Below, piece after piece: positions 1 to 64,000 of a DNA stretch of 64,000 nt; within the stretch, counting starts at the first letter, position 1, and every line of letters begins with the position of its first letter. The DNA is from Ferruginibacter sp. Its GTDB lineage: Bacteria; Bacteroidota; Bacteroidia; Chitinophagales; Chitinophagaceae. The position numbers and the translations under genes are program-made. The notes beneath the pieces are model-generated. The model worked only from the letters and a program-made list of their open reading frames with translations. It was not told the DNA's origin and did not search any database. The stretch lies in assembly GCA_019638635.1 (NCBI GenBank), contig JAHBTM010000003.1, forward strand, positions 30,724-94,723, written 5' to 3'.

Positions 1-2
1 AA

Positions 3-1154
3 GTATACGTGGGTATTGTAGGGCATCATATTAAAAGCCTTCAAACCCGCGGCGACATTGTTCGCCAGAACGCTGATATTGAAATTCATCAGGAGGAGAT
101 TGAAAAGTTAATCGCCGATCAGTATAAAACATACATACCTGCCGGAGATCAGATTATAGATGTTATTCCACAGGAGTTCACTGTAGATAATTTTCAAAAT
201 ATCGCTTATCCTGTAGGGTACAGCGGTGTGAAAGTGGGCGCAAATTTTCATATCATAACGGGAGATAAAAATGCCATTCGCAATATCAACCGCAGCGTTG
301 AAAAATCAGGACTTAAAATTAAAGATTTGGTATTGCAGCCATTGGCATCAGCCGCTGCTGTAATGTGCGATCAGGATATGGAAGCCGGTGTGGCCATAGT
401 AGATATCGGTGGCGGAACTACTGACCTCGCAGTGTTCTACGAAGGTGTGCTGAAACATACTGCGGTTATTCCATTTGGCGGAGAGAACATAACGATGGAC
501 ATCAAAAATGGCTTGGGTGTGTTGAGAACACATGCTGAGTTGATGAAAACACAACATGGCAGTGCACTGGCAGATGAAGCAAAGAACAATCTGTACATCA
601 CAATTCCGGGATTGCGCGGCTTACCGGCGAAGGAAGTATCAGTGAAAACCCTGGCCAGCATCATACAGGCAAGGATGAGTGAAATACTCGATTTTGTTTC
701 ATACCATCTCAAACAAATTTCCATTGACAGCAAAATGCTCAATGGGGGTATTATCCTGACTGGTGGAGGATCTCAGTTGAAAAACCTGATACAGCTTACA
801 GAATATGCAACCGGATTGAATGCAAGAATCGGTTATCCGAATGAACATCTGTCAGGCACACAAATTGATGAGTTGTCGAAGCCTATGTATGCAACCTGTA
901 TTGGATTAATTCTGAAAGGGTATAACGATTATGAAAACAAGCATAAAGAATTCACCGAAGAATTTGTTCAGGTGAACCCAATGACTGTGGGTGGAGAATT
1001 AGCAGAGGCTAACATTCCTTCTGCTGAAATACCTGTGCCGGCTGCAGAACCTGTTAAACCTAAAAACAGAAAACGTTTTCTGGATACTATTAAAGAAGGC
1101 ATCATTGATATTTTCAGAGAGCCTGAAGATGTACAGTTCGATAAAAAATCATAA
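3..1154 (+). CDS. ftsA: Cell division protein FtsA (5'-truncated by window edge)
   Basis: Actin-like ATPase that tethers FtsZ filaments to the inner membrane at the division site. The reading frame is open to the left edge (it reads V-Y-V-G-I-V-G-H-H-I-K from base 3, a typical internal FtsA block), so the GTG at 9 is not a real start and the N-terminal part of subdomain 1A is missing. About 133 residues into the visible part is the phosphate-2 loop VDIGGGTTDLAVF; GGIILTGGGSQL later is the adenosine loop. The C-terminus FLDTIKEGIIDIFREP is an amphipathic helix matching the membrane-targeting sequence of the family. It is followed 33 bp later by ftsZ, the usual ftsA-ftsZ pairing of the dcw cluster, and is probably co-transcribed with it. 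Confidence 0.96.
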   Translation, partial: VYVGIVGHHIKSLQTRGDIVRQNADIEIHQEEIEKLIADQYKTYIPAGDQIIDVIPQEFTVDNFQNIAYPVGYSGVKVGANFHIITGDKNAIRNINRSVEKSGLKIKDLVLQPLASAAAVMCDQDMEAGVAIVDIGGGTTDLAVFYEGVLKHTAVIPFGGENITMDIKNGLGVLRTHAELMKTQHGSALADEAKNNLYITIPGLRGLPAKEVSVKTLASIIQARMSEILDFVSYHLKQISIDSKMLNGGIILTGGGSQLKNLIQLTEYATGLNARIGYPNEHLSGTQIDELSKPMYATCIGLILKGYNDYENKHKEFTEEFVQVNPMTVGGELAEANIPSAEIPVPAAEPVKPKNRKRFLDTIKEGIIDIFREPEDVQFDKKS

Positions 1155-1187
1155 AAGACAGACTACTAAACTTACAAACCCATACAC

Positions 1188-3080
1188 ATGATACACTTCG
1201 ATTTACCAAAAGAACAATCCTCCATCATCAAGGTCATTGGTGTTGGCGGCGGCGGAAGCAATGCGGTGAACCACATGTTTTCGCAGAACATAGAAGGTGT
1301 AAATTTTATAATATGCAATACCGATGCACAGGCTATCGCCCAGAGCAAGGTGCCCAATAAAATTCAACTTGGCCCACATCTTACTCAGGGGCTGGGTGCG
1401 GGAGCCAATCCTGAAATCGGCCGCCAGGCAACTGAAGAAAGTCTGGAAGAAATCAAACGCATCCTGGAAGTAAACACCAAGATGGCATTCATCACCGCCG
1501 GAATGGGGGGTGGTACCGGTACCGGCGGGGCACCTATTCTCGCCAAAGTGTGTAAAGACCTGGGCATCCTCACGGTGGGCATAGTCACCACTCCCTTCGG
1601 TTATGAAGGCAAGCGCCGTTTTTCTCAGGCTGAAGATGGTATTGATGAACTGAAGAAAAATGTTGACACCCTTCTCGTTATTTCAAACGATAAACTGCGT
1701 CACCAGTTCGGTAACTTGAAGATGAAAGAAGCCTTTGCTAAAGCCGATAATGTGTTGGCGACTGCTGCAAAATGTATAACAGATGTAATCAACAGTACCG
1801 GACAAATAAACGTTGACTTTGCAGATGTGTGTACCGTAATGCGCAACGGCGGTGTGGCGATATTGGGCAGTGCAAGTGCTACCGGTGAAAACAGAGCGTT
1901 TGAAGCCATTGAAAATGCATTAAACTCTCCGTTACTGAATGATAATGATATTCGCGGTGCTCGCTGGATCCTGATCAATATCAACTCCGCAGAAGGTGAA
2001 CATGAATTCACAATGGACGAAGTGGATGTGATTCAGAATTATCTGCTCAGCCAGGCAGGAGAAGATACCGATGTGATACTTGGGATGGGCTATGATAATA
2101 CCCTTGGAGACTCCATTGGTGTTACGCTCATTGCAACAGGTTTTGAACACAAAGATCCTTTCCATAAAAAGGAAGATGAAAATGCAAAATCCGGTGAAGA
2201 AAAAATTGTAGTAGAACTGAAAGTAGATACTGAAGAACCGGTGAAGAAAGAAACGCCACCTGCCGTGCAATTGGAAATACCGGTAGAGGATGTTACACCC
2301 ACCCTTTTTCCACCGGAAGAAAAAGCAGTGAAAGAAGAGAAGATTGTTTTACAAATGGAAATCCCTGAAAAACCAGTTCAGGAGCCTGTCGTAGAAATCC
2401 CAAGTAATAATACTGTTGATAAAAAGGATGTAGTTGAATTTCAATTTGAAATAACTTCACCCGCAGAAAAAAACAATGTACCTGTAACACAAGCACAGGT
2501 ACACCCTGATCCGACACCCACACCGAAAACAGAAAACGCTGTTTCAAATTCTGCTGAACAAATAAAAGAAGCTAGCAATAAAAGCACTCTTTCGTCGGAG
2601 GGCTTTTTGGTAAGGCCTTCGCAGATTTATGTGGAGGACAAACCATCCGAACAATCCAATCCGAAAGAAGAATCACAACCGCAGCAAGAATCTTTGCAGG
2701 ACGACGAACCTGTATTTGAACTGCAGCTGGTTGTTAAGAATTCCCAGACAGCGGCGGAGGAAGAGCCAATTGAACAAGTTCAGCCCATCATGATGTCACC
2801 TGTTGAGGAACCTGCGATGCAGGACGAAGCAGAAGAACTCAGGCGCCGGGCTAAGGAGAGGATTGCAAAACTGAGGAACTTATCCTTTAACGTTAACGCA
2901 TCTGATCCCAACAATGAATTTGAGACGGTACCGGCTTACCTCCGTCGCAATATGGAAATGCACAACCAGATTGCAGACGTAGAAACCTTCTATAGCAATT
3001 ACACAGTAAAAAATAATGCCGATAACCAACCGGTGATCAGCGGGCTGAATACTTTCCTGGATGGAAACAAGCCCGACTAA
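1188..3080 (+). CDS. ftsZ: Cell division protein FtsZ with long acidic C-terminal tail
   Basis: Tubulin-like GTPase that forms the cytokinetic ring. Visible features: GVGGGGSNAVNHM near residues 16-28 (nucleotide loop), the tubulin signature GMGGGTGTGGAP near 104-115, and VDFADV (T7 catalytic loop) near 208-213. The globular core ends near residue 320. The next approx. 250 residues form a low-complexity, Glu/Pro/Lys/Gln-rich linker, much longer than in Escherichia coli. A conserved tail follows: a basic helix (ELRRRAKERIAKLRNLSF) and the motif PAYLRR near residues 582-587, about 45 residues before the end. ATG start directly after ftsA. The 630-residue total is far above the 380-400 of many bacteria; the excess is the linker and tail. 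Confidence 0.98.
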   Translation: MIHFDLPKEQSSIIKVIGVGGGGSNAVNHMFSQNIEGVNFIICNTDAQAIAQSKVPNKIQLGPHLTQGLGAGANPEIGRQATEESLEEIKRILEVNTKMAFITAGMGGGTGTGGAPILAKVCKDLGILTVGIVTTPFGYEGKRRFSQAEDGIDELKKNVDTLLVISNDKLRHQFGNLKMKEAFAKADNVLATAAKCITDVINSTGQINVDFADVCTVMRNGGVAILGSASATGENRAFEAIENALNSPLLNDNDIRGARWILININSAEGEHEFTMDEVDVIQNYLLSQAGEDTDVILGMGYDNTLGDSIGVTLIATGFEHKDPFHKKEDENAKSGEEKIVVELKVDTEEPVKKETPPAVQLEIPVEDVTPTLFPPEEKAVKEEKIVLQMEIPEKPVQEPVVEIPSNNTVDKKDVVEFQFEITSPAEKNNVPVTQAQVHPDPTPTPKTENAVSNSAEQIKEASNKSTLSSEGFLVRPSQIYVEDKPSEQSNPKEESQPQQESLQDDEPVFELQLVVKNSQTAAEEEPIEQVQPIMMSPVEEPAMQDEAEELRRRAKERIAKLRNLSFNVNASDPNNEFETVPAYLRRNMEMHNQIADVETFYSNYTVKNNADNQPVISGLNTFLDGNKPD

Positions 3081-3094
3081 TCGTTCAACGAATT

Positions 3095-3139
3095 GCAGCC
3101 TCCTGTAGCTTATGCTGATACCTGCAAACAGGAGGCTGC
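3095..3139 (+). repeat. Perfect 12-bp inverted repeat after ftsZ
   Basis: GCAGCCTCCTGT at 3095-3106 is the exact reverse complement of ACAGGAGGCTGC at 3128-3139, with a 21-nt loop. It lies between the ftsZ stop and the next ATG (3152). No T-run follows on either side, so it is not a textbook intrinsic terminator. It could end transcripts with another factor, protect the 3' end of ftsZ mRNA, or act as a structured leader for the next gene. The pairing is seen directly; the role is inferred. Confidence 0.6.
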
Positions 3140-3151
3140 TAAACTCAATCT

Positions 3152-4381
3152 ATGAAAAAAGTATTTTTAATAACTAAACTCAAAACGTCTAACCTGGGTA
3201 ATGAAGCATTATCCAACGAGATTATCCGCTTGTTTTCAGAAGCCGTTTCCCACGATGATATTTTGAGCGTGAATGGAAGGCCTTTCGGACTGGAAGGATA
3301 TTATAGAAACCGGATTGTAAATGCAAAAGATCCTGGCGCATTGATTGACCAGTGGGCAACACACATTGCAGCAAAAATTAAAAAAGAACCCAATCGCCCT
3401 TTCAACCGGGTAGTTCCTGAAATTGCAATCATACAACAACAAGGAAAAGAAGTACGATTCGAGCCCCTGAAAGCAAAACTGCGTCCGCTGAAAAGAGTGC
3501 TTCAGGCATTTAAAGTATACCCGAAACAATACGCTAAAAGAGCTGGTTTATTGAAGCAAGCGGATTGGTTGATTTACAGTGGAGCCGGTGAAGTTTGTGA
3601 CAATAATATTTTTCTGCGTCAACTCGTTGAATTGCGTGCTGCTCAAATGCTTGGAATAAAAACCGCAGCCGTGAATCAATCGGTGGTGATTAAAACCCCG
3701 CTGTTTCAAAAGTTAACCGGACATGTATACAGTAAACTGAATAAGATAGTGGTTCGCGGAAGTGTTACCCGAAATAACCTCATCAGCTACGGTGTTCCGG
3801 AAAATATCATTGAAATGGCGCCCGACTCGGCTATCAATGCACAATTCACATCTACAGTGAATAGGATGCCGAACCGCGTGGGCATCAACTTTACCCCCAA
3901 ATGTAAATTGCAGATCAACGATTACCGAAGGGTGGTGGAGAAACTGCGCTCACTGAATCTGGAACCCTTGTTTGTTACAAATGAACCTTTTGAAGATAAT
4001 GCCATTGCCCTTCAGTTTAAACAAGAGTTGGGTGTAGAAGTGTTAACAGGTGTGCCCGATTATCATACCTATATGCAACACCTGGCAACCTGTCGCTTTA
4101 TTGTAAGTGCCAGGCTACATACCAATATCCTGGCCCTGGATACCCGCACACCGGTAATACCTATTGAAGGAAATATTTTTAAAACAGCTGAACTCCTGCA
4201 ACAATTGGGCTATCCGGTATCTACCCTCAATCCGCAACAATCCGGGTGGGTGGATGATTTAATTCGTTCTATTGAAAATATTTATAACAATGATCAGGAT
4301 GTTCAGGCATTTTTCCGTGATACACTCCATGTGCAACAACAGGCTGTGAAACGCAATGCACAATGGCTAAAAGAATCCTGA
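3152..4381 (+). CDS. Polysaccharide pyruvyl transferase family protein
   Basis: The 409-residue protein starts MKKVFLITKLKTSNLGNEAL, the N-terminal nucleotide-binding-like strand and Asn/Gly turn of the polysaccharide pyruvyl transferase (CsaB/WcaK) family. Near the C-terminus SARLHTNILAL matches the conserved (S/G)xR(L/F)H signature. These cytoplasmic enzymes transfer a pyruvyl ketal from phosphoenolpyruvate to cell-surface glycans; family members also include non-pyruvylating glycan enzymes, so the substrate is unknown. No signal peptide or membrane segment. No other glycan gene is adjacent; the nearest ones in the window are the exporter genes near 35 kb. It ends just before a strong terminator. 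Confidence 0.75.
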   Translation: MKKVFLITKLKTSNLGNEALSNEIIRLFSEAVSHDDILSVNGRPFGLEGYYRNRIVNAKDPGALIDQWATHIAAKIKKEPNRPFNRVVPEIAIIQQQGKEVRFEPLKAKLRPLKRVLQAFKVYPKQYAKRAGLLKQADWLIYSGAGEVCDNNIFLRQLVELRAAQMLGIKTAAVNQSVVIKTPLFQKLTGHVYSKLNKIVVRGSVTRNNLISYGVPENIIEMAPDSAINAQFTSTVNRMPNRVGINFTPKCKLQINDYRRVVEKLRSLNLEPLFVTNEPFEDNAIALQFKQELGVEVLTGVPDYHTYMQHLATCRFIVSARLHTNILALDTRTPVIPIEGNIFKTAELLQQLGYPVSTLNPQQSGWVDDLIRSIENIYNNDQDVQAFFRDTLHVQQQAVKRNAQWLKES

Positions 4382-4420
4382 TTTCTATAAGAGCGTGTTT
4401 GGATTACTCGTTTGTATGTG

Positions 4421-4449
4421 AACCCCTTTCCTTTTGGAAGGGGTTTTTT
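4421..4449 (+). terminator. Intrinsic terminator after the pyruvyl transferase gene
   Basis: AACCCCTTTCC (4421-4431), TTTT loop, GGAAGGGGTT, then a T-run to about 4449. Ten base pairs with one bulged T. It separates the ftsZ-side transcript from kup. Confidence 0.85.
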
Positions 4450-4479
4450 TTATATGTTGAAATAATTAAAACACTTCAT

Positions 4480-4509
4480 TTTGATATATCACATTTAATT
4501 ATACATTTG
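4480..4509 (+). promoter_or_regulatory. Bacteroidota-type promoter for kup
   Basis: TTTG at 4480-4483 and TACATTTG at 4502-4509, 18 bp apart, match the Bacteroidota -33 (TTTG) and -7 (TAnnTTTG) elements. Spacing is slightly short of the usual 19-21 bp. Downstream gene starts at 4547. Confidence 0.6.
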
Positions 4510-4546
4510 TTATCTAATCCTTTTCCCGTACTAGTAAAAAAGATTT

Positions 4547-6538
4547 GTGGGAAGTAATTTAAACAAGGTTTCTGCAGCGGGGATGCTGATTGCCCTGGGA
4601 ATCATTTTCGGAGACATCGGTACCTCACCTTTATACGTTTTCAACACCATTATAGCCGACCGGGTAGTTTCCCGGGAATTAATTTTAGGAACGCTATCAC
4701 TGATTATATGGACCATGACCATCATAACTACAGTGAAGTATGTAATCATGGTGTTGCGGGCCGACAACAGGGGCGAAGGAGGGATTTTTGCATTGTTTGC
4801 ATTGGTGCGCAGAAGGCGCAAATGGCTGGTTATTCCGGCTATACTTGGCGGGGCGGCCTTGCTGGCTGACGGAATCATTACTCCACCCATATCCATCACA
4901 TCCGCAGTGGAAGGCTTGAGAAAACTTCCCCGCTTCAGCGATATGCAAACCAATACCATCGTTGTAATTGTATTGGTGATTATATCTGCTTTTTTCTTTA
5001 CCCAACAGTTCGGTACTTCAAAAATCGGAAAGTTTTTTGGCCCGTTCATGACGGTTTGGTTTAGCATGCTCGGCATACTTGGGATTATTCATATATCAGA
5101 TGATATTACCATACTTCATGCACTGAATCCATATTATGCTATACATTTTCTAGTTACCTACGAAGAAGGTTTTTGGTTATTAGGTGCCGTGTTTCTCTGT
5201 ACCACCGGTGCGGAAGCATTGTACAGTGATTTAGGGCATTGTGGAAGGGGCAACATTCGCATATCGTGGATTTTTGTAAAAACCTGTTTGTTGTTGAACT
5301 ACTTCGGACAAGGCGCCAGTCTGCTGAGTCATCATGGCGGTAAACTAGTGGATAAGGCCACCCGGCATGCCGATAACATCAATGCGTTTTACGATTTAAT
5401 GCCATCCTGGTTTGTAGCACCGGGCGTACTTATTGCTACATCTGCCGCAATCATTGCCAGTCAGGCCATGGTGTCGGGTTCTTATACCCTAATCAACGAA
5501 GCTATACGCCTGAACCTATGGCCACGCCTGCGCACAAGATATCCTTCAGAAGAAAAAGGACAAATATATATACCCGGTATCAACCTGTTGTTGTTCATTG
5601 GCTGTGTGATTGTAGTGCTTTATTTCAGAGAATCTTCAAGGATGGAAGCTGCCTATGGCCTGGCAATTGTTTCCACCATGATTGCCACTACTATTTTGTT
5701 TGCCAACTATCTGGTGATGCACCGCGTACATGCGTTTCTGATAGTACTCTTCTTAGGGTTTTACCTAACCATTGAAGGCGCGTATCTGATTGCATTGCTC
5801 GATAAGTTCCCGCACGGAGGTTATTTCTCCATCCTCATCGGATTTATGATGTTCGCTGTTATGTATGTATGGTACAGGGCAAGGAAGATTAAAAACCGCT
5901 ATGTAGAGTTTGTGCGGGTGGAAGATTATATTCCCAAAATTGAAGAACTCAGCAACGATACCTCCGTACCGAAATATGCTACGCATCTGGTGTATCTCAC
6001 GAGTGCCGGCAACCATAAGGAAATCGAACATAAAATTATCTACAGTATCCTGAGCGGTAAACCCAAGCGGGCCGATATTTACTGGTTCATTCATGTGGAA
6101 ACTACCGATGACCCATACACGATGGAATACGCCGTCGACCACATTATACCTAACGATATCATCCGTGTAGAGTTTCGTCTTGGTTTCCGCGTGCCGCCAC
6201 GCATCAATCTTATGTTTAAAAAAGTGGTGGAAGATTTGGTGGCCAACCGCGAAGTGAACATCACCAGCCGGTATGAAAGTCAGCAAAAGAACAACGTGGT
6301 GGGAGATTTTCAGTTTATTGTGATGGAAAAATTCCTGAGCCAGGATAATGAATTACCGCTTGCTGAATCCGTAATCATGAAATTATACTTCACCATTAAA
6401 GAACTCAGTGCCACAGAAGAAAAAAGCTTCGGCCTGGAGCAAAGCAATGTGTTGATTGAGAAATTCCCGCTGGTAGTGGCACCGGTGAGCAATTTAAAAT
6501 TGAAGCGGAAGTATTACAATGAGGCAGAAGGCTACTAA
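4547..6538 (+). CDS. kup: Kup-family potassium uptake transporter
   Basis: K+ symporter of the inner membrane. The N-terminus contains GIIFGDIGTSPLYVF, the hallmark of Kup/HAK transporters. About twelve hydrophobic segments fill residues 1-440, with ADGIITPPISITSAVEG as the second conserved block. A soluble C-terminal domain of about 220 residues follows (from MYVWYRARKIKNRYVEF). Total length 663, within the family range. GTG start at 4547 is chosen because an in-frame TAA lies at 4535 and the first family motif follows within 20 residues. It has its own promoter at 4480-4509. No partner subunit is needed or visible. Confidence 0.95.
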   Translation: MGSNLNKVSAAGMLIALGIIFGDIGTSPLYVFNTIIADRVVSRELILGTLSLIIWTMTIITTVKYVIMVLRADNRGEGGIFALFALVRRRRKWLVIPAILGGAALLADGIITPPISITSAVEGLRKLPRFSDMQTNTIVVIVLVIISAFFFTQQFGTSKIGKFFGPFMTVWFSMLGILGIIHISDDITILHALNPYYAIHFLVTYEEGFWLLGAVFLCTTGAEALYSDLGHCGRGNIRISWIFVKTCLLLNYFGQGASLLSHHGGKLVDKATRHADNINAFYDLMPSWFVAPGVLIATSAAIIASQAMVSGSYTLINEAIRLNLWPRLRTRYPSEEKGQIYIPGINLLLFIGCVIVVLYFRESSRMEAAYGLAIVSTMIATTILFANYLVMHRVHAFLIVLFLGFYLTIEGAYLIALLDKFPHGGYFSILIGFMMFAVMYVWYRARKIKNRYVEFVRVEDYIPKIEELSNDTSVPKYATHLVYLTSAGNHKEIEHKIIYSILSGKPKRADIYWFIHVETTDDPYTMEYAVDHIIPNDIIRVEFRLGFRVPPRINLMFKKVVEDLVANREVNITSRYESQQKNNVVGDFQFIVMEKFLSQDNELPLAESVIMKLYFTIKELSATEEKSFGLEQSNVLIEKFPLVVAPVSNLKLKRKYYNEAEGY

Positions 6539-6573
6539 AAATTTCATATCTTATATCCGGTAAATGTCAACCG

Positions 6574-7362
6574 GTGAGTTCAACGCTGTTATATATTATT
6601 GGAGGATATCTGCTTTTGCTGGCATTGGTGTACCTATTACAGGAGCGTTTCATCTTTAAACCGGAGAAGTTGCATCAGGGCTTTCAATATAAGTTTGATG
6701 TGCCTTTTCGGGAGTTATTTTTTGATGTGGAACCCAATGTGCGTATCAACGGCTTACATTTTACAGTAAAGAATCCCCTGGGGCTGGTGCTGTATTTTCA
6801 CGGGAATTCAAGGAGCATTAAAGGCTGGTCGCGATACGCAAAAGATTTTTACCGGTACAATTATGATGTGGTTTTGGTTGATTATCGCGGCTTTGGAAAA
6901 AGCACAGGTAAACGTTCAGAAGCCATGATGTTGAAGGATATGCAGTTTGTGTATGATACCCTTGCAGTTCAGTACCATGAACACCACATCATTGTGTACG
7001 GAAGAAGCCTTGGGAGTGGTTTTGCCGCCAAGATAGCCAGTGATAATACACCACGTTATCTGATACTGGACGCGCCCTATTACAGTTTCAAAAAAGTGGT
7101 GGAGCGGTTTTTACCTTTTTTACCTCTGCGCATGTTGTTGCGCTTTCATCTGAGAACCGACAAATGGATAAAGCATGTGAATTGCCACACGTACATTATT
7201 CACGGTACCAAAGACTGGCTGATACCCATCTCGAACAGCGAAAAACTTCAGGCAATCAACCCTAAAAAAATTACCCTGGTTCGGATAGAAGGTGGCGGAC
7301 ACAACAACCTTCCTTCTTTTCCGGCGTATCACAATATTATTCGGGATATATTGCAGTACTGA
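6574..7362 (+). CDS. Membrane-anchored alpha/beta hydrolase, copy 1
   Basis: 262 residues. An N-terminal hydrophobic segment (LLYIIGGYLLLLALVYLL) anchors the protein. LYFHGN near residue 72 is the oxyanion region, DYRGFGKSTGKRSEA a conserved loop, and GRSLGSGFA carries the nucleophile Ser (GxSxG). HGTKDWLIP supplies the Asp and GGGHNNLPSF the His of the triad. It resembles the BEM46/ABHD13-like serine hydrolases; the substrate is unknown. GTG start; its stop codon overlaps the next ATG by one base (TGATG at 7360-7364), so it is translationally coupled to a paralogue. Confidence 0.85.
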   Translation: MSSTLLYIIGGYLLLLALVYLLQERFIFKPEKLHQGFQYKFDVPFRELFFDVEPNVRINGLHFTVKNPLGLVLYFHGNSRSIKGWSRYAKDFYRYNYDVVLVDYRGFGKSTGKRSEAMMLKDMQFVYDTLAVQYHEHHIIVYGRSLGSGFAAKIASDNTPRYLILDAPYYSFKKVVERFLPFLPLRMLLRFHLRTDKWIKHVNCHTYIIHGTKDWLIPISNSEKLQAINPKKITLVRIEGGGHNNLPSFPAYHNIIRDILQY

Positions 7363-8168
7363 TGAAAAACCGAAAAACATGGCGCATTATTAAAGGGGTG
7401 GTATTGCTATACGCAATCATCGGTATCCTGTTGCATGCCTTACAGGAGAAGATGTTGTTTCACCCCAAACCACTGCCTACCGGGTATGCGTTCCCGTTTC
7501 AACAGCCATTTGAAGAAATATTTATTCCTGTGAATACAACTGATACCATACACATGGTGCATTTTGAATCAACGGCTGCTGTGCAAAAAGGGGATGTGCT
7601 CTATTTTCATGGCAACCGAAACAACATTGAATATTATTACAATCGGGTGCCCGTTTTTTTAAAAGCCGGATATGATGTATGGATGCCCGACTACTACACC
7701 TTTGGAAAATCTCGTGGAACATTAACAGAAGAATCATTGACAGGCTTATCACTTACAGTGTATCAGTATGTAACCGGCGTTAGCCACAATACTCAAATTG
7801 TCGTTTATGGCCGATCGTTAGGAACAGCACTGGCATCTTATGTAGCGGCTGAAATGCCGGTGAAACAGTTGATTTTGGAAACGCCATACTCCTCTATCCC
7901 CTCCTTGTTTTCAACCTATGCATTCATTTATCCTGTTGAGGTTATGTCAACCTACCGGTTGTCGAATTATAAAAACCTGGAGCGTGTGCAGGAACCCGTA
8001 TGCGTGTTTCATGGTACCGATGATGGCGTTATACCTTACCGTGAAGCTGCCCGTTTAAAAAAGGTGTTGAAACCCGGTGACAGATTTATAGATATTGAAG
8101 AAGCTGCCCACAACAATATTAACCGCTTTCCGTTGTACACCGAAACACTGAACCGCTTGTTGCAGTAA
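7362..8168 (+). CDS. Membrane-anchored alpha/beta hydrolase, copy 2
   Basis: 268-residue paralogue of the gene just upstream, with the same architecture: N-terminal membrane segment (GVVLLYAIIGILLHAL), LYFHGNRNN, nucleophile motif GRSLGTALA, HGTDDGVIP (Asp) and EAAHNNINRF (His). In place of the DYRGFGKS loop it has DYYTFGKS, so the substrate pocket probably differs. Overlapping start with copy 1 and shared domain order point to a local tandem duplication followed by divergence. Ends two bases before the convergent LD-carboxypeptidase gene. Confidence 0.83.
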   Translation: MKNRKTWRIIKGVVLLYAIIGILLHALQEKMLFHPKPLPTGYAFPFQQPFEEIFIPVNTTDTIHMVHFESTAAVQKGDVLYFHGNRNNIEYYYNRVPVFLKAGYDVWMPDYYTFGKSRGTLTEESLTGLSLTVYQYVTGVSHNTQIVVYGRSLGTALASYVAAEMPVKQLILETPYSSIPSLFSTYAFIYPVEVMSTYRLSNYKNLERVQEPVCVFHGTDDGVIPYREAARLKKVLKPGDRFIDIEEAAHNNINRFPLYTETLNRLLQ

Positions 8169-8169
8169 A

Positions 8170-9078
8170 TTATTTTTCTTTCAGTGTTACTTCTTTTGTT
8201 GTTATCTGTAACTGATAAGTTCCACCAATTTTAAGTGGCACATTATTGGTGCCATGGCTTACCGGAAAATGAAAACAAACGGGAATCTGCAAATTTTGAG
8301 TGAAACGATGGAAAAGGTCATCTATCTGCATACCAAATGGCCTTTCGGTGTCTTTCAAATCGGTAAATTCGCCTAATATCAGTCCTTTAATTCCTGAAAG
8401 TTTTCCGCTTCTTTTTAAATGATACATCATCCGGTCGATGTTGTAGATATACTCACCTACATCTTCCAGAAACAGAATGCGATCACGTGTTTTAATTTCT
8501 GAGGATGAACCGGTAGCATGACATAGCATACTGAGGTTGCCGCCGGTTAAAATGCCAGTAACCTTACCCGTTAGGTTAAAGGGGTGTGGTTCGGTGGTTA
8601 CAGTTAATTTTTTTCCTTTCATTGTCTCTTTGAGCATCTCTATATACTGAACACCATCAGTGTTGTTGAAGGCGGCTGCCATAGGCGCGTGTAAACTGGC
8701 AATTTTGTATTTGCTCAACAGGTGTTGATGAAGCAAGGTGATGTCACTGAACCCAATCAGCCACTTGGGTTGTTTACGGAATTTTTTAAAGTTGATCTGA
8801 TCAATGATGCGTCCGGTTCCATATCCTCCTCTCCCGAATAAAATGGCATCGATAGAATCATCATCCAGCATGTGTTGCAATTCATTCAATCGCTCCTCAT
8901 CCGGTGCACTGAAATAATTTGAAGAGTCGCTTCCAATGGTTTTACCTGTTACCACATGGTAACCCCAACTTTGCAAAGTGTGGATACAGGCCTGCACTTT
9001 TTCTAATGCCATATAACCGGCAGGGCAAGTTATTCCGATGGTGCTGCCTTTTTTGAGGTATGGAGGAAATTGTATCAT
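8170..9078 (-). CDS. LD-carboxypeptidase (peptidase S66 family)
   Basis: 302 residues, no signal peptide. Members of S66 (LdcA/MccF-like) release the terminal D-Ala from murein tetrapeptides during cell-wall recycling, or cleave related amides. GRGGYGTGRIIDQI is the conserved glycine loop, GFSDITLLHQ contains the nucleophile Ser, LFLEDVGEYIYNIDRM the catalytic Glu, and FPVSHGTNNVPLKIGG the catalytic His. Its ATG shares one base with the stop codon of the upstream beta-oxidation gene, so the two are co-transcribed although their functions look unrelated. Cytoplasmic LdcA-like activity is the best guess; a MccF-type amidase cannot be excluded. Confidence 0.9.
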   Translation of the reverse strand: MIQFPPYLKKGSTIGITCPAGYMALEKVQACIHTLQSWGYHVVTGKTIGSDSSNYFSAPDEERLNELQHMLDDDSIDAILFGRGGYGTGRIIDQINFKKFRKQPKWLIGFSDITLLHQHLLSKYKIASLHAPMAAAFNNTDGVQYIEMLKETMKGKKLTVTTEPHPFNLTGKVTGILTGGNLSMLCHATGSSSEIKTRDRILFLEDVGEYIYNIDRMMYHLKRSGKLSGIKGLILGEFTDLKDTERPFGMQIDDLFHRFTQNLQIPVCFHFPVSHGTNNVPLKIGGTYQLQITTKEVTLKEK

Positions 9079-11456
9079 TAATTGCGTACAGGTTTACCGG
9101 TTTTCAGCACACTCTGAATGCGTTCCAGTGTTTTCTTTTCACCGGTTAAACTCAGGAATGCTTCACGTTCCAGGTTTAGCAGGTATTGTTCACTCACCTG
9201 TGTAGGTTCGCTTAAATCACCTCCACACATTACCCATGCAAGTTTTTTTGCAACGGTTACGTCATGATCGGTAGCGTATTTACCACGCCACATTGCATGG
9301 ATGCCTGAAAGAAATGCGCCCAATGCAGCACGGCCGGGCACTTTGATATCGGTACGTTGTACCGGAGTAATATACCCGTTATCATATAAACGTACAACCT
9401 GATCCTTCGCCATAGAGATACGCCGTTGCTGGTTAATACTTATTTCGTCTACGCCTTTACGATAGATTCCCAAATCATAGGCTTCATGCGCCGATGTGGC
9501 CACTTTTGCAGTAGCAATGGTGAGGAATCTGTTTTGAAGGGTTAATGTATCCGGTTCACCCTGATGTAATTCATCGGAGGCACGCAGTACAAACTCTTTG
9601 GTTCCACCTCCACCCGGTATAACACCGATACCCACTTCTACCAAACCGGTATACGTTTCTGCGGCAGGCACCACCATATCAGCATGTAAGCAGATTTCAC
9701 ATCCGCCTCCGAGTGCCAGTCCGTGCGGAGCCACCACTACCGGAACAGAAGAATAACGTACACGCATCATGGCTTGCTGAAACATACGGATAGCCATGTC
9801 AATTTCATCATAATCCTGTTCTATCGCCAGCATAAAAATCATACCCACATTGGCACCGGCGCTAAAGTTTGGTCCTTCATTTGCAATCACAAGACCTTTA
9901 TATTTTTCTTCCGCAAGGCTGATAGATTTTAAGATGCCTTCCAGTACTTCACCGCCCATGCTACCCATTTTCGTGTACCATTCCAACCCGAGCACATCTG
10001 CTCCAAGATGGTATGTACGGCACGCACTGTTCTTCCAAACGGTTTGGTCTTTGAAGTTTCGCATCACAATGAATGCATCTCCTCCCGGAACTGCTACATA
10101 CGATTGCGTTTGTATATCATAATATAACTGACGTCCGTTTTCAACTGTATAAAAAGAAGTGTTCCCTTTTTCCAGCATGGTGTTTATCCACCCGGGCAAT
10201 GTATAACCTTCTGCCTGCATAGCTTTCACTGTGGATGCAACGCCCAGGGCATCCCAACTTTCAAAAGCTCCTATCTCCCAGCCAAATCCTGCTTTCATTG
10301 CATCATCTACACGAAAAACTTCATCGCTGATTTCAGGTATACGGTGAGCGATATACGAAAACAATCCGTAATGGAATTTTTTATAAAAAGTTGCTGCCTT
10401 ATCCTGCCCGTTGAGCAATGCCTTGATACGATGGGCGAGATTTTCAATGGGTTTGGCAGCTTCCACCGTGGCAAATTTGGGTTTGCTTCTGGGTCCATAA
10501 GATAGAGAGGCTGGGTCTAGTACCAGTATTTCTGTTTTCCCTTCTGCGTTTTTAGTTTTTTTGAAAAAGCCCTGTCCGCTTTTATCACCGAGCCATTTGT
10601 TTTCAATCATGGTTTTCAACCAGGAAGGAATACGGAAGATTTCTTTGGCTTCATCTTGCGGACAATGAGCAGCCACACCGTCTGCCACTTTAACCAATGT
10701 GTCTAGTCCTACCACATCTGCAGTTCTGAAGGTGGCCGATTTGGGCCTGCCAATCAACGGTCCGGTTAAGGCATCTATTTCATCAAAGGTTAAACCAATT
10801 TCTTCCATCAGGTGCATGATACTCATCATAGAAAAAACACCAATGCGGTTGGCGATGAATGCAGGCGTGTCTTTACACAACACAGTGGTTTTACCCAATT
10901 GCAAATCTCCGTATTGCATCAGAAAATCTACTACCGACGGATCAGTATGTGGTGTAGGAATAATTTCCAGGAGGCGCAGGTATCGGGGTGGATTAAAAAA
11001 GTGTGTTCCACAGAAATGTTTTTTAAAATCTTCGCTCCGGCCTTCGGCCATCATGTGAATGGGAATACCGGAGGTGTTGGATGATATGATGGTTCCGGGT
11101 TTACGGTATTTTTCAACCTGTTCAAATATGCTTTGTTTGATATCCAAGCGTTCCACCACCACTTCAATAATCCAATCCGCTTTGGATATATCTTTCATGT
11201 GGTCAGTGAAGTTTCCTGTTTGAACGAGGCGCGCAACCCCTTTATGATATACCGGTGAGGGAGAAGATTTCAATGCCGCTGTCCAGGCATCATTCACTAT
11301 TTTATTCCTGATAGCGGGTGCGGTTTGTTCCCCCGTTTCCGGATTCAGCATATCCAATAACAAAACAGGCACGCCAATTCCTGCAAAATGTGCGGCAATC
11401 TTGCTTCCCATCACACCACTGCCCAATACGGCTACCTGGTTTATTTTTCTGTTCAT
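9078..11456 (-). CDS. Bifunctional 3-hydroxyacyl-CoA dehydrogenase / enoyl-CoA hydratase
   Basis: 792-residue fatty-acid beta-oxidation enzyme with the dehydrogenase first and the hydratase last, opposite to E. coli FadB. The N-terminus VAVLGSGVMGSKIAAHFAG is the NAD-binding Rossmann loop; FCGTHFFNPPRYLRLLEIIP and KDTPAFIANRIG are dehydrogenase signatures. The C-terminal crotonase part has NEGPNFSAGANV and the oxyanion-hole block HGLALGGGCEICLHAD. The usual partners (thiolase, acyl-CoA dehydrogenase) are not in this window. Stop overlaps the start of the LD-carboxypeptidase gene. The upstream region has two identical 10-bp direct repeats that may be an operator. Confidence 0.93.
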   Translation of the reverse strand: MNRKINQVAVLGSGVMGSKIAAHFAGIGVPVLLLDMLNPETGEQTAPAIRNKIVNDAWTAALKSSPSPVYHKGVARLVQTGNFTDHMKDISKADWIIEVVVERLDIKQSIFEQVEKYRKPGTIISSNTSGIPIHMMAEGRSEDFKKHFCGTHFFNPPRYLRLLEIIPTPHTDPSVVDFLMQYGDLQLGKTTVLCKDTPAFIANRIGVFSMMSIMHLMEEIGLTFDEIDALTGPLIGRPKSATFRTADVVGLDTLVKVADGVAAHCPQDEAKEIFRIPSWLKTMIENKWLGDKSGQGFFKKTKNAEGKTEILVLDPASLSYGPRSKPKFATVEAAKPIENLAHRIKALLNGQDKAATFYKKFHYGLFSYIAHRIPEISDEVFRVDDAMKAGFGWEIGAFESWDALGVASTVKAMQAEGYTLPGWINTMLEKGNTSFYTVENGRQLYYDIQTQSYVAVPGGDAFIVMRNFKDQTVWKNSACRTYHLGADVLGLEWYTKMGSMGGEVLEGILKSISLAEEKYKGLVIANEGPNFSAGANVGMIFMLAIEQDYDEIDMAIRMFQQAMMRVRYSSVPVVVAPHGLALGGGCEICLHADMVVPAAETYTGLVEVGIGVIPGGGGTKEFVLRASDELHQGEPDTLTLQNRFLTIATAKVATSAHEAYDLGIYRKGVDEISINQQRRISMAKDQVVRLYDNGYITPVQRTDIKVPGRAALGAFLSGIHAMWRGKYATDHDVTVAKKLAWVMCGGDLSEPTQVSEQYLLNLEREAFLSLTGEKKTLERIQSVLKTGKPVRN

Positions 11457-11475
11457 ATGGAGATGTTTTAAAATT

Positions 11476-11511
11476 AGTTAGTTAAACAACTATTTTAACG
11501 AAGTTAGTTAA
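11476..11511 (-). promoter_or_regulatory. Direct repeats upstream of the beta-oxidation gene
   Basis: AGTTAGTTAA occurs at 11476-11485 and again at 11502-11511, start-to-start 26 bp, just upstream of the ATG at 11456. Paired identical sites in a promoter region suggest a regulator binding site, perhaps of a fatty-acid-responsive repressor. Only the repeat itself is seen. Confidence 0.35.
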
Positions 11512-11537
11512 TTTCAAAATAGACAGGCAAATAATCA

Positions 11538-11569
11538 CAAAAAAAGAGGAATTTTTAAGTGCCTCTTTT
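11538..11569 (-). terminator. Intrinsic terminator of metG
   Basis: AAAAGAGG (11542-11549) pairs with CCTCTTTT (11562-11569). Read on the minus strand the stem is followed by a run of T (11539-11545). It sits between the metG stop and the promoter of the beta-oxidation gene. Confidence 0.7.
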
Positions 11570-11604
11570 CAAGATGCAATAGTGTTATGAAATCAAAGAT
11601 TTAT

Positions 11605-13716
11605 TTAAGAAACGTTGCAACCTCCTGAAACATCTGCTCCTACAAAATGCAGGGTGCCGTTAGCATCTTCAGCCATCAGAATCATACCATTGCTTTCAAT
11701 ACCGCGCATGGTACGGGGCGCGAGGTTGGTTACCACCACCACTTTCCGGCCAATGATCTTTTCCGGAGCATGGTGCAGGGCAATACCGCTGACGATGGTG
11801 CGGGTTTCTGTGCCAAGGTCTACTTCCAGTTTTAATAATTTATCGGCCTTTTGTACTTTTTCTGCTTTTGTAATGATGCCGGTTTTCAAATCAATTTTTG
11901 AAAAGTCATCAAAGGTAATCGTGGGTTTTGTTGCAGGTGAAGGAGTAGGCGATTCGGGTATTGCATTTGTTTTTACTGCGGCACTTTTTAATTTCAGTTT
12001 TTCAACTTGTTGGGTTACTTCAGCATCTTCCATTTTTCGGAAAAGCAATTCCGGTGCCCTCAGTGAATAACCGGTTTGCAGCAAATCAGCTCTACCGGCA
12101 TTTTCCCATTCCAGTATTCTGGGTACAACCTTCATCATATGGCATAATGTATTTGCAGCGTTTGGAAGAAACGGATGCATTAGGATGGCGAGGTTAGCAG
12201 TGAGTTGCAAACAAAGGTGCAGGCAGTTGTCAATTTTTTGCTGGGCTTCTGGCAGGATGTTTCCGTTATCATCTGTTTGTTTGGCCACAATCCAGGGTTC
12301 TTGTTCCTGCATGAATTTATTTCCTTTTCGTGCAAGGTCAACCACTTCAAACAATGCATCCCTGAATTTGAATTGTTCTATGAGCGATCCCGTACCACTT
12401 GCTGTTTCTTTTATCTGATCGAGGAGTTGTGTGCCTTCTGCGGTTAGGCTGTGTAGTTTGGGTACTTTGCCATTGCATAATTTGTGCATCAGTACAAATG
12501 TGCGGTTTACGAAATTTCCTAGTACGGCAACCAATTCGCTGTTCACCGCATCCTGAAATCCTTTCCAGGTAAATTCGCTGTCTTTGGTTTCAGGAGCAAT
12601 GGCGGTGAGGTAGTAGCGTAAAGCATCTACCATGGTTTGTCCGTTTTCCTTTTTTACAAAATCGTTGATGTACTCATCCATTTCAATACTCCATCCGCGG
12701 CTGGTACTCATTTTGTCGCCCTCCAGGTTCATGAATTCATTGCTGGGCACAAAGGCGGGTAAAATATTTCCGTGCAGGTGCAACATCACCGGAAAGATGA
12801 TACAATGAAAGACGATGTTGTCTTTTCCGATAAAATGCACGAGGCTGGTATCGGCATCATTCCAGTAGGGGGCCCAGTCTTTTTGGTTGTCTGCAGCCCA
12901 TTGCTTGGTGGCACTGATGTAACCGATAGGTGCATCAAACCATACATATAGCACTTTACCATCGGCGTTAGGCACAGGCACTTTTACGCCCCAATCCAAA
13001 TCACGTGTTACGGCGCGCGGTTGTAAGCCTGCATCCAGCCAGCTTTTACATTGTCCTAATACATTAGCTTTCCAGTCTGCGGCATGATTATCGAGTATCC
13101 ATTCCCGTAAGAAGGATTCGTATTTTTGTAAAGGCAGATACCAGTGGGTGGTTTGCTTTTTAATAGGTTGATTACCGCTGATGGTACTGCGTGGATGGAT
13201 GAGTTGTTCCGGGCTAAGGGATGTACCGCATTTTTCACACTGATCGCCAAAGGCGCCGGGGTAGCTGCATACAGGGCAGGTGCCGGTAATGTAGCGGTCG
13301 GCTAAAAAAGTATTGGACGCCTCATCATAAAATTGCTCCGTTTCTTTTTGTTCGAGTAATCCGGCATCGTTGAGTTTTTTGAAAAATGCCTGTGCGGTTT
13401 CATGGTGCAGGGCGGAAGAAGTGCGGTGATAGATATCAAAAGATATTCCCAGGTCGTGCATATTCTGTTGTAACAATGCGTGGTACTTATCAACAATTTC
13501 GCGGGGTGTTGTGTTTTCTTTCAACGCCTGTATGGTAATAGCGGCCCCATGTTCATCGCTACCACATACATACACCACATCTTTTTTTCGTGCGCGGAGG
13601 TAACGTACATAGATATCCGCTGGCAAGTATGCACCTGCCAGATGGCCGATGTGTTTAGGGCCGTTGGCATACGGTAAGGCAGAGGTAATCAGGTATCGCT
13701 TAGGTTCTTTTGTCAT
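11605..13716 (-). CDS. metG: Methionyl-tRNA synthetase
   Basis: 703 residues. Charges tRNA-Met in the cytoplasm. SALPYANGPKHIGHLAG carries the class I HIGH motif, GDKMSTSRGW the KMSKS-type motif, and CPVCSYPG..QCEKCG is the zinc knuckle of the type with two CxxC pairs. A linker rich in Pro/Ser/Thr (about residues 585-605) leads to a C-terminal tRNA-binding OB-fold (FDDFSKIDLKTGII ... GGCNVS), the EMAP-like appendage found in dimeric MetRS. ATG start; divergent from the response-regulator gene. A terminator lies just past the stop. Confidence 0.97.
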   Translation of the reverse strand: MTKEPKRYLITSALPYANGPKHIGHLAGAYLPADIYVRYLRARKKDVVYVCGSDEHGAAITIQALKENTTPREIVDKYHALLQQNMHDLGISFDIYHRTSSALHHETAQAFFKKLNDAGLLEQKETEQFYDEASNTFLADRYITGTCPVCSYPGAFGDQCEKCGTSLSPEQLIHPRSTISGNQPIKKQTTHWYLPLQKYESFLREWILDNHAADWKANVLGQCKSWLDAGLQPRAVTRDLDWGVKVPVPNADGKVLYVWFDAPIGYISATKQWAADNQKDWAPYWNDADTSLVHFIGKDNIVFHCIIFPVMLHLHGNILPAFVPSNEFMNLEGDKMSTSRGWSIEMDEYINDFVKKENGQTMVDALRYYLTAIAPETKDSEFTWKGFQDAVNSELVAVLGNFVNRTFVLMHKLCNGKVPKLHSLTAEGTQLLDQIKETASGTGSLIEQFKFRDALFEVVDLARKGNKFMQEQEPWIVAKQTDDNGNILPEAQQKIDNCLHLCLQLTANLAILMHPFLPNAANTLCHMMKVVPRILEWENAGRADLLQTGYSLRAPELLFRKMEDAEVTQQVEKLKLKSAAVKTNAIPESPTPSPATKPTITFDDFSKIDLKTGIITKAEKVQKADKLLKLEVDLGTETRTIVSGIALHHAPEKIIGRKVVVVTNLAPRTMRGIESNGMILMAEDANGTLHFVGADVSGGCNVS

Positions 13717-13763
13717 GTTGGTTGAATGATTGGGGCAAAGGTCTGTATTATGCCGATTATCAA

Positions 13764-13779
13764 CAAATACTACTTTTTT
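13764..13779 (+). promoter_or_regulatory. Shared 16-bp motif upstream of the response regulator
   Basis: CAAATACTACTTTTTT lies 28 bp before the proposed ATG at 13807. The identical 16-mer recurs at 14534-14549, upstream of the next gene. It may be a binding site, possibly for the regulator encoded between the two copies. Confidence 0.4.
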
Positions 13780-13806
13780 ACTAAATTCAGGGTTTTACAG
13801 GATATT

Positions 13807-14445
13807 ATGTTTGTAGACGTGAAGAAAATTTCAATTGCCATTTTGGAAGATGAAGAGATCATCCGCAATGCGTTGATCACGCTGTTGTGTGTACAACCCG
13901 ATATTGAAATTGCGGCTACCTTTGAAACAGGCGAACATGCGCTGGAAGCATTAGCTAAACAACCGGTGGATGTATTGTTATTTGATATCAACCTCCCCGG
14001 TATCAGTGGTATTGAAACCATCAGCCGCCTTAAAGCGGTTCAGCCACAGATTCAATGCATGGCTATTACCAGTTACGATGATGCCGATAATATATTTAAC
14101 GCACTGAAAGCCGGCGCAACCGGTTATATGTTGAAAAATATTCAGCCGGATAAATTGAGCGAAGCCATCCAGGAAATCCATGCCGGTGGCTCTCCTATGA
14201 GCAGCCAGATTGCGCGAAAAGTGGTGATAGAATTTGCAAATATTAAGGAAGATGTGTTGTACTCTGCTGCATTGTCTCGCCGTGAAAATGAAATTCTGCA
14301 ACTACTGGCGAAAGGGTTCAGGTACAAAGAAATTTCTGCACAATTGTTTATTTCCGTTGAAACAGTAAGAACCCATATCAGAAATATTTACGAGAAGCTT
14401 CAGGTAAAAACCCGTGACGAAGCCATCCGGAAAGTAAAGTCTTAG
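13807..14445 (+). CDS. NarL/LuxR-family response regulator
   Basis: 212 residues. N-terminal receiver domain (ILEDEE acidic pocket; phospho-acceptor Asp in LLFDINLPGISG; conserved Thr/Ser in MAITSYDD; Lys in YMLKN) and C-terminal LuxR helix-turn-helix (LSRRENEILQLLAKGF ... SVETVRTHIRNIYEKL). The ATG at 13807 is preferred over the upstream in-frame ATG at 13726, because the extra 27 residues are not part of the receiver fold and would cover the presumed promoter and the 13764-13779 motif. No histidine kinase gene is nearby, so it is an orphan in this window. The shared 16-bp motif before it and before the next gene suggests autoregulation and control of the lipoprotein. Confidence 0.9.
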   Translation: MFVDVKKISIAILEDEEIIRNALITLLCVQPDIEIAATFETGEHALEALAKQPVDVLLFDINLPGISGIETISRLKAVQPQIQCMAITSYDDADNIFNALKAGATGYMLKNIQPDKLSEAIQEIHAGGSPMSSQIARKVVIEFANIKEDVLYSAALSRRENEILQLLAKGFRYKEISAQLFISVETVRTHIRNIYEKLQVKTRDEAIRKVKS

Positions 14446-14533
14446 TTGCTTTACCTATTAGATTCTGTTTACGAAAAAAAAATCTTCTAAGCACCTGCTG
14501 AATTCTATAACGGTAACGGTTACTTGATTTATT

Positions 14534-14549
14534 CAAATACTACTTTTTT
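14534..14549 (+). promoter_or_regulatory. Second copy of the shared 16-bp motif
   Basis: Exact copy of CAAATACTACTTTTTT seen at 13764-13779, here 105 bp before the lipoprotein ATG. About 20 bp upstream of it (around 14509-14524) is a near-palindromic CGGTAACGGTTAC. Together they look like a regulatory region; function is inferred. Confidence 0.4.
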
Positions 14550-14654
14550 CCCCACTCATTTAGAACATATTATTTTGAATATGGCGTTTATTCGTACACG
14601 TTTGGTGAATATTTACTCAACGTCAACGAATTCTTAAACCCAAAAAAAACAATC

Positions 14655-15215
14655 ATGAAATTGAAATCCTTGATGATGGCTGCCACAGGAGCCATTTTGT
14701 TGCTCACCACTGTATCCTGTAAAAAAGATAACGACGGAAGTGGGGGCGGACTCCGGGCAGATGATTTACCCGCAGGTAAAGGCGTAATCGAGTTCAAAAC
14801 CAGCAGAGATTTTGGCGGATTAACCTATTTTAAAACCAACATGACTGATTTGTCTGTGGTAACCACCAACACAATGGCCGGTACCGATTTATATACCATC
14901 ACTGCGTTCCGCCAGGAGGGGACGAGCTTTGGCCAGGCTCAGTTCACCATGAATGTGTCTCCGCTGGGTGCGAATACTTCTGCCGGAAGTTTAACCGGAG
15001 CTTTCGGTGGCTCGGGAGGTGTCATTGGAACCTTGTTGATCAATAACGGCTCTTTGGGGTCTACCAATAGTTTTGCCGGTGTGGATGGTGGCAATATCAC
15101 CATTACCAAACTCACCGATGAAGTGATTGAAGGTACCTTCTCCTGCACCGTTGAAAACAATACCACCATGCAAACCATGGATGTTACCGAAGGGAAGTTT
15201 GCCGCACGTTTCTAA
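14655..15215 (+). CDS. Predicted lipoprotein of unknown function
   Basis: 186 residues. Hydrophobic leader MKLKSLMMAATGAILLLTTVSC ends in a lipobox with Cys at residue 22, then a Lys/Asp/Ser/Gly-rich spacer (KKDNDGSGGG). The mature part is rich in Thr, Gly, Ser and Asn and looks all-beta (for example GGNITITKLTDEVIEGTFSC), resembling small Bacteroidota lipoproteins with an immunoglobulin- or carbohydrate-binding-like sandwich, but I do not recognise the family. It follows the response regulator by 209 bp and has its own upstream region containing the shared 16-bp motif. An intrinsic terminator follows, so it is a single-gene transcript. Confidence 0.75.
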   Translation: MKLKSLMMAATGAILLLTTVSCKKDNDGSGGGLRADDLPAGKGVIEFKTSRDFGGLTYFKTNMTDLSVVTTNTMAGTDLYTITAFRQEGTSFGQAQFTMNVSPLGANTSAGSLTGAFGGSGGVIGTLLINNGSLGSTNSFAGVDGGNITITKLTDEVIEGTFSCTVENNTTMQTMDVTEGKFAARF

Positions 15216-15241
15216 AGATTCTTTTAGATGAAAGTAAATTC

Positions 15242-15267
15242 AGGTTGCCATAACGGCAACCTTTTTT
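15242..15267 (+). terminator. Intrinsic terminator after the lipoprotein gene
   Basis: AGGTTGCC (from 15242), short loop, GGCAACC ending about 15261, then a T-run. Stem of seven to eight pairs. Confidence 0.85.
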
Positions 15268-15344
15268 ATTTACCGCTGATGTATTCTATGCAGCGTTTCA
15301 TTATTTTCCGCTTAATTTAGTGCAGGTTAAATTAATTATACGGT

Positions 15345-17489
15345 ATGAAAAGAATATGGATAGGAGTGTGCCTGTTGATTACCCTTCAGGTAACAGCCCA
15401 ACAGAAAATGTTTACCATGCAAGATGCCATGGTGGGCAGCAGAACAACCTTAGCCCCTGAAACATTGCGTCAGTTACAGTTTATTAAAGGAACGGCTGAT
15501 CCAGTATATATCATGAAGATGAATGGAGCTGATGTGTTTGTGCGGTATAATCCCAAAAATGCTACCGGTATTACGTTGTTGACGTTACCACAGTTGAATA
15601 TTCATTTTTCAACCGCCGGTTTAGACACAGTGAAATCCTTCCCCGGTATTCAGTTTGAAAAGGATAAGTATTTGGTTACGGTAAAAGGAAAACGATATGC
15701 CTTTAACCTGACTACCGGCGCTTCTACCATATTAAGTAACCCGCTTACCGAGGGAAAAGAAGTGTTGGAAGAAAGTAAGGCCGGATATGTGGCATTCAGT
15801 GATCAGGATAATCTGTTTATTGCTGCCCATGGTAAAGTGCATCAGGTAACCCGGGATGGTTCCCGGAATATTGTGTACGGAAAGCCGGTGCATCAACAGG
15901 AGTTTGGCATTACCAAAGGTACTTTCTGGAGCAATGATGGCAAAAGGCTGGTATATTACCGTATGGATCAAACCATGGTGCCCGATTATCCCATCATCCA
16001 ATGGAATAAGCGCCCCGCCGTGAATGAACCGATTAAATATCCGATGGCGGGAGATTCCAGTCACCATGTAACACTCGAAATATATGATATAACGGGAAAG
16101 CATATACGAATAGCAACCGGTATGCCGGCCGAACAATACCTCACCAATATTTGCTGGTCGCCGGATGATCAGCATATTTACATTGCGGTATTGAATCGCG
16201 GACAAAACCACATGAAGCTGAACCAGTACGATGCGCAAACGGGGGCCTTTGTAAAAACCCTCTTTGAAGAAAAACACGAACGTTATGTGGAACCCCTTAA
16301 ACCCATGGTTTTTATTCCCGGCAAGCCGAACGAGTTTATCTGGGAGAGCCGCCGGGATGGTTGGAATCATTTGTATCATTACCATGTAAACGGACAACTT
16401 CTACGTCAACTCACCAGCGGCCCCTGGGAAGTAACGGATATGAAAGGGTTCAATCTTAAAGGAGATATATTGTATTATATGTCTACCGAAGAATCGCCCT
16501 TAACCCGTCAGCTCTATGCGTTGCAATTGAAAAATGGAAAGGCTAAGCAACTCACCCAACCCAATAGGAGACACATAGTGAGTGTAAGTGAAGACGGAGC
16601 ATATGCAATTTCCAATGCAAGCAACATCCAAACGCCCCGTGTAGTTTCCGTGATTGACCTTAAAACCGGAAAAGAAAACATATTACTGAACGCGCCCAAC
16701 CCACTCACGGAATATGCCTTGGGCAATATGCAACAGGTAGTATTGAAATCTCCGGAAGGATATGATTTGCATGGAAGGCTGTATCAGCCGGTAGCATTTG
16801 ATAAAGAGAAAAAATATCCCGTGATTGTGTATTGGTATGGTGGCCCACATGCGCAGCTAACGACCAACAGTTGGAACGGCGGCTCCGGCGATTTGTGGTT
16901 CCAGTACCTGGCACAACAAGGCTTTGTGGTGTTTACCATGGATACACGCGGAAGCGCTTACCGTGGTATGGAATTCGAACAAACGATTTTCAGAAAAGCA
17001 GGAAAGGCACAAATGGAAGATTTAATGACAGGAGTACAGTATTTGAAAAACCTCGGATATACCGATGCAGATAAAATGGGTTTGTTCGGTTGGAGTTATG
17101 GAGGATTTATGACCACCTCTTTCTTACTGAATCATCCGGGTGTGTTTAAGGCCGGAGTTGCCGGCGGTCCGGTAATGGATTGGAAGTTGTATGAAATCAT
17201 GTACACAGAACGCTACATGGATACACCTGCGGAAAACCCTGACGGTTATGCCACAACAAACCTCACGGAACAGGCCGCGAAACTGAAAGATAAACTCCTG
17301 ATTATTCACGGGATGCAAGACCCGGTGGTGGTTATGCAACATTCTGTAAATTTTGTAAAAGCTGCTGTGGATAAAGGTATACAGGTTGATTATATGATCT
17401 ATCCCGGCCATGAACACAATGTGTTGGGCAAAGACAGGATTCATCTGTATCAGAAAGTCACGGATTATTTTATGCAACACCTTAAATAA
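15345..17489 (+). CDS. Dipeptidyl peptidase IV-type serine peptidase (S9B)
   Basis: 714 residues with an N-terminal signal peptide (IWIGVCLLITLQVTAQ). It removes X-Pro or X-Ala dipeptides from peptide N-termini in the periplasm. Residues about 40-470 form the beta-propeller (YYRMDQTMVPDYPIIQWN and YIAVLNRGQNHMKLNQYDA). The alpha/beta-hydrolase domain at the C-terminus has YWYGGPHAQLT, the nucleophile Ser in GWSYGGFMTTSFLLNH, Asp in HGMQDPVVVMQHS and His in YPGHEHNVLGKDR. Length and order fit DPP4. It is followed 25 bp later by an ABC exporter pair on the same strand, probably one operon by spacing only. Confidence 0.93.
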   Translation: MKRIWIGVCLLITLQVTAQQKMFTMQDAMVGSRTTLAPETLRQLQFIKGTADPVYIMKMNGADVFVRYNPKNATGITLLTLPQLNIHFSTAGLDTVKSFPGIQFEKDKYLVTVKGKRYAFNLTTGASTILSNPLTEGKEVLEESKAGYVAFSDQDNLFIAAHGKVHQVTRDGSRNIVYGKPVHQQEFGITKGTFWSNDGKRLVYYRMDQTMVPDYPIIQWNKRPAVNEPIKYPMAGDSSHHVTLEIYDITGKHIRIATGMPAEQYLTNICWSPDDQHIYIAVLNRGQNHMKLNQYDAQTGAFVKTLFEEKHERYVEPLKPMVFIPGKPNEFIWESRRDGWNHLYHYHVNGQLLRQLTSGPWEVTDMKGFNLKGDILYYMSTEESPLTRQLYALQLKNGKAKQLTQPNRRHIVSVSEDGAYAISNASNIQTPRVVSVIDLKTGKENILLNAPNPLTEYALGNMQQVVLKSPEGYDLHGRLYQPVAFDKEKKYPVIVYWYGGPHAQLTTNSWNGGSGDLWFQYLAQQGFVVFTMDTRGSAYRGMEFEQTIFRKAGKAQMEDLMTGVQYLKNLGYTDADKMGLFGWSYGGFMTTSFLLNHPGVFKAGVAGGPVMDWKLYEIMYTERYMDTPAENPDGYATTNLTEQAAKLKDKLLIIHGMQDPVVVMQHSVNFVKAAVDKGIQVDYMIYPGHEHNVLGKDRIHLYQKVTDYFMQHLK

Positions 17490-17514
17490 TAAATCAACTT
17501 CTTAATCTACCTGT

Positions 17515-18402
17515 ATGGATGTTCTTAAGGTTAACGATCTGGTCAAACATTATGGTCCGGTTAAAGCACTGAACGGTATCGGTTTTTCAGTTCCCAGAGG
17601 CACTGTGTTTGGCATATTAGGTCCGAATGGCAGCGGTAAAACCACCCTGCTGGGTATTATCATGGATGTGTTAAAGACCACTCGCGGGGCGTATAATTTT
17701 TTCGGTGAGGGAACGGGAGCGGATACACGAAGAAAAATTGGAACCCTGCTCGAAACACCCAACTTCTACCATTATCTCACGGCGGTTCAAAACCTGAAAA
17801 TTGCAGCTTCGGTGAAACAACGTGGAGAAGAAGATATCGATCGTGTATTGGAAATGGTGAACCTGCATCAGCGAAAAAATTCCGCATTCAGCACGTATAG
17901 TTTAGGTATGAAACAACGCCTGGCCATTGCCTCTGCACTGTTGGGTAATCCGGAAGTACTGGTGTTGGATGAACCTACCAACGGGCTCGATCCGGTGGGC
18001 ATCGCCGAAATCCGCGAACTGATTAAAAAATTACACAAAGAGGGTAAAACCATCATCATGGCCAGCCACATGCTCGATGAAGTGGAGAAAGTGTGCACAC
18101 ATGTGGCCATCCTTAAAAAGGGAAATATCATGGCTTCAGGACATGTAGACGAAATTTTCCAACACAGCGATATGATTGAGATTGATGCATCAGACCGTAA
18201 GGCACTCGCAGCAGTAATGAATCAATATCCCGGGGTGGAACAAATCAGAGAAGAAGAAAGCGGGCTCGTGGTGTATTTTCCACCCGGAACCGTAACCCTG
18301 GCACCGGTGAATGCGTACTGTTTTAAAAACGGTATCACGCTGAGCAAACTACTCATCAAAAAGAAAAGCCTCGAAAGTAAATTCATTGAACTAACTAATT
18401 AA
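17515..18402 (+). CDS. ABC transporter ATP-binding protein
   Basis: 295 residues. Walker A GPNGSGKTTL near residues 36-45, signature YSLGMKQRLAIA, Walker B VLVLDEPTNGLDP and switch His in ASHML. It resembles ATPases of ABC-2 exporters (NatA/CcmA-like) with a C-terminal extension of about 80 residues. The gene for a multi-span permease follows two bases downstream; the two form an exporter of unknown substrate in the inner membrane. Confidence 0.93.
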   Translation: MDVLKVNDLVKHYGPVKALNGIGFSVPRGTVFGILGPNGSGKTTLLGIIMDVLKTTRGAYNFFGEGTGADTRRKIGTLLETPNFYHYLTAVQNLKIAASVKQRGEEDIDRVLEMVNLHQRKNSAFSTYSLGMKQRLAIASALLGNPEVLVLDEPTNGLDPVGIAEIRELIKKLHKEGKTIIMASHMLDEVEKVCTHVAILKKGNIMASGHVDEIFQHSDMIEIDASDRKALAAVMNQYPGVEQIREEESGLVVYFPPGTVTLAPVNAYCFKNGITLSKLLIKKKSLESKFIELTN

Positions 18403-18403
18403 T

Positions 18404-19237
18404 ATGAATACATATCGTTCGTTATTGCATACAGAATGGCTCAAACTAAAGCACTACATGGTCTTTAAATTGATTGCCATCTTTTTTGGAATTGGAGTTA
18501 TTGCTACCAATTACATCGTGTACAGTTTCAATAAAAATGTAGTCGGTAATATGCAGGGTGCCAACATGATTGGCTCTTTTAGTCCGTACAATTTTGATAA
18601 AACATGGCAAACCACATCGTATGCAACAGGCTGGTTGCTGATGTTGCCAGCTATGCTGATCATCATACTTATCACCAATGAGTTTACGTACCGTACCATG
18701 CGCCAGCACATCATCGACGGTTGGAGCCGGATGGATGCGGTGCGCGTGAAACTGGCCATGGTTTTCATTTTTGCAGCTGTTTCAACTTTACTTGTGATAC
18801 TCACAGCACTGGGTTTTGGATTTGCTTCCGGTACTTCTTTTTCACTGGAAGGGTTTGACCATGTGGGATTCTTTTTTCTGAAAGCACTCACATATAATTT
18901 GATTGCCGCTTTCATTGCTGTGTGGATACGGCGTACCGGCTTTGCTATTGGCCTCTTCTTTATTTATATGGGTGCAGAAAACATCATCTCACAGTTGCTG
19001 GATGTATGGAGTATGCAACTTAGAACATCAGACGATATTGATTTGGGAACATTAGGCGATTACCTGCCAATGAGTGCATCCGACGGGTTGCTCACCTTCC
19101 CCGCCAATCCACTGAAAACAATGGCCAGCAGTGTGATGCCCACCTACAACCCCTGGGTGATTGGCGCTTTTGCCATTGCATACATTTTACTATTTCTGTG
19201 GTTGATAAGAAGAAATGTATTGACGAAAGATTTGTAA
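18404..19237 (+). CDS. ABC-2 type transporter permease
   Basis: 277 residues with about six hydrophobic segments (for example MVFKLIAIFFGIGVIATNYIV, GWLLMLPAMLIIILITNEF, FIFAAVSTLLVILTALGFGF and WVIGAFAIAYILLFLWL). The block ITNEFTYRTMRQHIIDGWSR between segments 2 and 3 is the cytoplasmic coupling region typical of ABC-2 permeases. It directly follows its ATPase gene. Ends five bases before the convergent SDR gene. Substrate unknown. Confidence 0.88.
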   Translation: MNTYRSLLHTEWLKLKHYMVFKLIAIFFGIGVIATNYIVYSFNKNVVGNMQGANMIGSFSPYNFDKTWQTTSYATGWLLMLPAMLIIILITNEFTYRTMRQHIIDGWSRMDAVRVKLAMVFIFAAVSTLLVILTALGFGFASGTSFSLEGFDHVGFFFLKALTYNLIAAFIAVWIRRTGFAIGLFFIYMGAENIISQLLDVWSMQLRTSDDIDLGTLGDYLPMSASDGLLTFPANPLKTMASSVMPTYNPWVIGAFAIAYILLFLWLIRRNVLTKDL

Positions 19238-19241
19238 AAAA

Positions 19242-20156
19242 TTAACTATCCTTCTCCGGTAGTAAGTCGTTCAGTGCCGCTTTTATAGAGGGATATAAAA
19301 ATGTAAATCCTGCATTCGAAATTTTCTCTGACGAAACGGTAGTGCTTTTCAAAACTTCCAAACTGCTTTCACCCAAAACCAGTTTCAACAGGGTGGCCGG
19401 TACATGAATGGGAATGTAGGCGTTCTTTCTGATGCGGTGTGAAATTTCAATGGTGAGGTACCGGTTCGTAGCCGGCATGGGCGCAACCGCATTGTACACA
19501 CCGTTTAAATTGTGTTGCACGGCAAATTCAATCATTCGGCATACATCTTCTATGTGAATCCAACTGATAACTTGTTTCCCGTTGCCCAGGATAGCTGACA
19601 ATCCATATTTTAATGGTGCCATGAATTTGGGAAATGCACCTCCGTCTTTTCCAAAAATGATTCCGAAACGTAACGTACATAACTGTACGCGATCAATTCC
19701 CATCATACTTTCTTCCCAGACTTTGCAGGTATCTGATAAAAAATTATCACCGGGAGGATCTTGTTCCGTAAAGGTGTGTCCCTCTTTGTCGGGTCCGTAA
19801 TATCCAATAGCCGATGCACTGATGATGCCCTGAACCGTATGCGGATGATTATTCAATGTGTTGCGTAATAAAGCACCACTTTGAACACGGCTGTTCAGTA
19901 TTTCCTGTTTGTATTTTTTATTCCATCTTTTATCAGCAACGCCGGCACCTGCCAGATGAATGATATAATCTACGCCCTCTAAAGCGGAAAGTTGAATTTC
20001 CTGAAGTTCAGGATTCCAGGCAAAATGCTTTACGCCGGGTACTGTATTGGTTTTGGGATGACGCGTGAGGATATGGACCGTGTGGCCTCTTCGAAGCAAA
20101 TACGCCGTGAGCATACTGCCTACAAAACCTGTTCCGCCCGTAATTAGAAATTGCAT
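19242..20156 (-). CDS. TIGR01777-type NAD(P)-dependent epimerase (YfcH-like SDR)
   Basis: 304 residues. MQFLITGGTGFVGSMLTAYLLRRGH is the SDR nucleotide-binding motif (GxxGxxG). IHLAGAGVADKRWNKKYKQEI and SASAIGYYGP are hallmarks of the TIGR01777/YfcH family of extended SDR proteins, and a C-terminal segment (VPATLLKLVLGESSLEVLKSTTVS) matches the DUF1731 tail. Cytoplasmic; its physiological substrate is unknown, and plant and cyanobacterial relatives act near division or plastid functions. It converges on the ABC permease gene and is divergent from the secreted-protein gene at 20216. Confidence 0.9.
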   Translation of the reverse strand: MQFLITGGTGFVGSMLTAYLLRRGHTVHILTRHPKTNTVPGVKHFAWNPELQEIQLSALEGVDYIIHLAGAGVADKRWNKKYKQEILNSRVQSGALLRNTLNNHPHTVQGIISASAIGYYGPDKEGHTFTEQDPPGDNFLSDTCKVWEESMMGIDRVQLCTLRFGIIFGKDGGAFPKFMAPLKYGLSAILGNGKQVISWIHIEDVCRMIEFAVQHNLNGVYNAVAPMPATNRYLTIEISHRIRKNAYIPIHVPATLLKLVLGESSLEVLKSTTVSSEKISNAGFTFLYPSIKAALNDLLPEKDS

Positions 20157-20215
20157 CGTTGAATTTTAACCTTTACTAGTACCATATTTCTGTAAATTAG
20201 TACAAATGTTGTAGG

Positions 20216-21739
20216 ATGAAATTTCTTTTTTATAGTATTCTGGTTGTTTTGATTCCGATTACCCTGAATGCACAGAAACTGACTTTTGCAGAGTTGCTGC
20301 CAGACGACCGTGCAGAAATGAATTTTGAAATACTCGGTAAGCAGGGCAACCGGTATGTGATATACAAGGAATGGAAGAACCGGCATTATCTTACGTTTTA
20401 CAATGCTGATATGGAGGTAGATCAACACATTCGGTTGAAAGAATTGCCTGATAAAACACGTGGTGTGGATTTTATCAGCTATCCCGACAAAATCCTAATG
20501 ATTTATCAATTCAACGATGGTAAATCTTTCCAATGTGCCGCACTCGAAATTTCCAATAACGGAACGGTATCCGCTGAACCGGTTTCATTGGATGCGGCCC
20601 GGGTTTCCTCCTCCTCCGGTGATCAGATTTTTAGTGTGTTTGCCACAGAAGATAAACAGCGCATACTCGTGTATAAAATGCTTCGTTCCGGAGATTCACT
20701 CACATTAACTACCCGCACCTTTGATGTGGGATTGAATTTACAAGATGTAGGCGTGTTTAAATTCAGCTACAACAAAGACAAAGAATCATTCTCCGATTTG
20801 GCGATGAGTAATGAAGGACACCTCGCTATGGCCAAACAAACATCGCGCACCCGAAAGGAAAGGGCCTCTGCAATGAACCTGATGGTATGCCTTAAAGGAA
20901 TGGATACATTTTATATCTATCCTGCCGCGCTAGACGGAGCGTATCTGGATGATGTGGTCATCAAAACCGACAACCTCAACAAACGGTTTGTGTTCAACAG
21001 CCTTTTTGCCACAGAACCCAGAACCATGATAGCCGGTTTCTACAATGCCGTTGTACCTTTTAATGCAGCCTTGCCTCCTCTAGAAGCGTTGAATCCATTT
21101 CCCGATTCTCTCCGCTCCAGATTCAATACCGGCGGATCAACACAAAAAGCGTTTGAAGATTTGGTGATGAAACAAGTGGTGATTAAAAAAGACGGAGGCT
21201 GGTTGATAACTGCAGAAGAAAATCTAACCATCCGAACAGGGCGCCGTTATGACCGCTATGATTATATGTTCTCCAATCCATATCGATATGATTATTACAA
21301 TTACATGTATAACCCTGCTTTCTCAAGGCCCTTTTACAGAGGCAATCCGGGCTTTTTCGATCCATCGCTTCGCAACGAATTCGAATATCAATCCAACAAT
21401 ATCCTCATGATTTCTTTCGATCCTCAGCTGAAGTCGAACTGGGATGCCGTTATACCCAAACGCCAGAATGAATTCAATACGGATCAGTCGGTTTCATTTG
21501 GTGTGATGAATTCCGGTGGAATGTTTCATTTTTTATATGGATTGAGAGACCGAAACAGTTTATCCATTGGTCATACTGCGGTTACGCCTAACGGTGAGAT
21601 TAACCGTTTTGCACCGGTACAGAACCGACAGAGAAATTATGATTTCATGCCACGATATGCCAAACAGGTGTCGTATGCCGGTGTTATTGTGCCATATCAG
21701 TATAACACAAGGGTGGGATTTGCCTTGCTGGAATTTTAA
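20216..21739 (+). CDS. Secreted protein of unknown function with Tyr-rich segment
   Basis: 507 residues. Signal peptide MKFLFYSILVVLIPITLNAQ. I do not recognise the family. The body is mostly beta-rich and hydrophilic with no Cys cluster or catalytic motif that I can see. Residues about 342-380 form an unusual Tyr/Asn/Arg/Pro-rich stretch (RRYDRYDYMFSNPYRYDYY and following), which divides a propeller-like N-terminal part from a C-terminal part. It lacks a T9SS C-terminal domain. Probably periplasmic or surface-associated. Stands alone between a divergent SDR gene and the DUF6427-like gene. Confidence 0.7.
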   Translation: MKFLFYSILVVLIPITLNAQKLTFAELLPDDRAEMNFEILGKQGNRYVIYKEWKNRHYLTFYNADMEVDQHIRLKELPDKTRGVDFISYPDKILMIYQFNDGKSFQCAALEISNNGTVSAEPVSLDAARVSSSSGDQIFSVFATEDKQRILVYKMLRSGDSLTLTTRTFDVGLNLQDVGVFKFSYNKDKESFSDLAMSNEGHLAMAKQTSRTRKERASAMNLMVCLKGMDTFYIYPAALDGAYLDDVVIKTDNLNKRFVFNSLFATEPRTMIAGFYNAVVPFNAALPPLEALNPFPDSLRSRFNTGGSTQKAFEDLVMKQVVIKKDGGWLITAEENLTIRTGRRYDRYDYMFSNPYRYDYYNYMYNPAFSRPFYRGNPGFFDPSLRNEFEYQSNNILMISFDPQLKSNWDAVIPKRQNEFNTDQSVSFGVMNSGGMFHFLYGLRDRNSLSIGHTAVTPNGEINRFAPVQNRQRNYDFMPRYAKQVSYAGVIVPYQYNTRVGFALLEF

Positions 21740-21811
21740 TGCGCCGGGTTCTTCGTTTTGTTCAATAAATTAGCCACTTTTGCAGTATTCATCATCTAAC
21801 TGATACACTGC

Positions 21812-22798
21812 GTGATAGGAGTATTCAAAGCCAACAACCCGCTGAACAACTTGTTCCTGTTGTTCTATGGCCTGCTCCTGAAAATTCCCGAGTTATTCAT
21901 CCACCCAACCATTCCAATCCCTCAGGAAATGGATGGCCAGGTTTACCGGAAGATACTACAGTGGCTGCAACCGGTAGGGGAAGGCTTTCCGTGGATATAC
22001 TCTGTGCTTGCGTTTATTTTAGTGTACAGTCAGGCAGTTACACTGAACAGTCTTGTGAAGCATTACAAGCTGATGCACATGCCCAATTACCTTGTGGGAA
22101 TGACGTACCTGCTGATTACATCACTTTTCCCGGAGTGGCAAACCTTTTCATCGCCCCTGCTGGTAAACACATGCATGATTGTGGTATTATATCAGTTGAG
22201 TGGATTGTTCACCCATCCTAAACCCAAATCCACCTTATTTAATATTGGATTACTGATTGGCTTGGCCTCATTTTTTTATTTTCCTTCCATGGCGTTTGTG
22301 TTGTTGCTGATTGCAGGCCTCATCTTCACTAGGCCGTTTCGCATCAATGAATGGCTGATCGGGTTGTTGGGTATCCTCGCACCCTATTATTTCCTGGCCG
22401 CCTGGTTGTTTATAACCGATCGCTGGGCGATGTATGAATTACCGGCATTTCAGGTAGTCACCCCTTTCTTCAAAGACTCGAAAATGTCGTACATCGCAAT
22501 CGGGATACTGTCGGTGTTACTATTAGTGGGTTTCTTTTTTATTCGGATGAATCTCCGCCGCCAATTGGTACAAACCAGAAAAATTTGGAGTTTAATCCTG
22601 TTGTATTTCATCGTAGCCTTTATAGTACCTTTTATTAATGTGAACGACCGGTTCGATTACTGGATTCTGATGGTAGTACCGGCGGCCTGTATTGGTGCAG
22701 CGGCTTTCTTGTATCCTGACCGTAAGTGGTTCGGGCTCTTATTTCACTGGGGTTTGGTGGCAATCTCCGTAATGATGGGCTTCTTTTTAAAAGGATAA
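21812..22798 (+). CDS. Polytopic membrane protein (DUF6427-like)
   Basis: 328 residues with about nine hydrophobic segments. The start MIGVFKANNPLNNLFLLFYG resembles the N-terminus of Bacteroidota DUF6427 membrane proteins, which begin with a similar IxxxFKxxxPxNxxLL pattern. GTG start at 21812; no ATG fits. No enzyme motif is visible. It is followed 29 bp later by purQ, which appears to have its own -7 element. Function unknown. Confidence 0.7.
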   Translation: MIGVFKANNPLNNLFLLFYGLLLKIPELFIHPTIPIPQEMDGQVYRKILQWLQPVGEGFPWIYSVLAFILVYSQAVTLNSLVKHYKLMHMPNYLVGMTYLLITSLFPEWQTFSSPLLVNTCMIVVLYQLSGLFTHPKPKSTLFNIGLLIGLASFFYFPSMAFVLLLIAGLIFTRPFRINEWLIGLLGILAPYYFLAAWLFITDRWAMYELPAFQVVTPFFKDSKMSYIAIGILSVLLLVGFFFIRMNLRRQLVQTRKIWSLILLYFIVAFIVPFINVNDRFDYWILMVVPAACIGAAAFLYPDRKWFGLLFHWGLVAISVMMGFFLKG

Positions 22799-22801
22799 AT
22801 G

Positions 22802-22809
22802 TACATTTG
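22802..22809 (+). promoter_or_regulatory. -7 promoter element for purQ
   Basis: TACATTTG at 22802-22809, 18 bp before the ATG at 22828, matches TAnnTTTG. No good -33 element is visible at the expected distance. Confidence 0.45.
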
Positions 22810-22827
22810 CCCTACAATTAACTTTCC

Positions 22828-23499
22828 ATGAAATTTGGTGTGGTGGTATTCCCCGGTTCAAACTGCGACCGGGACATGATTGAAGCACTTCAACAATGCC
22901 TGAACCGCGAAGTGATAACCCTCTGGCATAAAGACAGCGACCTCAGTATGTTTTCATACAGCGACGCCATTGTGTTACCGGGCGGATTTAGCTATGGCGA
23001 TTACCTGCGTTGCGGTGCCATCGCACGGTTTAGTCCGATGATGCAAAGCGTCATACAGTTTGCTGAAAAAGGAGGAAAGGTGCTCGGTGTATGTAATGGT
23101 TTTCAGATTCTGTGCGAAAGCGGTCTGCTCCCCGGAGCTTTACTGCGTAACAGCCAACAGCAGTTTGTGTGCAAAAATGTTTGGATTAAGGGTGGGGCAG
23201 AGGAAATACCGCTGAAAATTCCGATTGCACATGGAGAAGGACGATACTATGCAGGGGCTGCCGAGCTTGAATCTTTGAATGCAAACAAACAAATCATCTA
23301 CAGGTACTGTACGGAAAGCGGAGAGGTGAACGACGAGGCAAACCCCAATGGCACAGCACAAAACATAGCCGGTATATGTAATACTAACCGCAATGTATTT
23401 GGTATGATGCCACACCCGGAAAGAGCCTGTAACCCACTATTGGGTAATACAGATGGTGTTAAAGTGTTTCAGACATTGATGGGGATACATAATAATTAA
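22828..23499 (+). CDS. purQ: Phosphoribosylformylglycinamidine synthase glutaminase subunit
   Basis: 223 residues. Class I glutamine amidotransferase supplying ammonia to PurL in step four of purine synthesis. The N-terminus GVVVFPGSNCDRD and the nucleophile elbow GVCNGFQILCESGLLPGAL (catalytic Cys) are diagnostic of PurQ; PHPERACNP near the C-terminus contains the His and Glu of the triad. Stand-alone PurQ implies a separate small PurL elsewhere in the genome. purL/purS are not adjacent. Confidence 0.96.
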   Translation: MKFGVVVFPGSNCDRDMIEALQQCLNREVITLWHKDSDLSMFSYSDAIVLPGGFSYGDYLRCGAIARFSPMMQSVIQFAEKGGKVLGVCNGFQILCESGLLPGALLRNSQQQFVCKNVWIKGGAEEIPLKIPIAHGEGRYYAGAAELESLNANKQIIYRYCTESGEVNDEANPNGTAQNIAGICNTNRNVFGMMPHPERACNPLLGNTDGVKVFQTLMGIHNN

Positions 23500-23532
23500 C
23501 AACATTTAACAGCCGTGGCCTATGGGCTTCGC

Positions 23533-23540
23533 TAATTTTG
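23533..23540 (+). promoter_or_regulatory. -7 promoter element for the DsbD-alpha-like gene
   Basis: TAATTTTG at 23533-23540, 15 bp before the ATG at 23556, fits TAnnTTTG. The -33 element is not convincing. Confidence 0.4.
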
Positions 23541-23555
23541 CTTTAATTTTTAGGT

Positions 23556-24008
23556 ATGAAAAATGTTTTACTCTTTGCTTTCATGTTGATGGCAGTATCA
23601 TCAAACGCACAACTTTCCAATCCTGTTAAATGGAGTTACTCCATTGTAAAAGTGGCCGATAAAACGTTCGACGTAAAAGTGACTGCTATCCTCGATAAAG
23701 GCTGGCATTTATATGCTCAGGAAGCTGGCGAAGGTCCGGAGCCTACTACATTTTCTTTTGCATCCAACCCCATGTTTAAACTGGAAGGTAAGGTGAAAGA
23801 AGTTGGTAAGCTGCGCAAAGAGTACGATCCGAATTTTGATTCAGAACTTAAATTCTACAGCAATGAAGTAACATTTATCCAACGAATTAAAATGCGTTCG
23901 AACGTGGCCACCGTGGTGAATGGGAATGTGAACTACATGGTTTGTAACGATAGAAAATGCCTTCCCCCCAAAGACGTTCCTTTTACTGTGAAGGTGCCCG
24001 CTAAATAG
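23556..24008 (+). CDS. Stand-alone DsbD N-terminal (alpha) domain protein
   Basis: 150 residues. Signal peptide MKNVLLFAFMLMAVSSNAQ, then a single immunoglobulin-like domain matching the periplasmic alpha domain of the thiol:disulfide interchange protein DsbD (GWHLYAQEAGEGPEPTTFSF; YMVCNDRKCLPP). The two Cys of CNDRKC are spaced like the catalytic pair of DsbD-alpha (Cys-x4/5-Cys before L-P-P). In DsbD this domain takes electrons from the membrane domain and reduces periplasmic partners. The next gene encodes full-length DsbD whose own alpha domain lacks both Cys, so this protein is likely the working alpha partner. A terminator lies between the two genes. Confidence 0.88.
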   Translation: MKNVLLFAFMLMAVSSNAQLSNPVKWSYSIVKVADKTFDVKVTAILDKGWHLYAQEAGEGPEPTTFSFASNPMFKLEGKVKEVGKLRKEYDPNFDSELKFYSNEVTFIQRIKMRSNVATVVNGNVNYMVCNDRKCLPPKDVPFTVKVPAK

Positions 24009-24026
24009 TATTTACCTTTATCATGT

Positions 24027-24053
24027 ATCCCGTATTGCAGCGGGATTTTTTTT
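24027..24053 (+). terminator. Intrinsic terminator between DsbD-alpha and dsbD
   Basis: ATCCCG (24027-24032), 8-nt loop, CGGGAT (24041-24046) and a run of eight T. It lies in the 56-bp gap, so part of the transcription from the first gene should stop here. Confidence 0.75.
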
Positions 24054-24064
24054 AACTCCGGTGC

Positions 24065-26017
24065 ATGAACATACGCTTATTTTTCAGTCTGCTATTCCTT
24101 GCTTTTTTACAACCGGCCCTAGCGCAGGATCCCATGTTAACATGGAGTGCTTCAGCAGAGGCGCTCAACGAAAAGCAATGGAAAATCACCCTCGGTACTA
24201 CCATTCCGGAAGGTTGGCATATGTATTTGGCCGATGATGAAGAGGGGTTGCAGGGTGTGAAACTAACTCCCCCCGATGCGTCCGTTTCCCTTCAACCACT
24301 GGAATGGATTACACAACCTATAGAAAAAAAAGATGCCATTTTTGAAAAGGACATGAAGCTGTTCACCGGTGAAATCCGGGCATCTGTTATCATGCACATC
24401 AATGGGGAAGTGCCGCCAACACTTCAAATGTTACTGCAATATGAAATAGCCGACAAGGAATATTTTCTTCCGAAGGAGCAAAAAATACAACTCGTATTAA
24501 AAGAAGGAGCGGCTGACACCGAACAAAAAGCACAAAGGTTACTCATTCCTTCTATTCAGCTGGATGCGCCCCGGCAACATTGTGATGCAGCCTCTGCTGC
24601 ATCGGCACCGGACAGCAACAGCGGGCTCGGGCATATATTTTTATTGGGCTTCATTGGTGGATTGGTTGCTTTGCTCACTCCGTGTGTATTTCCAATGATT
24701 CCTTTAACGGTTTCATTTTTTACCAAACAATCTCAAAACAGAAGAAAAGGTGTTTTTAACGCGGGCATGTATGGTTTTTTCATCCTGCTCATTTATATAT
24801 TGTTGAGTTTGCCGTTTCATTTTCTCGATAGCCTCAATCCGGAAATACTTAACAGCATATCAACCAATGTGTACCTGAATGTGTTTTTCTTTCTGGTGTT
24901 TGTATTCTTTGCGCTTTCATTTTTTGGCTTGTTTGAAATTACATTGCCCTCTTCTATTTCCAACAAGGCAGACAGTAAATCCGGAGCGGGTAATCTTGCC
25001 GGAATCTTTTTCATGGCACTCACACTGGCGCTGGTTTCCTTCAGTTGTACCGGCCCTATTTTAGGTTCTTTACTGGCAGGTTCTCTCAGCACCAATGGTG
25101 GCGCTATGCAGTTAACCTCAGGTATGGCAGGTTTCGGACTTGCCCTTGCTTTACCGTTTGCGGTTTTTGCGCTGTTTCCCAACTGGTTGAATTCGCTTCC
25201 AAAATCAGGTGGATGGCTCACTACAGTGAAGATAGTACTCGGCTTCCTGGAACTCGGCCTGGCCTTTAAGTTCTTATCCAATGCCGATTTGGTGATGCAC
25301 TGGGGCTTACTCAAGCGCGAAATCTTTATTGGCATCTGGGTGGTGATAGGGATATGTTTATCCCTGTATCTTTTCGGCATACTGAAATTCAAACACGAAT
25401 ACCTGAAAAAACCTCTATCCAGATTGCGTGTATCCTTTGGCGTTATCACCGCATTATTCACCTTGTATCTCATACCCGGACTCACCAACACCCCATATGC
25501 GAATCTTTCGCTCATCAGCGGATTTCCTCCACCATTGTATTACAGTATCTATCAAAAAGACAATAACTGCATCTACGGGTTAGATTGTACAGATGATTAT
25601 GAAGAAGGGATCCGCAAGGCAAAAGCAACGGGTAAAGCAGTACTGCTTGATTTTACGGGTTATGCCTGTGTGAATTGCAGGCGGATGGAAGAAAACGTAT
25701 GGACACGCCCCGAAGTGCTTTCGCTCATGAAAGAGAAATTTGTGGTGGTTTCTTTATATGTGGATGATAAAAAGAAATTACCTCTGGCCGAACAGTTTAC
25801 CTACACTACACGCGAAGGAATGGAGCGTGAAATAAAAACCGTTGGAGATAAATGGGCTGTGTTTGAAACTGAAAATTTCAGGAACAATGCCCAGCCACTC
25901 TATGCTATCCTCAACAGCGATGAAGAGTTGATGAATGAACCCGTGGGTTATACCCCCGATGTTGCCGCATACCTGAACTGGCTTCGCTGCGGGCTGGAAG
26001 CTGCCGAAAAAAAATAA
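24065..26017 (+). CDS. dsbD: Thiol:disulfide interchange protein DsbD, fused alpha domain without cysteines
   Basis: 650 residues carrying electrons from cytoplasmic thioredoxin across the inner membrane. Signal peptide MNIRLFFSLLFLAFLQPALAQ; alpha domain about residues 22-150; eight-span beta domain about 195-480 with the two intramembrane Cys in LTPCVFPMIPL and SFSCTGPILG; C-terminal thioredoxin-like gamma domain with CVNC (DFTGYACVNCRRMEE) near 540. In the alpha domain the position of the catalytic pair reads YEIADKEYFLPK, against YMVCNDRKCLPP in the preceding gene: both Cys are replaced (by Ala and Phe) with no gap. Electron output must therefore use another acceptor, most simply the neighbouring stand-alone alpha domain. 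Confidence 0.93.
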   Translation: MNIRLFFSLLFLAFLQPALAQDPMLTWSASAEALNEKQWKITLGTTIPEGWHMYLADDEEGLQGVKLTPPDASVSLQPLEWITQPIEKKDAIFEKDMKLFTGEIRASVIMHINGEVPPTLQMLLQYEIADKEYFLPKEQKIQLVLKEGAADTEQKAQRLLIPSIQLDAPRQHCDAASAASAPDSNSGLGHIFLLGFIGGLVALLTPCVFPMIPLTVSFFTKQSQNRRKGVFNAGMYGFFILLIYILLSLPFHFLDSLNPEILNSISTNVYLNVFFFLVFVFFALSFFGLFEITLPSSISNKADSKSGAGNLAGIFFMALTLALVSFSCTGPILGSLLAGSLSTNGGAMQLTSGMAGFGLALALPFAVFALFPNWLNSLPKSGGWLTTVKIVLGFLELGLAFKFLSNADLVMHWGLLKREIFIGIWVVIGICLSLYLFGILKFKHEYLKKPLSRLRVSFGVITALFTLYLIPGLTNTPYANLSLISGFPPPLYYSIYQKDNNCIYGLDCTDDYEEGIRKAKATGKAVLLDFTGYACVNCRRMEENVWTRPEVLSLMKEKFVVVSLYVDDKKKLPLAEQFTYTTREGMEREIKTVGDKWAVFETENFRNNAQPLYAILNSDEELMNEPVGYTPDVAAYLNWLRCGLEAAEKK

Positions 26018-26042
26018 CCCTTCCTCAATCTGAAGAAGGGTT
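26007..26042 (-). terminator. Terminator between convergent dsbD and ECF sigma gene
   Basis: AACCCTTC (26016-26023) pairs with GAAGGGTT (26035-26042). On the minus strand the stem is followed by a run of T (complement of the A-run at 26007-26014), so it mainly serves the sigma-factor gene. It overlaps the dsbD stop codon. Confidence 0.75.
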
Positions 26043-26067
26043 GTTCACTTTGGGGGTTGAAATATGT

Positions 26068-26649
26068 TTATAAAGCGATTTGCTTTTCTGTCATCATTTT
26101 TCTCAGGTTAATCAATCCATAACGCATACGTCCGAGCGCAGTATTGATACTGCAATTGGTGAGTGCTGCAATTTCTTTAAAGCTCAGGTCTGCATAATGA
26201 CGCATGATAATAACCTCACGCTGATCTTCCGGTAATAGGTCAATCATTTTACGTACGCGGTCGTGGCTTTGGCTGGCCATCATTTTATCTTCAGCACTGG
26301 CTTCTGAAAAATTCAGCACTTCAAAGATATCACGGTCGTCGCCGGTTTTAATAGAGGGGCTGCGTTTTACTTTACGGAAATGATCAACACACAGGTTGTG
26401 GGCAATACGCATCGCCCAGGGCAGAAACTTACCTTCATCGGTATACTTGCCACTTTTCAATGTGTCGATGATGCGGATGAACGCATCCTGAAAAATATCC
26501 TCGGCCAGGTATTTGTCTTTTACCAACAAATAAATGGAAGTGAAGATTTTGTCTTTGTACCTTTCAATGAGTACAGAAAGTGAGTTGGATTCTCCGTCGA
26601 TAAACTGACGAACGAGTTGCTGGTCGCTGAGGTTTGCTAGGCTTTTCAT
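26068..26649 (-). CDS. ECF-type RNA polymerase sigma factor
   Basis: 193 residues. Region 2 is LIERYKDKIFTSIYLLVKDK with AEDIFQDAFIRIIDTL and FLPWAMRIAHNLCVDHFRK; region 4 is LLPEDQREVIIMRHYADLSFKEIA followed by the helix-turn-helix NCSINTALGRMRYGLINLRK. No anti-sigma gene or membrane protein is adjacent, unlike most ECF factors of this phylum, suggesting either a constitutive factor or control from elsewhere. ATG start. A 252-bp gap containing an 8-bp inverted repeat separates it from the divergent UvrA paralogue. Confidence 0.92.
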   Translation of the reverse strand: MKSLANLSDQQLVRQFIDGESNSLSVLIERYKDKIFTSIYLLVKDKYLAEDIFQDAFIRIIDTLKSGKYTDEGKFLPWAMRIAHNLCVDHFRKVKRSPSIKTGDDRDIFEVLNFSEASAEDKMMASQSHDRVRKMIDLLPEDQREVIIMRHYADLSFKEIAALTNCSINTALGRMRYGLINLRKMMTEKQIAL

Positions 26650-26886
26650 AACTTCTACAAGTTTTGGTTTTAGGACTTTGTTAGTTTAAACCAATAAGAA
26701 GGAAAGAATCGTAGAAGTCTGTTAGGCAGGCTACACGGCTTTTCATTTTTATTGGATATTGGACTGTGAAAGTATATACAAAATTTTTCGTTCCAAATTT
26801 TTATAACCTTTTTTTAAAATGTTTTTTCCCTAAGTAGATTTACGATAGGGGTTTCGTAAAACGCACATTTAGTGGAGAATAGTTGA

Positions 26887-26894
26887 TATTTTTG
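26887..26894 (+). promoter_or_regulatory. -7 element directly before the UvrA paralogue
   Basis: TATTTTTG at 26887-26894 fits TAnnTTTG and ends only 7 bp before the ATG at 26902. Initiation a few bases downstream would give a leaderless or nearly leaderless mRNA. Confidence 0.5.
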
Positions 26895-26901
26895 CAATCA
26901 C

Positions 26902-29748
26902 ATGAATCAAGTAAAGTCAGTAAACAAAGGCACTTCAAAGAAAAAGTCGGCTGAAGATGTTATACATATTCAGGGAGCACGTGTACACAACTTAAAGGAC
27001 ATAACGGTTAAGATACCACGTAATAAACTGGTGGTAGTAACCGGTGTTTCAGGTTCAGGAAAATCTTCTTTAACCATTGATACATTGTTTGCTGAAGGGC
27101 AACGCCGGTATGCAGAAAGTTTATCTTCCTATGCAAGGCAATTCATGCAGCGGTTAGATAAACCGGATGTTGATTTCATTAAAGGGCTTTGTCCTGCCAT
27201 TGCCATTGAACAAAAAGTAGTCACGCGTACTCCGAGAAGTACTGTAGGCAGCATGACCGAGATATACGATTACCTACGCCTCCTGTTTGCACGGGTTGGA
27301 AAAACAATTTCTCCTGTCAGTGGAAGAGAAGTAAAGAAAGATGATGTAACAGATGTCATTCGTCATATTCAATCATTGAAAGAAGGTGATAAGGTATTGA
27401 TGTTGTGCCGCTGGCAACGTTCCGGTAAACGCAAAGCCTCAGAAGAATTAAACATCACGCTTCAAAAGGGTTTTTCAAGGCTCTACCATAATGGCGATAT
27501 ATTACGTATTGAAGAAGTACTCGAGAACAACGAAGCTGAAAAATGGTTCAAATCCAAAGACAAGGAAAATGAACCTGTATGGTTGCTGATTGACCGAATG
27601 GTAAAAAAAGATTTTGATGAAGACGACCTGCATCGGATGAGCGATTCTGTCAGTACTGCGTTTTACGAAGGAGAAGGCTCAATGACTTTAGAAGTGAATG
27701 GGAAAAAGCAAATTACATTCAGCAATCTTTTTGAATTGGATGGAATGCAGTTTGAAGAACCGGTACCCAATTTGTTTTCTTTTAATAATCCATATGGTGC
27801 CTGCCCTACATGTGAAGGTTTTTCACAAGTACTTGGGCTGGATGAAGACCTTATAATACCCGACAAACGGTTAAGTGTGTACGATGATGCCGTGGCGCCA
27901 TGGAAAGGAGAAAAGCTGAGTGCGTGGAAAGACCAGTTTATACTGGGCGCCAAGCAAATCGGTTTTCCTGTTCATAAACCTGTGATGGATCTGGAAGCCA
28001 AGCACCTGAAAGCCCTTTGGGAAGGTACACCGCATGCAGAAGGTATTTATGCGTTTTTCAAGGAGGTTGAACAAAACTTATATAAAGTACAGTACAGGGT
28101 ACTGCTGAGCCGGTATAGAGGGAAAACGAGGTGTCACGATTGCAACGGATACCGACTGAGAAAAGAAGCATTGTATGTGCAGGTAGGTGGAAAGCATATC
28201 GGTGAACTGTGTGAAATGCCGGTACGCGATCTAATAGCTTTTTTCAGAAAATGTAAACTGTCTGATTACGATAATCAAATTGCCACACGTATTTTACAGG
28301 AGATACAAAACAGGCTAAGCACCCTCATGGATGTAGGATTGGGATACCTGACGCTCAACCGCCTGGCCAATTCACTCAGTGGAGGAGAAAGTCAGCGCAT
28401 ACAGCTTACCAGAAGTTTGGGCAGCAACCTGACCAACTCATTGTATATATTGGATGAGCCTTCCATTGGTTTACATGCACGTGATACAGAAAGGTTGATC
28501 ATTGTGCTCAAGCAACTACGCGATTTAGGCAATACGGTGATAGTGGTAGAACATGATGAAATGATGATGCGTGAAGCAGACCATATTATTGATATGGGCC
28601 CGCTGGCCAGCCATCTCGGCGGTGAAGTAATCGCCGAAGGTACAGCGGCATCGCTGATGAAACAACCCCAAAGCCTGACCGGGCAATACCTCTCCGGGAA
28701 ACTTAAAGTGGTTCCACCCCAGAAAGTAAGGAAATGGCATCATGCAGTTACGGTAGAAGGTGCACGTCAACATAATCTGAAAGATATCACCGTGTCTTTT
28801 CCATTGCAGGTACTCTGTGCCGTTAGTGGTGTAAGTGGAAGCGGAAAAACCACACTGGTGAAAGGCATTTTATATCCCGCTATGATGAAGCGGCTGACAG
28901 GAATCAGTGAAAGGCCTGGATTGCACCGGACGCTTACCGGTGATATGGAAATCATTTCCCAAATAGAACTCGTAGATCAAAACCCCATCGGTAAATCAAG
29001 CCGAAGCAACCCGGTGACCTATATCAAGGCATACGACGAAATCAGAGACCTCTATGCCTCTCAGCCATTATCAGCTATGCGTGGTTTTATGCCTAAACAT
29101 TTTTCTTTCAATGTAGATGGAGGAAGATGTGATACCTGCAAGGGCGAAGGGCAACAACTGGTGGAGATGCAGTTCCTCGCGGATGTGCATCTGGTGTGCG
29201 AATCCTGCAAAGGAAAACGATTTAAAGATGAAGTGCTGGAAGTTCAGTTTCATGGAAAGAACATCCATGATGTACTGGAGCTGGGTGTAGATGAAGCTAT
29301 CGAATTTTTCAACCGTTATGATACTGGCAAACAGGGCAGCGAAATTGCTAGACGCTTAAAACCCCTCAGTGATGTAGGGCTGGGATATGTAAAATTGGGC
29401 CAATCATCCGATACCCTGAGCGGTGGTGAAGCTCAACGTGTGAAACTTGCTTCTTTTCTGGGTAAGGGCCGAAACGCCGGCCGTATCCTTTTTATTTTTG
29501 ATGAACCTACCACCGGGCTCCACTTTCATGATATCAGCAAACTCCTGGCTTCATTCAACGCGTTGATAGATCAGGGCCACTCCGTGGTGGTGATTGAACA
29601 TAATACCGATGTAATACGCTCAGCAGACTGGGTGATAGATATGGGCCCCGAAGCCGGCGATGCCGGGGGCAGTATAGTGTATCAGGGAACTCCGGCCGGG
29701 TTGTTAAAGTGTGCACAAAGCAAGACAGCCAGGTTTTTAAACGGGTAA
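26902..29748 (+). CDS. UvrA paralogue (excinuclease ABC subunit A-like)
   Basis: 948 residues. Two fused ABC ATPase modules: Walker [16 protein letters not shown] and [15 protein letters not shown], signatures [11 protein letters not shown] and [12 protein letters not shown], Walker [16 protein letters not shown] and [15 protein letters not shown]. The C-terminal zinc module is intact ([10 protein letters not shown] ... CESCKGKRF). The first zinc module keeps only ACPTCEGF; the upstream Cys pair of E. coli UvrA is absent. A second, more canonical UvrA lies at 51150-54011. By analogy with UvrA2-type proteins it may have a specialised damage or resistance role; that is inference. Confidence 0.9.
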
Positions 29749-29772
29749 ATTGCATGTTCAAACATCCTGCTC

Positions 29773-31515
29773 ATGCATACAATTGATGGTTATTTCATAT
29801 CGCGTTTATGCCTCACCGTAATAATTACTTTTTTTATAACTTCTATTGATGCGAACGCACAACAATTTGAGTGGGCATCGAGCGGGAATAATTTAAACGG
29901 TGGAGTGCGCGCCTCAGTAATTGACCGCAAGGGTAATTTAATTGTGGCCGGAGTGTTTCAGCCGGGGTACGGATACCATTCCGACAGAAGCTTGTATTCC
30001 TCCACCGGACAGTCGGTGTCTGTTACGTACGGTAACGAGTACATGTTCATTGCCAGTTATTCGCCCGAAGGAAAAATCAACTGGTTGCGTGAATGTAAAG
30101 GTGCGGATGATCCTGTAGGGATGGGGCTTGATAAAGATGGCAATGCGGTTGTACTGGCATCGAATGACAATAATCCAACTTTTCCCGAACTGGACATACG
30201 TGTAAACAATGCCCGATATTTTATACTACATCTATCTCCCGAAGGCAAGGCCGTAAAGGTGGTGGCCGATACACAGAATGTGATACGACAACCCATTCGC
30301 TTCGCGGTGTCGAATCAGGGAGGCTATATCGTTACGCAATCAGAACATACGCTGGAAAAATCAGGCAACGCTGTGGAAAGTGTAAATTGGATGTCTTTGA
30401 TAAAACTTGATGCATCTTGCGCCCTTTCCTGGAAACAACGCATCAGGTTGTATGGCAGTCATGGATATTTTATTCCGGGTATGTTGTTTGATGAAGCCCG
30501 CAACGGCGATATTTATGGCGTAATAGCCGTTCGTGAAGCCGCAGGTTTTGGAGATAAAAAGTTCAAAGCACCTGAAGTGGATAGTGTTGATAAGCAACAC
30601 CGGGGATTTGGAAGCTATCTGGTGTCGTATAACAAATCCGGAAAAATGAAATGGGTGAAACCATCCGGTACCAAATCTATCTTTTCTGCCATTAAAGTTT
30701 CAGACCGGGGCGTTTACCTTGGAGGAAATATTCAGAATGCGTATCCATTCTTTGGCAAATCGATTGATACTACAGGAAAAAAAGCAATGGTGCTGGCACG
30801 TTTCAATTTTAAGGGTGCATTGCAATGGGTTGAAACTACGCGGGCGAATACAATTAAAGCACTCGCAACCGATCAGCACGAGAATGTATATGCCGTGGTG
30901 GAAAGCAGGGTTTCATATCCTGAAAAAATGGTGTTTTATACAGACACACTCAGCAATGTATATGAATCTTTACTGATTGCCAGTTTCAGTGAAGCAGGTA
31001 CATACCGATGGGTAAAACACACCCGGCTGCCCATGAGTAGAAATGAGTATCCTCAGTTAATTACAACAGATTGCGGAGATATTTTTGTTTCGGGTGAACT
31101 GTGGTGGGTGATGAAAGCGGAGATGAAATGGTTTGATGCCGCACTAGTGAAAGGGTATGGATACGGACCGATGCCCTTTGTTGGAAAAATAAACAATACG
31201 CTTCCGGCTTTTGTTCCACGGGAAAAGCCCGGTGAATGTATGGTTAGCCCCGCACCGTGGACGCTTCGGAATTTTCCGAACCCTTTCAAAAGCGCAACAA
31301 CCGTGGAATATAAAACCACCTATCGGGATGATCGCATCTCGCTACAGCTGTACAGCATCAACGGCAGCCTGATTAAAACCTTCTTTACCAATCGCCCACA
31401 GGAAAAAGGAACACATACCTTCAGGCTACAAGCGGATGGTTTGGCGGCCGGTATATATGTACTGGTGTTACGTGGTACTGTGGCGGTGGCAACCGAACAG
31501 ATTTTGGTTCAGTAA
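29773..31515 (+). CDS. Secreted beta-propeller-like protein with T9SS sorting domain
   Basis: 580 residues. Hydrophobic leader followed by ANAQQFEWAS (likely signal-peptidase site). Repeating blocks such as VIDRKGNLIVAGVF, GLDKDGNAVVLAS and ATDQHENVYAVVES look like SBBP/NHL-type propeller blades. The C-terminal 80 residues (LRNFPNPFKSATTVEY ... GLAAGIYVLVLRG ... EQILVQ) are a type A Por-secretion (T9SS) sorting domain, so the protein should cross the outer membrane and be surface-attached or released. Its ligand or substrate is unknown. Starts 25 bp after the UvrA paralogue. Confidence 0.85.
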   Translation: MHTIDGYFISRLCLTVIITFFITSIDANAQQFEWASSGNNLNGGVRASVIDRKGNLIVAGVFQPGYGYHSDRSLYSSTGQSVSVTYGNEYMFIASYSPEGKINWLRECKGADDPVGMGLDKDGNAVVLASNDNNPTFPELDIRVNNARYFILHLSPEGKAVKVVADTQNVIRQPIRFAVSNQGGYIVTQSEHTLEKSGNAVESVNWMSLIKLDASCALSWKQRIRLYGSHGYFIPGMLFDEARNGDIYGVIAVREAAGFGDKKFKAPEVDSVDKQHRGFGSYLVSYNKSGKMKWVKPSGTKSIFSAIKVSDRGVYLGGNIQNAYPFFGKSIDTTGKKAMVLARFNFKGALQWVETTRANTIKALATDQHENVYAVVESRVSYPEKMVFYTDTLSNVYESLLIASFSEAGTYRWVKHTRLPMSRNEYPQLITTDCGDIFVSGELWWVMKAEMKWFDAALVKGYGYGPMPFVGKINNTLPAFVPREKPGECMVSPAPWTLRNFPNPFKSATTVEYKTTYRDDRISLQLYSINGSLIKTFFTNRPQEKGTHTFRLQADGLAAGIYVLVLRGTVAVATEQILVQ

Positions 31516-31552
31516 AAAAAGAGGGTACTAACGTAAACGGTTACTCTCTTTT
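31514..31552. terminator. Bidirectional terminator shared by convergent genes
   Basis: AAAAGAGGGTA (31517-31527) pairs with TACTCTCTTTT (31542-31552), eleven pairs with one G-T. A-run on the left and T-run on the right allow termination both ways. The stop codons of the T9SS gene and the DUF4293 gene lie at its edge and inside its loop. Confidence 0.75.
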
Positions 31553-31941
31553 ACAATTCTTTCATCTGCCCGTATGCCTTTGATTGCTAAAAACAATAAC
31601 ACCGGTATGGCAGCATACACTACAGCCGTTAAAGAAAATGTGCCGCTTTCAAATGCTTTGGTTTTATTCACCATCAGCACCAGCAACAACACCTGTGCCA
31701 GCATGGCGGCAAAAGAAAGTTTAAGCTGTAAAGGCCTGTTTTGATAGAGGAAAATGGTCACCATACACAACACGCCTACCGCAATCGTTAAGGCCATGAT
31801 GTAGAAATTATCCGCACCATTCAGTTTGTCGTACACCTCCGGTGTGCTAGGAATAGAGCCGCTGTAAAACGATAACTTCAGCGTGGCAAATGCACAAATG
31901 CCTGCCAGTAAAAGCCAAATAGATTGAATTCTTTGTATCAT
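31528..31941 (-). CDS. DUF4293-type membrane protein
   Basis: 137 residues with four hydrophobic segments. The start MIQRIQSIWLLLAGICAFATL is characteristic of Bacteroidota DUF4293 proteins; FYSGSIPSTPEVYDKLNGADN is the predicted external loop. It lies four bases after glyA on the same strand, so it is co-transcribed with it. Function unknown. Confidence 0.85.
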   Translation of the reverse strand: MIQRIQSIWLLLAGICAFATLKLSFYSGSIPSTPEVYDKLNGADNFYIMALTIAVGVLCMVTIFLYQNRPLQLKLSFAAMLAQVLLLVLMVNKTKAFESGTFSLTAVVYAAIPVLLFLAIKGIRADERIVKESNRLR

Positions 31942-31945
31942 ACAA

Positions 31946-33226
31946 TTATTTTATTTCAGGATATAAAGGAAAGGCCGACATCAATTCACGAACATCTCCT
32001 TTTACCAATTCAATGGTTTTCTCATCATCTGCATGCATCAACACCCGGTCAATGAATTGCACAATAGTTTGCATGTGTGTTTCATTCATACCACGCGTGG
32101 TAATAGCGGGAACGCCTACACGAATACCGCTGGTTACAAATGGACTTTTATCATCGAACGGTACGGCGTTTTTATTCAGGGTGATGTGTGCTTTATCCAG
32201 TGTTTCCTGTGCCTTTTTACCCGTGATGTTTTTATTACGCAGGTCAATCAGCATCAGGTGGTTGTCGGTTCCTCCGCTGATGATTTCATATCCCAGTGTG
32301 TTGAAGGCCTGCGCCATGGCAGCAGCATTCTTCTTCACCTGATGGGCATATTGTGTAAAGTCATCCGACAGTATTTCACCAAAAGCCACAGCCTTTGCAG
32401 CAATCACATGCTCAAGTGGTCCGCCCTGGGTGCCTGGGAACACGGCCATATCCAACAAGTGGCTCATCATGCGGATATTGCCTTTCGGATCTTTCAAACC
32501 AAACGGGTTTTCAAAATCTTTCTTCATTAAAATTACCCCACCTCTTGGTCCGCGCAACGTTTTATGCGTAGTGCTGGTTACAAAATGGCAATGCTCAAAC
32601 GGGGAGCTCAGCAAACCTTTAGCAATCAATCCGGCAGGGTGGGCCATATCACACAAAACAAAAGCGCCCACTTCATCCGCCACACTACGTATGAACGCAT
32701 AATCAATATCCCGGCTATACGCAGAAGCTCCGCAAATAATTAATTTGGGTTTAATCTCCAGTGCGGTACGCTTCAAACTGTCGTAATCAATCAGCCCCGT
32801 TTCCTTTACTACACCATAAAAATGCGGGCGGTATAATTTTCCGGAAAAATTCACGGGAGAGCCGTGGGTGAGGTGGCCGCCCATGCTGAGGTCGAGCCCC
32901 AGGATGGGATCTCCGGGTTGCAGAATGGCCATCATTAAAGCCGCATTGGCCTGCGCTCCGCTGTGGGGTTGCACATTCGCATACGCACAATTAAAAACTT
33001 CCTTGATGCGGTCAATCGCCAGCTGTTCAACCTGATCTACAATTTCACATCCGCCATAATATCTTCTTCCGGGATAACCTTCCGCATATTTGTTGGTCAG
33101 ACACGACCCCATCGCCTGCATCACCTGATAACTGGTGAAATTCTCACTGGCAATCAGTTCAATTCCGTGGCGTTGCCTTTCCAATTCACGGCCAATTAAA
33201 TCAAACACATGGTTATCCTTCATCAT
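31946..33226 (-). CDS. glyA: Serine hydroxymethyltransferase
   Basis: 426 residues. PLP enzyme interconverting serine and glycine and charging tetrahydrofolate with one-carbon units. [19 protein letters not shown] and [17 protein letters not shown] are N-terminal family blocks; the PLP Lys is in [14 protein letters not shown] near residue 223. Bacteroidota-type insert after the Lys ([21 protein letters not shown]). ATG at 33226 (a second ATG follows at 33223). A -7 element lies at 33245-33252 on the minus strand. Confidence 0.97.
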
Positions 33227-33244
33227 AAATAATCAATTATGTGG

Positions 33245-33252
33245 CAAATATA
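33245..33252 (-). promoter_or_regulatory. -7 promoter element for glyA
   Basis: Minus-strand TATATTTG, 18 bp upstream of the glyA ATG, fits TAnnTTTG. No clear TTTG at the -33 position. Confidence 0.45.
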
Positions 33253-33404
33253 AGCACCTAAACGGATGTGGCATGAACCCCATACCGGGAAATGGATGGA
33301 TGAATATACACCGGCGGAAAGAGTGAATAATTAAAAATGCAGTACTTTCACCGCTTAATGTAGCCCGGAAATATTCGGGCGATCAGTAAAAATTGCGAAT
33401 AAGC

Positions 33405-34409
33405 ATGAAAGCCATCATACCGGTTGCGGGGGCCGGAACAAAATTAAGGCCCCACACCTATACTCAACCTAAAGCCCTGATTCCTCTGGCAGGAAAAACG
33501 GTTTTAAGTTTCATCATTGATCAGTTGCGCTCGGCAGGGATAAACGAATATATTTTCATCATCGGATACCTCGGCGAAAAAATTCAGGATTACATCCATC
33601 AGGCATATCCTGATTTGCAATGCAGTTTCATCACACAAAACGAAAGAACCGGAACCGGTCCGGCTATTATGCTCACCCGCGAAATGGTTGGAGACGATGA
33701 GGTGCTGATTGTGCTGGGTGATACAATCGCCGATTTCAACGTGCGCGAAATTATGGATGCTCCCTGCTCCATGCTGGGTGTGAAAAAAGTGGACGATCCC
33801 CGTAATTTCGGAGTGGCTGAAATTGCCGATGACGGCACAGTAACACGTGTGGTGGAAAAACCCGCTATTCCTAAAAGCAATATGGCCTTGGTGGGCGTGT
33901 ACAAAATCCGCGAAACAAACGTGTTGTATCAATGCCTCGAAAAAATTGTATCCAGTAATCTCAAAAAATATGAGGAGTTCAGCCTCACCGACGCACTGGA
34001 TTGCATGATAGAATCCGGAGCTACGTTCCGGTCTTTTAAAGTAGAGCATTGGTATGATTGCGGAAAAAAATCTTCATTGATTGAATCGAACGCCATCCTA
34101 TTAAAGAAATTTGGAAGCGAACCTCCGGCCGCCGATCAGATGCAGAATACCGTACTCATTCAACCGGTGAGTATTGGAAAAGGATGTGTGATTAAAAACG
34201 CGGTGATTGGCCCGAACGTAACGGTAGGCGAAAACACCATCATCAACTATTCCATTGTAAGAGACTCCATAATCGGGTCTTATTCTAATATATATCAGAT
34301 TGTGCTCGAAAATTCACTGATTGGCAGTGATGCCGAAATAAAAGGCGTAAGCCGCAACCTGAATATAGGCGACAATACCGCCGTAGATTTAAGTGGCGGA
34401 AGAAATTAA
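33405..34409 (+). CDS. Sugar-phosphate nucleotidyltransferase with left-handed beta-helix
   Basis: 334 residues. Starts MKAIIPVAGAGTKLRPHTYTQPKALIPLAGK, the nucleotide-binding signature (G-x-G-T-x-L-R-P ... P-K) of sugar-1-phosphate nucleotidyltransferases such as RmlA or GalU. LIVLGDTIAD holds the metal-binding Asp; VVEKP is another conserved block. The C-terminal 90 residues contain hexapeptide repeats (CVIKNAVIGPNVTVGENTII), a left-handed beta-helix, as in GlmU- and GDP-mannose-type enzymes. It makes an NDP-sugar, probably for surface glycan. ATG at 33405 preferred over the TTG four codons upstream, since the fold starts at MKAIIP. Confidence 0.87.
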   Translation: MKAIIPVAGAGTKLRPHTYTQPKALIPLAGKTVLSFIIDQLRSAGINEYIFIIGYLGEKIQDYIHQAYPDLQCSFITQNERTGTGPAIMLTREMVGDDEVLIVLGDTIADFNVREIMDAPCSMLGVKKVDDPRNFGVAEIADDGTVTRVVEKPAIPKSNMALVGVYKIRETNVLYQCLEKIVSSNLKKYEEFSLTDALDCMIESGATFRSFKVEHWYDCGKKSSLIESNAILLKKFGSEPPAADQMQNTVLIQPVSIGKGCVIKNAVIGPNVTVGENTIINYSIVRDSIIGSYSNIYQIVLENSLIGSDAEIKGVSRNLNIGDNTAVDLSGGRN

Positions 34410-34430
34410 CGAAACCGAAATTTTCACCTG

Positions 34431-35363
34431 ATGGCGCATGCTCAACCGGAACGCATTACAAAACTCTTTCAAGTGCAGTATCCCATCATCCAGGCCGGAA
34501 TGATCTGGGCGAGTGGATGGCGTTTAGCCTCCGCCGTTAGCAATGCCGGAGGATTGGGGATGCTCGGCGCCGGCAGTATGTACCCGGATGTATTGAAAGA
34601 ACAGATTCGTAAATGCAAAGCCGCAACAAATAAACCCTTTGCGGTCAATCTGCCTTTGTTGTATCCCTCCATCAACGAACATATTGAAACCATTCTGCAG
34701 GAAAAAATCCCTATTGTATTTACTTCTGCAGGAAACCCGAAAACATATACAGGTGTTTTGAAAGAAGCCGGAATTAAAGTAGTGCACGTAGTAAGCAGTT
34801 CCCGCTTTGCCCTCAAGGCGCAGGAGGCAGGTTGTGATGCAGTGGTGGCTGAAGGTTTTGAAGCAGGTGGACACAACGGACGGGAAGAAACCACTTCTTT
34901 TGTATTGATTCCTGCGGTTACTGCTGCCGTATCCATTCCTGTAATTGCAGCAGGAGGAATAGCCACAGGCAGGCAAATGAAAGCGGCCATCATCCTGGGT
35001 GCATCGGGTGTGCAGATAGGCAGCCGTTTTGTAGCCAGCGAGGAAGCTTCCTGTCATCCCGATTTTAAAAATGCGGTGGTGAATGCCGGTGAAGGTGATA
35101 CCATGCTGATGCTGAAAGAACTCACACCTGTCCGTTTGTTGAAAAATCCGTTTTACAATCAAGTACAACAGGCCGAAGCGCAATGCGTAGGAAAAGAAAA
35201 ACTGGCAGATTTATTGGGCAGAGGCCGCGCCAAAAAAGGCATGTTCGAAGGCGATTTGATAGAGGGTGAGCTGGAGATCGGGCAGGTGAGCACATTAATT
35301 GACCGCGTGTTGCCGGCAGCTGACATTGTTCAACAAATCTGGCAAGAGTATAACGCACTATAA
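34431..35363 (+). CDS. NPD-family flavoprotein (nitronate monooxygenase-like)
   Basis: 310 residues. FMN-dependent TIM-barrel enzyme of the nitronate monooxygenase/2-nitropropane dioxygenase family. VQYPIIQAGMIWASGWRLASAVSNAGGLGMLG is the conserved N-terminus (P-I-x-x-A-G-M). FEAGGHNG contains the catalytic His, and PVIAAGGIATGRQMKAAIILGASGVQIGSRF is the FMN-phosphate loop. FabK-type enoyl-ACP reductases share the fold, so a role in fatty-acid synthesis is possible. Starts 22 bp after the nucleotidyltransferase gene. Confidence 0.88.
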   Translation: MAHAQPERITKLFQVQYPIIQAGMIWASGWRLASAVSNAGGLGMLGAGSMYPDVLKEQIRKCKAATNKPFAVNLPLLYPSINEHIETILQEKIPIVFTSAGNPKTYTGVLKEAGIKVVHVVSSSRFALKAQEAGCDAVVAEGFEAGGHNGREETTSFVLIPAVTAAVSIPVIAAGGIATGRQMKAAIILGASGVQIGSRFVASEEASCHPDFKNAVVNAGEGDTMLMLKELTPVRLLKNPFYNQVQQAEAQCVGKEKLADLLGRGRAKKGMFEGDLIEGELEIGQVSTLIDRVLPAADIVQQIWQEYNAL

Positions 35364-35381
35364 CCACTTAAATATTATATC

Positions 35382-35389
35382 TATATTTG
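35382..35389 (+). promoter_or_regulatory. -7 promoter element for the polysaccharide exporter gene
   Basis: TATATTTG at 35382-35389, 20 bp before the ATG at 35410, fits TAnnTTTG; weak -33. Confidence 0.45.
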
Positions 35390-35409
35390 TTATCTCCTGA
35401 AAACATCAC

Positions 35410-37800
35410 ATGAATACATTTTGTCCGTTTTTTTTTAGGTTGATACGCCGCTTGAGCCTGGTGCTGGCTTTTTTCTTATCCCTCAGTTTACCATTGATTG
35501 CACAACCGCCTATCTCCGGTCAGATTCCTACAGAAATTCTGCCCAGCCAAATTGACCCTAAAACCCTTTCTCAATCTCAATTATCCTCACTCCTGAGTGA
35601 TAAGAATAAAGATGTAGGTAAGGATAAAAATGCCGAGTTATTAAAATCCGCCAATAAGCTGGATAAAGACAGCATCCTCACGGACAATATCAAGGAGAAT
35701 TTATATAGCCCCGAAAGAACGTATGGGGCTAACGTGTTCATTCATTCAGCTATAACAGACATTCATGAACTTTCCACTCCACCCCTTGATTATCCGATTG
35801 GTGTGGGAGACCATATCATAGTAGCGCTTTGGGGTGCCGCAGAATTCCAGGAGAGTTATGTGGTTGCACGGGATGGAGCTATCTTTCCTCAGGGGCTGGG
35901 GAAAATTCATGTGTCGGGATTAACTTTTGATAACGTTCGGGCCATTGTACATTCAAGATTCCGGAGTGTAGTTCCTGCGGGTACAAACATCTCTGTTTCC
36001 TTAGGGCAGCCCCGCACCATCAATGTAAATGTAGTGGGTGAAGTGAATAGTCCCGGTCCGGTAACCGTTTCGGCCTTCTCCAACGCGTTTAATGTTATTG
36101 CCATTGCAGGAGGTGTTACTCCCTTCGGTAATCTGCGCAACATCCAGATAAAAAGAGCCGGTAAAGTCATTGATGAAATAGACGTATATAAATATCTCCA
36201 AACCGGTGACTTTGGAAAACACATCTACCTGCAGAATAATGATTTTGTGGTGGTAGGATTTTTTGAAAAGAAAGTAATGGCTTCCGGACAATTTAAAAGA
36301 CCGATGTATTACCAGTTAAAAAAAGAAGAAGGGGTGAAAGCCCTCTTGAAATACTCCGGTGGATTAAATGCCGACGCTCTCGCTTCGGGCATGAAGGTGT
36401 TGCGTACTGAAAATGAAAAGCAGGTACAGCGTGATGTGAATGCAAACGCTATTTTGAAAATTGAAGGCGAAGATTTTGCGTTACAGGATGGAGACATCGT
36501 AAAGGTAGATTTGGTAAAGCCCGGCATTTCCAATAAAGTTGAAATCAGGGGTGAAGTAACCTATCCTAATTTTTATGAATTGAGAAAAGGCGACCGTTTG
36601 TTTGATATCATTAACCGTGCAGGAGGCGTTACACGAAATACGTTTTTGAACAGAGCGTATGTGTTTAGAGGAGCGGGAGATTCAACCAATTTACAAGCCG
36701 ACCGGTTGGAAGTGGATTTGACCGATTTTTCAGATAATAAACTGCAAAGCTCCAACAACATTGAACTCATGCCGAATGATTACATCCTTTTGTTTTCTCA
36801 CGGTCAGTTTACTGAACAGCAATATGTAGAAATATATGGTGAAGTACGAAAGGTAGGCCGAGTAAAAAAATACGGAGGGATGACTTTGCAGGATCTGCTG
36901 TACTTGTCGGGAGGCATCAAGCAATCTGCTGAATTTGGCCGGTTGGAAATTTCGAGTATCGTAGATATTGATTCTGCCCAACAAGGGTTGAAACCTACGC
37001 GTACCATCGTGAAGTCGTATGCCATTTTGCCTAATCTCAATATAGATTCTGCTGCAGCAAAAGTGGTGCTTAAACCGTACGATCAGGTTTTTGTACGCAA
37101 GAATCCAACCTTTGAACTGCAGCAAAATGTTCGTATAAAAGGATTGGTGAAATACCCGGGATCATATCCGCGGTTGCATAAATATGAAAGGCTCTCTTCT
37201 TATATTGAACGTGCCGGAGGATTAACTGAAAATGCGAATTTGGCCGGAGCATTGTTGTTTAGATATAAAACCGATTTGTTCAGGGAGATGATCCTCGACA
37301 AGCCAACATTGGATTCTAACGGGTTGCCGATTAAAGATAGTCTTTCAGCGGCTGTAAGGATGTTAGAAGAACCCGTAAGCATTGACCTGTACAAAGCGAT
37401 GAAATACAAAAATTCAAAGCATGATATTGTATTGCAGGAAGACGACCTGATTATCATTCCGGAAATCAATCCGTTTATTTCGGTAGAAGGAACGGTTCAA
37501 TCGCCCCTGAAAATTGCATTTGATAAAGAACATACCAATTTGATGTATTACATTGATAAGGCCGGAGGTTTTGGTGTGAGGCCTTGGCGCAAGCGGATAT
37601 ATGTAACCTATGCCAACGGCAGGAGCAAGCGTACACGCAATTTCCTGTTCTTACATTTTTATCCAAAAGTTGAAGAGGGCTCCGTAGTAGTGGTACCGGT
37701 TCGTCCGGAAGGCGCGGAGTTGGGAGATATGGCTAAATCGGTCATCATTGCCGCTATTCCGGTGTTGATGACCGGATTCATTTTTAAGTATGTCAGATAA
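35410..37800 (+). CDS. Outer-membrane polysaccharide export protein with six SLBB domains (Wza-like)
   Basis: 796 residues. Signal peptide ends near residue 31 (LSLSLPLIAQ). Poly_export domain from about residue 126 (YPIGVGDHIIVALWG). Six SLBB-type blocks follow near residues 206, 289, 376, 472, 574 and 690, each with the pattern G-x-V-x-x-P ... G-G (for example EIRGEVTYPNFYELRKGD and IKGLVKYPGSYPRLHKYE). A hydrophobic segment near the end (VIIAAIPVLMTGFIF) may be the outer-membrane helix. No lipobox Cys is obvious. Wza has two SLBB domains, so the extra four would make a taller periplasmic channel. The Wzz-like gene follows six bases later. Confidence 0.9.
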   Translation: MNTFCPFFFRLIRRLSLVLAFFLSLSLPLIAQPPISGQIPTEILPSQIDPKTLSQSQLSSLLSDKNKDVGKDKNAELLKSANKLDKDSILTDNIKENLYSPERTYGANVFIHSAITDIHELSTPPLDYPIGVGDHIIVALWGAAEFQESYVVARDGAIFPQGLGKIHVSGLTFDNVRAIVHSRFRSVVPAGTNISVSLGQPRTINVNVVGEVNSPGPVTVSAFSNAFNVIAIAGGVTPFGNLRNIQIKRAGKVIDEIDVYKYLQTGDFGKHIYLQNNDFVVVGFFEKKVMASGQFKRPMYYQLKKEEGVKALLKYSGGLNADALASGMKVLRTENEKQVQRDVNANAILKIEGEDFALQDGDIVKVDLVKPGISNKVEIRGEVTYPNFYELRKGDRLFDIINRAGGVTRNTFLNRAYVFRGAGDSTNLQADRLEVDLTDFSDNKLQSSNNIELMPNDYILLFSHGQFTEQQYVEIYGEVRKVGRVKKYGGMTLQDLLYLSGGIKQSAEFGRLEISSIVDIDSAQQGLKPTRTIVKSYAILPNLNIDSAAAKVVLKPYDQVFVRKNPTFELQQNVRIKGLVKYPGSYPRLHKYERLSSYIERAGGLTENANLAGALLFRYKTDLFREMILDKPTLDSNGLPIKDSLSAAVRMLEEPVSIDLYKAMKYKNSKHDIVLQEDDLIIIPEINPFISVEGTVQSPLKIAFDKEHTNLMYYIDKAGGFGVRPWRKRIYVTYANGRSKRTRNFLFLHFYPKVEEGSVVVVPVRPEGAELGDMAKSVIIAAIPVLMTGFIFKYVR

Positions 37801-37806
37801 TTAAAC

Positions 37807-38838
37807 ATGCATTCACAAGAATTTATAAGACAGGCAGCACTCAGGTTGTACCGAAACCGTTGGATGTTATTCATCGCGGGATGTGTCTTTGCATTGTTGA
37901 TGGTTTTGTACGCATGGAAGAAACCCACGGTGTACCAATCGCGCGCATCGGTGTTTCCACTCACAGCCAGCAATGATAACTCGCTGGCAAAAAGCACCCT
38001 GAGCAGTATCCTGGGCATTGCGGATGCGCCACAAAGTTTTAGTCAGGAAGCGTCTATCAACATCGTTGAGCTGGCCCTGAGCCGCAACACCCGTGAAGCG
38101 GTGGCCATGCAACCCCTTCCCAATTTTGGAAACAAATCCATTGCTGAATTATTAATAGATGAATATAACAAGCATCGTTTTTTTTGGGAGAAGGCATTGA
38201 AAAAACCTGCCGACAGTGCACGGCTGGCGGCCACCGGGGCTGAATTGCTGAAATATGCCATGGATGCAAAAATCAATAAGAACGGCATATTGGAACTGGG
38301 TTTTAAAACATCGAATGAAGCATTGGTGAAGCCGGTGAGTTACACCATCATTGAAAAAATTTCCGGGTTTTATATTGATTTAAAAATTCGCAAGGCCAAG
38401 TTGGATTTTGATTTTACGGTGAAGAAAGTAGATTCGTTGCAAGAGGTGTTGAATCAGTACGACCGTTCGGCCATTCGTATGTCGAATACCACCATGTTTG
38501 TTCCCGGCACCCGGATTGAGTATCAGATTCCGAAAGAGAATCTTGTAACAGATAAAGACCGGGTGATGCGTCAGCGCGATGCATCGGCGAATAACCGGGA
38601 AGAGGCCTTGTGGCGATTACAAAAAGCAACACCCATTATTGCTACCTTAGACAAGCCCGATCCGCCGTATGAGTTTAAGAATACATCTAAAATTCTTTTC
38701 GGAATAATAGGATTTGCCATTGGTATATTCTTAGCTGCCCTCGCACTTACTGCGGGTATCATTCGCCGTTACCTTATACATGAAATTAAATCTGCCGTGT
38801 TTGGCCCGCATCCTGATCATGCAACAACTACAGAATAG
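37807..38838 (+). CDS. Wzz/chain-length-determinant-like protein
   Basis: 343 residues. Two membrane segments, near residues 18-36 (WMLFIAGCVFALLMVLYAW) and 295-315 (ILFGIIGFAIGIFLAALAL), flank a periplasmic domain rich in predicted coiled coil. This is the topology of polysaccharide co-polymerases that set glycan chain length. No C-terminal tyrosine-kinase domain. Directly follows the SLBB exporter gene, so the two form an export pair; polymerase, flippase and glycosyltransferase genes are not adjacent. Confidence 0.85.
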   Translation: MHSQEFIRQAALRLYRNRWMLFIAGCVFALLMVLYAWKKPTVYQSRASVFPLTASNDNSLAKSTLSSILGIADAPQSFSQEASINIVELALSRNTREAVAMQPLPNFGNKSIAELLIDEYNKHRFFWEKALKKPADSARLAATGAELLKYAMDAKINKNGILELGFKTSNEALVKPVSYTIIEKISGFYIDLKIRKAKLDFDFTVKKVDSLQEVLNQYDRSAIRMSNTTMFVPGTRIEYQIPKENLVTDKDRVMRQRDASANNREEALWRLQKATPIIATLDKPDPPYEFKNTSKILFGIIGFAIGIFLAALALTAGIIRRYLIHEIKSAVFGPHPDHATTTE

Positions 38839-38955
38839 TAACTAATAGTCAGTTCGCTTCCACAAGCATAGCCAACAGCTGAGTCCAATATCCATCCACT
38901 CGGCACTCAATGAGATCTGACGAAGAATGGAAACTACCTAGAATCAAACTCATTT

Positions 38956-39062
38956 CTTTTTAACCACAGAGTGAACAGAGTGAACACGCACAAAGCTCAC
39001 TAAGTAAGTCTTTGAGTCCTTGGTGAAAACCTTAGTGTTCATTGTGGTTTAATTCTTTTTCC
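38956..39062. repeat. Intergenic CACTAAG-type repeat, copy A
   Basis: About 107 bp with inverted ends (AACCAC near 38962 and GTGGTT near 39043) and internal CTAAG/CTTAG blocks. Copy B at 39106-39207 is nearly identical. Copy A has an additional 9-bp duplication (GTGAACAGA). Looks like a non-coding, imperfect-palindrome repeat. Confidence 0.75.
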
Positions 39063-39105
39063 CAGAAGTACACCTGAAAGAGACTAGTGAAATGATATGT
39101 AGGAT

Positions 39106-39207
39106 ATATTTTTTTACCACAGAGTGAACACGCGCAAAGCTCACTAAGTAAGTCTTTGAGTCCTTAGTGAAAACCTTAGTGTTCTTAGTGGTTAAATTCT
39201 TTTTTCC
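39106..39207. repeat. Intergenic CACTAAG-type repeat, copy B
   Basis: Second copy of the repeat at 38956-39062, about 90% identical by eye, same orientation. Ends are ACCAC (39116) and GTGGT (about 39187). Separated from copy A by 43 bp of non-repetitive DNA. The rest of the 418-bp gap 38839-39256 holds nothing else I can identify. Confidence 0.75.
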
Positions 39208-39256
39208 GCGTACCATCGAAGATAGTATCGAAACTACGCAATTTCAGTAGGAGCAA

Positions 39257-40555
39257 TTATGCTTTTCTAAATGCCCACTTTAACATTTCCTTCCAGCTGG
39301 GTTTTTTACCATACATCAAAATACCGGTACGGTAAATTTTAGCCGTTAACCACGTAAGGAAGAAGAAACAGCCTACCAGCAATGCCATGGAAGCAAGGAG
39401 TTCCCAAACCGGGATATCAAATGTAACCCTTCCCATCATCACAATGGGTGATGTAAGCGGGAACAAACTACCAAAGACAGCCAGTGAACTGTTCGGGTCG
39501 TTGATGGCGCGTGTCAAAATAACAAACCCTAAAATGATGGGCATCATCACCGGAAAAATCAACTGCTGCGCATCGTTCTGGTCATCACTCACTACTGAAC
39601 CAATCGCCGCAAATAAAGAAGCATAGGTTAAGTATCCTCCAATGAAATAGAAAATAAACAGACCGAAAATTTTAAATAAAGGCAAGGCCGACAAACTTTG
39701 CATAATTCCGGCAATAGCTGCGGTTTTCGAAGATTCATCTATCGAGGTTGCCGCATTCATCTGCGTAAGCAAATCCGGAAAAATGAATGGGATAGCCAAT
39801 TGCATCAAAAGGAAAATAATAATCCAAACAGCAAATTGAGTTAATCCTACCAAACCTATACCAATGATTTTTCCCATCATGAGTTGAAAGGGTTTCACCG
39901 AACTTACAATCACTTCTGCAATGCGGTTGGTCTTTTCTTCCATCACCCCACGCATCACCATGGTGCCATAGATCAGCATCATCATATATATCAACAGCCC
40001 ACATACAAAAGATACGGCAAAGGCAACTCCTGCGGAGCTGTCTTTCGAACCTTCTTCCGTATCAATCTTATTGGTGAGGGAAACATTACTTTGTATTTGT
40101 TTGTACTTCAGTGGATCAATGCCATACGCCAAAAGCCTTTTGTCTTCAATTGCTGCATTTATCATGCTTTCCAGCCTCGATGAAGTAGATAGTGACACTG
40201 TGCTGGGGCTGTGTATCACCATGTTTTTAGGAGTATCTATGTGCATCTGCGGGATGTACACCAATGCATCATAACCGGCATCTTTATACTTCTTAACAAA
40301 GCTACTCTCTGTTTCGTTTTTGATGAGTGTAAACTTTAATTCACCACTTTTACTCTCAGGAGTGGTGGCGAAGATGCCCGCATCATCAATAATGGCAAAA
40401 GATTTACTGCTATTGCTGCCACTGATGGAAATGGCAATAATAGCAGCATAAAAAGCCACAATAACCAACGGCACCACAATGGTGGTGATTAAAAATGATT
40501 TTTTCTTAACCCTTGAAAAATATTCTCTGGATATTACAAGTCCGGTTTTATTCAT
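39257..40555 (-). CDS. ABC transporter permease (NatB-like)
   Basis: 432 residues. One N-terminal membrane segment (SFLITTIVVPLVIVAFYAAIIAISI), a periplasmic domain of about 150 residues, then five or six hydrophobic segments (for example AVSFVCGLLIYMMMLIYGTM and GLVGLTQFAVWIIIFLLMQ). MRGVMEEKTNRIAEVIVSSVKPFQLMMGKI is the coupling region of ABC-2 permeases with the same layout as NatB, the Na+ exporter. ATG overlaps the ATPase stop by four bases. Confidence 0.88.
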   Translation of the reverse strand: MNKTGLVISREYFSRVKKKSFLITTIVVPLVIVAFYAAIIAISISGSNSSKSFAIIDDAGIFATTPESKSGELKFTLIKNETESSFVKKYKDAGYDALVYIPQMHIDTPKNMVIHSPSTVSLSTSSRLESMINAAIEDKRLLAYGIDPLKYKQIQSNVSLTNKIDTEEGSKDSSAGVAFAVSFVCGLLIYMMMLIYGTMVMRGVMEEKTNRIAEVIVSSVKPFQLMMGKIIGIGLVGLTQFAVWIIIFLLMQLAIPFIFPDLLTQMNAATSIDESSKTAAIAGIMQSLSALPLFKIFGLFIFYFIGGYLTYASLFAAIGSVVSDDQNDAQQLIFPVMMPIILGFVILTRAINDPNSSLAVFGSLFPLTSPIVMMGRVTFDIPVWELLASMALLVGCFFFLTWLTAKIYRTGILMYGKKPSWKEMLKWAFRKA

Positions 40556-41496
40556 AGCGGCGATTCGTTTTGAGGTTGAAATTGTCTGGCCTTCGTGGTT
40601 CCTTCTACCAGTTTAATGAATATGTCATTCAGGCTCGGTAAAACTTCCTGAAAACCATGTATCAATTTGTTTTCATTGATAAAGTACTTCAGGATTTCAT
40701 TGGAAGAAGTGTTTTCTGTTTTCTTTATCAATAAATGCCCGTCCTGGTTTTTTAATATCTCAAATGGTGCACGGGAGGTGTCTATATGATGGGCTCCGTC
40801 TACATCAATCCTGAACAGGTTTTCCTTAAAATCCTGTTTTACCTGATGTACCGCGCCGTCCAAAATTTTTTCTCCCTTGTTTACCAGAATAATTTTATCA
40901 CAGATTTCCTCTACCTGTTCCATGCGGTGGGTGGAAAAGATAATGGTGCAACCCCGTTTGGCAAGATTGAAAATTTCATCTTTAATGAGGTTGGCATTAA
41001 CGGGATCCAGTCCGCTGAAAGGCTCATCCAGAATAATGAGCTGGGGTTCGTGTAAAACGGTAGTTACAAATTGCAGCTTTTGGCTCATCCCTTTACTCAG
41101 GTCTTCCACTTTTTTATCCCACCAGGATTGCATTTCGAATTTTTCAAACCAGTGTTTGATTTTTTGCATGGCTTCGGTCTTGCTCAGGTTTTTTAACCTG
41201 GCGAGATACAATACCTGATCTCCAATCTTCATCTTTTTATACAAACCCCTTTCTTCCGGCATGTAACCAATGTAGGCGATGTCGTTGAGCGGGTCAAACT
41301 TTTTTCCATTGAAGAGAATCTCTCCGTTATCCGGATAAAATATGCCCGTAATCATACGCAGCAAAGTCGTTTTACCGGCACCGTTAGGTCCGAGCAAACC
41401 GAATATAGATCCCTTTTCAATGTGGAAGCTGATGTTGTTTACAGCTTTTTGTGTGGCAAATTGCTTTTGCAGATTTTTTACTTCCAGTATATTCAT
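40552..41496 (-). CDS. ABC transporter ATP-binding protein (NatA-like)
   Basis: 314 residues. Walker A GPNGAGKTTLLRMI near residues 36-49, Q-loop near YMPEERGLYK, signature LSKGMSQKLQFV, Walker B LIILDEPFSGLDPV and switch His in FSTHRMEQ. EERGLYK and KMKIGDQVLYLARLKNLS resemble NatA. Overlaps its permease gene by four bases (ATGA), giving a tightly coupled exporter; Na+ is one possible substrate. Confidence 0.92.
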   Translation of the reverse strand: MNILEVKNLQKQFATQKAVNNISFHIEKGSIFGLLGPNGAGKTTLLRMITGIFYPDNGEILFNGKKFDPLNDIAYIGYMPEERGLYKKMKIGDQVLYLARLKNLSKTEAMQKIKHWFEKFEMQSWWDKKVEDLSKGMSQKLQFVTTVLHEPQLIILDEPFSGLDPVNANLIKDEIFNLAKRGCTIIFSTHRMEQVEEICDKIILVNKGEKILDGAVHQVKQDFKENLFRIDVDGAHHIDTSRAPFEILKNQDGHLLIKKTENTSSNEILKYFINENKLIHGFQEVLPSLNDIFIKLVEGTTKARQFQPQNESPL

Positions 41497-41512
41497 GCTT
41501 ATCGAGTATGGG

Positions 41513-41520
41513 CAAATTTA
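41513..41520 (-). promoter_or_regulatory. -7 promoter element for the NatA-like gene
   Basis: Minus-strand TAAATTTG, 16 bp before the ATG at 41496, fits TAnnTTTG. Confidence 0.45.
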
Positions 41521-41581
41521 AACACATACAATTTAATATACATCTTCAAATCGTATCAGTGGAAGTATAGGTGGATGAAAA

Positions 41582-43162
41582 TCACGGTTTCAGGAGTGCT
41601 TGTGCTATGATATGGGCCACCCGCTCGCCATCCATGGCGGCACTGACAATACCTCCGGCGTATCCGGCCCCTTCTCCGCAGGGGTACAGGTTGTTGAGTT
41701 GCGGATGGGTGAGGGTTTCTGGATGACGCGGGATTTTCACGGGCGATGAGGTTCGGCTCTCGGTGGCTACCACAATTGCTTCGTTGGTATAATAGCCTTT
41801 CATTTTTTTACCGAATTGCGGAAAACCTTTGCTCAACACACGGAAAATATATTCCGGCAATACCTCTTGTAAGGGAGCCGATGTTAATCCCGGCAGGTAG
41901 GAGTTGGCCGGTAAGTTGGCCGATAATTTCTTTTCGCAGAAATCTACCAAACGCTGTGCCGGCGCTACCGCTTTACCGCCTCCGGCTGCGAAAGCTGCCT
42001 GTTCCACCATTTGCTGGAAGCGCAGTAACAGTAAAGGGTGGGCCGAATCAATGCCGGTCGATTTCAACACATGAAACGCATCTTCTCCGGATACTTCTAC
42101 CACCATTCCACTGTTGGCAAAAGGATTGTTTCGTTTAGACGGGCTCCAACCGTTCACCACAATTTCTCCCGGAGCCGTAGCGGCGGGAGCGATGATTCCA
42201 CCCGGGCACATACAGAAGGAAAACATACCCTTCTGTTGAATTTGTTGCACCAGCGAATAAGAAGCGGGAGGCAGTGTGTCGGGCTCAAAAGCGCAGTGGT
42301 ATTGTATTTCATTGATGAGTGCCTGCGGATGCTCTACCCGTACGCCAAGGGCAAAAGGCTTGGCCAACAATTGAATTCCGTGGTGATGCATCAACTCAAA
42401 CACATCGCGCGCAGAATGCCCGGTGGCGAGAATGTATGCATCGGCGGTAATATTTCCTTTGGGGGTTTTCAAACACGTTATCTGTTGGTCCCGGATTCCA
42501 AAGTCTGTCATCTTGCACTCAAAATGCACTTCGCCCCCTGCTTCCAGGATGGCTTCGCGCATGGCGGTGATGATCTGTGGCAGTTTGTTGGTACCAATGT
42601 GCGGATGTGCATCGTACAGAATAGATTCATCGGCACCGAAATGCACAAACAATTGCAGGATACGCTGGATGTTTCCTCTTTTAGAACTACGTGTGTAGAG
42701 TTTACCATCACTATACGTGCCGGCCCCTCCTTCTCCAAAACAATAATTGCTTTCAGGGTGTACCACACCTTGTTTATTCAATACGGCAAGGTCTCTTCGG
42801 CGTGCCCGCACATCTTTTCCACGCTCCAGCAGGATGGGTTGGATGCCCATTTCAATACACCGGAGTGCGGCGAATAATCCTGCAGGGCCTGTACCCACAA
42901 TGGCTACGCGGTGTTTGGCCTGAGCGACATCCCTGAAATGAAAGGGAATGACGCTGCGGGGTAGTACGGGTTCATCTATAAATGCCAGTACCCGGAAGGT
43001 ATAAAACACACGACTGCCACGGGCATCCACTGAACGGCGCAGGATTTGATAACCGGTAATACGTTGGAGAGATACACCGGCATGTTCCGCCATTTTTTTT
43101 CGGAATACAGATTCCTGCAACGCATCTGAGGGCAATAACTTGAAAGAAAGTTCCTGTTGCAC
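41582..43162 (-). CDS. FAD-dependent dehydrogenase (COG2509-type)
   Basis: 526 residues. An N-terminal region of about 85 residues (KMAEHAGVSLQRITGYQILRRSVDAR) precedes the FAD-binding Rossmann motif VAIVGTGPAGLFAAL. YCFGEGGAGTYSDGKLYTRS and ILATGHSARDVFELM are typical of the uncharacterised COG2509 flavoproteins. The C-terminus LYPCGEGAGYAGGIVSAAMDGERVA closes the FAD site. Cytoplasmic; substrate unknown. GTG start at 43162. Precedes no partner gene; spaced 23 bp from the DUF3127 gene upstream and possibly co-transcribed with it. Confidence 0.87.
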   Translation of the reverse strand: MQQELSFKLLPSDALQESVFRKKMAEHAGVSLQRITGYQILRRSVDARGSRVFYTFRVLAFIDEPVLPRSVIPFHFRDVAQAKHRVAIVGTGPAGLFAALRCIEMGIQPILLERGKDVRARRRDLAVLNKQGVVHPESNYCFGEGGAGTYSDGKLYTRSSKRGNIQRILQLFVHFGADESILYDAHPHIGTNKLPQIITAMREAILEAGGEVHFECKMTDFGIRDQQITCLKTPKGNITADAYILATGHSARDVFELMHHHGIQLLAKPFALGVRVEHPQALINEIQYHCAFEPDTLPPASYSLVQQIQQKGMFSFCMCPGGIIAPAATAPGEIVVNGWSPSKRNNPFANSGMVVEVSGEDAFHVLKSTGIDSAHPLLLLRFQQMVEQAAFAAGGGKAVAPAQRLVDFCEKKLSANLPANSYLPGLTSAPLQEVLPEYIFRVLSKGFPQFGKKMKGYYTNEAIVVATESRTSSPVKIPRHPETLTHPQLNNLYPCGEGAGYAGGIVSAAMDGERVAHIIAQALLKP

Positions 43163-43185
43163 TCGCTGCTGTATTGGGGTTTATA

Positions 43186-43557
43186 TTAAAACGGCAGGTC
43201 GTCAGTGTCTGCGGCAGGCATATCAGTATACGTTTCCTGTACCGGAACCTGTTGTTTAGCGGCGTCTATCGCTGATTCTATACGCCAGGCATCCAGGTTG
43301 GTCCAGTAACTTACTTTCCCATCACGTTCACTCTTGCTGCCTTTGATGTTGAAGAACACTTTAACCTGATCTCCGGTATGTACGCGGTCGAGTATAGAGG
43401 TTCTATCTTGTGTACACTGAAATTTTATGTAGGAGGTAAATGTACGGCCGTTGTTTTCGTCGGTTTGTTCAACCACAAACTCTCTGATTCGGAAAGTTTC
43501 AGTACGTTGTACTGCGTCATATTTTTCAATCAGCTTCCCGGTTAATTCGTAACTCAT
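43186..43557 (-). CDS. DUF3127 protein (predicted OB-fold, small)
   Basis: 123 residues. MSYELTGKLIEKYDAVQRTETFRIREFVVE and a central VFFNIKGSKSERDGKVSYWTNLDAWRIE match the Bacteroidota DUF3127 family. Predicted beta-barrel with a variable acidic C-terminal tail ending in DTDDLPF, reminiscent of the acidic tail of single-stranded DNA-binding proteins. A nucleic-acid role is plausible but not shown. Divergent from dnaA. Confidence 0.85.
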   Translation of the reverse strand: MSYELTGKLIEKYDAVQRTETFRIREFVVEQTDENNGRTFTSYIKFQCTQDRTSILDRVHTGDQVKVFFNIKGSKSERDGKVSYWTNLDAWRIESAIDAAKQQVPVQETYTDMPAADTDDLPF

Positions 43558-43715
43558 GTGTATTTTTTTAAGAACCCCAAATGTACTATTAAAGGTTTAC
43601 TCAGCCGCGAATTTTCAGGGCAAATACAGCGGTGAAATTGTGGGCAATCAGGAATAAAAACAAGCTTTAGGGTTTTTTTTAAAAAATAAAAAATATTTAC
43701 TCACATTTAATCTGA

Positions 43716-43723
43716 TACATTTG
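43716..43723 (+). promoter_or_regulatory. -7 element preceding a possible small RNA
   Basis: TACATTTG at 43716-43723 fits TAnnTTTG. The dnaA start is 320 bp further on, so it may drive the structured segment that begins a few bases downstream or a long dnaA leader. Confidence 0.45.
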
Positions 43724-43729
43724 CCGCCC

Positions 43730-43845
43730 TGTTGTTGGAAATGTGTTTAAAATAGACTAACCACCGGCAAAAGGAAGTGCGTACGCTGTAGGGTGAATGT
43801 GCCTGTCAGCAAAGGATGGAAGGCAAACAACACATGATTTTTTTT
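43730..43845 (+). ncRNA. Candidate structured small RNA or dnaA leader
   Basis: About 116 nt between a -7 element and a run of eight T (43838-43845). Ends pair: TGTTGTT (43730-43736) with AACAACA (43826-43832). Inside, TGCCT (43800-43804) pairs with AGGCA (43821-43825), stacking directly on the closing helix; CACC (43762-43765) pairs with GGTG (43792-43795) and encloses AGTG-CGTA-CGCT (43776-43787). The segment is visibly richer in G/C than its surroundings. I cannot match it to SRP RNA, tmRNA, RNase P or a known riboswitch. It could also be only the leader of dnaA. Confidence 0.3.
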
Positions 43846-44043
43846 GAAAAAAAATGTTGCGTTGAATTTGTAATTTTTGGATAAAAAACAAGCGAATAAA
43901 AAATTTTTTTTTCAACAAAATAAAGTTGATATTCGCTGTTCTACCGGATTATATTTTGATGTTCAACATCTGTGTATAAATCGGCCATAGTCCTCCTATA
44001 GAACGCGGGATTTCTTCAATATATATAAACTGCTTTTGGTATA

Positions 44044-45477
44044 ATGGATAAAGGATTAGAAAAAGTATGGGCAAACTGTTTGGAGATAATCAAGGATATT
44101 GTAGAATGGCAACATTTTAAAACATGGTTTGAACCGATTCGTCCGGTTGAGCTGAAAGATAAAGTTTTAACGATTCAGGTTCCGAGCCAGTTTTTTTATG
44201 AATACCTTGAAGAGCATTACGTATCTCTCTTAGCAAAAACACTGAAGCGCGAACTAGGTAGTGACGCGCGGCTTGAATACAGAATTATGGTAGATAGTGG
44301 TAATAGTCGCAATAAGCCACTCACCATGGATATTCCGGGTAACGGATACAAATCATACGCCAATAACGAAATGGACTTTCCGCTCATCATCAATAATCCT
44401 GTCAAGAATCCTTTTGTGATTCCCGGATTAAAGAAGATGCAGATTGATCCGCAACTGAATCAGTCGCACACCTTTGATGCCTTCATTGAAGGTGATTGTA
44501 ATCGGGTGGCACGCCGTGCAGGAAAAACCGTTGCTGAAAAACCGGGTACTACCTCCTTCAATCCCCTGGTATTGTATGGCGGTGTAGGATTGGGTAAAAC
44601 GCACCTCGCACAGGCCATAGGAAACGAAGTAAAACGCACCCATCCTAATAAGGTGGTGCTATATGTAAGCTCTGAAAAATTCATCAATCAGTTTATTGAT
44701 CATGCACGCAACAATGCAGTGAATGACTTTATACATTTTTATCAGATGATAGATGTGCTGATTATTGATGATGTTCAGTTTTTCAGTCGCGCTGAAAAAT
44801 CTCAGGATGCCTTTTTCTCCATCTTTAATCATCTCCATCAAAGTGGTAAACAACTGGTGCTGACCAGCGATAAATCTCCCAAAGACCTCGAAGGTGTACA
44901 GGAGCGTTTATTAAGTCGTTTCCGCTGGGGATTGAGTGCCGATTTACAGTTACCGGATTATGAAACCAAAATTGAAATCCTCGAGAATAAGATGAAACGC
45001 GAGGGTTTTGATATGCCCAAGGAAGTGGTGAAATACATTGCATACAATATTAACAGCAATGTGCGTGAATTGGAAGGAGCATTGATTTCCCTGTTGGCAC
45101 AATCTTCGCTCAACAAAAGAGAAATAGACCTGGAGTTGGCGAAAAAAGTATTACGCAATTTTGTAAAATCTTCCAGTAAGGAAATTACCATTGATGCCAT
45201 TCAAAAAATGGTATGTGAGTACTTTGATGTGCCATACGATAAACTGCTTCAAAAAACCCGAAAGCGTGAGATTGTTCAGGCCCGGCAAATCACCATGTTT
45301 TTGTCGAAGGCTTTCACCAAAAACTCACTCAAAACCATTGGCGAACATTTTGGAGGAAGAGACCACACCACAGTAATACATAGTTGTCAAACCGTTAAGG
45401 ATTTAATGGACACCGACAATCTGTTCAAGGAAAGTGTATTGGAGCTTCAGCAGAAAGTACAGCTGGCGGCAATGTAA
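44044..45477 (+). CDS. dnaA: Chromosomal replication initiator DnaA
   Basis: 477 residues. Domain I from WANCLEIIKDIVEWQHFKTWFEPIRPV; short domain II; AAA+ domain III with Walker A GGVGLGKTHLAQ near residues 178-189 and Walker B VLIIDDVQFF near 237-246; domain IV with the DNA-binding helix GGRDHTTVIHSC near 438-449. Binds DnaA boxes and opens oriC with ATP. ATG at 44044. No dnaN next to it, as is common in this phylum; tRNA genes follow. Confidence 0.98.
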   Translation: MDKGLEKVWANCLEIIKDIVEWQHFKTWFEPIRPVELKDKVLTIQVPSQFFYEYLEEHYVSLLAKTLKRELGSDARLEYRIMVDSGNSRNKPLTMDIPGNGYKSYANNEMDFPLIINNPVKNPFVIPGLKKMQIDPQLNQSHTFDAFIEGDCNRVARRAGKTVAEKPGTTSFNPLVLYGGVGLGKTHLAQAIGNEVKRTHPNKVVLYVSSEKFINQFIDHARNNAVNDFIHFYQMIDVLIIDDVQFFSRAEKSQDAFFSIFNHLHQSGKQLVLTSDKSPKDLEGVQERLLSRFRWGLSADLQLPDYETKIEILENKMKREGFDMPKEVVKYIAYNINSNVRELEGALISLLAQSSLNKREIDLELAKKVLRNFVKSSSKEITIDAIQKMVCEYFDVPYDKLLQKTRKREIVQARQITMFLSKAFTKNSLKTIGEHFGGRDHTTVIHSCQTVKDLMDTDNLFKESVLELQQKVQLAAM

Positions 45478-45525
45478 ACGGTACCCCCCTTTTCTAAAAA
45501 TATATTCTATTACAGTCTATAAATG

Positions 45526-45557
45526 TTTGGGTAGTATAGAATTGAATTGTATTTTTG
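45526..45557 (+). promoter_or_regulatory. Promoter of the tRNA-Ser/tRNA-Pro unit
   Basis: TTTG at 45526-45529 and TATTTTTG at 45550-45557, spaced 20 bp: the best full match to the Bacteroidota -33/-7 consensus in the window. Ends 22 bp before tRNA-Ser. Confidence 0.75.
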
Positions 45558-45579
45558 CAGCCCCTGATTCAGGGAAGAA

Positions 45580-45670
45580 GGAGAGGTGCCTGAGTGGCCG
45601 AAAGGGCCGGTTTGCTAAACCGTTGTACGGACTTCAATCTGTACCGAGGGTTCGAATCCCTCCCTCTCCG
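45580..45670 (+). tRNA. tRNA-Ser(GCT)
   Basis: 91 nt. Acceptor GGAGAGG pairs with CCTCTCC, discriminator G; anticodon loop TTGCTAA (anticodon GCT, reading AGC/AGU); long variable arm GTACGGACTT...GTAC typical of tRNA-Ser; T-arm GGGTTCGAATCCC. CCA is not encoded. Confidence 0.97.
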
Positions 45671-45686
45671 CTGAATTTGTTTCGTT

Positions 45687-45761
45687 CGGGATGTAGCGTA
45701 GCCCGGTTATCGCGCCTGGTTTGGGACCAGGAGGTCGCAAGTTCGAATCTTGCCATCCCGA
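45687..45761 (+). tRNA. tRNA-Pro(TGG)
   Basis: 75 nt. Acceptor CGGGATG/CATCCCG, discriminator A; anticodon arm CCTGG-TTTGGGA-CCAGG (anticodon TGG); T-arm GCAAG-TTCGAAT-CTTGC. CCA not encoded. Directly followed by a terminator and by a tandem array carrying related sequence blocks. Confidence 0.97.
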
Positions 45762-45770
45762 CAACATCAA

Positions 45771-45797
45771 GCCTTCGATTTTTCGAGGGCTTTTTTT
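45771..45797 (+). terminator. Terminator of tRNA-Pro (first of six in the array)
   Basis: GCCTTCGA, TTTT loop, TCGAGGGC (eight pairs, one G-T), then seven T. The same hairpin recurs five more times downstream. Confidence 0.9.
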
Positions 45798-46276
45798 ATG
45801 TAGATGTATCGCGTCCCGACGACTTTGTGTCGGGAAGATGCATGTTCGAATACTGCATCACCAACGTGCCTTCGATTTTCGAGGGCTTTTTTATATCGGA
45901 ATGTATCGCGTCCCGACGACTTTGTGTCGGGAGATGCATGTTCGAATGCTGCATCACCGACGCCTTCGTTTTCAGAGGCTTTTATGTTGATGGCCATCGC
46001 GTCCCGACGACTTTGTGTCAGGAAGGTGCATGTTCGAATACTGCATCACCAACGTGCCTTCGATTTTTCGAGGGCTTTTTTTATGTAGATGTATCGCGTC
46101 CCGACGACTTTGTGTCGGAAAGGTGCATGTTCGAATACTGCATCACCAACGTGCCTTCGATTTTTCGAGGGCTTTTTTTATGTTGATGTATCGCGTCCCG
46201 ACGACTTTGTGTCGGGAAGATGCATGTTCGAATACTGCATCACCAACGTGCCTTTGATTTTTCGAGGGCTTTTTTG
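45798..46276 (+). repeat. Tandem array of five tRNA-3'-like/terminator units
   Basis: Five units with CCCGAC stems starting at 45815, 45912, 46003, 46100 and 46197 (spacings 97, 91, 97, 97 bp). Each unit runs ATCGCG, hairpin 1 CCCGAC-loop-GTCGGG, hairpin 2 GATGCA (or GGTGCA)-loop-TGCATC with GTTCGAAT in the loop, CACCAAC, then the tRNA-Pro terminator hairpin and a T-run (terminators near 45868, 45962, 46056, 46153, 46250). ATCGCG, GTTCGAAT and the terminator occur in the same order in tRNA-Pro. GATGCA and GGTGCA both pair with TGCATC, and the altered last terminator (GCCTTTGA) still pairs through G-T, so structure is kept while sequence drifts. Apparent protein reading frames here are artefacts of the repeat. 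Confidence 0.9.
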
Positions 46277-46468
46277 TTTGATGTAATCGAGTTCTAAAGA
46301 CTATTTTTCGGGGTGTATTTTAGGGAGCACAATTGTTATTAAAGCAATCAAAGGGTAGCCTGCTACGAACAGAAAGGTTCGATTCAGCCTGCATATGGGT
46401 ACACATCATGCAGGATTACACACGGTTTGTATTCCTGTAGCCGGTATAATTTCGTATATGCTTTGCAG

Positions 46469-47512
46469 TTAGTTCAGTTCAGCTTCCTGCATTTTCTTTT
46501 GTGGATGCAAGTATCGTTTTTCAAAATCAGCTTTGCTGTCGCGGAAAGAAGTCACCGCGCCCAGTTTATAAAGGGTATAAATGTATATCCAGGGTAAATC
46601 TAACTGATACTTCAAAAACCCCGCCCTGGCACTGCCGGGATACAGGTGATGGTTGTTATGCCATTCTCCGGCAAATAATCCCGGGCGCATTTGATTGAGG
46701 GATAAGTTTCTTCTGTCGAAATCAATTCCATCTACATGCTTCTCTTCCCCTTTACCATGGCCGGTATAATTAAATGCACGTACAAAAATGAACCAGAACA
46801 TCGAAGCGCTGAATATAGTACAGGCCAAGGCATGACCGCCAATCCAGTAGGTTACTCCGTACCAGAATGCCCAGTTGAAAATCCACATCAGGATGTTATA
46901 AAAAGGGTTTGTGGCCGAACCCCATCGCTGATAGCCCTTGTAACTATTCAGCGGAACACCGGTGTTCCGCATAAAATGAAGCACTTTATTATAATCCTCT
47001 TCACTCAGGTTCTTAGATATGCTCTGATGATTTACGTCTGATAACATACAGTACATAAAACCTCCCCGCGGATTGTAAGGGTCGCCCGGCTCATCTGATT
47101 TCGAATGATGCACATGATGCGATACCACATATATCTCCTCCGGAAACGTACGAATGACCAGGTTTTGAGTAATGAATCTGAAAATGGGATGACGGAATGT
47201 ATACGATTTGTGGGTGCAATAGCGATGAAACCATATCGTGCCGTGTGTGCCCATGATAATCATGGCGTACACCAAAAACACCACCAACATCGTAACCGAA
47301 AAATATTCAAAGAGGAAAAAATAAAAGAATGGCACCATACAAACTACCATCAGCCAACTGATGAGAGATATCCAGTTTCTTTTGTCCTTAAAAACATTTA
47401 TCCTGCGAAATGCTTCCTTAAATAACGTTTTAACGGTAGGTTTTATGAGTTCACCCTTTTCATCACTCCAACCGTAGGACGGTTCCTGTAATACACGATC
47501 AATAAATGCCAT
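46469..47512 (-). CDS. Acyl-CoA (delta-9-type) fatty acid desaturase
   Basis: 347 residues. Three His boxes of the di-iron membrane desaturases: HRYCTH near residue 95, HHVHH near 132 and HNNHH (WHNNHHLYPGSAR) near 273. Four hydrophobic segments (for example WISLISWLMVVCMVPFFYFFLFEYF). It introduces a double bond into acyl chains and adjusts membrane fluidity. The ATG at 47512 (MAFIDRVLQEPSYGW) is chosen over the upstream TTG at 47542. The 178 bp between the repeat array (ending 46276) and its stop, 46291-46468, hold nothing I recognise. Confidence 0.93.
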   Translation of the reverse strand: MAFIDRVLQEPSYGWSDEKGELIKPTVKTLFKEAFRRINVFKDKRNWISLISWLMVVCMVPFFYFFLFEYFSVTMLVVFLVYAMIIMGTHGTIWFHRYCTHKSYTFRHPIFRFITQNLVIRTFPEEIYVVSHHVHHSKSDEPGDPYNPRGGFMYCMLSDVNHQSISKNLSEEDYNKVLHFMRNTGVPLNSYKGYQRWGSATNPFYNILMWIFNWAFWYGVTYWIGGHALACTIFSASMFWFIFVRAFNYTGHGKGEEKHVDGIDFDRRNLSLNQMRPGLFAGEWHNNHHLYPGSARAGFLKYQLDLPWIYIYTLYKLGAVTSFRDSKADFEKRYLHPQKKMQEAELN

Positions 47513-47634
47513 ACTTCCGTAAGATAGGTTATTAATGCTCAATTAATACACATGAATAGTTTTCTGTCAATATATATTATTTGCATATATGTATCAACCT
47601 CCGATTTCAATCCGTGGTCAGTAAATAAATAAAA

Positions 47635-47982
47635 TTATTTCAATCTGTTGTCTGCCGATGGAAATATGATATGCGGTTGAAACGATTTGGCCACTTCAAA
47701 ATCCATTAATGCATAGGAAATAATGATGATGATATCTCCCACAGTTCCTTTGCGGGCCGCAGGGCCATTCAGGCAAACTACACCGCTACCTCGCTTCCCT
47801 TTAATAATATACGTTTCCAGGCGCTCGCCATTATTCACATTTACAACCTGAATTTTCTCATTTTCTATCAAGTTGGCAGCATCCATCAAATCTTCATCTA
47901 AAGTTAAACTGCCCACATAGGCCAGATTGGCCTCCGTAATGGTGGCACGATGTATCTTCGATTTTAAAACCTGTATTTGCAT
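47635..47982 (-). CDS. panD: Aspartate 1-decarboxylase (pantothenate pathway)
   Basis: 115 residues. Pyruvoyl enzyme making beta-alanine for coenzyme [28 protein letters not shown] contains the self-cleavage Gly-Ser; with ATG at 47982 these fall at Gly24-Ser25, the numbering of E. coli PanD, so this start is preferred over the ATG two codons upstream (47988). [31 protein letters not shown] completes the active site. Monocistronic; no panBC nearby. Confidence 0.97.
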
Positions 47983-48085
47983 GTCCAACTTTTTGCAAAT
48001 TTCAAGAAATTCAATTTATTTAACCACATATTTCAGGGTGAAATTTTGATCATTTCATCCCTGGAGTTAAAAAGAGTTTTTTCAC

Positions 48086-48679
48086 ATGCAATTTTCTTGC
48101 AATACCAAACTTCAACATATCATTTTTTGGGGGATTGCCATCCTGTGGATGTCATGCAACACAGCTTCTAAAAACGATCTTCCGGTAGTTCGACTCATCA
48201 CCACTGAAGGAGATATAGATATTGAGTTGAACGTGAAGCAAGCACCCATAACGGCCCAACATTTTTTAGAACAGGTGAAGCTGGGTAAATTCAATGATGC
48301 ACAGTTTTATCGTGTATTGCAATCCGATCCCGGCGGATCATACAATACCGGAATGATTCAGGGAGGGGTCCATGGAATGTCTATTGTCATTCCGCATATT
48401 CCACACGAACATACCGGTACCACCGGATTAACACATACCGATGGTGTCGTTTCTATGGCCCGAACCACTCCGGGCAGCGCTTCCGGTGAATTTTTTATTT
48501 GTGTGGGAGATCAATCGCCGCTCGACTACGGCAGAAGAGGCACTGCCGACAGCCTGGGCATGGCTGCCTTCGGGAAAGTGATCAACGGAATGAAAACCGT
48601 GAAGAAAATCCATAACCTGCCGGCAACCGGAGACCGGTTGATGCAACCTGTTAAAATCAGAAAAGTGGTGGTATTGTAA
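48086..48679 (+). CDS. Cyclophilin-type peptidyl-prolyl isomerase, lipoprotein
   Basis: 197 residues. Leader IIFWGIAILWMSC ends in a lipobox; the Cys should carry the lipid and place the enzyme at the periplasmic face. The cyclophilin domain follows: TTEGDIDIELNVKQAPITAQHF, FYRVLQ, GGVHG and GEFFICVGDQSPLDY, with SMARTTPGSASGEFFI as the signature. Domain is short, in the range of small bacterial cyclophilins. Assists folding of envelope proteins. ATG at 48086. Confidence 0.92.
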   Translation: MQFSCNTKLQHIIFWGIAILWMSCNTASKNDLPVVRLITTEGDIDIELNVKQAPITAQHFLEQVKLGKFNDAQFYRVLQSDPGGSYNTGMIQGGVHGMSIVIPHIPHEHTGTTGLTHTDGVVSMARTTPGSASGEFFICVGDQSPLDYGRRGTADSLGMAAFGKVINGMKTVKKIHNLPATGDRLMQPVKIRKVVVL

Positions 48680-48738
48680 GCAGATGGGGCCGCTGCCTAT
48701 GAGAACTAACTGTTACGAATATACGAAATAAAAATATG

Positions 48739-48746
48739 TACATTTG
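48739..48746 (+). promoter_or_regulatory. -7 element overlapping the alternative start of the NlpC/P60 gene
   Basis: TACATTTG at 48739-48746, 6 bp before the ATG at 48753, fits TAnnTTTG. It covers the TTG at 48744, so that codon cannot be the start of a normal transcript. Confidence 0.55.
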
Positions 48747-48752
48747 TACCTT

Positions 48753-49313
48753 ATGATGAAACAATGGTTTTTCTTATGCGCCGTGGCAACCTTATTGGCT
48801 TCTTGTGCCGGCTCCAGAAAATCATCCGGTAGCAAGCCGGTAAATAAGCCCCATACAGCCATTCAAAGCCAGGTGCGTTTGAAAGGAAAGGTGAAGCCAG
48901 TTCAAATCAATACCCGTTCAGTTGATCCGGATGAACTCGTCACTTTTGCTGAAGGATTGGTAGGGGTTCCGTATAAATATGGTGGTATGAGTATCAAGGG
49001 GATGGATTGCTCCGGATTTATCGGATACGTGTTTAATAAATACAACATTAAGGTACCACGTGTATCAAAAGATTTTACATATGCCGGTCGCGCAGTGGGT
49101 TCATTGGATAGTCGCCGGGGAGATTTAATCCTATTCACCGGCAGCAATCCGAATAGCGGCGAAGTCGGGCACATGGGCATCATCACAGAAAATAAAAAAG
49201 GCGTTTTGAGATTTATCCATTCAGCCTCCGGCGGAAACCGCGGCGTTTCCATTACAGGCATGAACGCGTATTTTCTGGAAAGGTTTGTAAAGATTATCCG
49301 CATATTCCCCTGA
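48753..49313 (+). CDS. NlpC/P60 cysteine peptidase, lipoprotein
   Basis: 186 residues. Signal MMKQWFFLCAVATLLASC with lipobox Cys; a basic linker; then the NlpC/P60 domain: GVPYKYGGMSIKGMDCSGFIGYVFNKY (nucleophile Cys in DCSG), GDLILFTGS, GEVGHMGIIT (His) and FIHSA. These enzymes cleave the peptide stems of peptidoglycan, usually between D-Glu and meso-DAP. Start ATG at 48753 chosen because the upstream TTG at 48744 lies inside the -7 element. Alternatively ATG at 48756. Confidence 0.93.
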   Translation: MMKQWFFLCAVATLLASCAGSRKSSGSKPVNKPHTAIQSQVRLKGKVKPVQINTRSVDPDELVTFAEGLVGVPYKYGGMSIKGMDCSGFIGYVFNKYNIKVPRVSKDFTYAGRAVGSLDSRRGDLILFTGSNPNSGEVGHMGIITENKKGVLRFIHSASGGNRGVSITGMNAYFLERFVKIIRIFP

Positions 49314-49360
49314 CGCACAGTTCGTTTGCAGCACTTCCTCATTACCCCGTGAAATGAATG

Positions 49361-49368
49361 TATATTTG
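49361..49368 (+). promoter_or_regulatory. -7 element before the DUF4476 gene
   Basis: TATATTTG at 49361-49368, overlapping an upstream in-frame ATG (49358) and ending 16 bp before the ATG at 49385. Decides the start codon. Confidence 0.55.
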
Positions 49369-49384
49369 CAGTAAATCGTACAAT

Positions 49385-50512
49385 ATGATGTGGAGGATAT
49401 TGCTTTTACTGTTACTGCCTGTTTTTTCTTACGCACAACCCACCGGGTCATTGATGATTATATCAGAACAAGGGGATCCGTTTTATTTATATCTGAACGG
49501 ACAAAAAATGAATGAAACGGCGGTTACTAAAATCAGGTTAGATGGACTATCCGGTGAATATTATACCGTAAAGGCAGATTTTAAAAGTGCGGCTATTCAA
49601 CCCGTTACCAAACGGTTGTACCTCATGGATGATAATTACAAAATGAGCGACGCAACGTATAGAATCAGGAAAGATAAATCCGGAAAAGCACGCTTCGTTT
49701 TCTTCTCTATGCAAACACCCAATCCTCAGTTTAAACCGGAAGAAGGGATGAAGGTGATTTACTTTAACCGGCCGGAAACAGAATCTGCACCGGAAAAGAA
49801 TCCCGAAAACACCCCGGATAATACAAAAGAGGAAAAACAAAACACCCATGCCATTTTAACCAATGTGAAAGGGGCTACAGTGAGTTTACCAAATACAAAT
49901 ACACCGGGTGCTAAACCTGAAACAGAAAAAAAGGAACCCCGGGCCACTGAACCTGCAACTAAAAAAGAAATCAGTCAGCCGGTATCTCAAACGAAAAAAA
50001 ATCTGCCGGTGGATAGCGCTGCTGTGAAAGCACCTGCACCTCAAAAAGCAAAAGCAGACAACAAAGAGGTTGCGGTTAAAAAAGTTGAAACCACTAAAGA
50101 GGTAAAAGAATCAAAAGCCGTAGCCCAAACTGAAACCGAAGCTAAAAAGGAAACAAAGGCAGAACCCAAAAAGGAATTAAAAGCTGAAGTATATCCTTCC
50201 AAAAAATGTAACGACTGGCCCATGATGAAAGCGGATTTTCAAAAGGCCAGACAAGTTGTAGAAGAAGCTAAAAATGATAAGCAACGCCTCGTAAAAGCGC
50301 GAGAAATGGCAACGGCCCATTGTTTGCTCGTGAGTCAGATTTCTGATGTATCTACCCTCATCACCGACGAAAAAATGAAACTGGATTTTGTGCAATACGC
50401 CTATGGTTTCACCATTGATAAAAACAACTATCAACGTTTAGAGAAATTGTTCACAGCTCCTGAACACATGCAGGCTTTTAAAAAGTTTTATCAATCCCGC
50501 ACACAGGAATAG
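49385..50512 (+). CDS. Secreted DUF4476 protein with Lys/Glu/Thr-rich linker
   Basis: 375 residues. Signal MMWRILLLLLLPVFSYAQ; an N-terminal domain of about 115 residues (PTGSLMIISEQGDPFYLYLNG, VKADFKSAAIQPVTKRLYL); a low-complexity linker rich in Lys, Glu, Thr, Ala and Pro (about residues 135-275); and a C-terminal helical domain KCNDWPMMKADFQKARQVVEEAK ... DFVQYAYGFTIDKNNYQRLEKLF matching DUF4476. Function of the domain is unknown. ATG at 49385 preferred over 49358 because of the overlapping promoter. Confidence 0.85.
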   Translation: MMWRILLLLLLPVFSYAQPTGSLMIISEQGDPFYLYLNGQKMNETAVTKIRLDGLSGEYYTVKADFKSAAIQPVTKRLYLMDDNYKMSDATYRIRKDKSGKARFVFFSMQTPNPQFKPEEGMKVIYFNRPETESAPEKNPENTPDNTKEEKQNTHAILTNVKGATVSLPNTNTPGAKPETEKKEPRATEPATKKEISQPVSQTKKNLPVDSAAVKAPAPQKAKADNKEVAVKKVETTKEVKESKAVAQTETEAKKETKAEPKKELKAEVYPSKKCNDWPMMKADFQKARQVVEEAKNDKQRLVKAREMATAHCLLVSQISDVSTLITDEKMKLDFVQYAYGFTIDKNNYQRLEKLFTAPEHMQAFKKFYQSRTQE

Positions 50513-50536
50513 AGTATATCCGCATTTGTTTATAAA

Positions 50537-50566
50537 AAAAGCTCCTGACAATTCGCGGGAGCTTTT
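50537..50566. terminator. Bidirectional terminator
   Basis: AAAAGCTCC (50537-50545) pairs with GGAGCTTTT (50558-50566). Flanked by A and T runs. Separates two convergent genes. Confidence 0.8.
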
Positions 50567-50589
50567 GATATGCATTGCTTAAGATGTTT

Positions 50590-51027
50590 TTAATATCCTG
50601 TATACCTTTTTCCGAATATCAGCACGCGCCCGCGGCCTTTCAAAATATTTCCGGTAGAACGGTATTTAAATTCCACACTACGCAATTGTCTGCCGGTGGG
50701 TGAGAGGTGAATCACCGAACTGTACTGATTCGGGCTGAGTGAAGAAGGCATTGCCGGTTGCATTTTATCGCCATTCGGATATACTACCTTAAAGTTGTGT
50801 ACAATCAGTTTTTTATTTTCCACCTTTATGCGGATGTCGGTAAATAAACTGGTAGAATTCACCATAATTTCATCCCGGTCTTTTACGAAATTGGCTTTCT
50901 CTTCCCCTATCAGCTCCCAGCCTTCTTCCACTGCCAGGGTACGGGTTGCGGGAGCGCAGGAAGAAACGCAGGCTAATGAGAATCCTATCAAAGCACCAAA
51001 TACAATTTTGTGGGTTGTCTTTATCAT
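50590..51027 (-). CDS. Predicted lipoprotein, DUF2541-like
   Basis: 145 residues. Signal MIKTTHKIVFGALIGFSLACVSSC with lipobox. Pattern of the mature part, W-E-L-I-G ... DRDEIMVN ... IRIKVENKKLIVHNFKVVYPNG ... SSVIHLSPTGRQLRSVEFKYR, resembles DUF2541 proteins, which have the same order of strands; identity is low and I am not sure of the family. ATG at 51027 preferred over TTG at 51033. Confidence 0.6.
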   Translation of the reverse strand: MIKTTHKIVFGALIGFSLACVSSCAPATRTLAVEEGWELIGEEKANFVKDRDEIMVNSTSLFTDIRIKVENKKLIVHNFKVVYPNGDKMQPAMPSSLSPNQYSSVIHLSPTGRQLRSVEFKYRSTGNILKGRGRVLIFGKRYTGY

Positions 51028-51126
51028 ATGCAACAGTTATGGCTGCAAAATTAAGGGATATTGCTTGAACCGTCATGTCCTGTGTAGTCTTTCATCTTCA
51101 TTAGCAACTAAGCCATTACAGCTTTG

Positions 51127-51134
51127 TATCTTTG
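51127..51134 (+). promoter_or_regulatory. -7 element for uvrA
   Basis: TATCTTTG at 51127-51134 fits TAnnTTTG. It overlaps the TTG at 51132, ruling that codon out and leaving the ATG at 51150. Confidence 0.6.
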
Positions 51135-51149
51135 CATCCAATTCGCTCT

Positions 51150-54011
51150 ATGGCCCGAAGTAAAAAAGTAAAGGAAGAGGAACTGCATGACTATATTGTG
51201 GTATCCGGCGCCCGTGAACATAATCTGAAGAATATTGATATTGCCATTCCAAAAAATAAACTGGTGGTTTTTACCGGTGTGAGTGGAAGTGGAAAATCAT
51301 CTCTTGCATTTGATACCATCTACAATGAAGGACAAAGACGTTACATGGAAAGTTTTTCCGCGTATGCTCGTCAGTTTATTGGAGATATGGAAAGACCAGA
51401 CGTAGATAAAATTACCGGTCTCTCTCCCGTTATTTCCATCGAACAAAAAACCACCAATAAAAATCCGCGAAGCACCGTAGGCACCATCACGGAGATTTAT
51501 GATTTCCTACGCCTGTTGTTTGCCCGCGCTTCGGATGCGTACAGCTATAATACCGGAAAAAAAATGGTTCGCTTCAGTGAAGAAGAAATTGTATCTACCA
51601 TTTTTGAGAAATACAAGGGTAAAAAAATATCAGTACTGGCTCCCGTCATCCGCGGAAGAAAAGGACATTACCGTGAACTTTTTGAAGACATCAGAAAAAA
51701 AGGCTTTGTGAAAGTGCGTGTGGATGGTGAGGTAACCGATCTGATTCCCAAAATGCAGATAGATCGTTATAAGATTCACGATATTGAAATTGTTGTAGAC
51801 AGGCTGGAAGTTACAAACGATATGAAAGTGCGCCTCAGTAAAACGGTGCAACAAACATTACAACTGGGTAAAGGCCTTTTATTTTTACTATTGCACGATA
51901 CGAATAAAGTGGTTCAGTTCAGTAAACAACTGATGTGCCTCGATTCCGGCATCAGTTACGAAGAACCCTCGCCCAATGCGTTTTCTTTCAACTCGCCATA
52001 TGGTGCATGCCCGTCATGCAGGGGGCTGGGAACCATGTACTCCGTTAATATGCATCAACTGATTCCGGATGATACGAAATCACTGAATGAAGGAGGTTTG
52101 AAACCCTTAGGGGAAGAGCGGGAAGCGTATGTGTTCAAACAGATCAGGGAATTAGCTAAAAAACAGAAAATTGATTTGGATGCACCCATTCAAAAATTGA
52201 ATGAAAAATCACTGAACATCATTTTGTATGGCAATGAAGCCGGCGGCACCTTGGAAGTGGATATGAATGAAGAAGCCTCAGGGAATCTGTACGCATCAAA
52301 CTATGAAGGCATTGTACCCATGTTGAAGCGTTGGTTTGCTTCGCCCAATGCAGGAGAAGGGGTGAGGCAGTGGGCTGAAAAGTTTATGGTGATGAACACC
52401 TGCAACACATGCAATGGAACCCGATTAAAAAACGAAAGCTTATGGTTTAAAATTCACGAGAAAAATATTGCAGAATTAAGTGAGATGGATATTGACCAGC
52501 TCTTTAACTGGTTTAATGGAATTGAAAAGCATTTATCATCTAAACAAAATGCCATTGCCCGTGATGTGTTGAAAGAAATACGTGAACGATTGGGGTTTTT
52601 GCTCAATGTTGGACTAAATTACCTCACACTATACAGGCCTTCCCGCAGCCTCAGTGGCGGCGAATATCAACGCATCCGTTTGGCAACCCAAATAGGGTCT
52701 CAACTCCAGGGTGTAACGTATATCCTTGATGAACCGAGCATCGGACTCCATCAACGCGATAACCGTAAACTGATTCAGGCACTGGAAAACCTGAGGGATA
52801 TCGGAAATTCTGTATTGGTGGTGGAGCACGATAAAGATATTATGCTGGCCGCTGACCACCTCGTGGATATAGGCCCCGGTGCCGGAACACATGGCGGTAG
52901 AATAGTTGCTGCAGGTACGCCGCAAGCTGTTTTAAAATCTGCTTCAGATACTGCCAAATACCTTAACGGTAAATTGAAAATAACGGTTCCGGATAAACGA
53001 AGAGTTGGAAACGGGCATCACATTCGCCTGGAGGGTGTTACAGGCAACAATCTCAAAAACATATCGGTTCATTTTCCACTGGGGAAATTAATACTGGTTA
53101 CCGGAGTGAGCGGCAGCGGAAAATCTACGCTTATCAATGAAACGCTGTACCCTTTGTTGTCAAATCATTGTTTCCCGGCATCCCGTATGCAACCTATGCT
53201 GTATCAATCTATCACCGGGTTGGAGCATATTGATAAAGTGATTGAGATTGATCAAAGTCCGATCGGGCGCACCCCACGCAGTAATCCGGCCACCTACTGT
53301 GGTTTCTTTACTGATATCAGAACATTGTTTGCGGCTGTACCCGAAGCCAAGATCAGAGGATACAATGCGGGACGGTTTTCTTTTAATGTTAAAACCGGAA
53401 GATGCGATGTATGTGAAGGCGGAGGTATGCGTGTGATAGAAATGAACTTTCTGCCGGATGTGTATGTGCATTGTGAAAAATGCAACGGTAAACGTTATAA
53501 CCGCGAAACACTCGAAATCAGATACAAAGGAAAATCTATCAGTGATGTGTTGAATTTAACGGTGGATGAAGCCGTGGAATTCTTTAATGCCGTTCCATCT
53601 ATTTACAGAAAAATAAAAGTATTGCAGGATGTGGGGTTGGGTTATATCACACTAGGACAAAGCGCTGTAACCCTGAGTGGAGGCGAAGCACAACGTGTGA
53701 AATTATCTACTGAACTGGGCTTGCGTGATACAGGTAAAACGTTTTATATTTTGGATGAGCCCACAACGGGTTTACATTTTCAGGATATCAAACTGCTGAT
53801 GGATGTGCTGAATAAACTAGTCGACAGAGGAAACACTGTGCTGGTGATTGAACACAACCTCGATGTTATTAAGATGGCAGACCACGTTATTGATATTGGG
53901 CCAGAAGGGGGTGCTGGTGGCGGAAAGGTATTGTTTGAAGGAACCCCGGAAGCATTGAGTGTTGTAAAAGGCAGCCATACGGCCCCATTCCTTAAAGCAG
54001 AATTATCCTGA
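51150..54011 (+). CDS. uvrA: Excinuclease ABC subunit A
   Basis: 953 residues. Damage-recognition ATPase of nucleotide-excision repair. Walker [16 protein letters not shown] and [15 protein letters not shown], signatures LSGGEYQRIRLA and [12 protein letters not shown], Walker [15 protein letters not shown] and [17 protein letters not shown]-binding zinc module CDVCEGGGMR ... CEKCNGKRY is intact; the first zinc module keeps LMCLDSG and ACPSCRGLG. IEQKTTNKNPRSTVGTITEIYDF matches the main UvrA of the phylum, so this copy is taken as the housekeeping one; the paralogue at 26902 is more diverged. ATG at 51150 follows the promoter. Confidence 0.95.
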   Translation: MARSKKVKEEELHDYIVVSGAREHNLKNIDIAIPKNKLVVFTGVSGSGKSSLAFDTIYNEGQRRYMESFSAYARQFIGDMERPDVDKITGLSPVISIEQKTTNKNPRSTVGTITEIYDFLRLLFARASDAYSYNTGKKMVRFSEEEIVSTIFEKYKGKKISVLAPVIRGRKGHYRELFEDIRKKGFVKVRVDGEVTDLIPKMQIDRYKIHDIEIVVDRLEVTNDMKVRLSKTVQQTLQLGKGLLFLLLHDTNKVVQFSKQLMCLDSGISYEEPSPNAFSFNSPYGACPSCRGLGTMYSVNMHQLIPDDTKSLNEGGLKPLGEEREAYVFKQIRELAKKQKIDLDAPIQKLNEKSLNIILYGNEAGGTLEVDMNEEASGNLYASNYEGIVPMLKRWFASPNAGEGVRQWAEKFMVMNTCNTCNGTRLKNESLWFKIHEKNIAELSEMDIDQLFNWFNGIEKHLSSKQNAIARDVLKEIRERLGFLLNVGLNYLTLYRPSRSLSGGEYQRIRLATQIGSQLQGVTYILDEPSIGLHQRDNRKLIQALENLRDIGNSVLVVEHDKDIMLAADHLVDIGPGAGTHGGRIVAAGTPQAVLKSASDTAKYLNGKLKITVPDKRRVGNGHHIRLEGVTGNNLKNISVHFPLGKLILVTGVSGSGKSTLINETLYPLLSNHCFPASRMQPMLYQSITGLEHIDKVIEIDQSPIGRTPRSNPATYCGFFTDIRTLFAAVPEAKIRGYNAGRFSFNVKTGRCDVCEGGGMRVIEMNFLPDVYVHCEKCNGKRYNRETLEIRYKGKSISDVLNLTVDEAVEFFNAVPSIYRKIKVLQDVGLGYITLGQSAVTLSGGEAQRVKLSTELGLRDTGKTFYILDEPTTGLHFQDIKLLMDVLNKLVDRGNTVLVIEHNLDVIKMADHVIDIGPEGGAGGGKVLFEGTPEALSVVKGSHTAPFLKAELS

Positions 54012-54154
54012 AACGTTTTCTAAAAGAAGGTAAAGCATGGTAACGAAGCAACAATGTGGTTTCAGGGGTCATCGTATAAGACTATACGTTGTTTTCCATG
54101 GGATGTAATCTTCTGTTATATACCTTACACTTCTTCTATCAATCATGGCATTTT

Positions 54155-54508
54155 TCAGCGCATGCTGTATTTTCCGGTGTACACGATTTTATCTTTCACC
54201 ATACACAGATAGCTGTAATTGCCTTTCTGTATATTTTTGATCATGGTTAATTTCGAATGAATCAAAGTAGTGCTGTACGTAGTGCCGTTTTGTTCTGATG
54301 TTATCTGAAACTGTACCGGCTTTCCATCACTGGTGCGAACCTGTACCTGAATGGCATCGTTTCCTGCTTGTTGAATTTTAATGGTTTCCACAACAGTTTC
54401 TACACTTTGTGCAAGTGCCCGGGTTGATTGATACACCATCGCTGCAATAAAACAGGTGATGATGATAATAATCCGTATAATCCATTTTCGGTTTTTGAGC
54501 AGTTGCAT
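54155..54508 (-). CDS. Small secreted protein of unknown function
   Basis: 117 residues. Basic N-terminus (LLKNRKW) and hydrophobic segment IIRIIIIITCFIAAMVYQ, then ALAQ, a likely signal-peptidase site. Mature part about 82 residues, beta-rich (IQVQVRTSDGKPVQFQITS and NIQKGNYSYLCMVKDKIVYTGKY). No family recognised. Lies 67 bp after an outer-membrane-like gene on the same strand; they may be co-transcribed. The 143 bp between uvrA and this gene hold nothing else. Confidence 0.6.
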   Translation of the reverse strand: MQLLKNRKWIIRIIIIITCFIAAMVYQSTRALAQSVETVVETIKIQQAGNDAIQVQVRTSDGKPVQFQITSEQNGTTYSTTLIHSKLTMIKNIQKGNYSYLCMVKDKIVYTGKYSMR

Positions 54509-54575
54509 AGCGTAGCTTTTAGTTGACAGATAATTTTACATGGGTCAGTACTATTATTTAGGTTGAACAGAATGT

Positions 54576-55565
54576 TTAATAGAAATGCGGGCAACGTGTT
54601 TGTCTTCTTTCTCGATATCCCGGACTGTTTTCCAATGGCCCGAGTTTGAAACCGAATTTTATCAGAAAGGAGAAATAAGCATCCATGTTTTTCGAATTGC
54701 CTCTTTGTGTGCCCGGTTCGTAACGGTTAATTCCTGGTGTGATAATGCCCATGGTTTTATCATGGATTTGACGTGCAATCAATGCCTGTTGTGGGTTGAG
54801 GTACACATCAAACATATCCGGGTCAATATACGAGGTGCTTACATCATCAATATAATCGGTGAAGGTTTTACGATATAATAATTCAAAGCTGGTGTTCATT
54901 CGTTCCGTGAGTAAAATTTTTACACCGGCTCCCATGGGGATGTTGAACTGCGTGAGCTTATATGGTTTTTTTTCAGGATACTCCGCCATGCCTTGTCCTT
55001 CGGTACGTAGTGGGTGCAGGCGATGCCATGTTTTAATACCTCTTGAATCCGCAATAGAACCCATCGGGTCGAATTTAAAAATACCACCACCAATAAAACC
55101 ATACGGTTGATAACGGGGCACCTCATCACTGCCTCTGTTTAAAAATAATGTTGGATAAAACTCAATAGCAGCATACGCTTCCCACATATCACTTTTAAAA
55201 TCGAGATTGCGTTGTTTTCTCCATAACTCATCTTCTCCTTTTGTACTGATGATATCATCTCTTCCGGCAACATGCGTGTACTGTCCGGCCACCCTGAATC
55301 CAAGCCAATCGGTAGGGTAGAATACTACAAAGCCTCCTTTCATGAGCTTGGTGAGTTCCAGATTTACATCTTTGATGAAGGTGGTTCCTACACCTCTGTT
55401 GCCTCCCAGATCACCGAGAAAAAAGGTAGGTCCGAAATTGATGCCTGCTTCAATGCGCATAGATTGGCCCCCAACAGTAATATGCTGAGCTTTTGACGGG
55501 TTGATGAAGCAAACAAGCGCTGCACTTATCCATACGGCAACATAATGGAGGTAGTGTTGTTTCAT
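54576..55565 (-). CDS. Outer-membrane beta-barrel-like protein (DUF6089-like)
   Basis: 329 residues. Signal peptide ending near SKAQ. AGINFGPTFFLGDLGGNRGVG near the mature start matches the GxxxGxxxYxGDL opening of DUF6089-type outer-membrane barrels. Alternating aromatic strands (GFRVAGQYTHVAG, MWEAYAAIEFYPTLFL and YQPYGFIGGGIFKFDP) support a small barrel. May bind partners at the surface; function unknown. Confidence 0.7.
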   Translation of the reverse strand: MKQHYLHYVAVWISAALVCFINPSKAQHITVGGQSMRIEAGINFGPTFFLGDLGGNRGVGTTFIKDVNLELTKLMKGGFVVFYPTDWLGFRVAGQYTHVAGRDDIISTKGEDELWRKQRNLDFKSDMWEAYAAIEFYPTLFLNRGSDEVPRYQPYGFIGGGIFKFDPMGSIADSRGIKTWHRLHPLRTEGQGMAEYPEKKPYKLTQFNIPMGAGVKILLTERMNTSFELLYRKTFTDYIDDVSTSYIDPDMFDVYLNPQQALIARQIHDKTMGIITPGINRYEPGTQRGNSKNMDAYFSFLIKFGFKLGPLENSPGYRERRQTRCPHFY

Positions 55566-55710
55566 TGGGGTCGGTTTGATTAAACAGAACTATCCTTACA
55601 ACAGATTAGTGTGTTTAATTCTTTTAACGTAAACCGACAGCTATTTATTGCGTAAAGACCTGCTCCGGTACAATGCCGTAGTTATCAATCGTATAGAAAG
55701 TGGATAGATT

Positions 55711-56184
55711 TTATATGTTACCGTGGGGCTGAACCGGCCGGATCATTTTAATATGAGGAATGTCATCTTCCAGATAGCTTTCGCCGGTAGAAACAAACCC
55801 CAAATCACTGTAGAATTTTTCAAGATACTGCTGAGCACTGATATAGATTGCACTTTGAGGATATTGGGTTTCGAGCAAATGGATAGCGCGTTCCATCAAT
55901 TGTTTCCCGAACCCTTTACCACGATAGGGTTTAGTGGTTAGCACCCGTCCAATACTACTGCCTGCATAGGCTACGCCCGGAGGTAACAGACGGGCATAGG
56001 CTGCCAGTTCGTTGTTGTATGATATCCAAAGATGCTCACCTGGCAAATCCCTTCCGTCACAATCTAAATAATTACAATCCTGCTCAATGATGAACACTTC
56101 CTGCCTTGCCCGCAGTATTTGGTACAACTGATTCGTGTTCAGTGAATGAAACGGGAGGCAATGGGTTTGTACTGTAGCGTCCAT
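55711..56184 (-). CDS. elaA: ElaA-type GNAT acetyltransferase
   Basis: 157 residues. LYQILRARQEVFIIEQDCNYLDCDGRDLPGEH and IGRVLTTKPYRGKGFGKQLMERA (acetyl-CoA loop R-G-x-G-x-G) with YISAQQYLEKFYSDLGFVSTGESYLEDDIPHIKM are the ElaA signature blocks. Protein N-acetyltransferase-like with unknown substrate. Follows the truncated haemoglobin gene by five bases. Confidence 0.9.
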   Translation of the reverse strand: MDATVQTHCLPFHSLNTNQLYQILRARQEVFIIEQDCNYLDCDGRDLPGEHLWISYNNELAAYARLLPPGVAYAGSSIGRVLTTKPYRGKGFGKQLMERAIHLLETQYPQSAIYISAQQYLEKFYSDLGFVSTGESYLEDDIPHIKMIRPVQPHGNI

Positions 56185-56189
56185 TACGT

Positions 56190-56585
56190 TTATTTTTGTG
56201 CGTTGGTTCGTTCTTCCATTTTAAACTGCATAATGGCTGCAATCGAATCAGCCCTTTTTTTGGCAAGCGTAGTTTTCGGACCTTCAAAGCACGCATCAAA
56301 GGCTTCGTGAAAATGTTTTAGCCAGGCATCAAAATGCAGTTTTTTTAATGGGTAGATCTGGTTCAGATGAAAATGTTTTTCCATTGCATTCTTCTGATAC
56401 ACGGGATTGTCTAATACGATCGTTTCCCAAAAATCTACAATGAGCGGGATGTGTGTATCCCAGTGCATATTGACTATTTCATTGAAAATGATACCAAGGT
56501 GTTCATCTGCCTTTACCTTTTCGTAAAATAATTCTACGGCCTGTTGAATATCTGCTCTGGTTTCAATATCTCTTTTAGTATCCAT
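56190..56585 (-). CDS. Group III truncated haemoglobin
   Basis: 131 residues. ADIQQAVELFYEKVKADEHLGIIFNEI at the start and MEKHFHLNQIYPLKKLHFDAWLKHFHEAFDACF with the proximal His (F-D-A-W-L-K-H) fit the group III truncated globin family. Haem protein with possible roles in oxygen or NO handling. The start overlaps the end of rarA by 11 bases, so it is translationally coupled to rarA. Confidence 0.9.
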   Translation of the reverse strand: MDTKRDIETRADIQQAVELFYEKVKADEHLGIIFNEIVNMHWDTHIPLIVDFWETIVLDNPVYQKNAMEKHFHLNQIYPLKKLHFDAWLKHFHEAFDACFEGPKTTLAKKRADSIAAIMQFKMEERTNAQK

Positions 56586-57831
56586 ATCTGTTTTTCCAGC
56601 GTTCTTTTAAGAATTTTCGTACTTCTTCTTCTCTTGCATTTTTTTGTGGATCATAAAACCGTGTTTCAGATAATGCATCCGGCAAGAATTCCTGCAGCAC
56701 AAAATTATGTTCGTATTGATGGGCGTATTTATAATCTTTACCATAGTCCATTTTCTTCATGAGGGATGTAGGCGCGTTGCGTAAATGCAGTGGTACGGGT
56801 AAATCCCCCTTTTGCTGAACGGTTTCCAGTGCTTTTTCAATAGCCATGTAGGAGGCATTGCTTTTTACGGAAGTGGCAAGATAGATAGCACACTGCGAAA
56901 GAATAATTCTGCTTTCTGGATTACCGATTACCGCCACCGCCTGAAACGTGTTGGTAGCCAGTAAGAGCGCATTGGGGTTGGCATTGCCGATGTCTTCACT
57001 CGCAAAAATGACCATTCTTCGTGCGATGAATTTTACATCTTCTCCTCCCTGAATCATTCTCGCCAGCCAGTACACGGCACCGTTAGGGTCTGAACCACGC
57101 ATGCTTTTTATGAATGCAGATATAATGTCGTAATGCATCTCTCCCTGCTTGTCGTACAACGCAATTTTTTGTTGTGCTACATGCATCACTACATCATCGG
57201 TAATGGTGGTGCCGGATGGAGACTGAGTGGCTACCAGTTCAAGTAAATTCAACAGTTTACGGGCATCGCCTCCGGATATACGGATTAATGCATCTGTTTC
57301 TTTAAGTATCAGCCCCGCAGCAGCCAACACCTCATCCTGTACGAGGGCCTTACGCAAAAGGGTTTCCAGGTCTTCGCGGTCGAGCGCCTTTAATACATAC
57401 ACCTGGCATCGGCTCAATAAGGCGCTGTTAACTTCAAAGGAAGGGTTTTCTGTGGTGGCACCAATTAACGTAATGATTCCTTTTTCAACAGCACCGAGCA
57501 AAGCATCTTGTTGTGATTTATTGAAACGATGTATTTCATCAATGAACAAAATGGCACCTTCTGAATCCTGCGCTGCGGCAATGACTTCCCTGATATCCTT
57601 TACTCCCGATGAGATGGCACTTAAGTTATAAAAAGGACGGTTCAATGCCTGTGAGATGATGTGCGCGATGGTGGTTTTACCTACGCCGGGTGGTCCCCAT
57701 AAAATCATAGAGGGCACATTGCCTTGCTCAACCGACAACCTGAGGATACTGTTTTTTCCCGCAAGATGTTGTTGCCCTATCAGGTCATCTAACCGCTTTG
57801 GCCGCATTCTTTCTGCTAAGGGAGGTAACAT
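56575..57831 (-). CDS. rarA: Replication-associated recombination protein RarA (MgsA)
   Basis: 418 residues. AAA+ ATPase acting at stalled replication forks. PLAERMRPKRLDDLIGQQHLAG aligns with the start of E. coli RarA; Walker A GPPGVGKTT near residues 46-54, Walker B AILFIDEIHRFNKSQQDALL, sensor-1 GATTENPSFEVNSALLSRC. C-terminal tetramerisation region from MRGSDPNGAVYWLARM. ATG at 57831 is supported by homology through MLPPLAERM, yet a -7 element ends only 4 bp upstream, so the mRNA is probably leaderless. Confidence 0.95.
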   Translation of the reverse strand: MLPPLAERMRPKRLDDLIGQQHLAGKNSILRLSVEQGNVPSMILWGPPGVGKTTIAHIISQALNRPFYNLSAISSGVKDIREVIAAAQDSEGAILFIDEIHRFNKSQQDALLGAVEKGIITLIGATTENPSFEVNSALLSRCQVYVLKALDREDLETLLRKALVQDEVLAAAGLILKETDALIRISGGDARKLLNLLELVATQSPSGTTITDDVVMHVAQQKIALYDKQGEMHYDIISAFIKSMRGSDPNGAVYWLARMIQGGEDVKFIARRMVIFASEDIGNANPNALLLATNTFQAVAVIGNPESRIILSQCAIYLATSVKSNASYMAIEKALETVQQKGDLPVPLHLRNAPTSLMKKMDYGKDYKYAHQYEHNFVLQEFLPDALSETRFYDPQKNAREEEVRKFLKERWKNRYGY

Positions 57832-57835
57832 ACCG

Positions 57836-57843
57836 CAAAGGTA
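57836..57843 (-). promoter_or_regulatory. -7 element for rarA
   Basis: Minus-strand TACCTTTG, ending 4 bp before the rarA ATG, fits TAnnTTTG. Implies little or no 5' leader. Confidence 0.5.
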
Positions 57844-57850
57844 GGACGGA

Positions 57851-59104
57851 TTATTGCTGTCCCACGTTTTTTAATAAATCTAAAATTTCTTCCGGTTGCA
57901 CGGGTTTATGCTGATTATCTATGTTGAGAACAATCAGGTATCCATCCGGGCCTCCGGCTTTTTCTACCGCATGCACGAGTTTAAGCTGATCGCTGTCCTT
58001 CCGCTGGCCGGTTGCATCATCCCAACTTTCGTTCGTACATAAGCAACCCAGCGTAGGGGTGAAAGGATAATATGGTTTAGAGCGATAGTATGAAGGTTTC
58101 ACCGTAGTGCCATGCGCGATGATTTCATGCCTGCCGGCTTTTCCGGCATAGTACGATTCATAGATCGGGAAATGATTTCTCCAGCTTTCGGGTAGTAACT
58201 GACGGTAGTGTTCTATGTTACCGATACTGTCTACTTGTATTGAATCCCGATAGAAATGCCGTGCATCATATTCCATAGGCAAAGTGAGTTGTAGATTGGT
58301 GGTGGGCCCGATCGCTCCTGCCTTTGAAATGCCATAACCATCCATGCGTAAAATACCTTCCGGTGTATTGCCATTGGTGAGATAGCCGGGGAGGCCACTT
58401 AAACTTCGGGCCAATTGTGGAATCGTGATTAAATTTCCAAGACTATCTTTTACATACTGCCCATCCCGGTTGCGAACAATAGCCAATCCCGGATAATTCC
58501 GGTTCTTTCTTTGTATGCTGATAACGAGTACCTGTCCTTTGAGGTATTCCGGATCAAGAAAGGGTGTGATATCCGGATACCTTTCAGGTGCATCCTGTAA
58601 GTGAAAAAGCAATTGTTCCATCCATGGGTTCCCCTGAAGTTGGCGGATGTTCGCAGTTACCTGATCCATCAGTGTTTTGTACAGACCTTCCTTGGGTTGA
58701 AGCATCAAATAATGAGCAGCCATGGCAAAAACCTTGGAATGATTGGTCTCCTCCAACAAGGCTTTTACTTCTTTGTGAAACGCATCCGGATACATACCGT
58801 ACAGCACTTCCAGTAAAGCCCGTTGAAATTCCGGACTACGTGTATGCATTTCCGTTACAGCGTATCGTATGCGGTGTTCAATCCAGGGTGTGTGTTTATG
58901 CAAATATTGAATGGCAAAGAAGGCACTACTCCAGCGCGATTCGGTGCTATCAGCCAACGGCAGTGACAGATTCTTTTCAATCACGTTTTTGATGAGCGTT
59001 CGTTCCAGTTGCTGACGGTCTTTGTACAGGAACGGCAAGGTGTCGGGTATCTGGGCCACGGTATTCAGTGGAAACAGAAGCAAAAATATCATCAATGGTT
59101 TCAC
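57851..59104 (-). CDS. Secreted protein with L,D-transpeptidase-like (YkuD) motif
   Basis: 417 residues. Signal peptide MKPLMIFLLLFPLNTVAQ (GTG start at 59104). N-terminal half helical, with a tryptophan/leucine-rich segment of possible repeats (HKEVKALLEETNHSKVF). A beta region follows (LVISIQRKNRNYPGLAIVRNRDGQ), then IIAHGTTVK and TLGCLCTNESWDD: a His-Gly followed about 25 residues later by Gly-Cys, the arrangement of the YkuD catalytic centre (HG ... GC). Length and N-terminal half are unlike typical L,D-transpeptidases, so activity is inferred. Just upstream of rarA. Confidence 0.6.
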   Translation of the reverse strand: MKPLMIFLLLFPLNTVAQIPDTLPFLYKDRQQLERTLIKNVIEKNLSLPLADSTESRWSSAFFAIQYLHKHTPWIEHRIRYAVTEMHTRSPEFQRALLEVLYGMYPDAFHKEVKALLEETNHSKVFAMAAHYLMLQPKEGLYKTLMDQVTANIRQLQGNPWMEQLLFHLQDAPERYPDITPFLDPEYLKGQVLVISIQRKNRNYPGLAIVRNRDGQYVKDSLGNLITIPQLARSLSGLPGYLTNGNTPEGILRMDGYGISKAGAIGPTTNLQLTLPMEYDARHFYRDSIQVDSIGNIEHYRQLLPESWRNHFPIYESYYAGKAGRHEIIAHGTTVKPSYYRSKPYYPFTPTLGCLCTNESWDDATGQRKDSDQLKLVHAVEKAGGPDGYLIVLNIDNQHKPVQPEEILDLLKNVGQQ

Positions 59105-59176
59105 CTTGTAAATTTATGGAACCAAAAGCGGCGTACGCATGAACATTGTGTCTTTTTTCAATTCTTTAGCAACAGG

Positions 59177-59761
59177 TTAGTCTTCTTCTTTCAAACCCCA
59201 GGGCGTGGTGTGTATTTCAACCGGCTGCGATAAATCGAATGAAATACTGAACACCCGTTCGCTTCCAACCCTTTTCAGGTTATAGGTAAATGCAGTATCA
59301 TTCAATGTTACCCACCATACATTGGTACAGGCCGCCTGTAGCATATTGCAGGTAAATTCATCAGCAGGAAAAAACTGAAGATTGGCTGTGCCACTGTTGC
59401 TGGCCGTACCTCCGTACATTGAAATGGGGTCTTCGGTGCCATCAGCATGCCGGTGAATGTGTTTTAAGCGGATGCGGTTATTATTGCGTGTAAATACCCA
59501 TGTTCTCGAACGGTTATTGCCTACATAAAATGGAATCTTTATGCTGTTGTCATTACAGAACAACACTTGCATCACCAGTTTTTCTCCGGTGAAACCATCG
59601 CCTGGTTTGCCACCGGTTATGATTCGTCCTTCATATGATTTACCGCAGTGTGTTTTCAAATGGTTAAAGAAGGAATCGGCCGCAGTGAGTGTTTGGGCAT
59701 TCGTTTTTCCCGATAGTGTATATACAAACAGAAAAATGAAAGCAATTATTTTTTGAATCAT
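59177..59761 (-). CDS. Conserved secreted protein of unknown function
   Basis: 194 residues. Signal peptide MIQKIIAFIFLFVYTLSGKTNAQ. Mature motifs HLKTHCGKSYEGRI, GNNRSRTWVFT, LKHIHRHADGTEDPISMYGG, FPADEFTCNM, NVWWVTLN and FDLSQPVEIHTTPWG recall a family seen in several bacterial phyla that has a conserved HRHxDG block, but I do not know its name or function. Three Cys in the mature part, two possibly bridged. Terminated aspS transcript lies upstream, so it has its own promoter. Confidence 0.75.
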   Translation of the reverse strand: MIQKIIAFIFLFVYTLSGKTNAQTLTAADSFFNHLKTHCGKSYEGRIITGGKPGDGFTGEKLVMQVLFCNDNSIKIPFYVGNNRSRTWVFTRNNNRIRLKHIHRHADGTEDPISMYGGTASNSGTANLQFFPADEFTCNMLQAACTNVWWVTLNDTAFTYNLKRVGSERVFSISFDLSQPVEIHTTPWGLKEED

Positions 59762-59774
59762 TATCCTGTAAGGT

Positions 59775-59807
59775 AAAAAAAATCCGCCACCTATTACGGG
59801 TAGCGGA
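59775..59807 (-). terminator. Intrinsic terminator of aspS
   Basis: On the minus strand ATCCGCTACC, 7-nt loop, GGTGGCGGAT (ten pairs, one G-T) followed by a run of T. Lies 20 bp after the aspS stop codon. Confidence 0.85.
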
Positions 59808-59827
59808 TGGAGCTCATTTTTATATAA

Positions 59828-61660
59828 TTATTTCTGAACGGGCGTGATGCGGATATTCAGTTCTTCCAGTTGTGCCTGATCAATAGCTGACGGGGCATCC
59901 AGCATCACATCGCGGCCACTGTTGTTCTTGGGAAAGGCGATGAAATCCCTTATACCCTCACTACCTCCAAGAATGGCACAGAGTCTGTCGAATCCAAAGG
60001 CAAGTCCTCCGTGAGGTGGAGCACCATATTCAAATGCGCCCAGCAGGAATCCGAATTTGTGTTTCTGTTCTTCTTCATCCATACCTAAAGCAGCGAACAT
60101 TTTTTCCTGCAGTGCACGTTGAAAAATTCTGATAGACCCGCCTCCAATTTCGTTGCCGTTCAATACCATGTCGTACGCATTGGCTTTGATGTTGGCATAG
60201 GGGTGTTTCAGGTATTCAGCTGCATTTTCAATAGCCGGATTGTTTTGAATCATCCGGTCGATATGCTCTGGTTTGGGCGAGGTGAATGGATGGTGACGGG
60301 CTACCCAACGGTTCCCCTCTGCATCATATTCAAACAACGGAAAATCCACTACCCACAACAGTTTAAATTCGTCGGATTTCCTCATGCCCAGTCTTTCGGC
60401 CATGAATAAACGAAGTTCGGCAGCGGCTTTTCTGGTGCGTTCCTCCGGTCCGGCCAGGAGTAAAATCAGGTCGTCCGGCCGGGCTTGTACAGCTTCGGCA
60501 ATGGCTTTCAAACGATCTTCCGGATAAAATTTATCTATGCTGCTTTTGAACGATCCGTCGGGCTGAACTTTAATGAATGCCAGTCCATTCATGCCTATCT
60601 GAGGGCGTTTAACCCAATCCGTTAGTTCGTCGGTTTGTTTTCTGGAGTAACCGGAACAGCCGGGGGCGCTCAAGGCGATAACGGTTTCTGCTTCATCGAA
60701 CACTTTGAATCCGGCCTGATCAATCAAGTGAGCCAGATTTTCTCTTTCAGGAAATGTGTGTGCAGGATAGCGCAGGTTGGCCAGGCGCATATCGAATCGT
60801 GTATCGGGTTTGTCAATTCCGTATGTCCACATGGCATCTTCCCATGTAATGCGTTCTACGGTGTGTGTATAATCCACTCCTTTTACATCTTTCAGGATGT
60901 GTTTAATCATGCCTTCAAACAAGGAAAGGATATCTTCCTGTTCTACAAACGACATCTCACAGTCAATTTGTGTAAACTCCGGCTGTCTGTCAGCCCGCAA
61001 ATCTTCATCTCTGAAACATTTTACCACTTGAAAGTAACGGTCGTATCCGCTTACCATCAATAATTGTTTGAAAGTTTGAGGAGATTGGGGCAAGGCATAA
61101 AACTGTCCGGCATTCATGCGTGATGGCACCACAAAATCGCGTGCACCCTCCGGTGTAGATTTAATAAGGAATGGTGTTTCAATTTCCATGAAACCCTGCT
61201 CATGCAAATAATTTCGGGCACTTCTGTTTACGTGATATCGAAGTTCCAGATTTTTTTTAACCGGGTTTCTACGCAGATCTAGATAGCGATATTTCATTCT
61301 TAAATCATCGCCACCATCCGTATCATCCTGAATGGTAAAAGGTGGAGTGGCGGATGTATTTAATATGGAGAAAGATTGAACAACTACTTCTATATCTCCA
61401 GTAGGTATATTAACGTTCTTATTACTGCGCTCATTCACAGTGCCCGACACCTGCAATACAAATTCGCGGCCGAGGGGTTGTGATTCTAAACGTTCGTTTA
61501 AACTTTCTTCAAATACCAGTTGAGTAATTCCGTAACGGTCACGCAAATCCACAAAAGTAATGGCACCGAATTTCCGGATGGTTTGTACCCAGCCGGCAAG
61601 GGTAACGGCAGCGTTGCGGTGTTGAATACGCAATTCACCGCAGGTATGTGTTCTGTACAT
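59828..61660 (-). CDS. aspS: Aspartyl-tRNA synthetase
   Basis: 610 residues. Bacterial-type AspRS: N-terminal OB-fold anticodon domain ([41 protein letters not shown]), class II motif 2 ([23 protein letters not shown]), bacterial GAD insertion in the middle, and motif 3 ([21 protein letters not shown]). No gatCAB genes are visible in the window, so whether it is discriminating or not is undecided. A -7 element is at 61684-61691. Confidence 0.97.
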
Positions 61661-61683
61661 GGTAAAGCTGTTTTGCAGGGTGG

Positions 61684-61691
61684 CAAAGATA
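61684..61691 (-). promoter_or_regulatory. -7 promoter element for aspS
   Basis: Minus-strand TATCTTTG, 23 bp before the aspS ATG, fits TAnnTTTG. Confidence 0.45.
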
Positions 61692-61717
61692 GAGCAAATG
61701 ACAGAAACCGGTGTGTT

Positions 61718-62152
61718 CTACAAAGGCATTGCAATGCTCCGGCTTTTGTGGCGCGGATTCCACCAAAGGTAGTAATACAGCATAATCCCGATTCCAATAC
61801 CGAAAGGCAGCATGGTGAAGTGCCGGTAACTGATATTGAAGTATGGAATCAATAATTCGTCCCAACCAAAAAACTCGGTAATCATCCAATAGGCATTGGC
61901 CGTAATCCAAAGCAATACTGCCAGATTATGGCATCGTTCACTGAATATGTGCCAGAATTTTCGGGTGATGATAAAACCCGCCGTCATAGTGGGAACAATC
62001 ATCACGATACCGGTAACATGCCATTCCATACACCAGCTGATATCTTTCACCAACCAGAAAAAAATATGCAGGTTTTCAAGCCGGCGAAACTGAAGCGTCA
62101 TGGTAAATTGTTCCTTTTCGGGAACAGGTGCGGGTGCTGTGGGGTGCGACAT
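61718..62152 (-). CDS. Small multi-span membrane protein of unknown function
   Basis: 144 residues, about four hydrophobic segments (WHVTGIVMIVPTMTAGFII, LAVLLWITANAYWMI and MLPFGIGIGIMLYYYLWW). The N-terminus is Pro/Glu-rich; ENLHIFFWLVKDISWCMEWHVTG is the most conserved-looking part. No known fold recognised. It lies upstream of aspS on the same strand, divergent from the acyltransferase gene. Confidence 0.7.
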   Translation of the reverse strand: MSHPTAPAPVPEKEQFTMTLQFRRLENLHIFFWLVKDISWCMEWHVTGIVMIVPTMTAGFIITRKFWHIFSERCHNLAVLLWITANAYWMITEFFGWDELLIPYFNISYRHFTMLPFGIGIGIMLYYYLWWNPRHKSRSIAMPL

Positions 62153-62279
62153 ATGGTATTGAGTTCTTTAAATTGGTTTCCAATTTATCATAAGTAGATG
62201 GAATCATAAAATTTTATACAGCAGATGTCATTGGCTGAATATTTATATATTTATCTCAGTTCATCATTCAACTTGTCAT

Positions 62280-63359
62280 TTGAAACGCATCCGTCAGTTA
62301 GATGGTTTAAGGTTTGTGGCTGTCAGCTTCGTGCTGCTACAGCACTTTGCCTATTACATTGGACAAAAATTCAGTGCGGGATATTATGGTGTAGATTTGT
62401 TTTTTGTCATCAGCGGATTTCTGATAACGGGCATTTTACTAAAACAAACCGGCACTCTCGGTAAAACATACCTGCAATTTCTTGGGCGGAGAACCTTGCG
62501 CATTTTTCCCATCTATTACCTTACGCTGGGCATTTTGTGGTTAGTGAATTTTCCGCATGTGCGAGAAAGCATCCTCTATTTTTTAACCTATACATACAAC
62601 TATGCGGTAGTGATACACGACATTCCGCTGAACCATACCACACATTTCTGGTCTTTAAGTGTGGAAGAGCAGTTTTATATTTTCTGGCCGTGGCTTGTCC
62701 TCGGGTTAAAAAAATATCCTTCATTATTAAAGGTTATTTTATGGGGATTGATACTTTTTTGCGGATTGCAGTTGGTTTGGAATGTGGTTCCTTCCCTAAC
62801 ACCCTATAATTATTACGGGCTGATTCCAAGGGCATTCTCACTGGCATTAGGGGGTTTAGGAGCCATATATTATTCTGAAGGGAAAATTTCTTTCAGATGG
62901 TTAGCGCAGGGTTGGATAGAACCCGTATCCATTTTAATATTGCTATTTTTTCTGCATTATCCATTAGGTGTACAACCCATCATACTTCCACTTATATCAT
63001 TGTTCTTCATTTTGAAAGCCGTGCACAAGGGTTTTCAAACACCCTGGATTGCAACTGCACTGAGTAACCGGTGGGTGGTGTATTTAGGCACCATATCTTA
63101 CGGAATATATATTTATCATCTTCCCATAGCGTATTACTTCACCAACGATTTGTTTTACGCATATATATGGAACCGTATTGATTTTGATGCATTCGGACCA
63201 TTGGCCAAATTACAATACCATCCCTGGATACTGAAGCTCCCTCTGTATAGTTTAGCTGCAGTGGTTGCAGCACATGTATCTTATCAGTACATAGAAAAAC
63301 CAATACTTCAATTGAGGGATCGATACTTCCGCTATCCCTCTTCGCAAACAATAGAGTGA
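62280..63359 (+). CDS. Acyltransferase family 3 (OatA/OafA-like) membrane protein
   Basis: 359 residues. RQLDGLRFVAVSFVLLQHF and YYGVDLFFVISGFLITGILL are the catalytic N-terminal block of AT3 acyltransferases; FWSLSVEEQFYIFWPW is the second conserved motif. About ten hydrophobic segments. No C-terminal SGNH hydrolase domain, so the product is probably an O-acetyltransferase for surface sugars or lipids. TTG start at 62280, since no ATG precedes RQLDGLR. Function may relate to the polysaccharide genes around 35 kb. Confidence 0.88.
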   Translation: MKRIRQLDGLRFVAVSFVLLQHFAYYIGQKFSAGYYGVDLFFVISGFLITGILLKQTGTLGKTYLQFLGRRTLRIFPIYYLTLGILWLVNFPHVRESILYFLTYTYNYAVVIHDIPLNHTTHFWSLSVEEQFYIFWPWLVLGLKKYPSLLKVILWGLILFCGLQLVWNVVPSLTPYNYYGLIPRAFSLALGGLGAIYYSEGKISFRWLAQGWIEPVSILILLFFLHYPLGVQPIILPLISLFFILKAVHKGFQTPWIATALSNRWVVYLGTISYGIYIYHLPIAYYFTNDLFYAYIWNRIDFDAFGPLAKLQYHPWILKLPLYSLAAVVAAHVSYQYIEKPILQLRDRYFRYPSSQTIE

Positions 63360-63371
63360 AACAAATACAGT

Positions 63372-64000
63372 TTATTCATCTCCCGTTATTTGTATTCGAA
63401 TACCTTCACTATGACTATTGAATTCAGGTGCGTACATAGATTGTATGCTGGAAATTCCGGTACTGAAATCTCCGGCATGTGTGGCAAACAATGCATACTC
63501 GAACACATACGTGCCTTTGGGTAAATAGTCGATGAAGAAGTGGCTCGCCAGGTCTTTTGTGCTTTCGTAATATCCCAGATTATGACTGTATTTGTAACCA
63601 CTGAGTACGTTTACCGGTTCCATGCCTGACACCCGCATGTCTTTCAGGTGGATGTATTCCATATCTCTGTCTGATTGTACAATCACACGCACCACTATTT
63701 TGCTGCCTACAGGCACCAATGCGCCATCTTCAATAGGTGTTAATACAGGTCCTTTATTGGTTTGATGTTCCACAAAATAATTTCTCTTCAACAACAAAGG
63801 GGAAGTAGTTGAAGAGGTAATCTGATCCAGATTCTCAAAATATTGCCAATACACACCACCAAAAAGGATATCCTCCGGTCGGCTGTTTTCGCGGCTGATG
63901 TGGATTTGAGCCATGGAAGCATCCACCTCTTTTCCTTCTATGATTGATTTAAAGTAACCGGTTCCGGCTTCGGCATCTTCCGGTGCAGCTTGTAGGGTTG
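63372..64000 (-). CDS. Alpha-2-macroglobulin-like protein, C-terminal fragment (5' end outside window)
   Basis: The frame is open to the right edge of the window (upstream in frame T-L-Q-A-A-P-E-D-A-E before GTG at 63926), so only the last approx. 209 residues are seen. LFGGVYWQYFENLDQI, DRDMEYIHLKDMRVSGMEPVNVLSGY and DYLPKGTYVFEYALFATHAGDFSTGISSIQSMYAPEF are the terminal MG10-type blocks of bacterial alpha-2-macroglobulin family proteins, which act in the envelope, often as protease traps. The thioester and bait regions lie outside the window. Confidence 0.85.
   Translation of the reverse strand, partial: TLQAAPEDAEAGTGYFKSIIEGKEVDASMAQIHISRENSRPEDILFGGVYWQYFENLDQITSSTTSPLLLKRNYFVEHQTNKGPVLTPIEDGALVPVGSKIVVRVIVQSDRDMEYIHLKDMRVSGMEPVNVLSGYKYSHNLGYYESTKDLASHFFIDYLPKGTYVFEYALFATHAGDFSTGISSIQSMYAPEFNSHSEGIRIQITGDE

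Follow-up and report, generated by a model that had tools for sequence, protein, structure and literature searches.

The window, that is, the whole 64,000-nucleotide stretch of Ferruginibacter sp. DNA analysed here, carries at 44044–45477 a gene that we take to be dnaA, upstream of tRNA-Ser(GCT) and an intact tRNA-Pro(TGG) (Table 1). Behind tRNA-Pro lies the sole tandem array called by TRF, spanning 45771–46275 with a period of 97 bp, 5.3 copies and a score of 813. Its five units follow one another at spacings of 97, 91, 97 and 97 bp, as described in the first-pass annotation of this DNA, the TRF call and the unit starts being in agreement; aligned with one another they have a mean column identity of 92%. 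The six terminators in a row reported there are likewise found, since the terminator scan returns six terminator-like sites from 45769 to 46269, all on the plus strand, against a mean of 1.1 in shuffled sequence. A search of the draft genome, 2.57 Mb in 127 contigs, found the array a single time. The second genome match of the array query is tRNA-Pro(GGG), not another array, and a mechanical frame of 250 aa across the array, which translates tRNA sequence, was not taken for a gene.

Table 1. Features of the tRNA-Ser/tRNA-Pro locus and the array behind it, in window coordinates.
Feature	Position	Strand	Basis and details
TATTTTTG, possible Bacteroidota-type −7 box upstream of tRNA-Ser	45550–45557	+	Pattern TAnnTTTG
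tRNA-Ser(GCT)	45580–45671	+	ARAGORN; Rfam tRNA, 54.8 bits
Intact tRNA-Pro(TGG), putative parent of the units	45687–45762	+	ARAGORN; Rfam tRNA, 68 bits
tRNA-Pro terminator, itself belonging to the repeat	45769–45797	+	Terminator scan; TRF array starts at 45771
Unit 1	45798–45894	+	5′ remnant; hairpin TCCCGAC..GTCGGGA 45814–45835; T-arm-like hairpin 45837–45859; terminator 45868–45886
Unit 2 (91 bp)	45895–45985	+	Hairpin 45911–45932; weaker terminator 45962–45979
Unit 3	45986–46082	+	Hairpin 46002–46023, one pair broken; terminator 46056–46075
Unit 4	46083–46179	+	Hairpin 46099–46120, one pair broken; terminator 46153–46172
Unit 5	46180–46276	+	Hairpin 46196–46217; terminator 46250–46269

A unit consists of a short 5′ remnant, the hairpin TCCCGAC..GTCGGGA, a T-arm-like hairpin around GTTCGAAT, a tRNA-Pro-like flank and a terminator. 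Two hairpins and a copy of the tRNA-Pro terminator, previously claimed for every unit, are found in all five, and alignment agrees with the claim that ATCGCG, GTTCGAAT and the terminator stand in the order in which tRNA-Pro has them. When a unit is aligned with tRNA-Pro the order of the tRNA is kept, the D-arm is mostly gone and the anticodon arm is replaced by the first hairpin. The remnants ahead of this hairpin read ATGTAG in units 1 and 4 and TATCGCG in four of the five units. The window units, degraded in their 3′ part, retain no exact 11-letter piece of tRNA-Pro. Each unit appears to be a degraded copy of tRNA-Pro in which a TCCC...GGGA hairpin takes the place of the anticodon arm, a relationship suggested by the order of the elements, by the terminator and by an intermediate form in a relative, described below.

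The differences between units had also been said to keep the pairing, so that structure seemed selected. For the second hairpin the pairing is kept (6/6 in all units; in units 3 and 4 an A to G change turns one pair into G-T), whereas the first hairpin pairs at 7/7, 7/7, 6/7, 6/7 and 7/7 positions in units 1 to 5. Because it loses a pair in units 3 and 4, the array by itself does not demonstrate selection on structure; within-array covariation was rejected as proof on the same ground, and the claim of selection is not borne out by these changes. What support there is for kept self-complementarity comes solely from comparison across genomes, for the tRNA-Asp members of the element family.

The array query matches 49 of 59 related genomes, mostly at the tRNA gene; no relative among the 59 matches the whole array, only the tRNA and pieces. 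The best loci were fetched; tRNA-Pro(TGG) is present in 30, the window among them, and three of the 30 (L010, L011, L015) have almost no downstream sequence. The loci were read and tested for extra tRNA-Pro pieces, with the degraded L001 and L005 judged by eye, and units of various forms were detected at nine of the 30 (L001, which is the window, L005, L007, L008, L013, L020, L021, L022 and L030). L008 has a 104-bp repeat in 3.2 copies, L020 a 90-bp repeat in 3.0 copies plus a GIY-YIG ORF, and L021 a 137-bp array that lies upstream and is built of the tRNA 5′ half. In L007, which like L020 has a GIY-YIG ORF at tRNA-Pro(TGG), a hairpin and then an exact tRNA 3′ half come after the ORF. The layout in these two loci is an intact tRNA, a terminator, the GIY-YIG ORF, a tRNA copy broken by a hairpin, and a terminator. 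L031 was dropped as a unit-bearing locus, its tRNA match lying upstream and looking like a tRNA-Ser T-arm.

Outside these 30 loci, a pattern search brought up L037 in genome G078, at the same dnaA–tRNA-Ser–tRNA-Pro locus. Two units stand there 132 bp apart, with the stem TCCCGAC..GTCGGGA between GCG and A as in the window, an exact tRNA 3′ half (T46–76) and a terminator after the first. G078 seems to be a bridge between the decayed window units and clear tRNA copies, and the window units have the traits of the family: this hairpin, with the same bordering letters, in place of the arm, a T-arm-like part and a terminator. A PF01541 search finds no GIY-YIG ORF on the window's contig, array included, so the family membership of the window array would rest on homology with G078 and other relatives, and with no such ORF between the tRNA and the units the window is better described as a remnant than as a full member. 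The exact pattern of the window hairpin in genome contigs and a looser form of it in viral contigs gave no match, in scans that perhaps lay outside the own genome; the hairpin sequence itself is on this evidence unconserved. A pattern with an exact tRNA half finds units in only 3 of 93 genus genomes because most copies vary in arm and hairpin, and this counts against one simple unit.

The third reading offered earlier, after integration relics and a tRNA-derived repeat family, was of processed small RNAs. An array of this kind, comparable to the repeats behind E. coli tyrT, would be co-transcribed with tRNA-Pro and processed, its products acting as RNAs or sponges. Such a role is suited by the folding of every unit, which is better than in shuffles (z −2.0 to −3.9), and by the terminator at its end, but a terminator also precedes every unit, and no signal for transcription from within was seen. 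The motif TAnnTTTG, presumably the Bacteroidota-type −7 promoter box, does not occur inside the array; its single match between 43724 and 48738 is the one at 45550 ahead of tRNA-Ser. This match is a possible promoter of a tRNA-Ser/tRNA-Pro transcript and a weak one, since the motif is rarer in the whole window than in shuffles (42 matches versus 63.6). Sigma-70-type sites are absent from 45480–46400 as well, by a consensus that does not fit Bacteroidota. Further points against the small-RNA reading are the pair-breaking changes in the hairpin, the lack of any unit at 21 of the 30 tRNA-Pro loci (3 of the 30 being without downstream sequence) and the differences between the occupied ones. At the Rfam gathering score tRNA is the only family in the window. 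At E up to 5 in 45480–46500 the matches other than tRNA and an antisense hit across tRNA-Ser bear sRNA and leader names, all weak and short of the gathering score. We consider the small-RNA reading very improbable, and six terminators and little conservation weigh in the same direction. Integration relics and a tRNA-derived repeat family pointed the right way, as the insertions of relatives carry a second tRNA 3′ half and a terminator; that earlier reading lacked the replacement of the anticodon arm, the GIY-YIG ORF of the relatives and the involvement of other tRNAs.

The ORF is not foreign to the genome of the window. Four PF01541 matches occur there, and the two short ones sit at tRNA-derived units. 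In L033 (contig C18, 1260–1823, minus strand) tRNA-Asp is accompanied by a GIY-YIG ORF and two tRNA-Asp-derived units with different hairpins. One of these units has an A+T-rich palindrome in its T-loop. At the end of contig C70 (L002, 1502–1733) the unit behind tRNA-Pro(GGG) has hairpins in both the D-arm and the T-arm. Similar units surround a GIY-YIG ORF at the start of contig C77 (L032, 1–560), so that C70 and C77 are probably contiguous within a tRNA-Pro(GGG) array. For the genome of the window this places the GIY-YIG form at tRNA-Asp and, probably, across the contig break at tRNA-Pro(GGG).

In the genus, PF01541 matches occur in 92 of 93 genomes, long UvrC-like frames included. Among the matches listed, which stop short of the weakest, we took 114 loci, 110 of which hold 132 domain matches by a purpose-built profile; removal of three duplicates and one long ORF left 106 short-frame GIY-YIG loci, and one further short-frame match (G028 C37, L020) was read outside this set. 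Among these listed matches a same-strand tRNA or tmRNA lies no more than 400 bp upstream in 57 of the 106 loci (51 within 120 bp, 6 at 121–400 bp), 38 have none upstream, and 11 begin less than 300 bp from the upstream end of the stretch. Sixteen of the 38 fall together on one side of a branch (support 100/99), and the stretches fetched for them contain no tRNA at all; this clade serves as a built-in control. In 11 of the other 22 a tRNA or tmRNA call lies just downstream; the call in L093 looks like a broken copy, and in L141 and L144 a plain tRNA-Met lies 132 bp downstream. Outside the control clade and the stretch ends, linkage is thus 57 of 79 upstream with 11 more downstream, against 0 of 16 in the control clade (Fisher test, p = 2.8e-8, computed with 57 vs 21 where the locus tally gives 22). 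For 22 of the 90 non-control loci there is neither an upstream tRNA nor a stretch edge that would explain its absence.

The arrangement also occurs in mirror form (L074, L115, L118, L062), with an upstream tRNA 5′ part that has a hairpin in the D-loop region and an intact tRNA downstream of the ORF. The palindrome CCTGCCTGCCGGCAGGCAGG stands in D-loop regions of tRNA pieces of different isotypes in L074, L115 and L118, and elsewhere in L066. Across genomes it lies in or adjoins pieces of tRNAs of several isotypes (Arg, Leu), at locus L041 too and, with one letter changed, at L062. GIY-YIG ORFs also stand beside tmRNA genes (L130, L140), and the ORF of L130 has a hairpin and a copied tmRNA end behind it. 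L145 (G026 C3) has five tandem full tRNA-Asp elements with an exact period of 365 bp, 98% alike. A second GIY-YIG clade, one without tRNAs (L047, L060, L086, L087, L096), adjoins repeats of the form TGTCATCCCGAG..GGGATGACA or TGTCATTCCGA... In public Flavobacteria records, as we understand it, such ORFs often begin with translated tRNA sequence.

Beyond tRNA-Pro the layout is found at a wide range of tRNAs and at tmRNA, and in other Bacteroidota. A scan of genome contigs with an alignment of seven GIY-YIG proteins, from six tRNA-Asp loci and one tRNA-Ser locus, found 292 relatives, of which 78 loci were kept, 11 of them taken as already in the genus set. A tRNA lies within 200 bp upstream in 42 of the 78 and just downstream or overlapping in 6; 30 have none, 17 of which show a tRNA-Asp-like tail by pattern, and since the query was drawn from tRNA-linked genes these fractions are no census. 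Ten loci stand on contigs filed outside Bacteroidota (Deltaproteobacteria, Desulfobacteraceae, Nitrospiraceae, Ignavibacteriae, Elusimicrobia, Patescibacteria, Peregrinibacteria), seven with an upstream tRNA, two with a downstream one and one with neither; these are metagenome-assembled and could be misbinned. Phage and plasmid collections gave distant GIY-YIG matches only (13 and 1 records, below 60% identity).

The five domains of relatives that were tested all score above the PF01541 cut-off, as stand-alone GIY-YIG ORFs, and one also passes T5orf172; NCBIfam holds no fitting family for the five. Across 26 GIY-YIG sequences Y6, Y17, G19, R27, H31, E63 and K67 are invariant, residues that we take to be those of the GIY-YIG catalytic site, and their retention would fit an active enzyme. 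By sequence the nearest solved chains are 1zg2 and 1ywl, both UPF0213 proteins, and SLX1, whose name describes a structure-specific endonuclease; for this reason we favour the view that the enzyme may cut branched or hairpin DNA. A tree of 105 sequences, from a short alignment and omitting one broken ORF that was too short, was labelled by tRNA target, 'none' and 'end' included; the labels need 35 changes, shuffled labels 63.7, and none of 200 shuffles comes as low. Clustering is seen for Met, Val, Ser(TGA), Ser(GGA), Glu and Arg(ACG) and hardly for Asp (5 changes versus 5.9; 43 of 500 shuffles as low), while Ala, Leu(TAA) and Arg(TCT) show no clear clustering on this tree. The nuclease lineages show partial target specificity.

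Comparison of sites with and without the ORF was possible at tRNA-Met, upstream of a gene that we take to be era. Among 30 loci, 6 are occupied by a GIY-YIG ORF and a hairpin copy, 1 holds an ORF-less remnant (L154) and 13 are empty with an intact tRNA; the rest are one unrelated stretch (L168) and nine without a readable tRNA at that place. Empty sites consist of the tRNA, its terminator and a flank with an ATTCT-like start (except L165), occupied ones of tRNA, terminator, ORF, hairpin copy, terminator and then a similar flank. From tRNA to the next gene the distance is 576 bp in the occupied form versus about 200 bp in the empty form, so that the insert adds about 0.4 kb. The complete tRNA-Met sequence is present in all seven occupied or remnant loci. 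These sites point to an insertion that spares the tRNA gene, with gain and loss both compatible.

Hairpin–tRNA junctions were placed by script in 81 of 97 loci, at least 3 of the 81 not being inserts (two terminators and one tRNA arm), and were not found by script in the other 16. Among 75 distinct hairpins, 56 end in TCC[CG]..[CG]GGA, and at tRNA-Asp two junctions recur, 38 to 50 (11/36) and 40 to 51 (6/36). Because the script had asked for hairpins, the tRNA-Asp inserts were sought again by anchors alone, segments resembling a normal arm being omitted. An end-to-end stem of at least 6 bp is present in 18 of 24 distinct inserts (200 shuffles: mean 0.2, at most 2), and when right halves are re-dealt among rows the Watson-Crick pairs fall from 161 of 168 to a mean of 124.9, the largest of 2000 re-deals giving 141. 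The tRNA-Asp inserts, by both controls, vary in sequence yet keep their self-complementarity; the inserts being related, neither control is to be read as a probability.

The copies beyond the ORF track the tRNA beside which they lie. With the 12 placing letters left out and same-family tRNAs alone compared, the tail of the 3′ copy is exact in 38 of 54 loci, and the copy is closer to its own tRNA than to the best differing tRNA of the same family in 42 of 49 (tie in 3, worse in 4). A first version of the own-tRNA comparison (39/61 exact; 53/54) was biased and discarded, the own tRNA having placed the copies and tails of unequal length having been left unaligned. Common descent of neighbours or gene conversion can each suffice for such tracking. 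The flanks that follow the tRNA and the copy are similar in only 33 of 67 loci.

These comparisons bear on the simplest account of the window, passive tandem duplication, by which tRNA-Pro and its terminator were duplicated, one copy decayed and replication slippage produced the array with no mobile element involved. The decay of the units, with pairs broken in units 3 and 4, agrees with it, as do an array matched in no relative beyond the tRNA and pieces and the absence from it of a GIY-YIG ORF. It does not lead one to expect units of other forms at 8 of the 29 tRNA-Pro loci besides the window and at numerous tRNAs of other kinds, hairpins at recurrent arm positions with a GIY-YIG ORF between, or self-complementary inserts in 18 of 24 cases at tRNA-Asp. 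In its pure form passive duplication is opposed by the replacement of arms by hairpins and by the GIY-YIG link across loci, and we judge it quite unlikely, while slippage or unequal recombination is the likely last step in the window.

The hairpins could also be REP-like palindromes spread by another enzyme, with GIY-YIG genes hitchhiking at tRNA 3′ ends, which are common insertion sites. This would suit the occurrence of one palindrome in the D-loop regions of several isotypes (L074, L115, L118 and nearly L062) and elsewhere in L066, and the separate GIY-YIG clade that adjoins TGTCATCCCGAG..GGGATGACA repeats. The replacement of tRNA arms at recurrent positions (the two Asp junctions above), a GIY-YIG lineage that partly follows tRNA type and 3′ copies that track their own tRNA argue the other way, and this explanation appears unlikely.

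In our view the window array is probably what is left of a small mobile element resident in tRNA genes, a remnant that has no ORF, has decayed and has been amplified in tandem. In its complete form, as seen in relatives, the element comprises an ORF for a GIY-YIG (UPF0213/Slx1-like) nuclease and at least one GC-rich hairpin (TCCCnnn...nnnGGGA) that replaces an arm of a tRNA gene copy, usually its anticodon arm. It brings a second tRNA 3′ half and terminator, so that one tRNA stays intact and the hairpin-broken copy lies beyond the ORF; the mirror form sits 5′ of the tRNA. The nuclease may cut the tRNA gene, perhaps at an extruded arm, and repair of the break could copy the element into the cut gene. 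The direct repeats of tRNA 3′ half and terminator might then recombine unequally to give arrays, and in the window the ORF would have been lost and the repeats would have drifted. The parts of this scheme that are observed are the architecture, the empty and occupied tRNA-Met sites, the partial target specificity of the nuclease lineages, the self-complementary inserts, the 3′ copies that track their own tRNA and the tandem amplification; activity, excision or transfer of the element was not seen in these loci. A more far-reaching proposal, which we put forward tentatively as possible rather than probable, is that these are minimal mobile elements of a new class. In this scenario a structure-specific GIY-YIG nuclease would cut hairpin-prone arms of tRNA genes, repair would install the ORF together with a hairpin 'scar' that immunizes the broken copy, duplication would keep the tRNA working, and ORF-less hairpin-tRNA units, the window array being one case, would spread as non-autonomous satellites.

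Several known systems share some of these features. Islands and phages with tyrosine integrases enter tRNA 3′ ends, duplicate the 3′ part and restore an intact tRNA; 3′ duplication and an intact tRNA are shared with the elements described here, whereas the tRNA-Met insert of about 0.4 kb would hardly accommodate a usual integrase. In E. coli the rtT repeats, represented in Rfam by the RtT family, follow the tyrT gene and, as here, repeat a tRNA 3′ part in tandem. They differ in that the window gives no RtT match at gathering score, nor does 45480–46500 at E up to 5, and we know of no arm-replacing hairpin or GIY-YIG relatives among them. REP/RAYT systems combine GC hairpins with a small neighbouring nuclease gene, a Y1 transposase, and have non-autonomous copies; in the present case the partner is GIY-YIG rather than a Y1 transposase, and the hairpins lie in tRNA arms.

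A closer likeness is to SegB of phage T6, a free-standing GIY-YIG homing endonuclease that is co-located with tRNA genes of many isotypes and is needed for tandem amplification of a tRNA segment via homologous recombination (PMC13096335). The link of a GIY-YIG nuclease to tRNA genes and the tandem amplification are common to both, as far as the portion of that account compared here goes. SegB is phage-borne, and a hairpin-replaced tRNA copy is not mentioned in that portion (PMC13096335), whereas the present elements lie in genome assemblies and encode a small UPF0213/Slx1-like domain. Bacterial tRNA genes can also harbour group I introns that carry homing endonucleases, and one such endonuclease, to go by a title cited there, acts at the tRNA anticodon region (PMC3984707). 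So far as that excerpt reaches, the tRNA gene as target (its anticodon region there), the endonuclease ORF and the preserved function of the host tRNA are alike. In our case no self-splicing intron was found (no group I intron in the window at Rfam gathering score, nor in 45480–46500 at E up to 5) and the intact tRNA is located outside the element, kept whole by the presence of a second copy and not by splicing. An intact tRNA beside a copy with an arm-replacing hairpin is absent from the SegB and group I intron accounts, within the parts compared. Among the papers listed in a survey of the open-access literature none describes tRNA-linked GIY-YIG elements in cellular chromosomes, which does not prove that such a description is lacking.

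Taken alone the window array is a modest relic, and the interest lies with the element family. An odd repeat becomes a marker for a parasite of tRNA genes that is seemingly common in Bacteroidota and perhaps reaches further, and many short GIY-YIG genes annotated by domain only gain a likely role. Empty and occupied sites allow the study of how a homing-type element could live in essential tRNA genes without harm to them. Some caution is due with tRNA finders, which sometimes call the broken copies (L093, for example). In one genome (G066 C4, L036) a GIY-YIG ORF with an in-frame stop stands behind tRNA-Pro(GGG) and is followed by a tRNA 3′ half that resembles the TGG type, as though a unit had passed from one tRNA gene to another.
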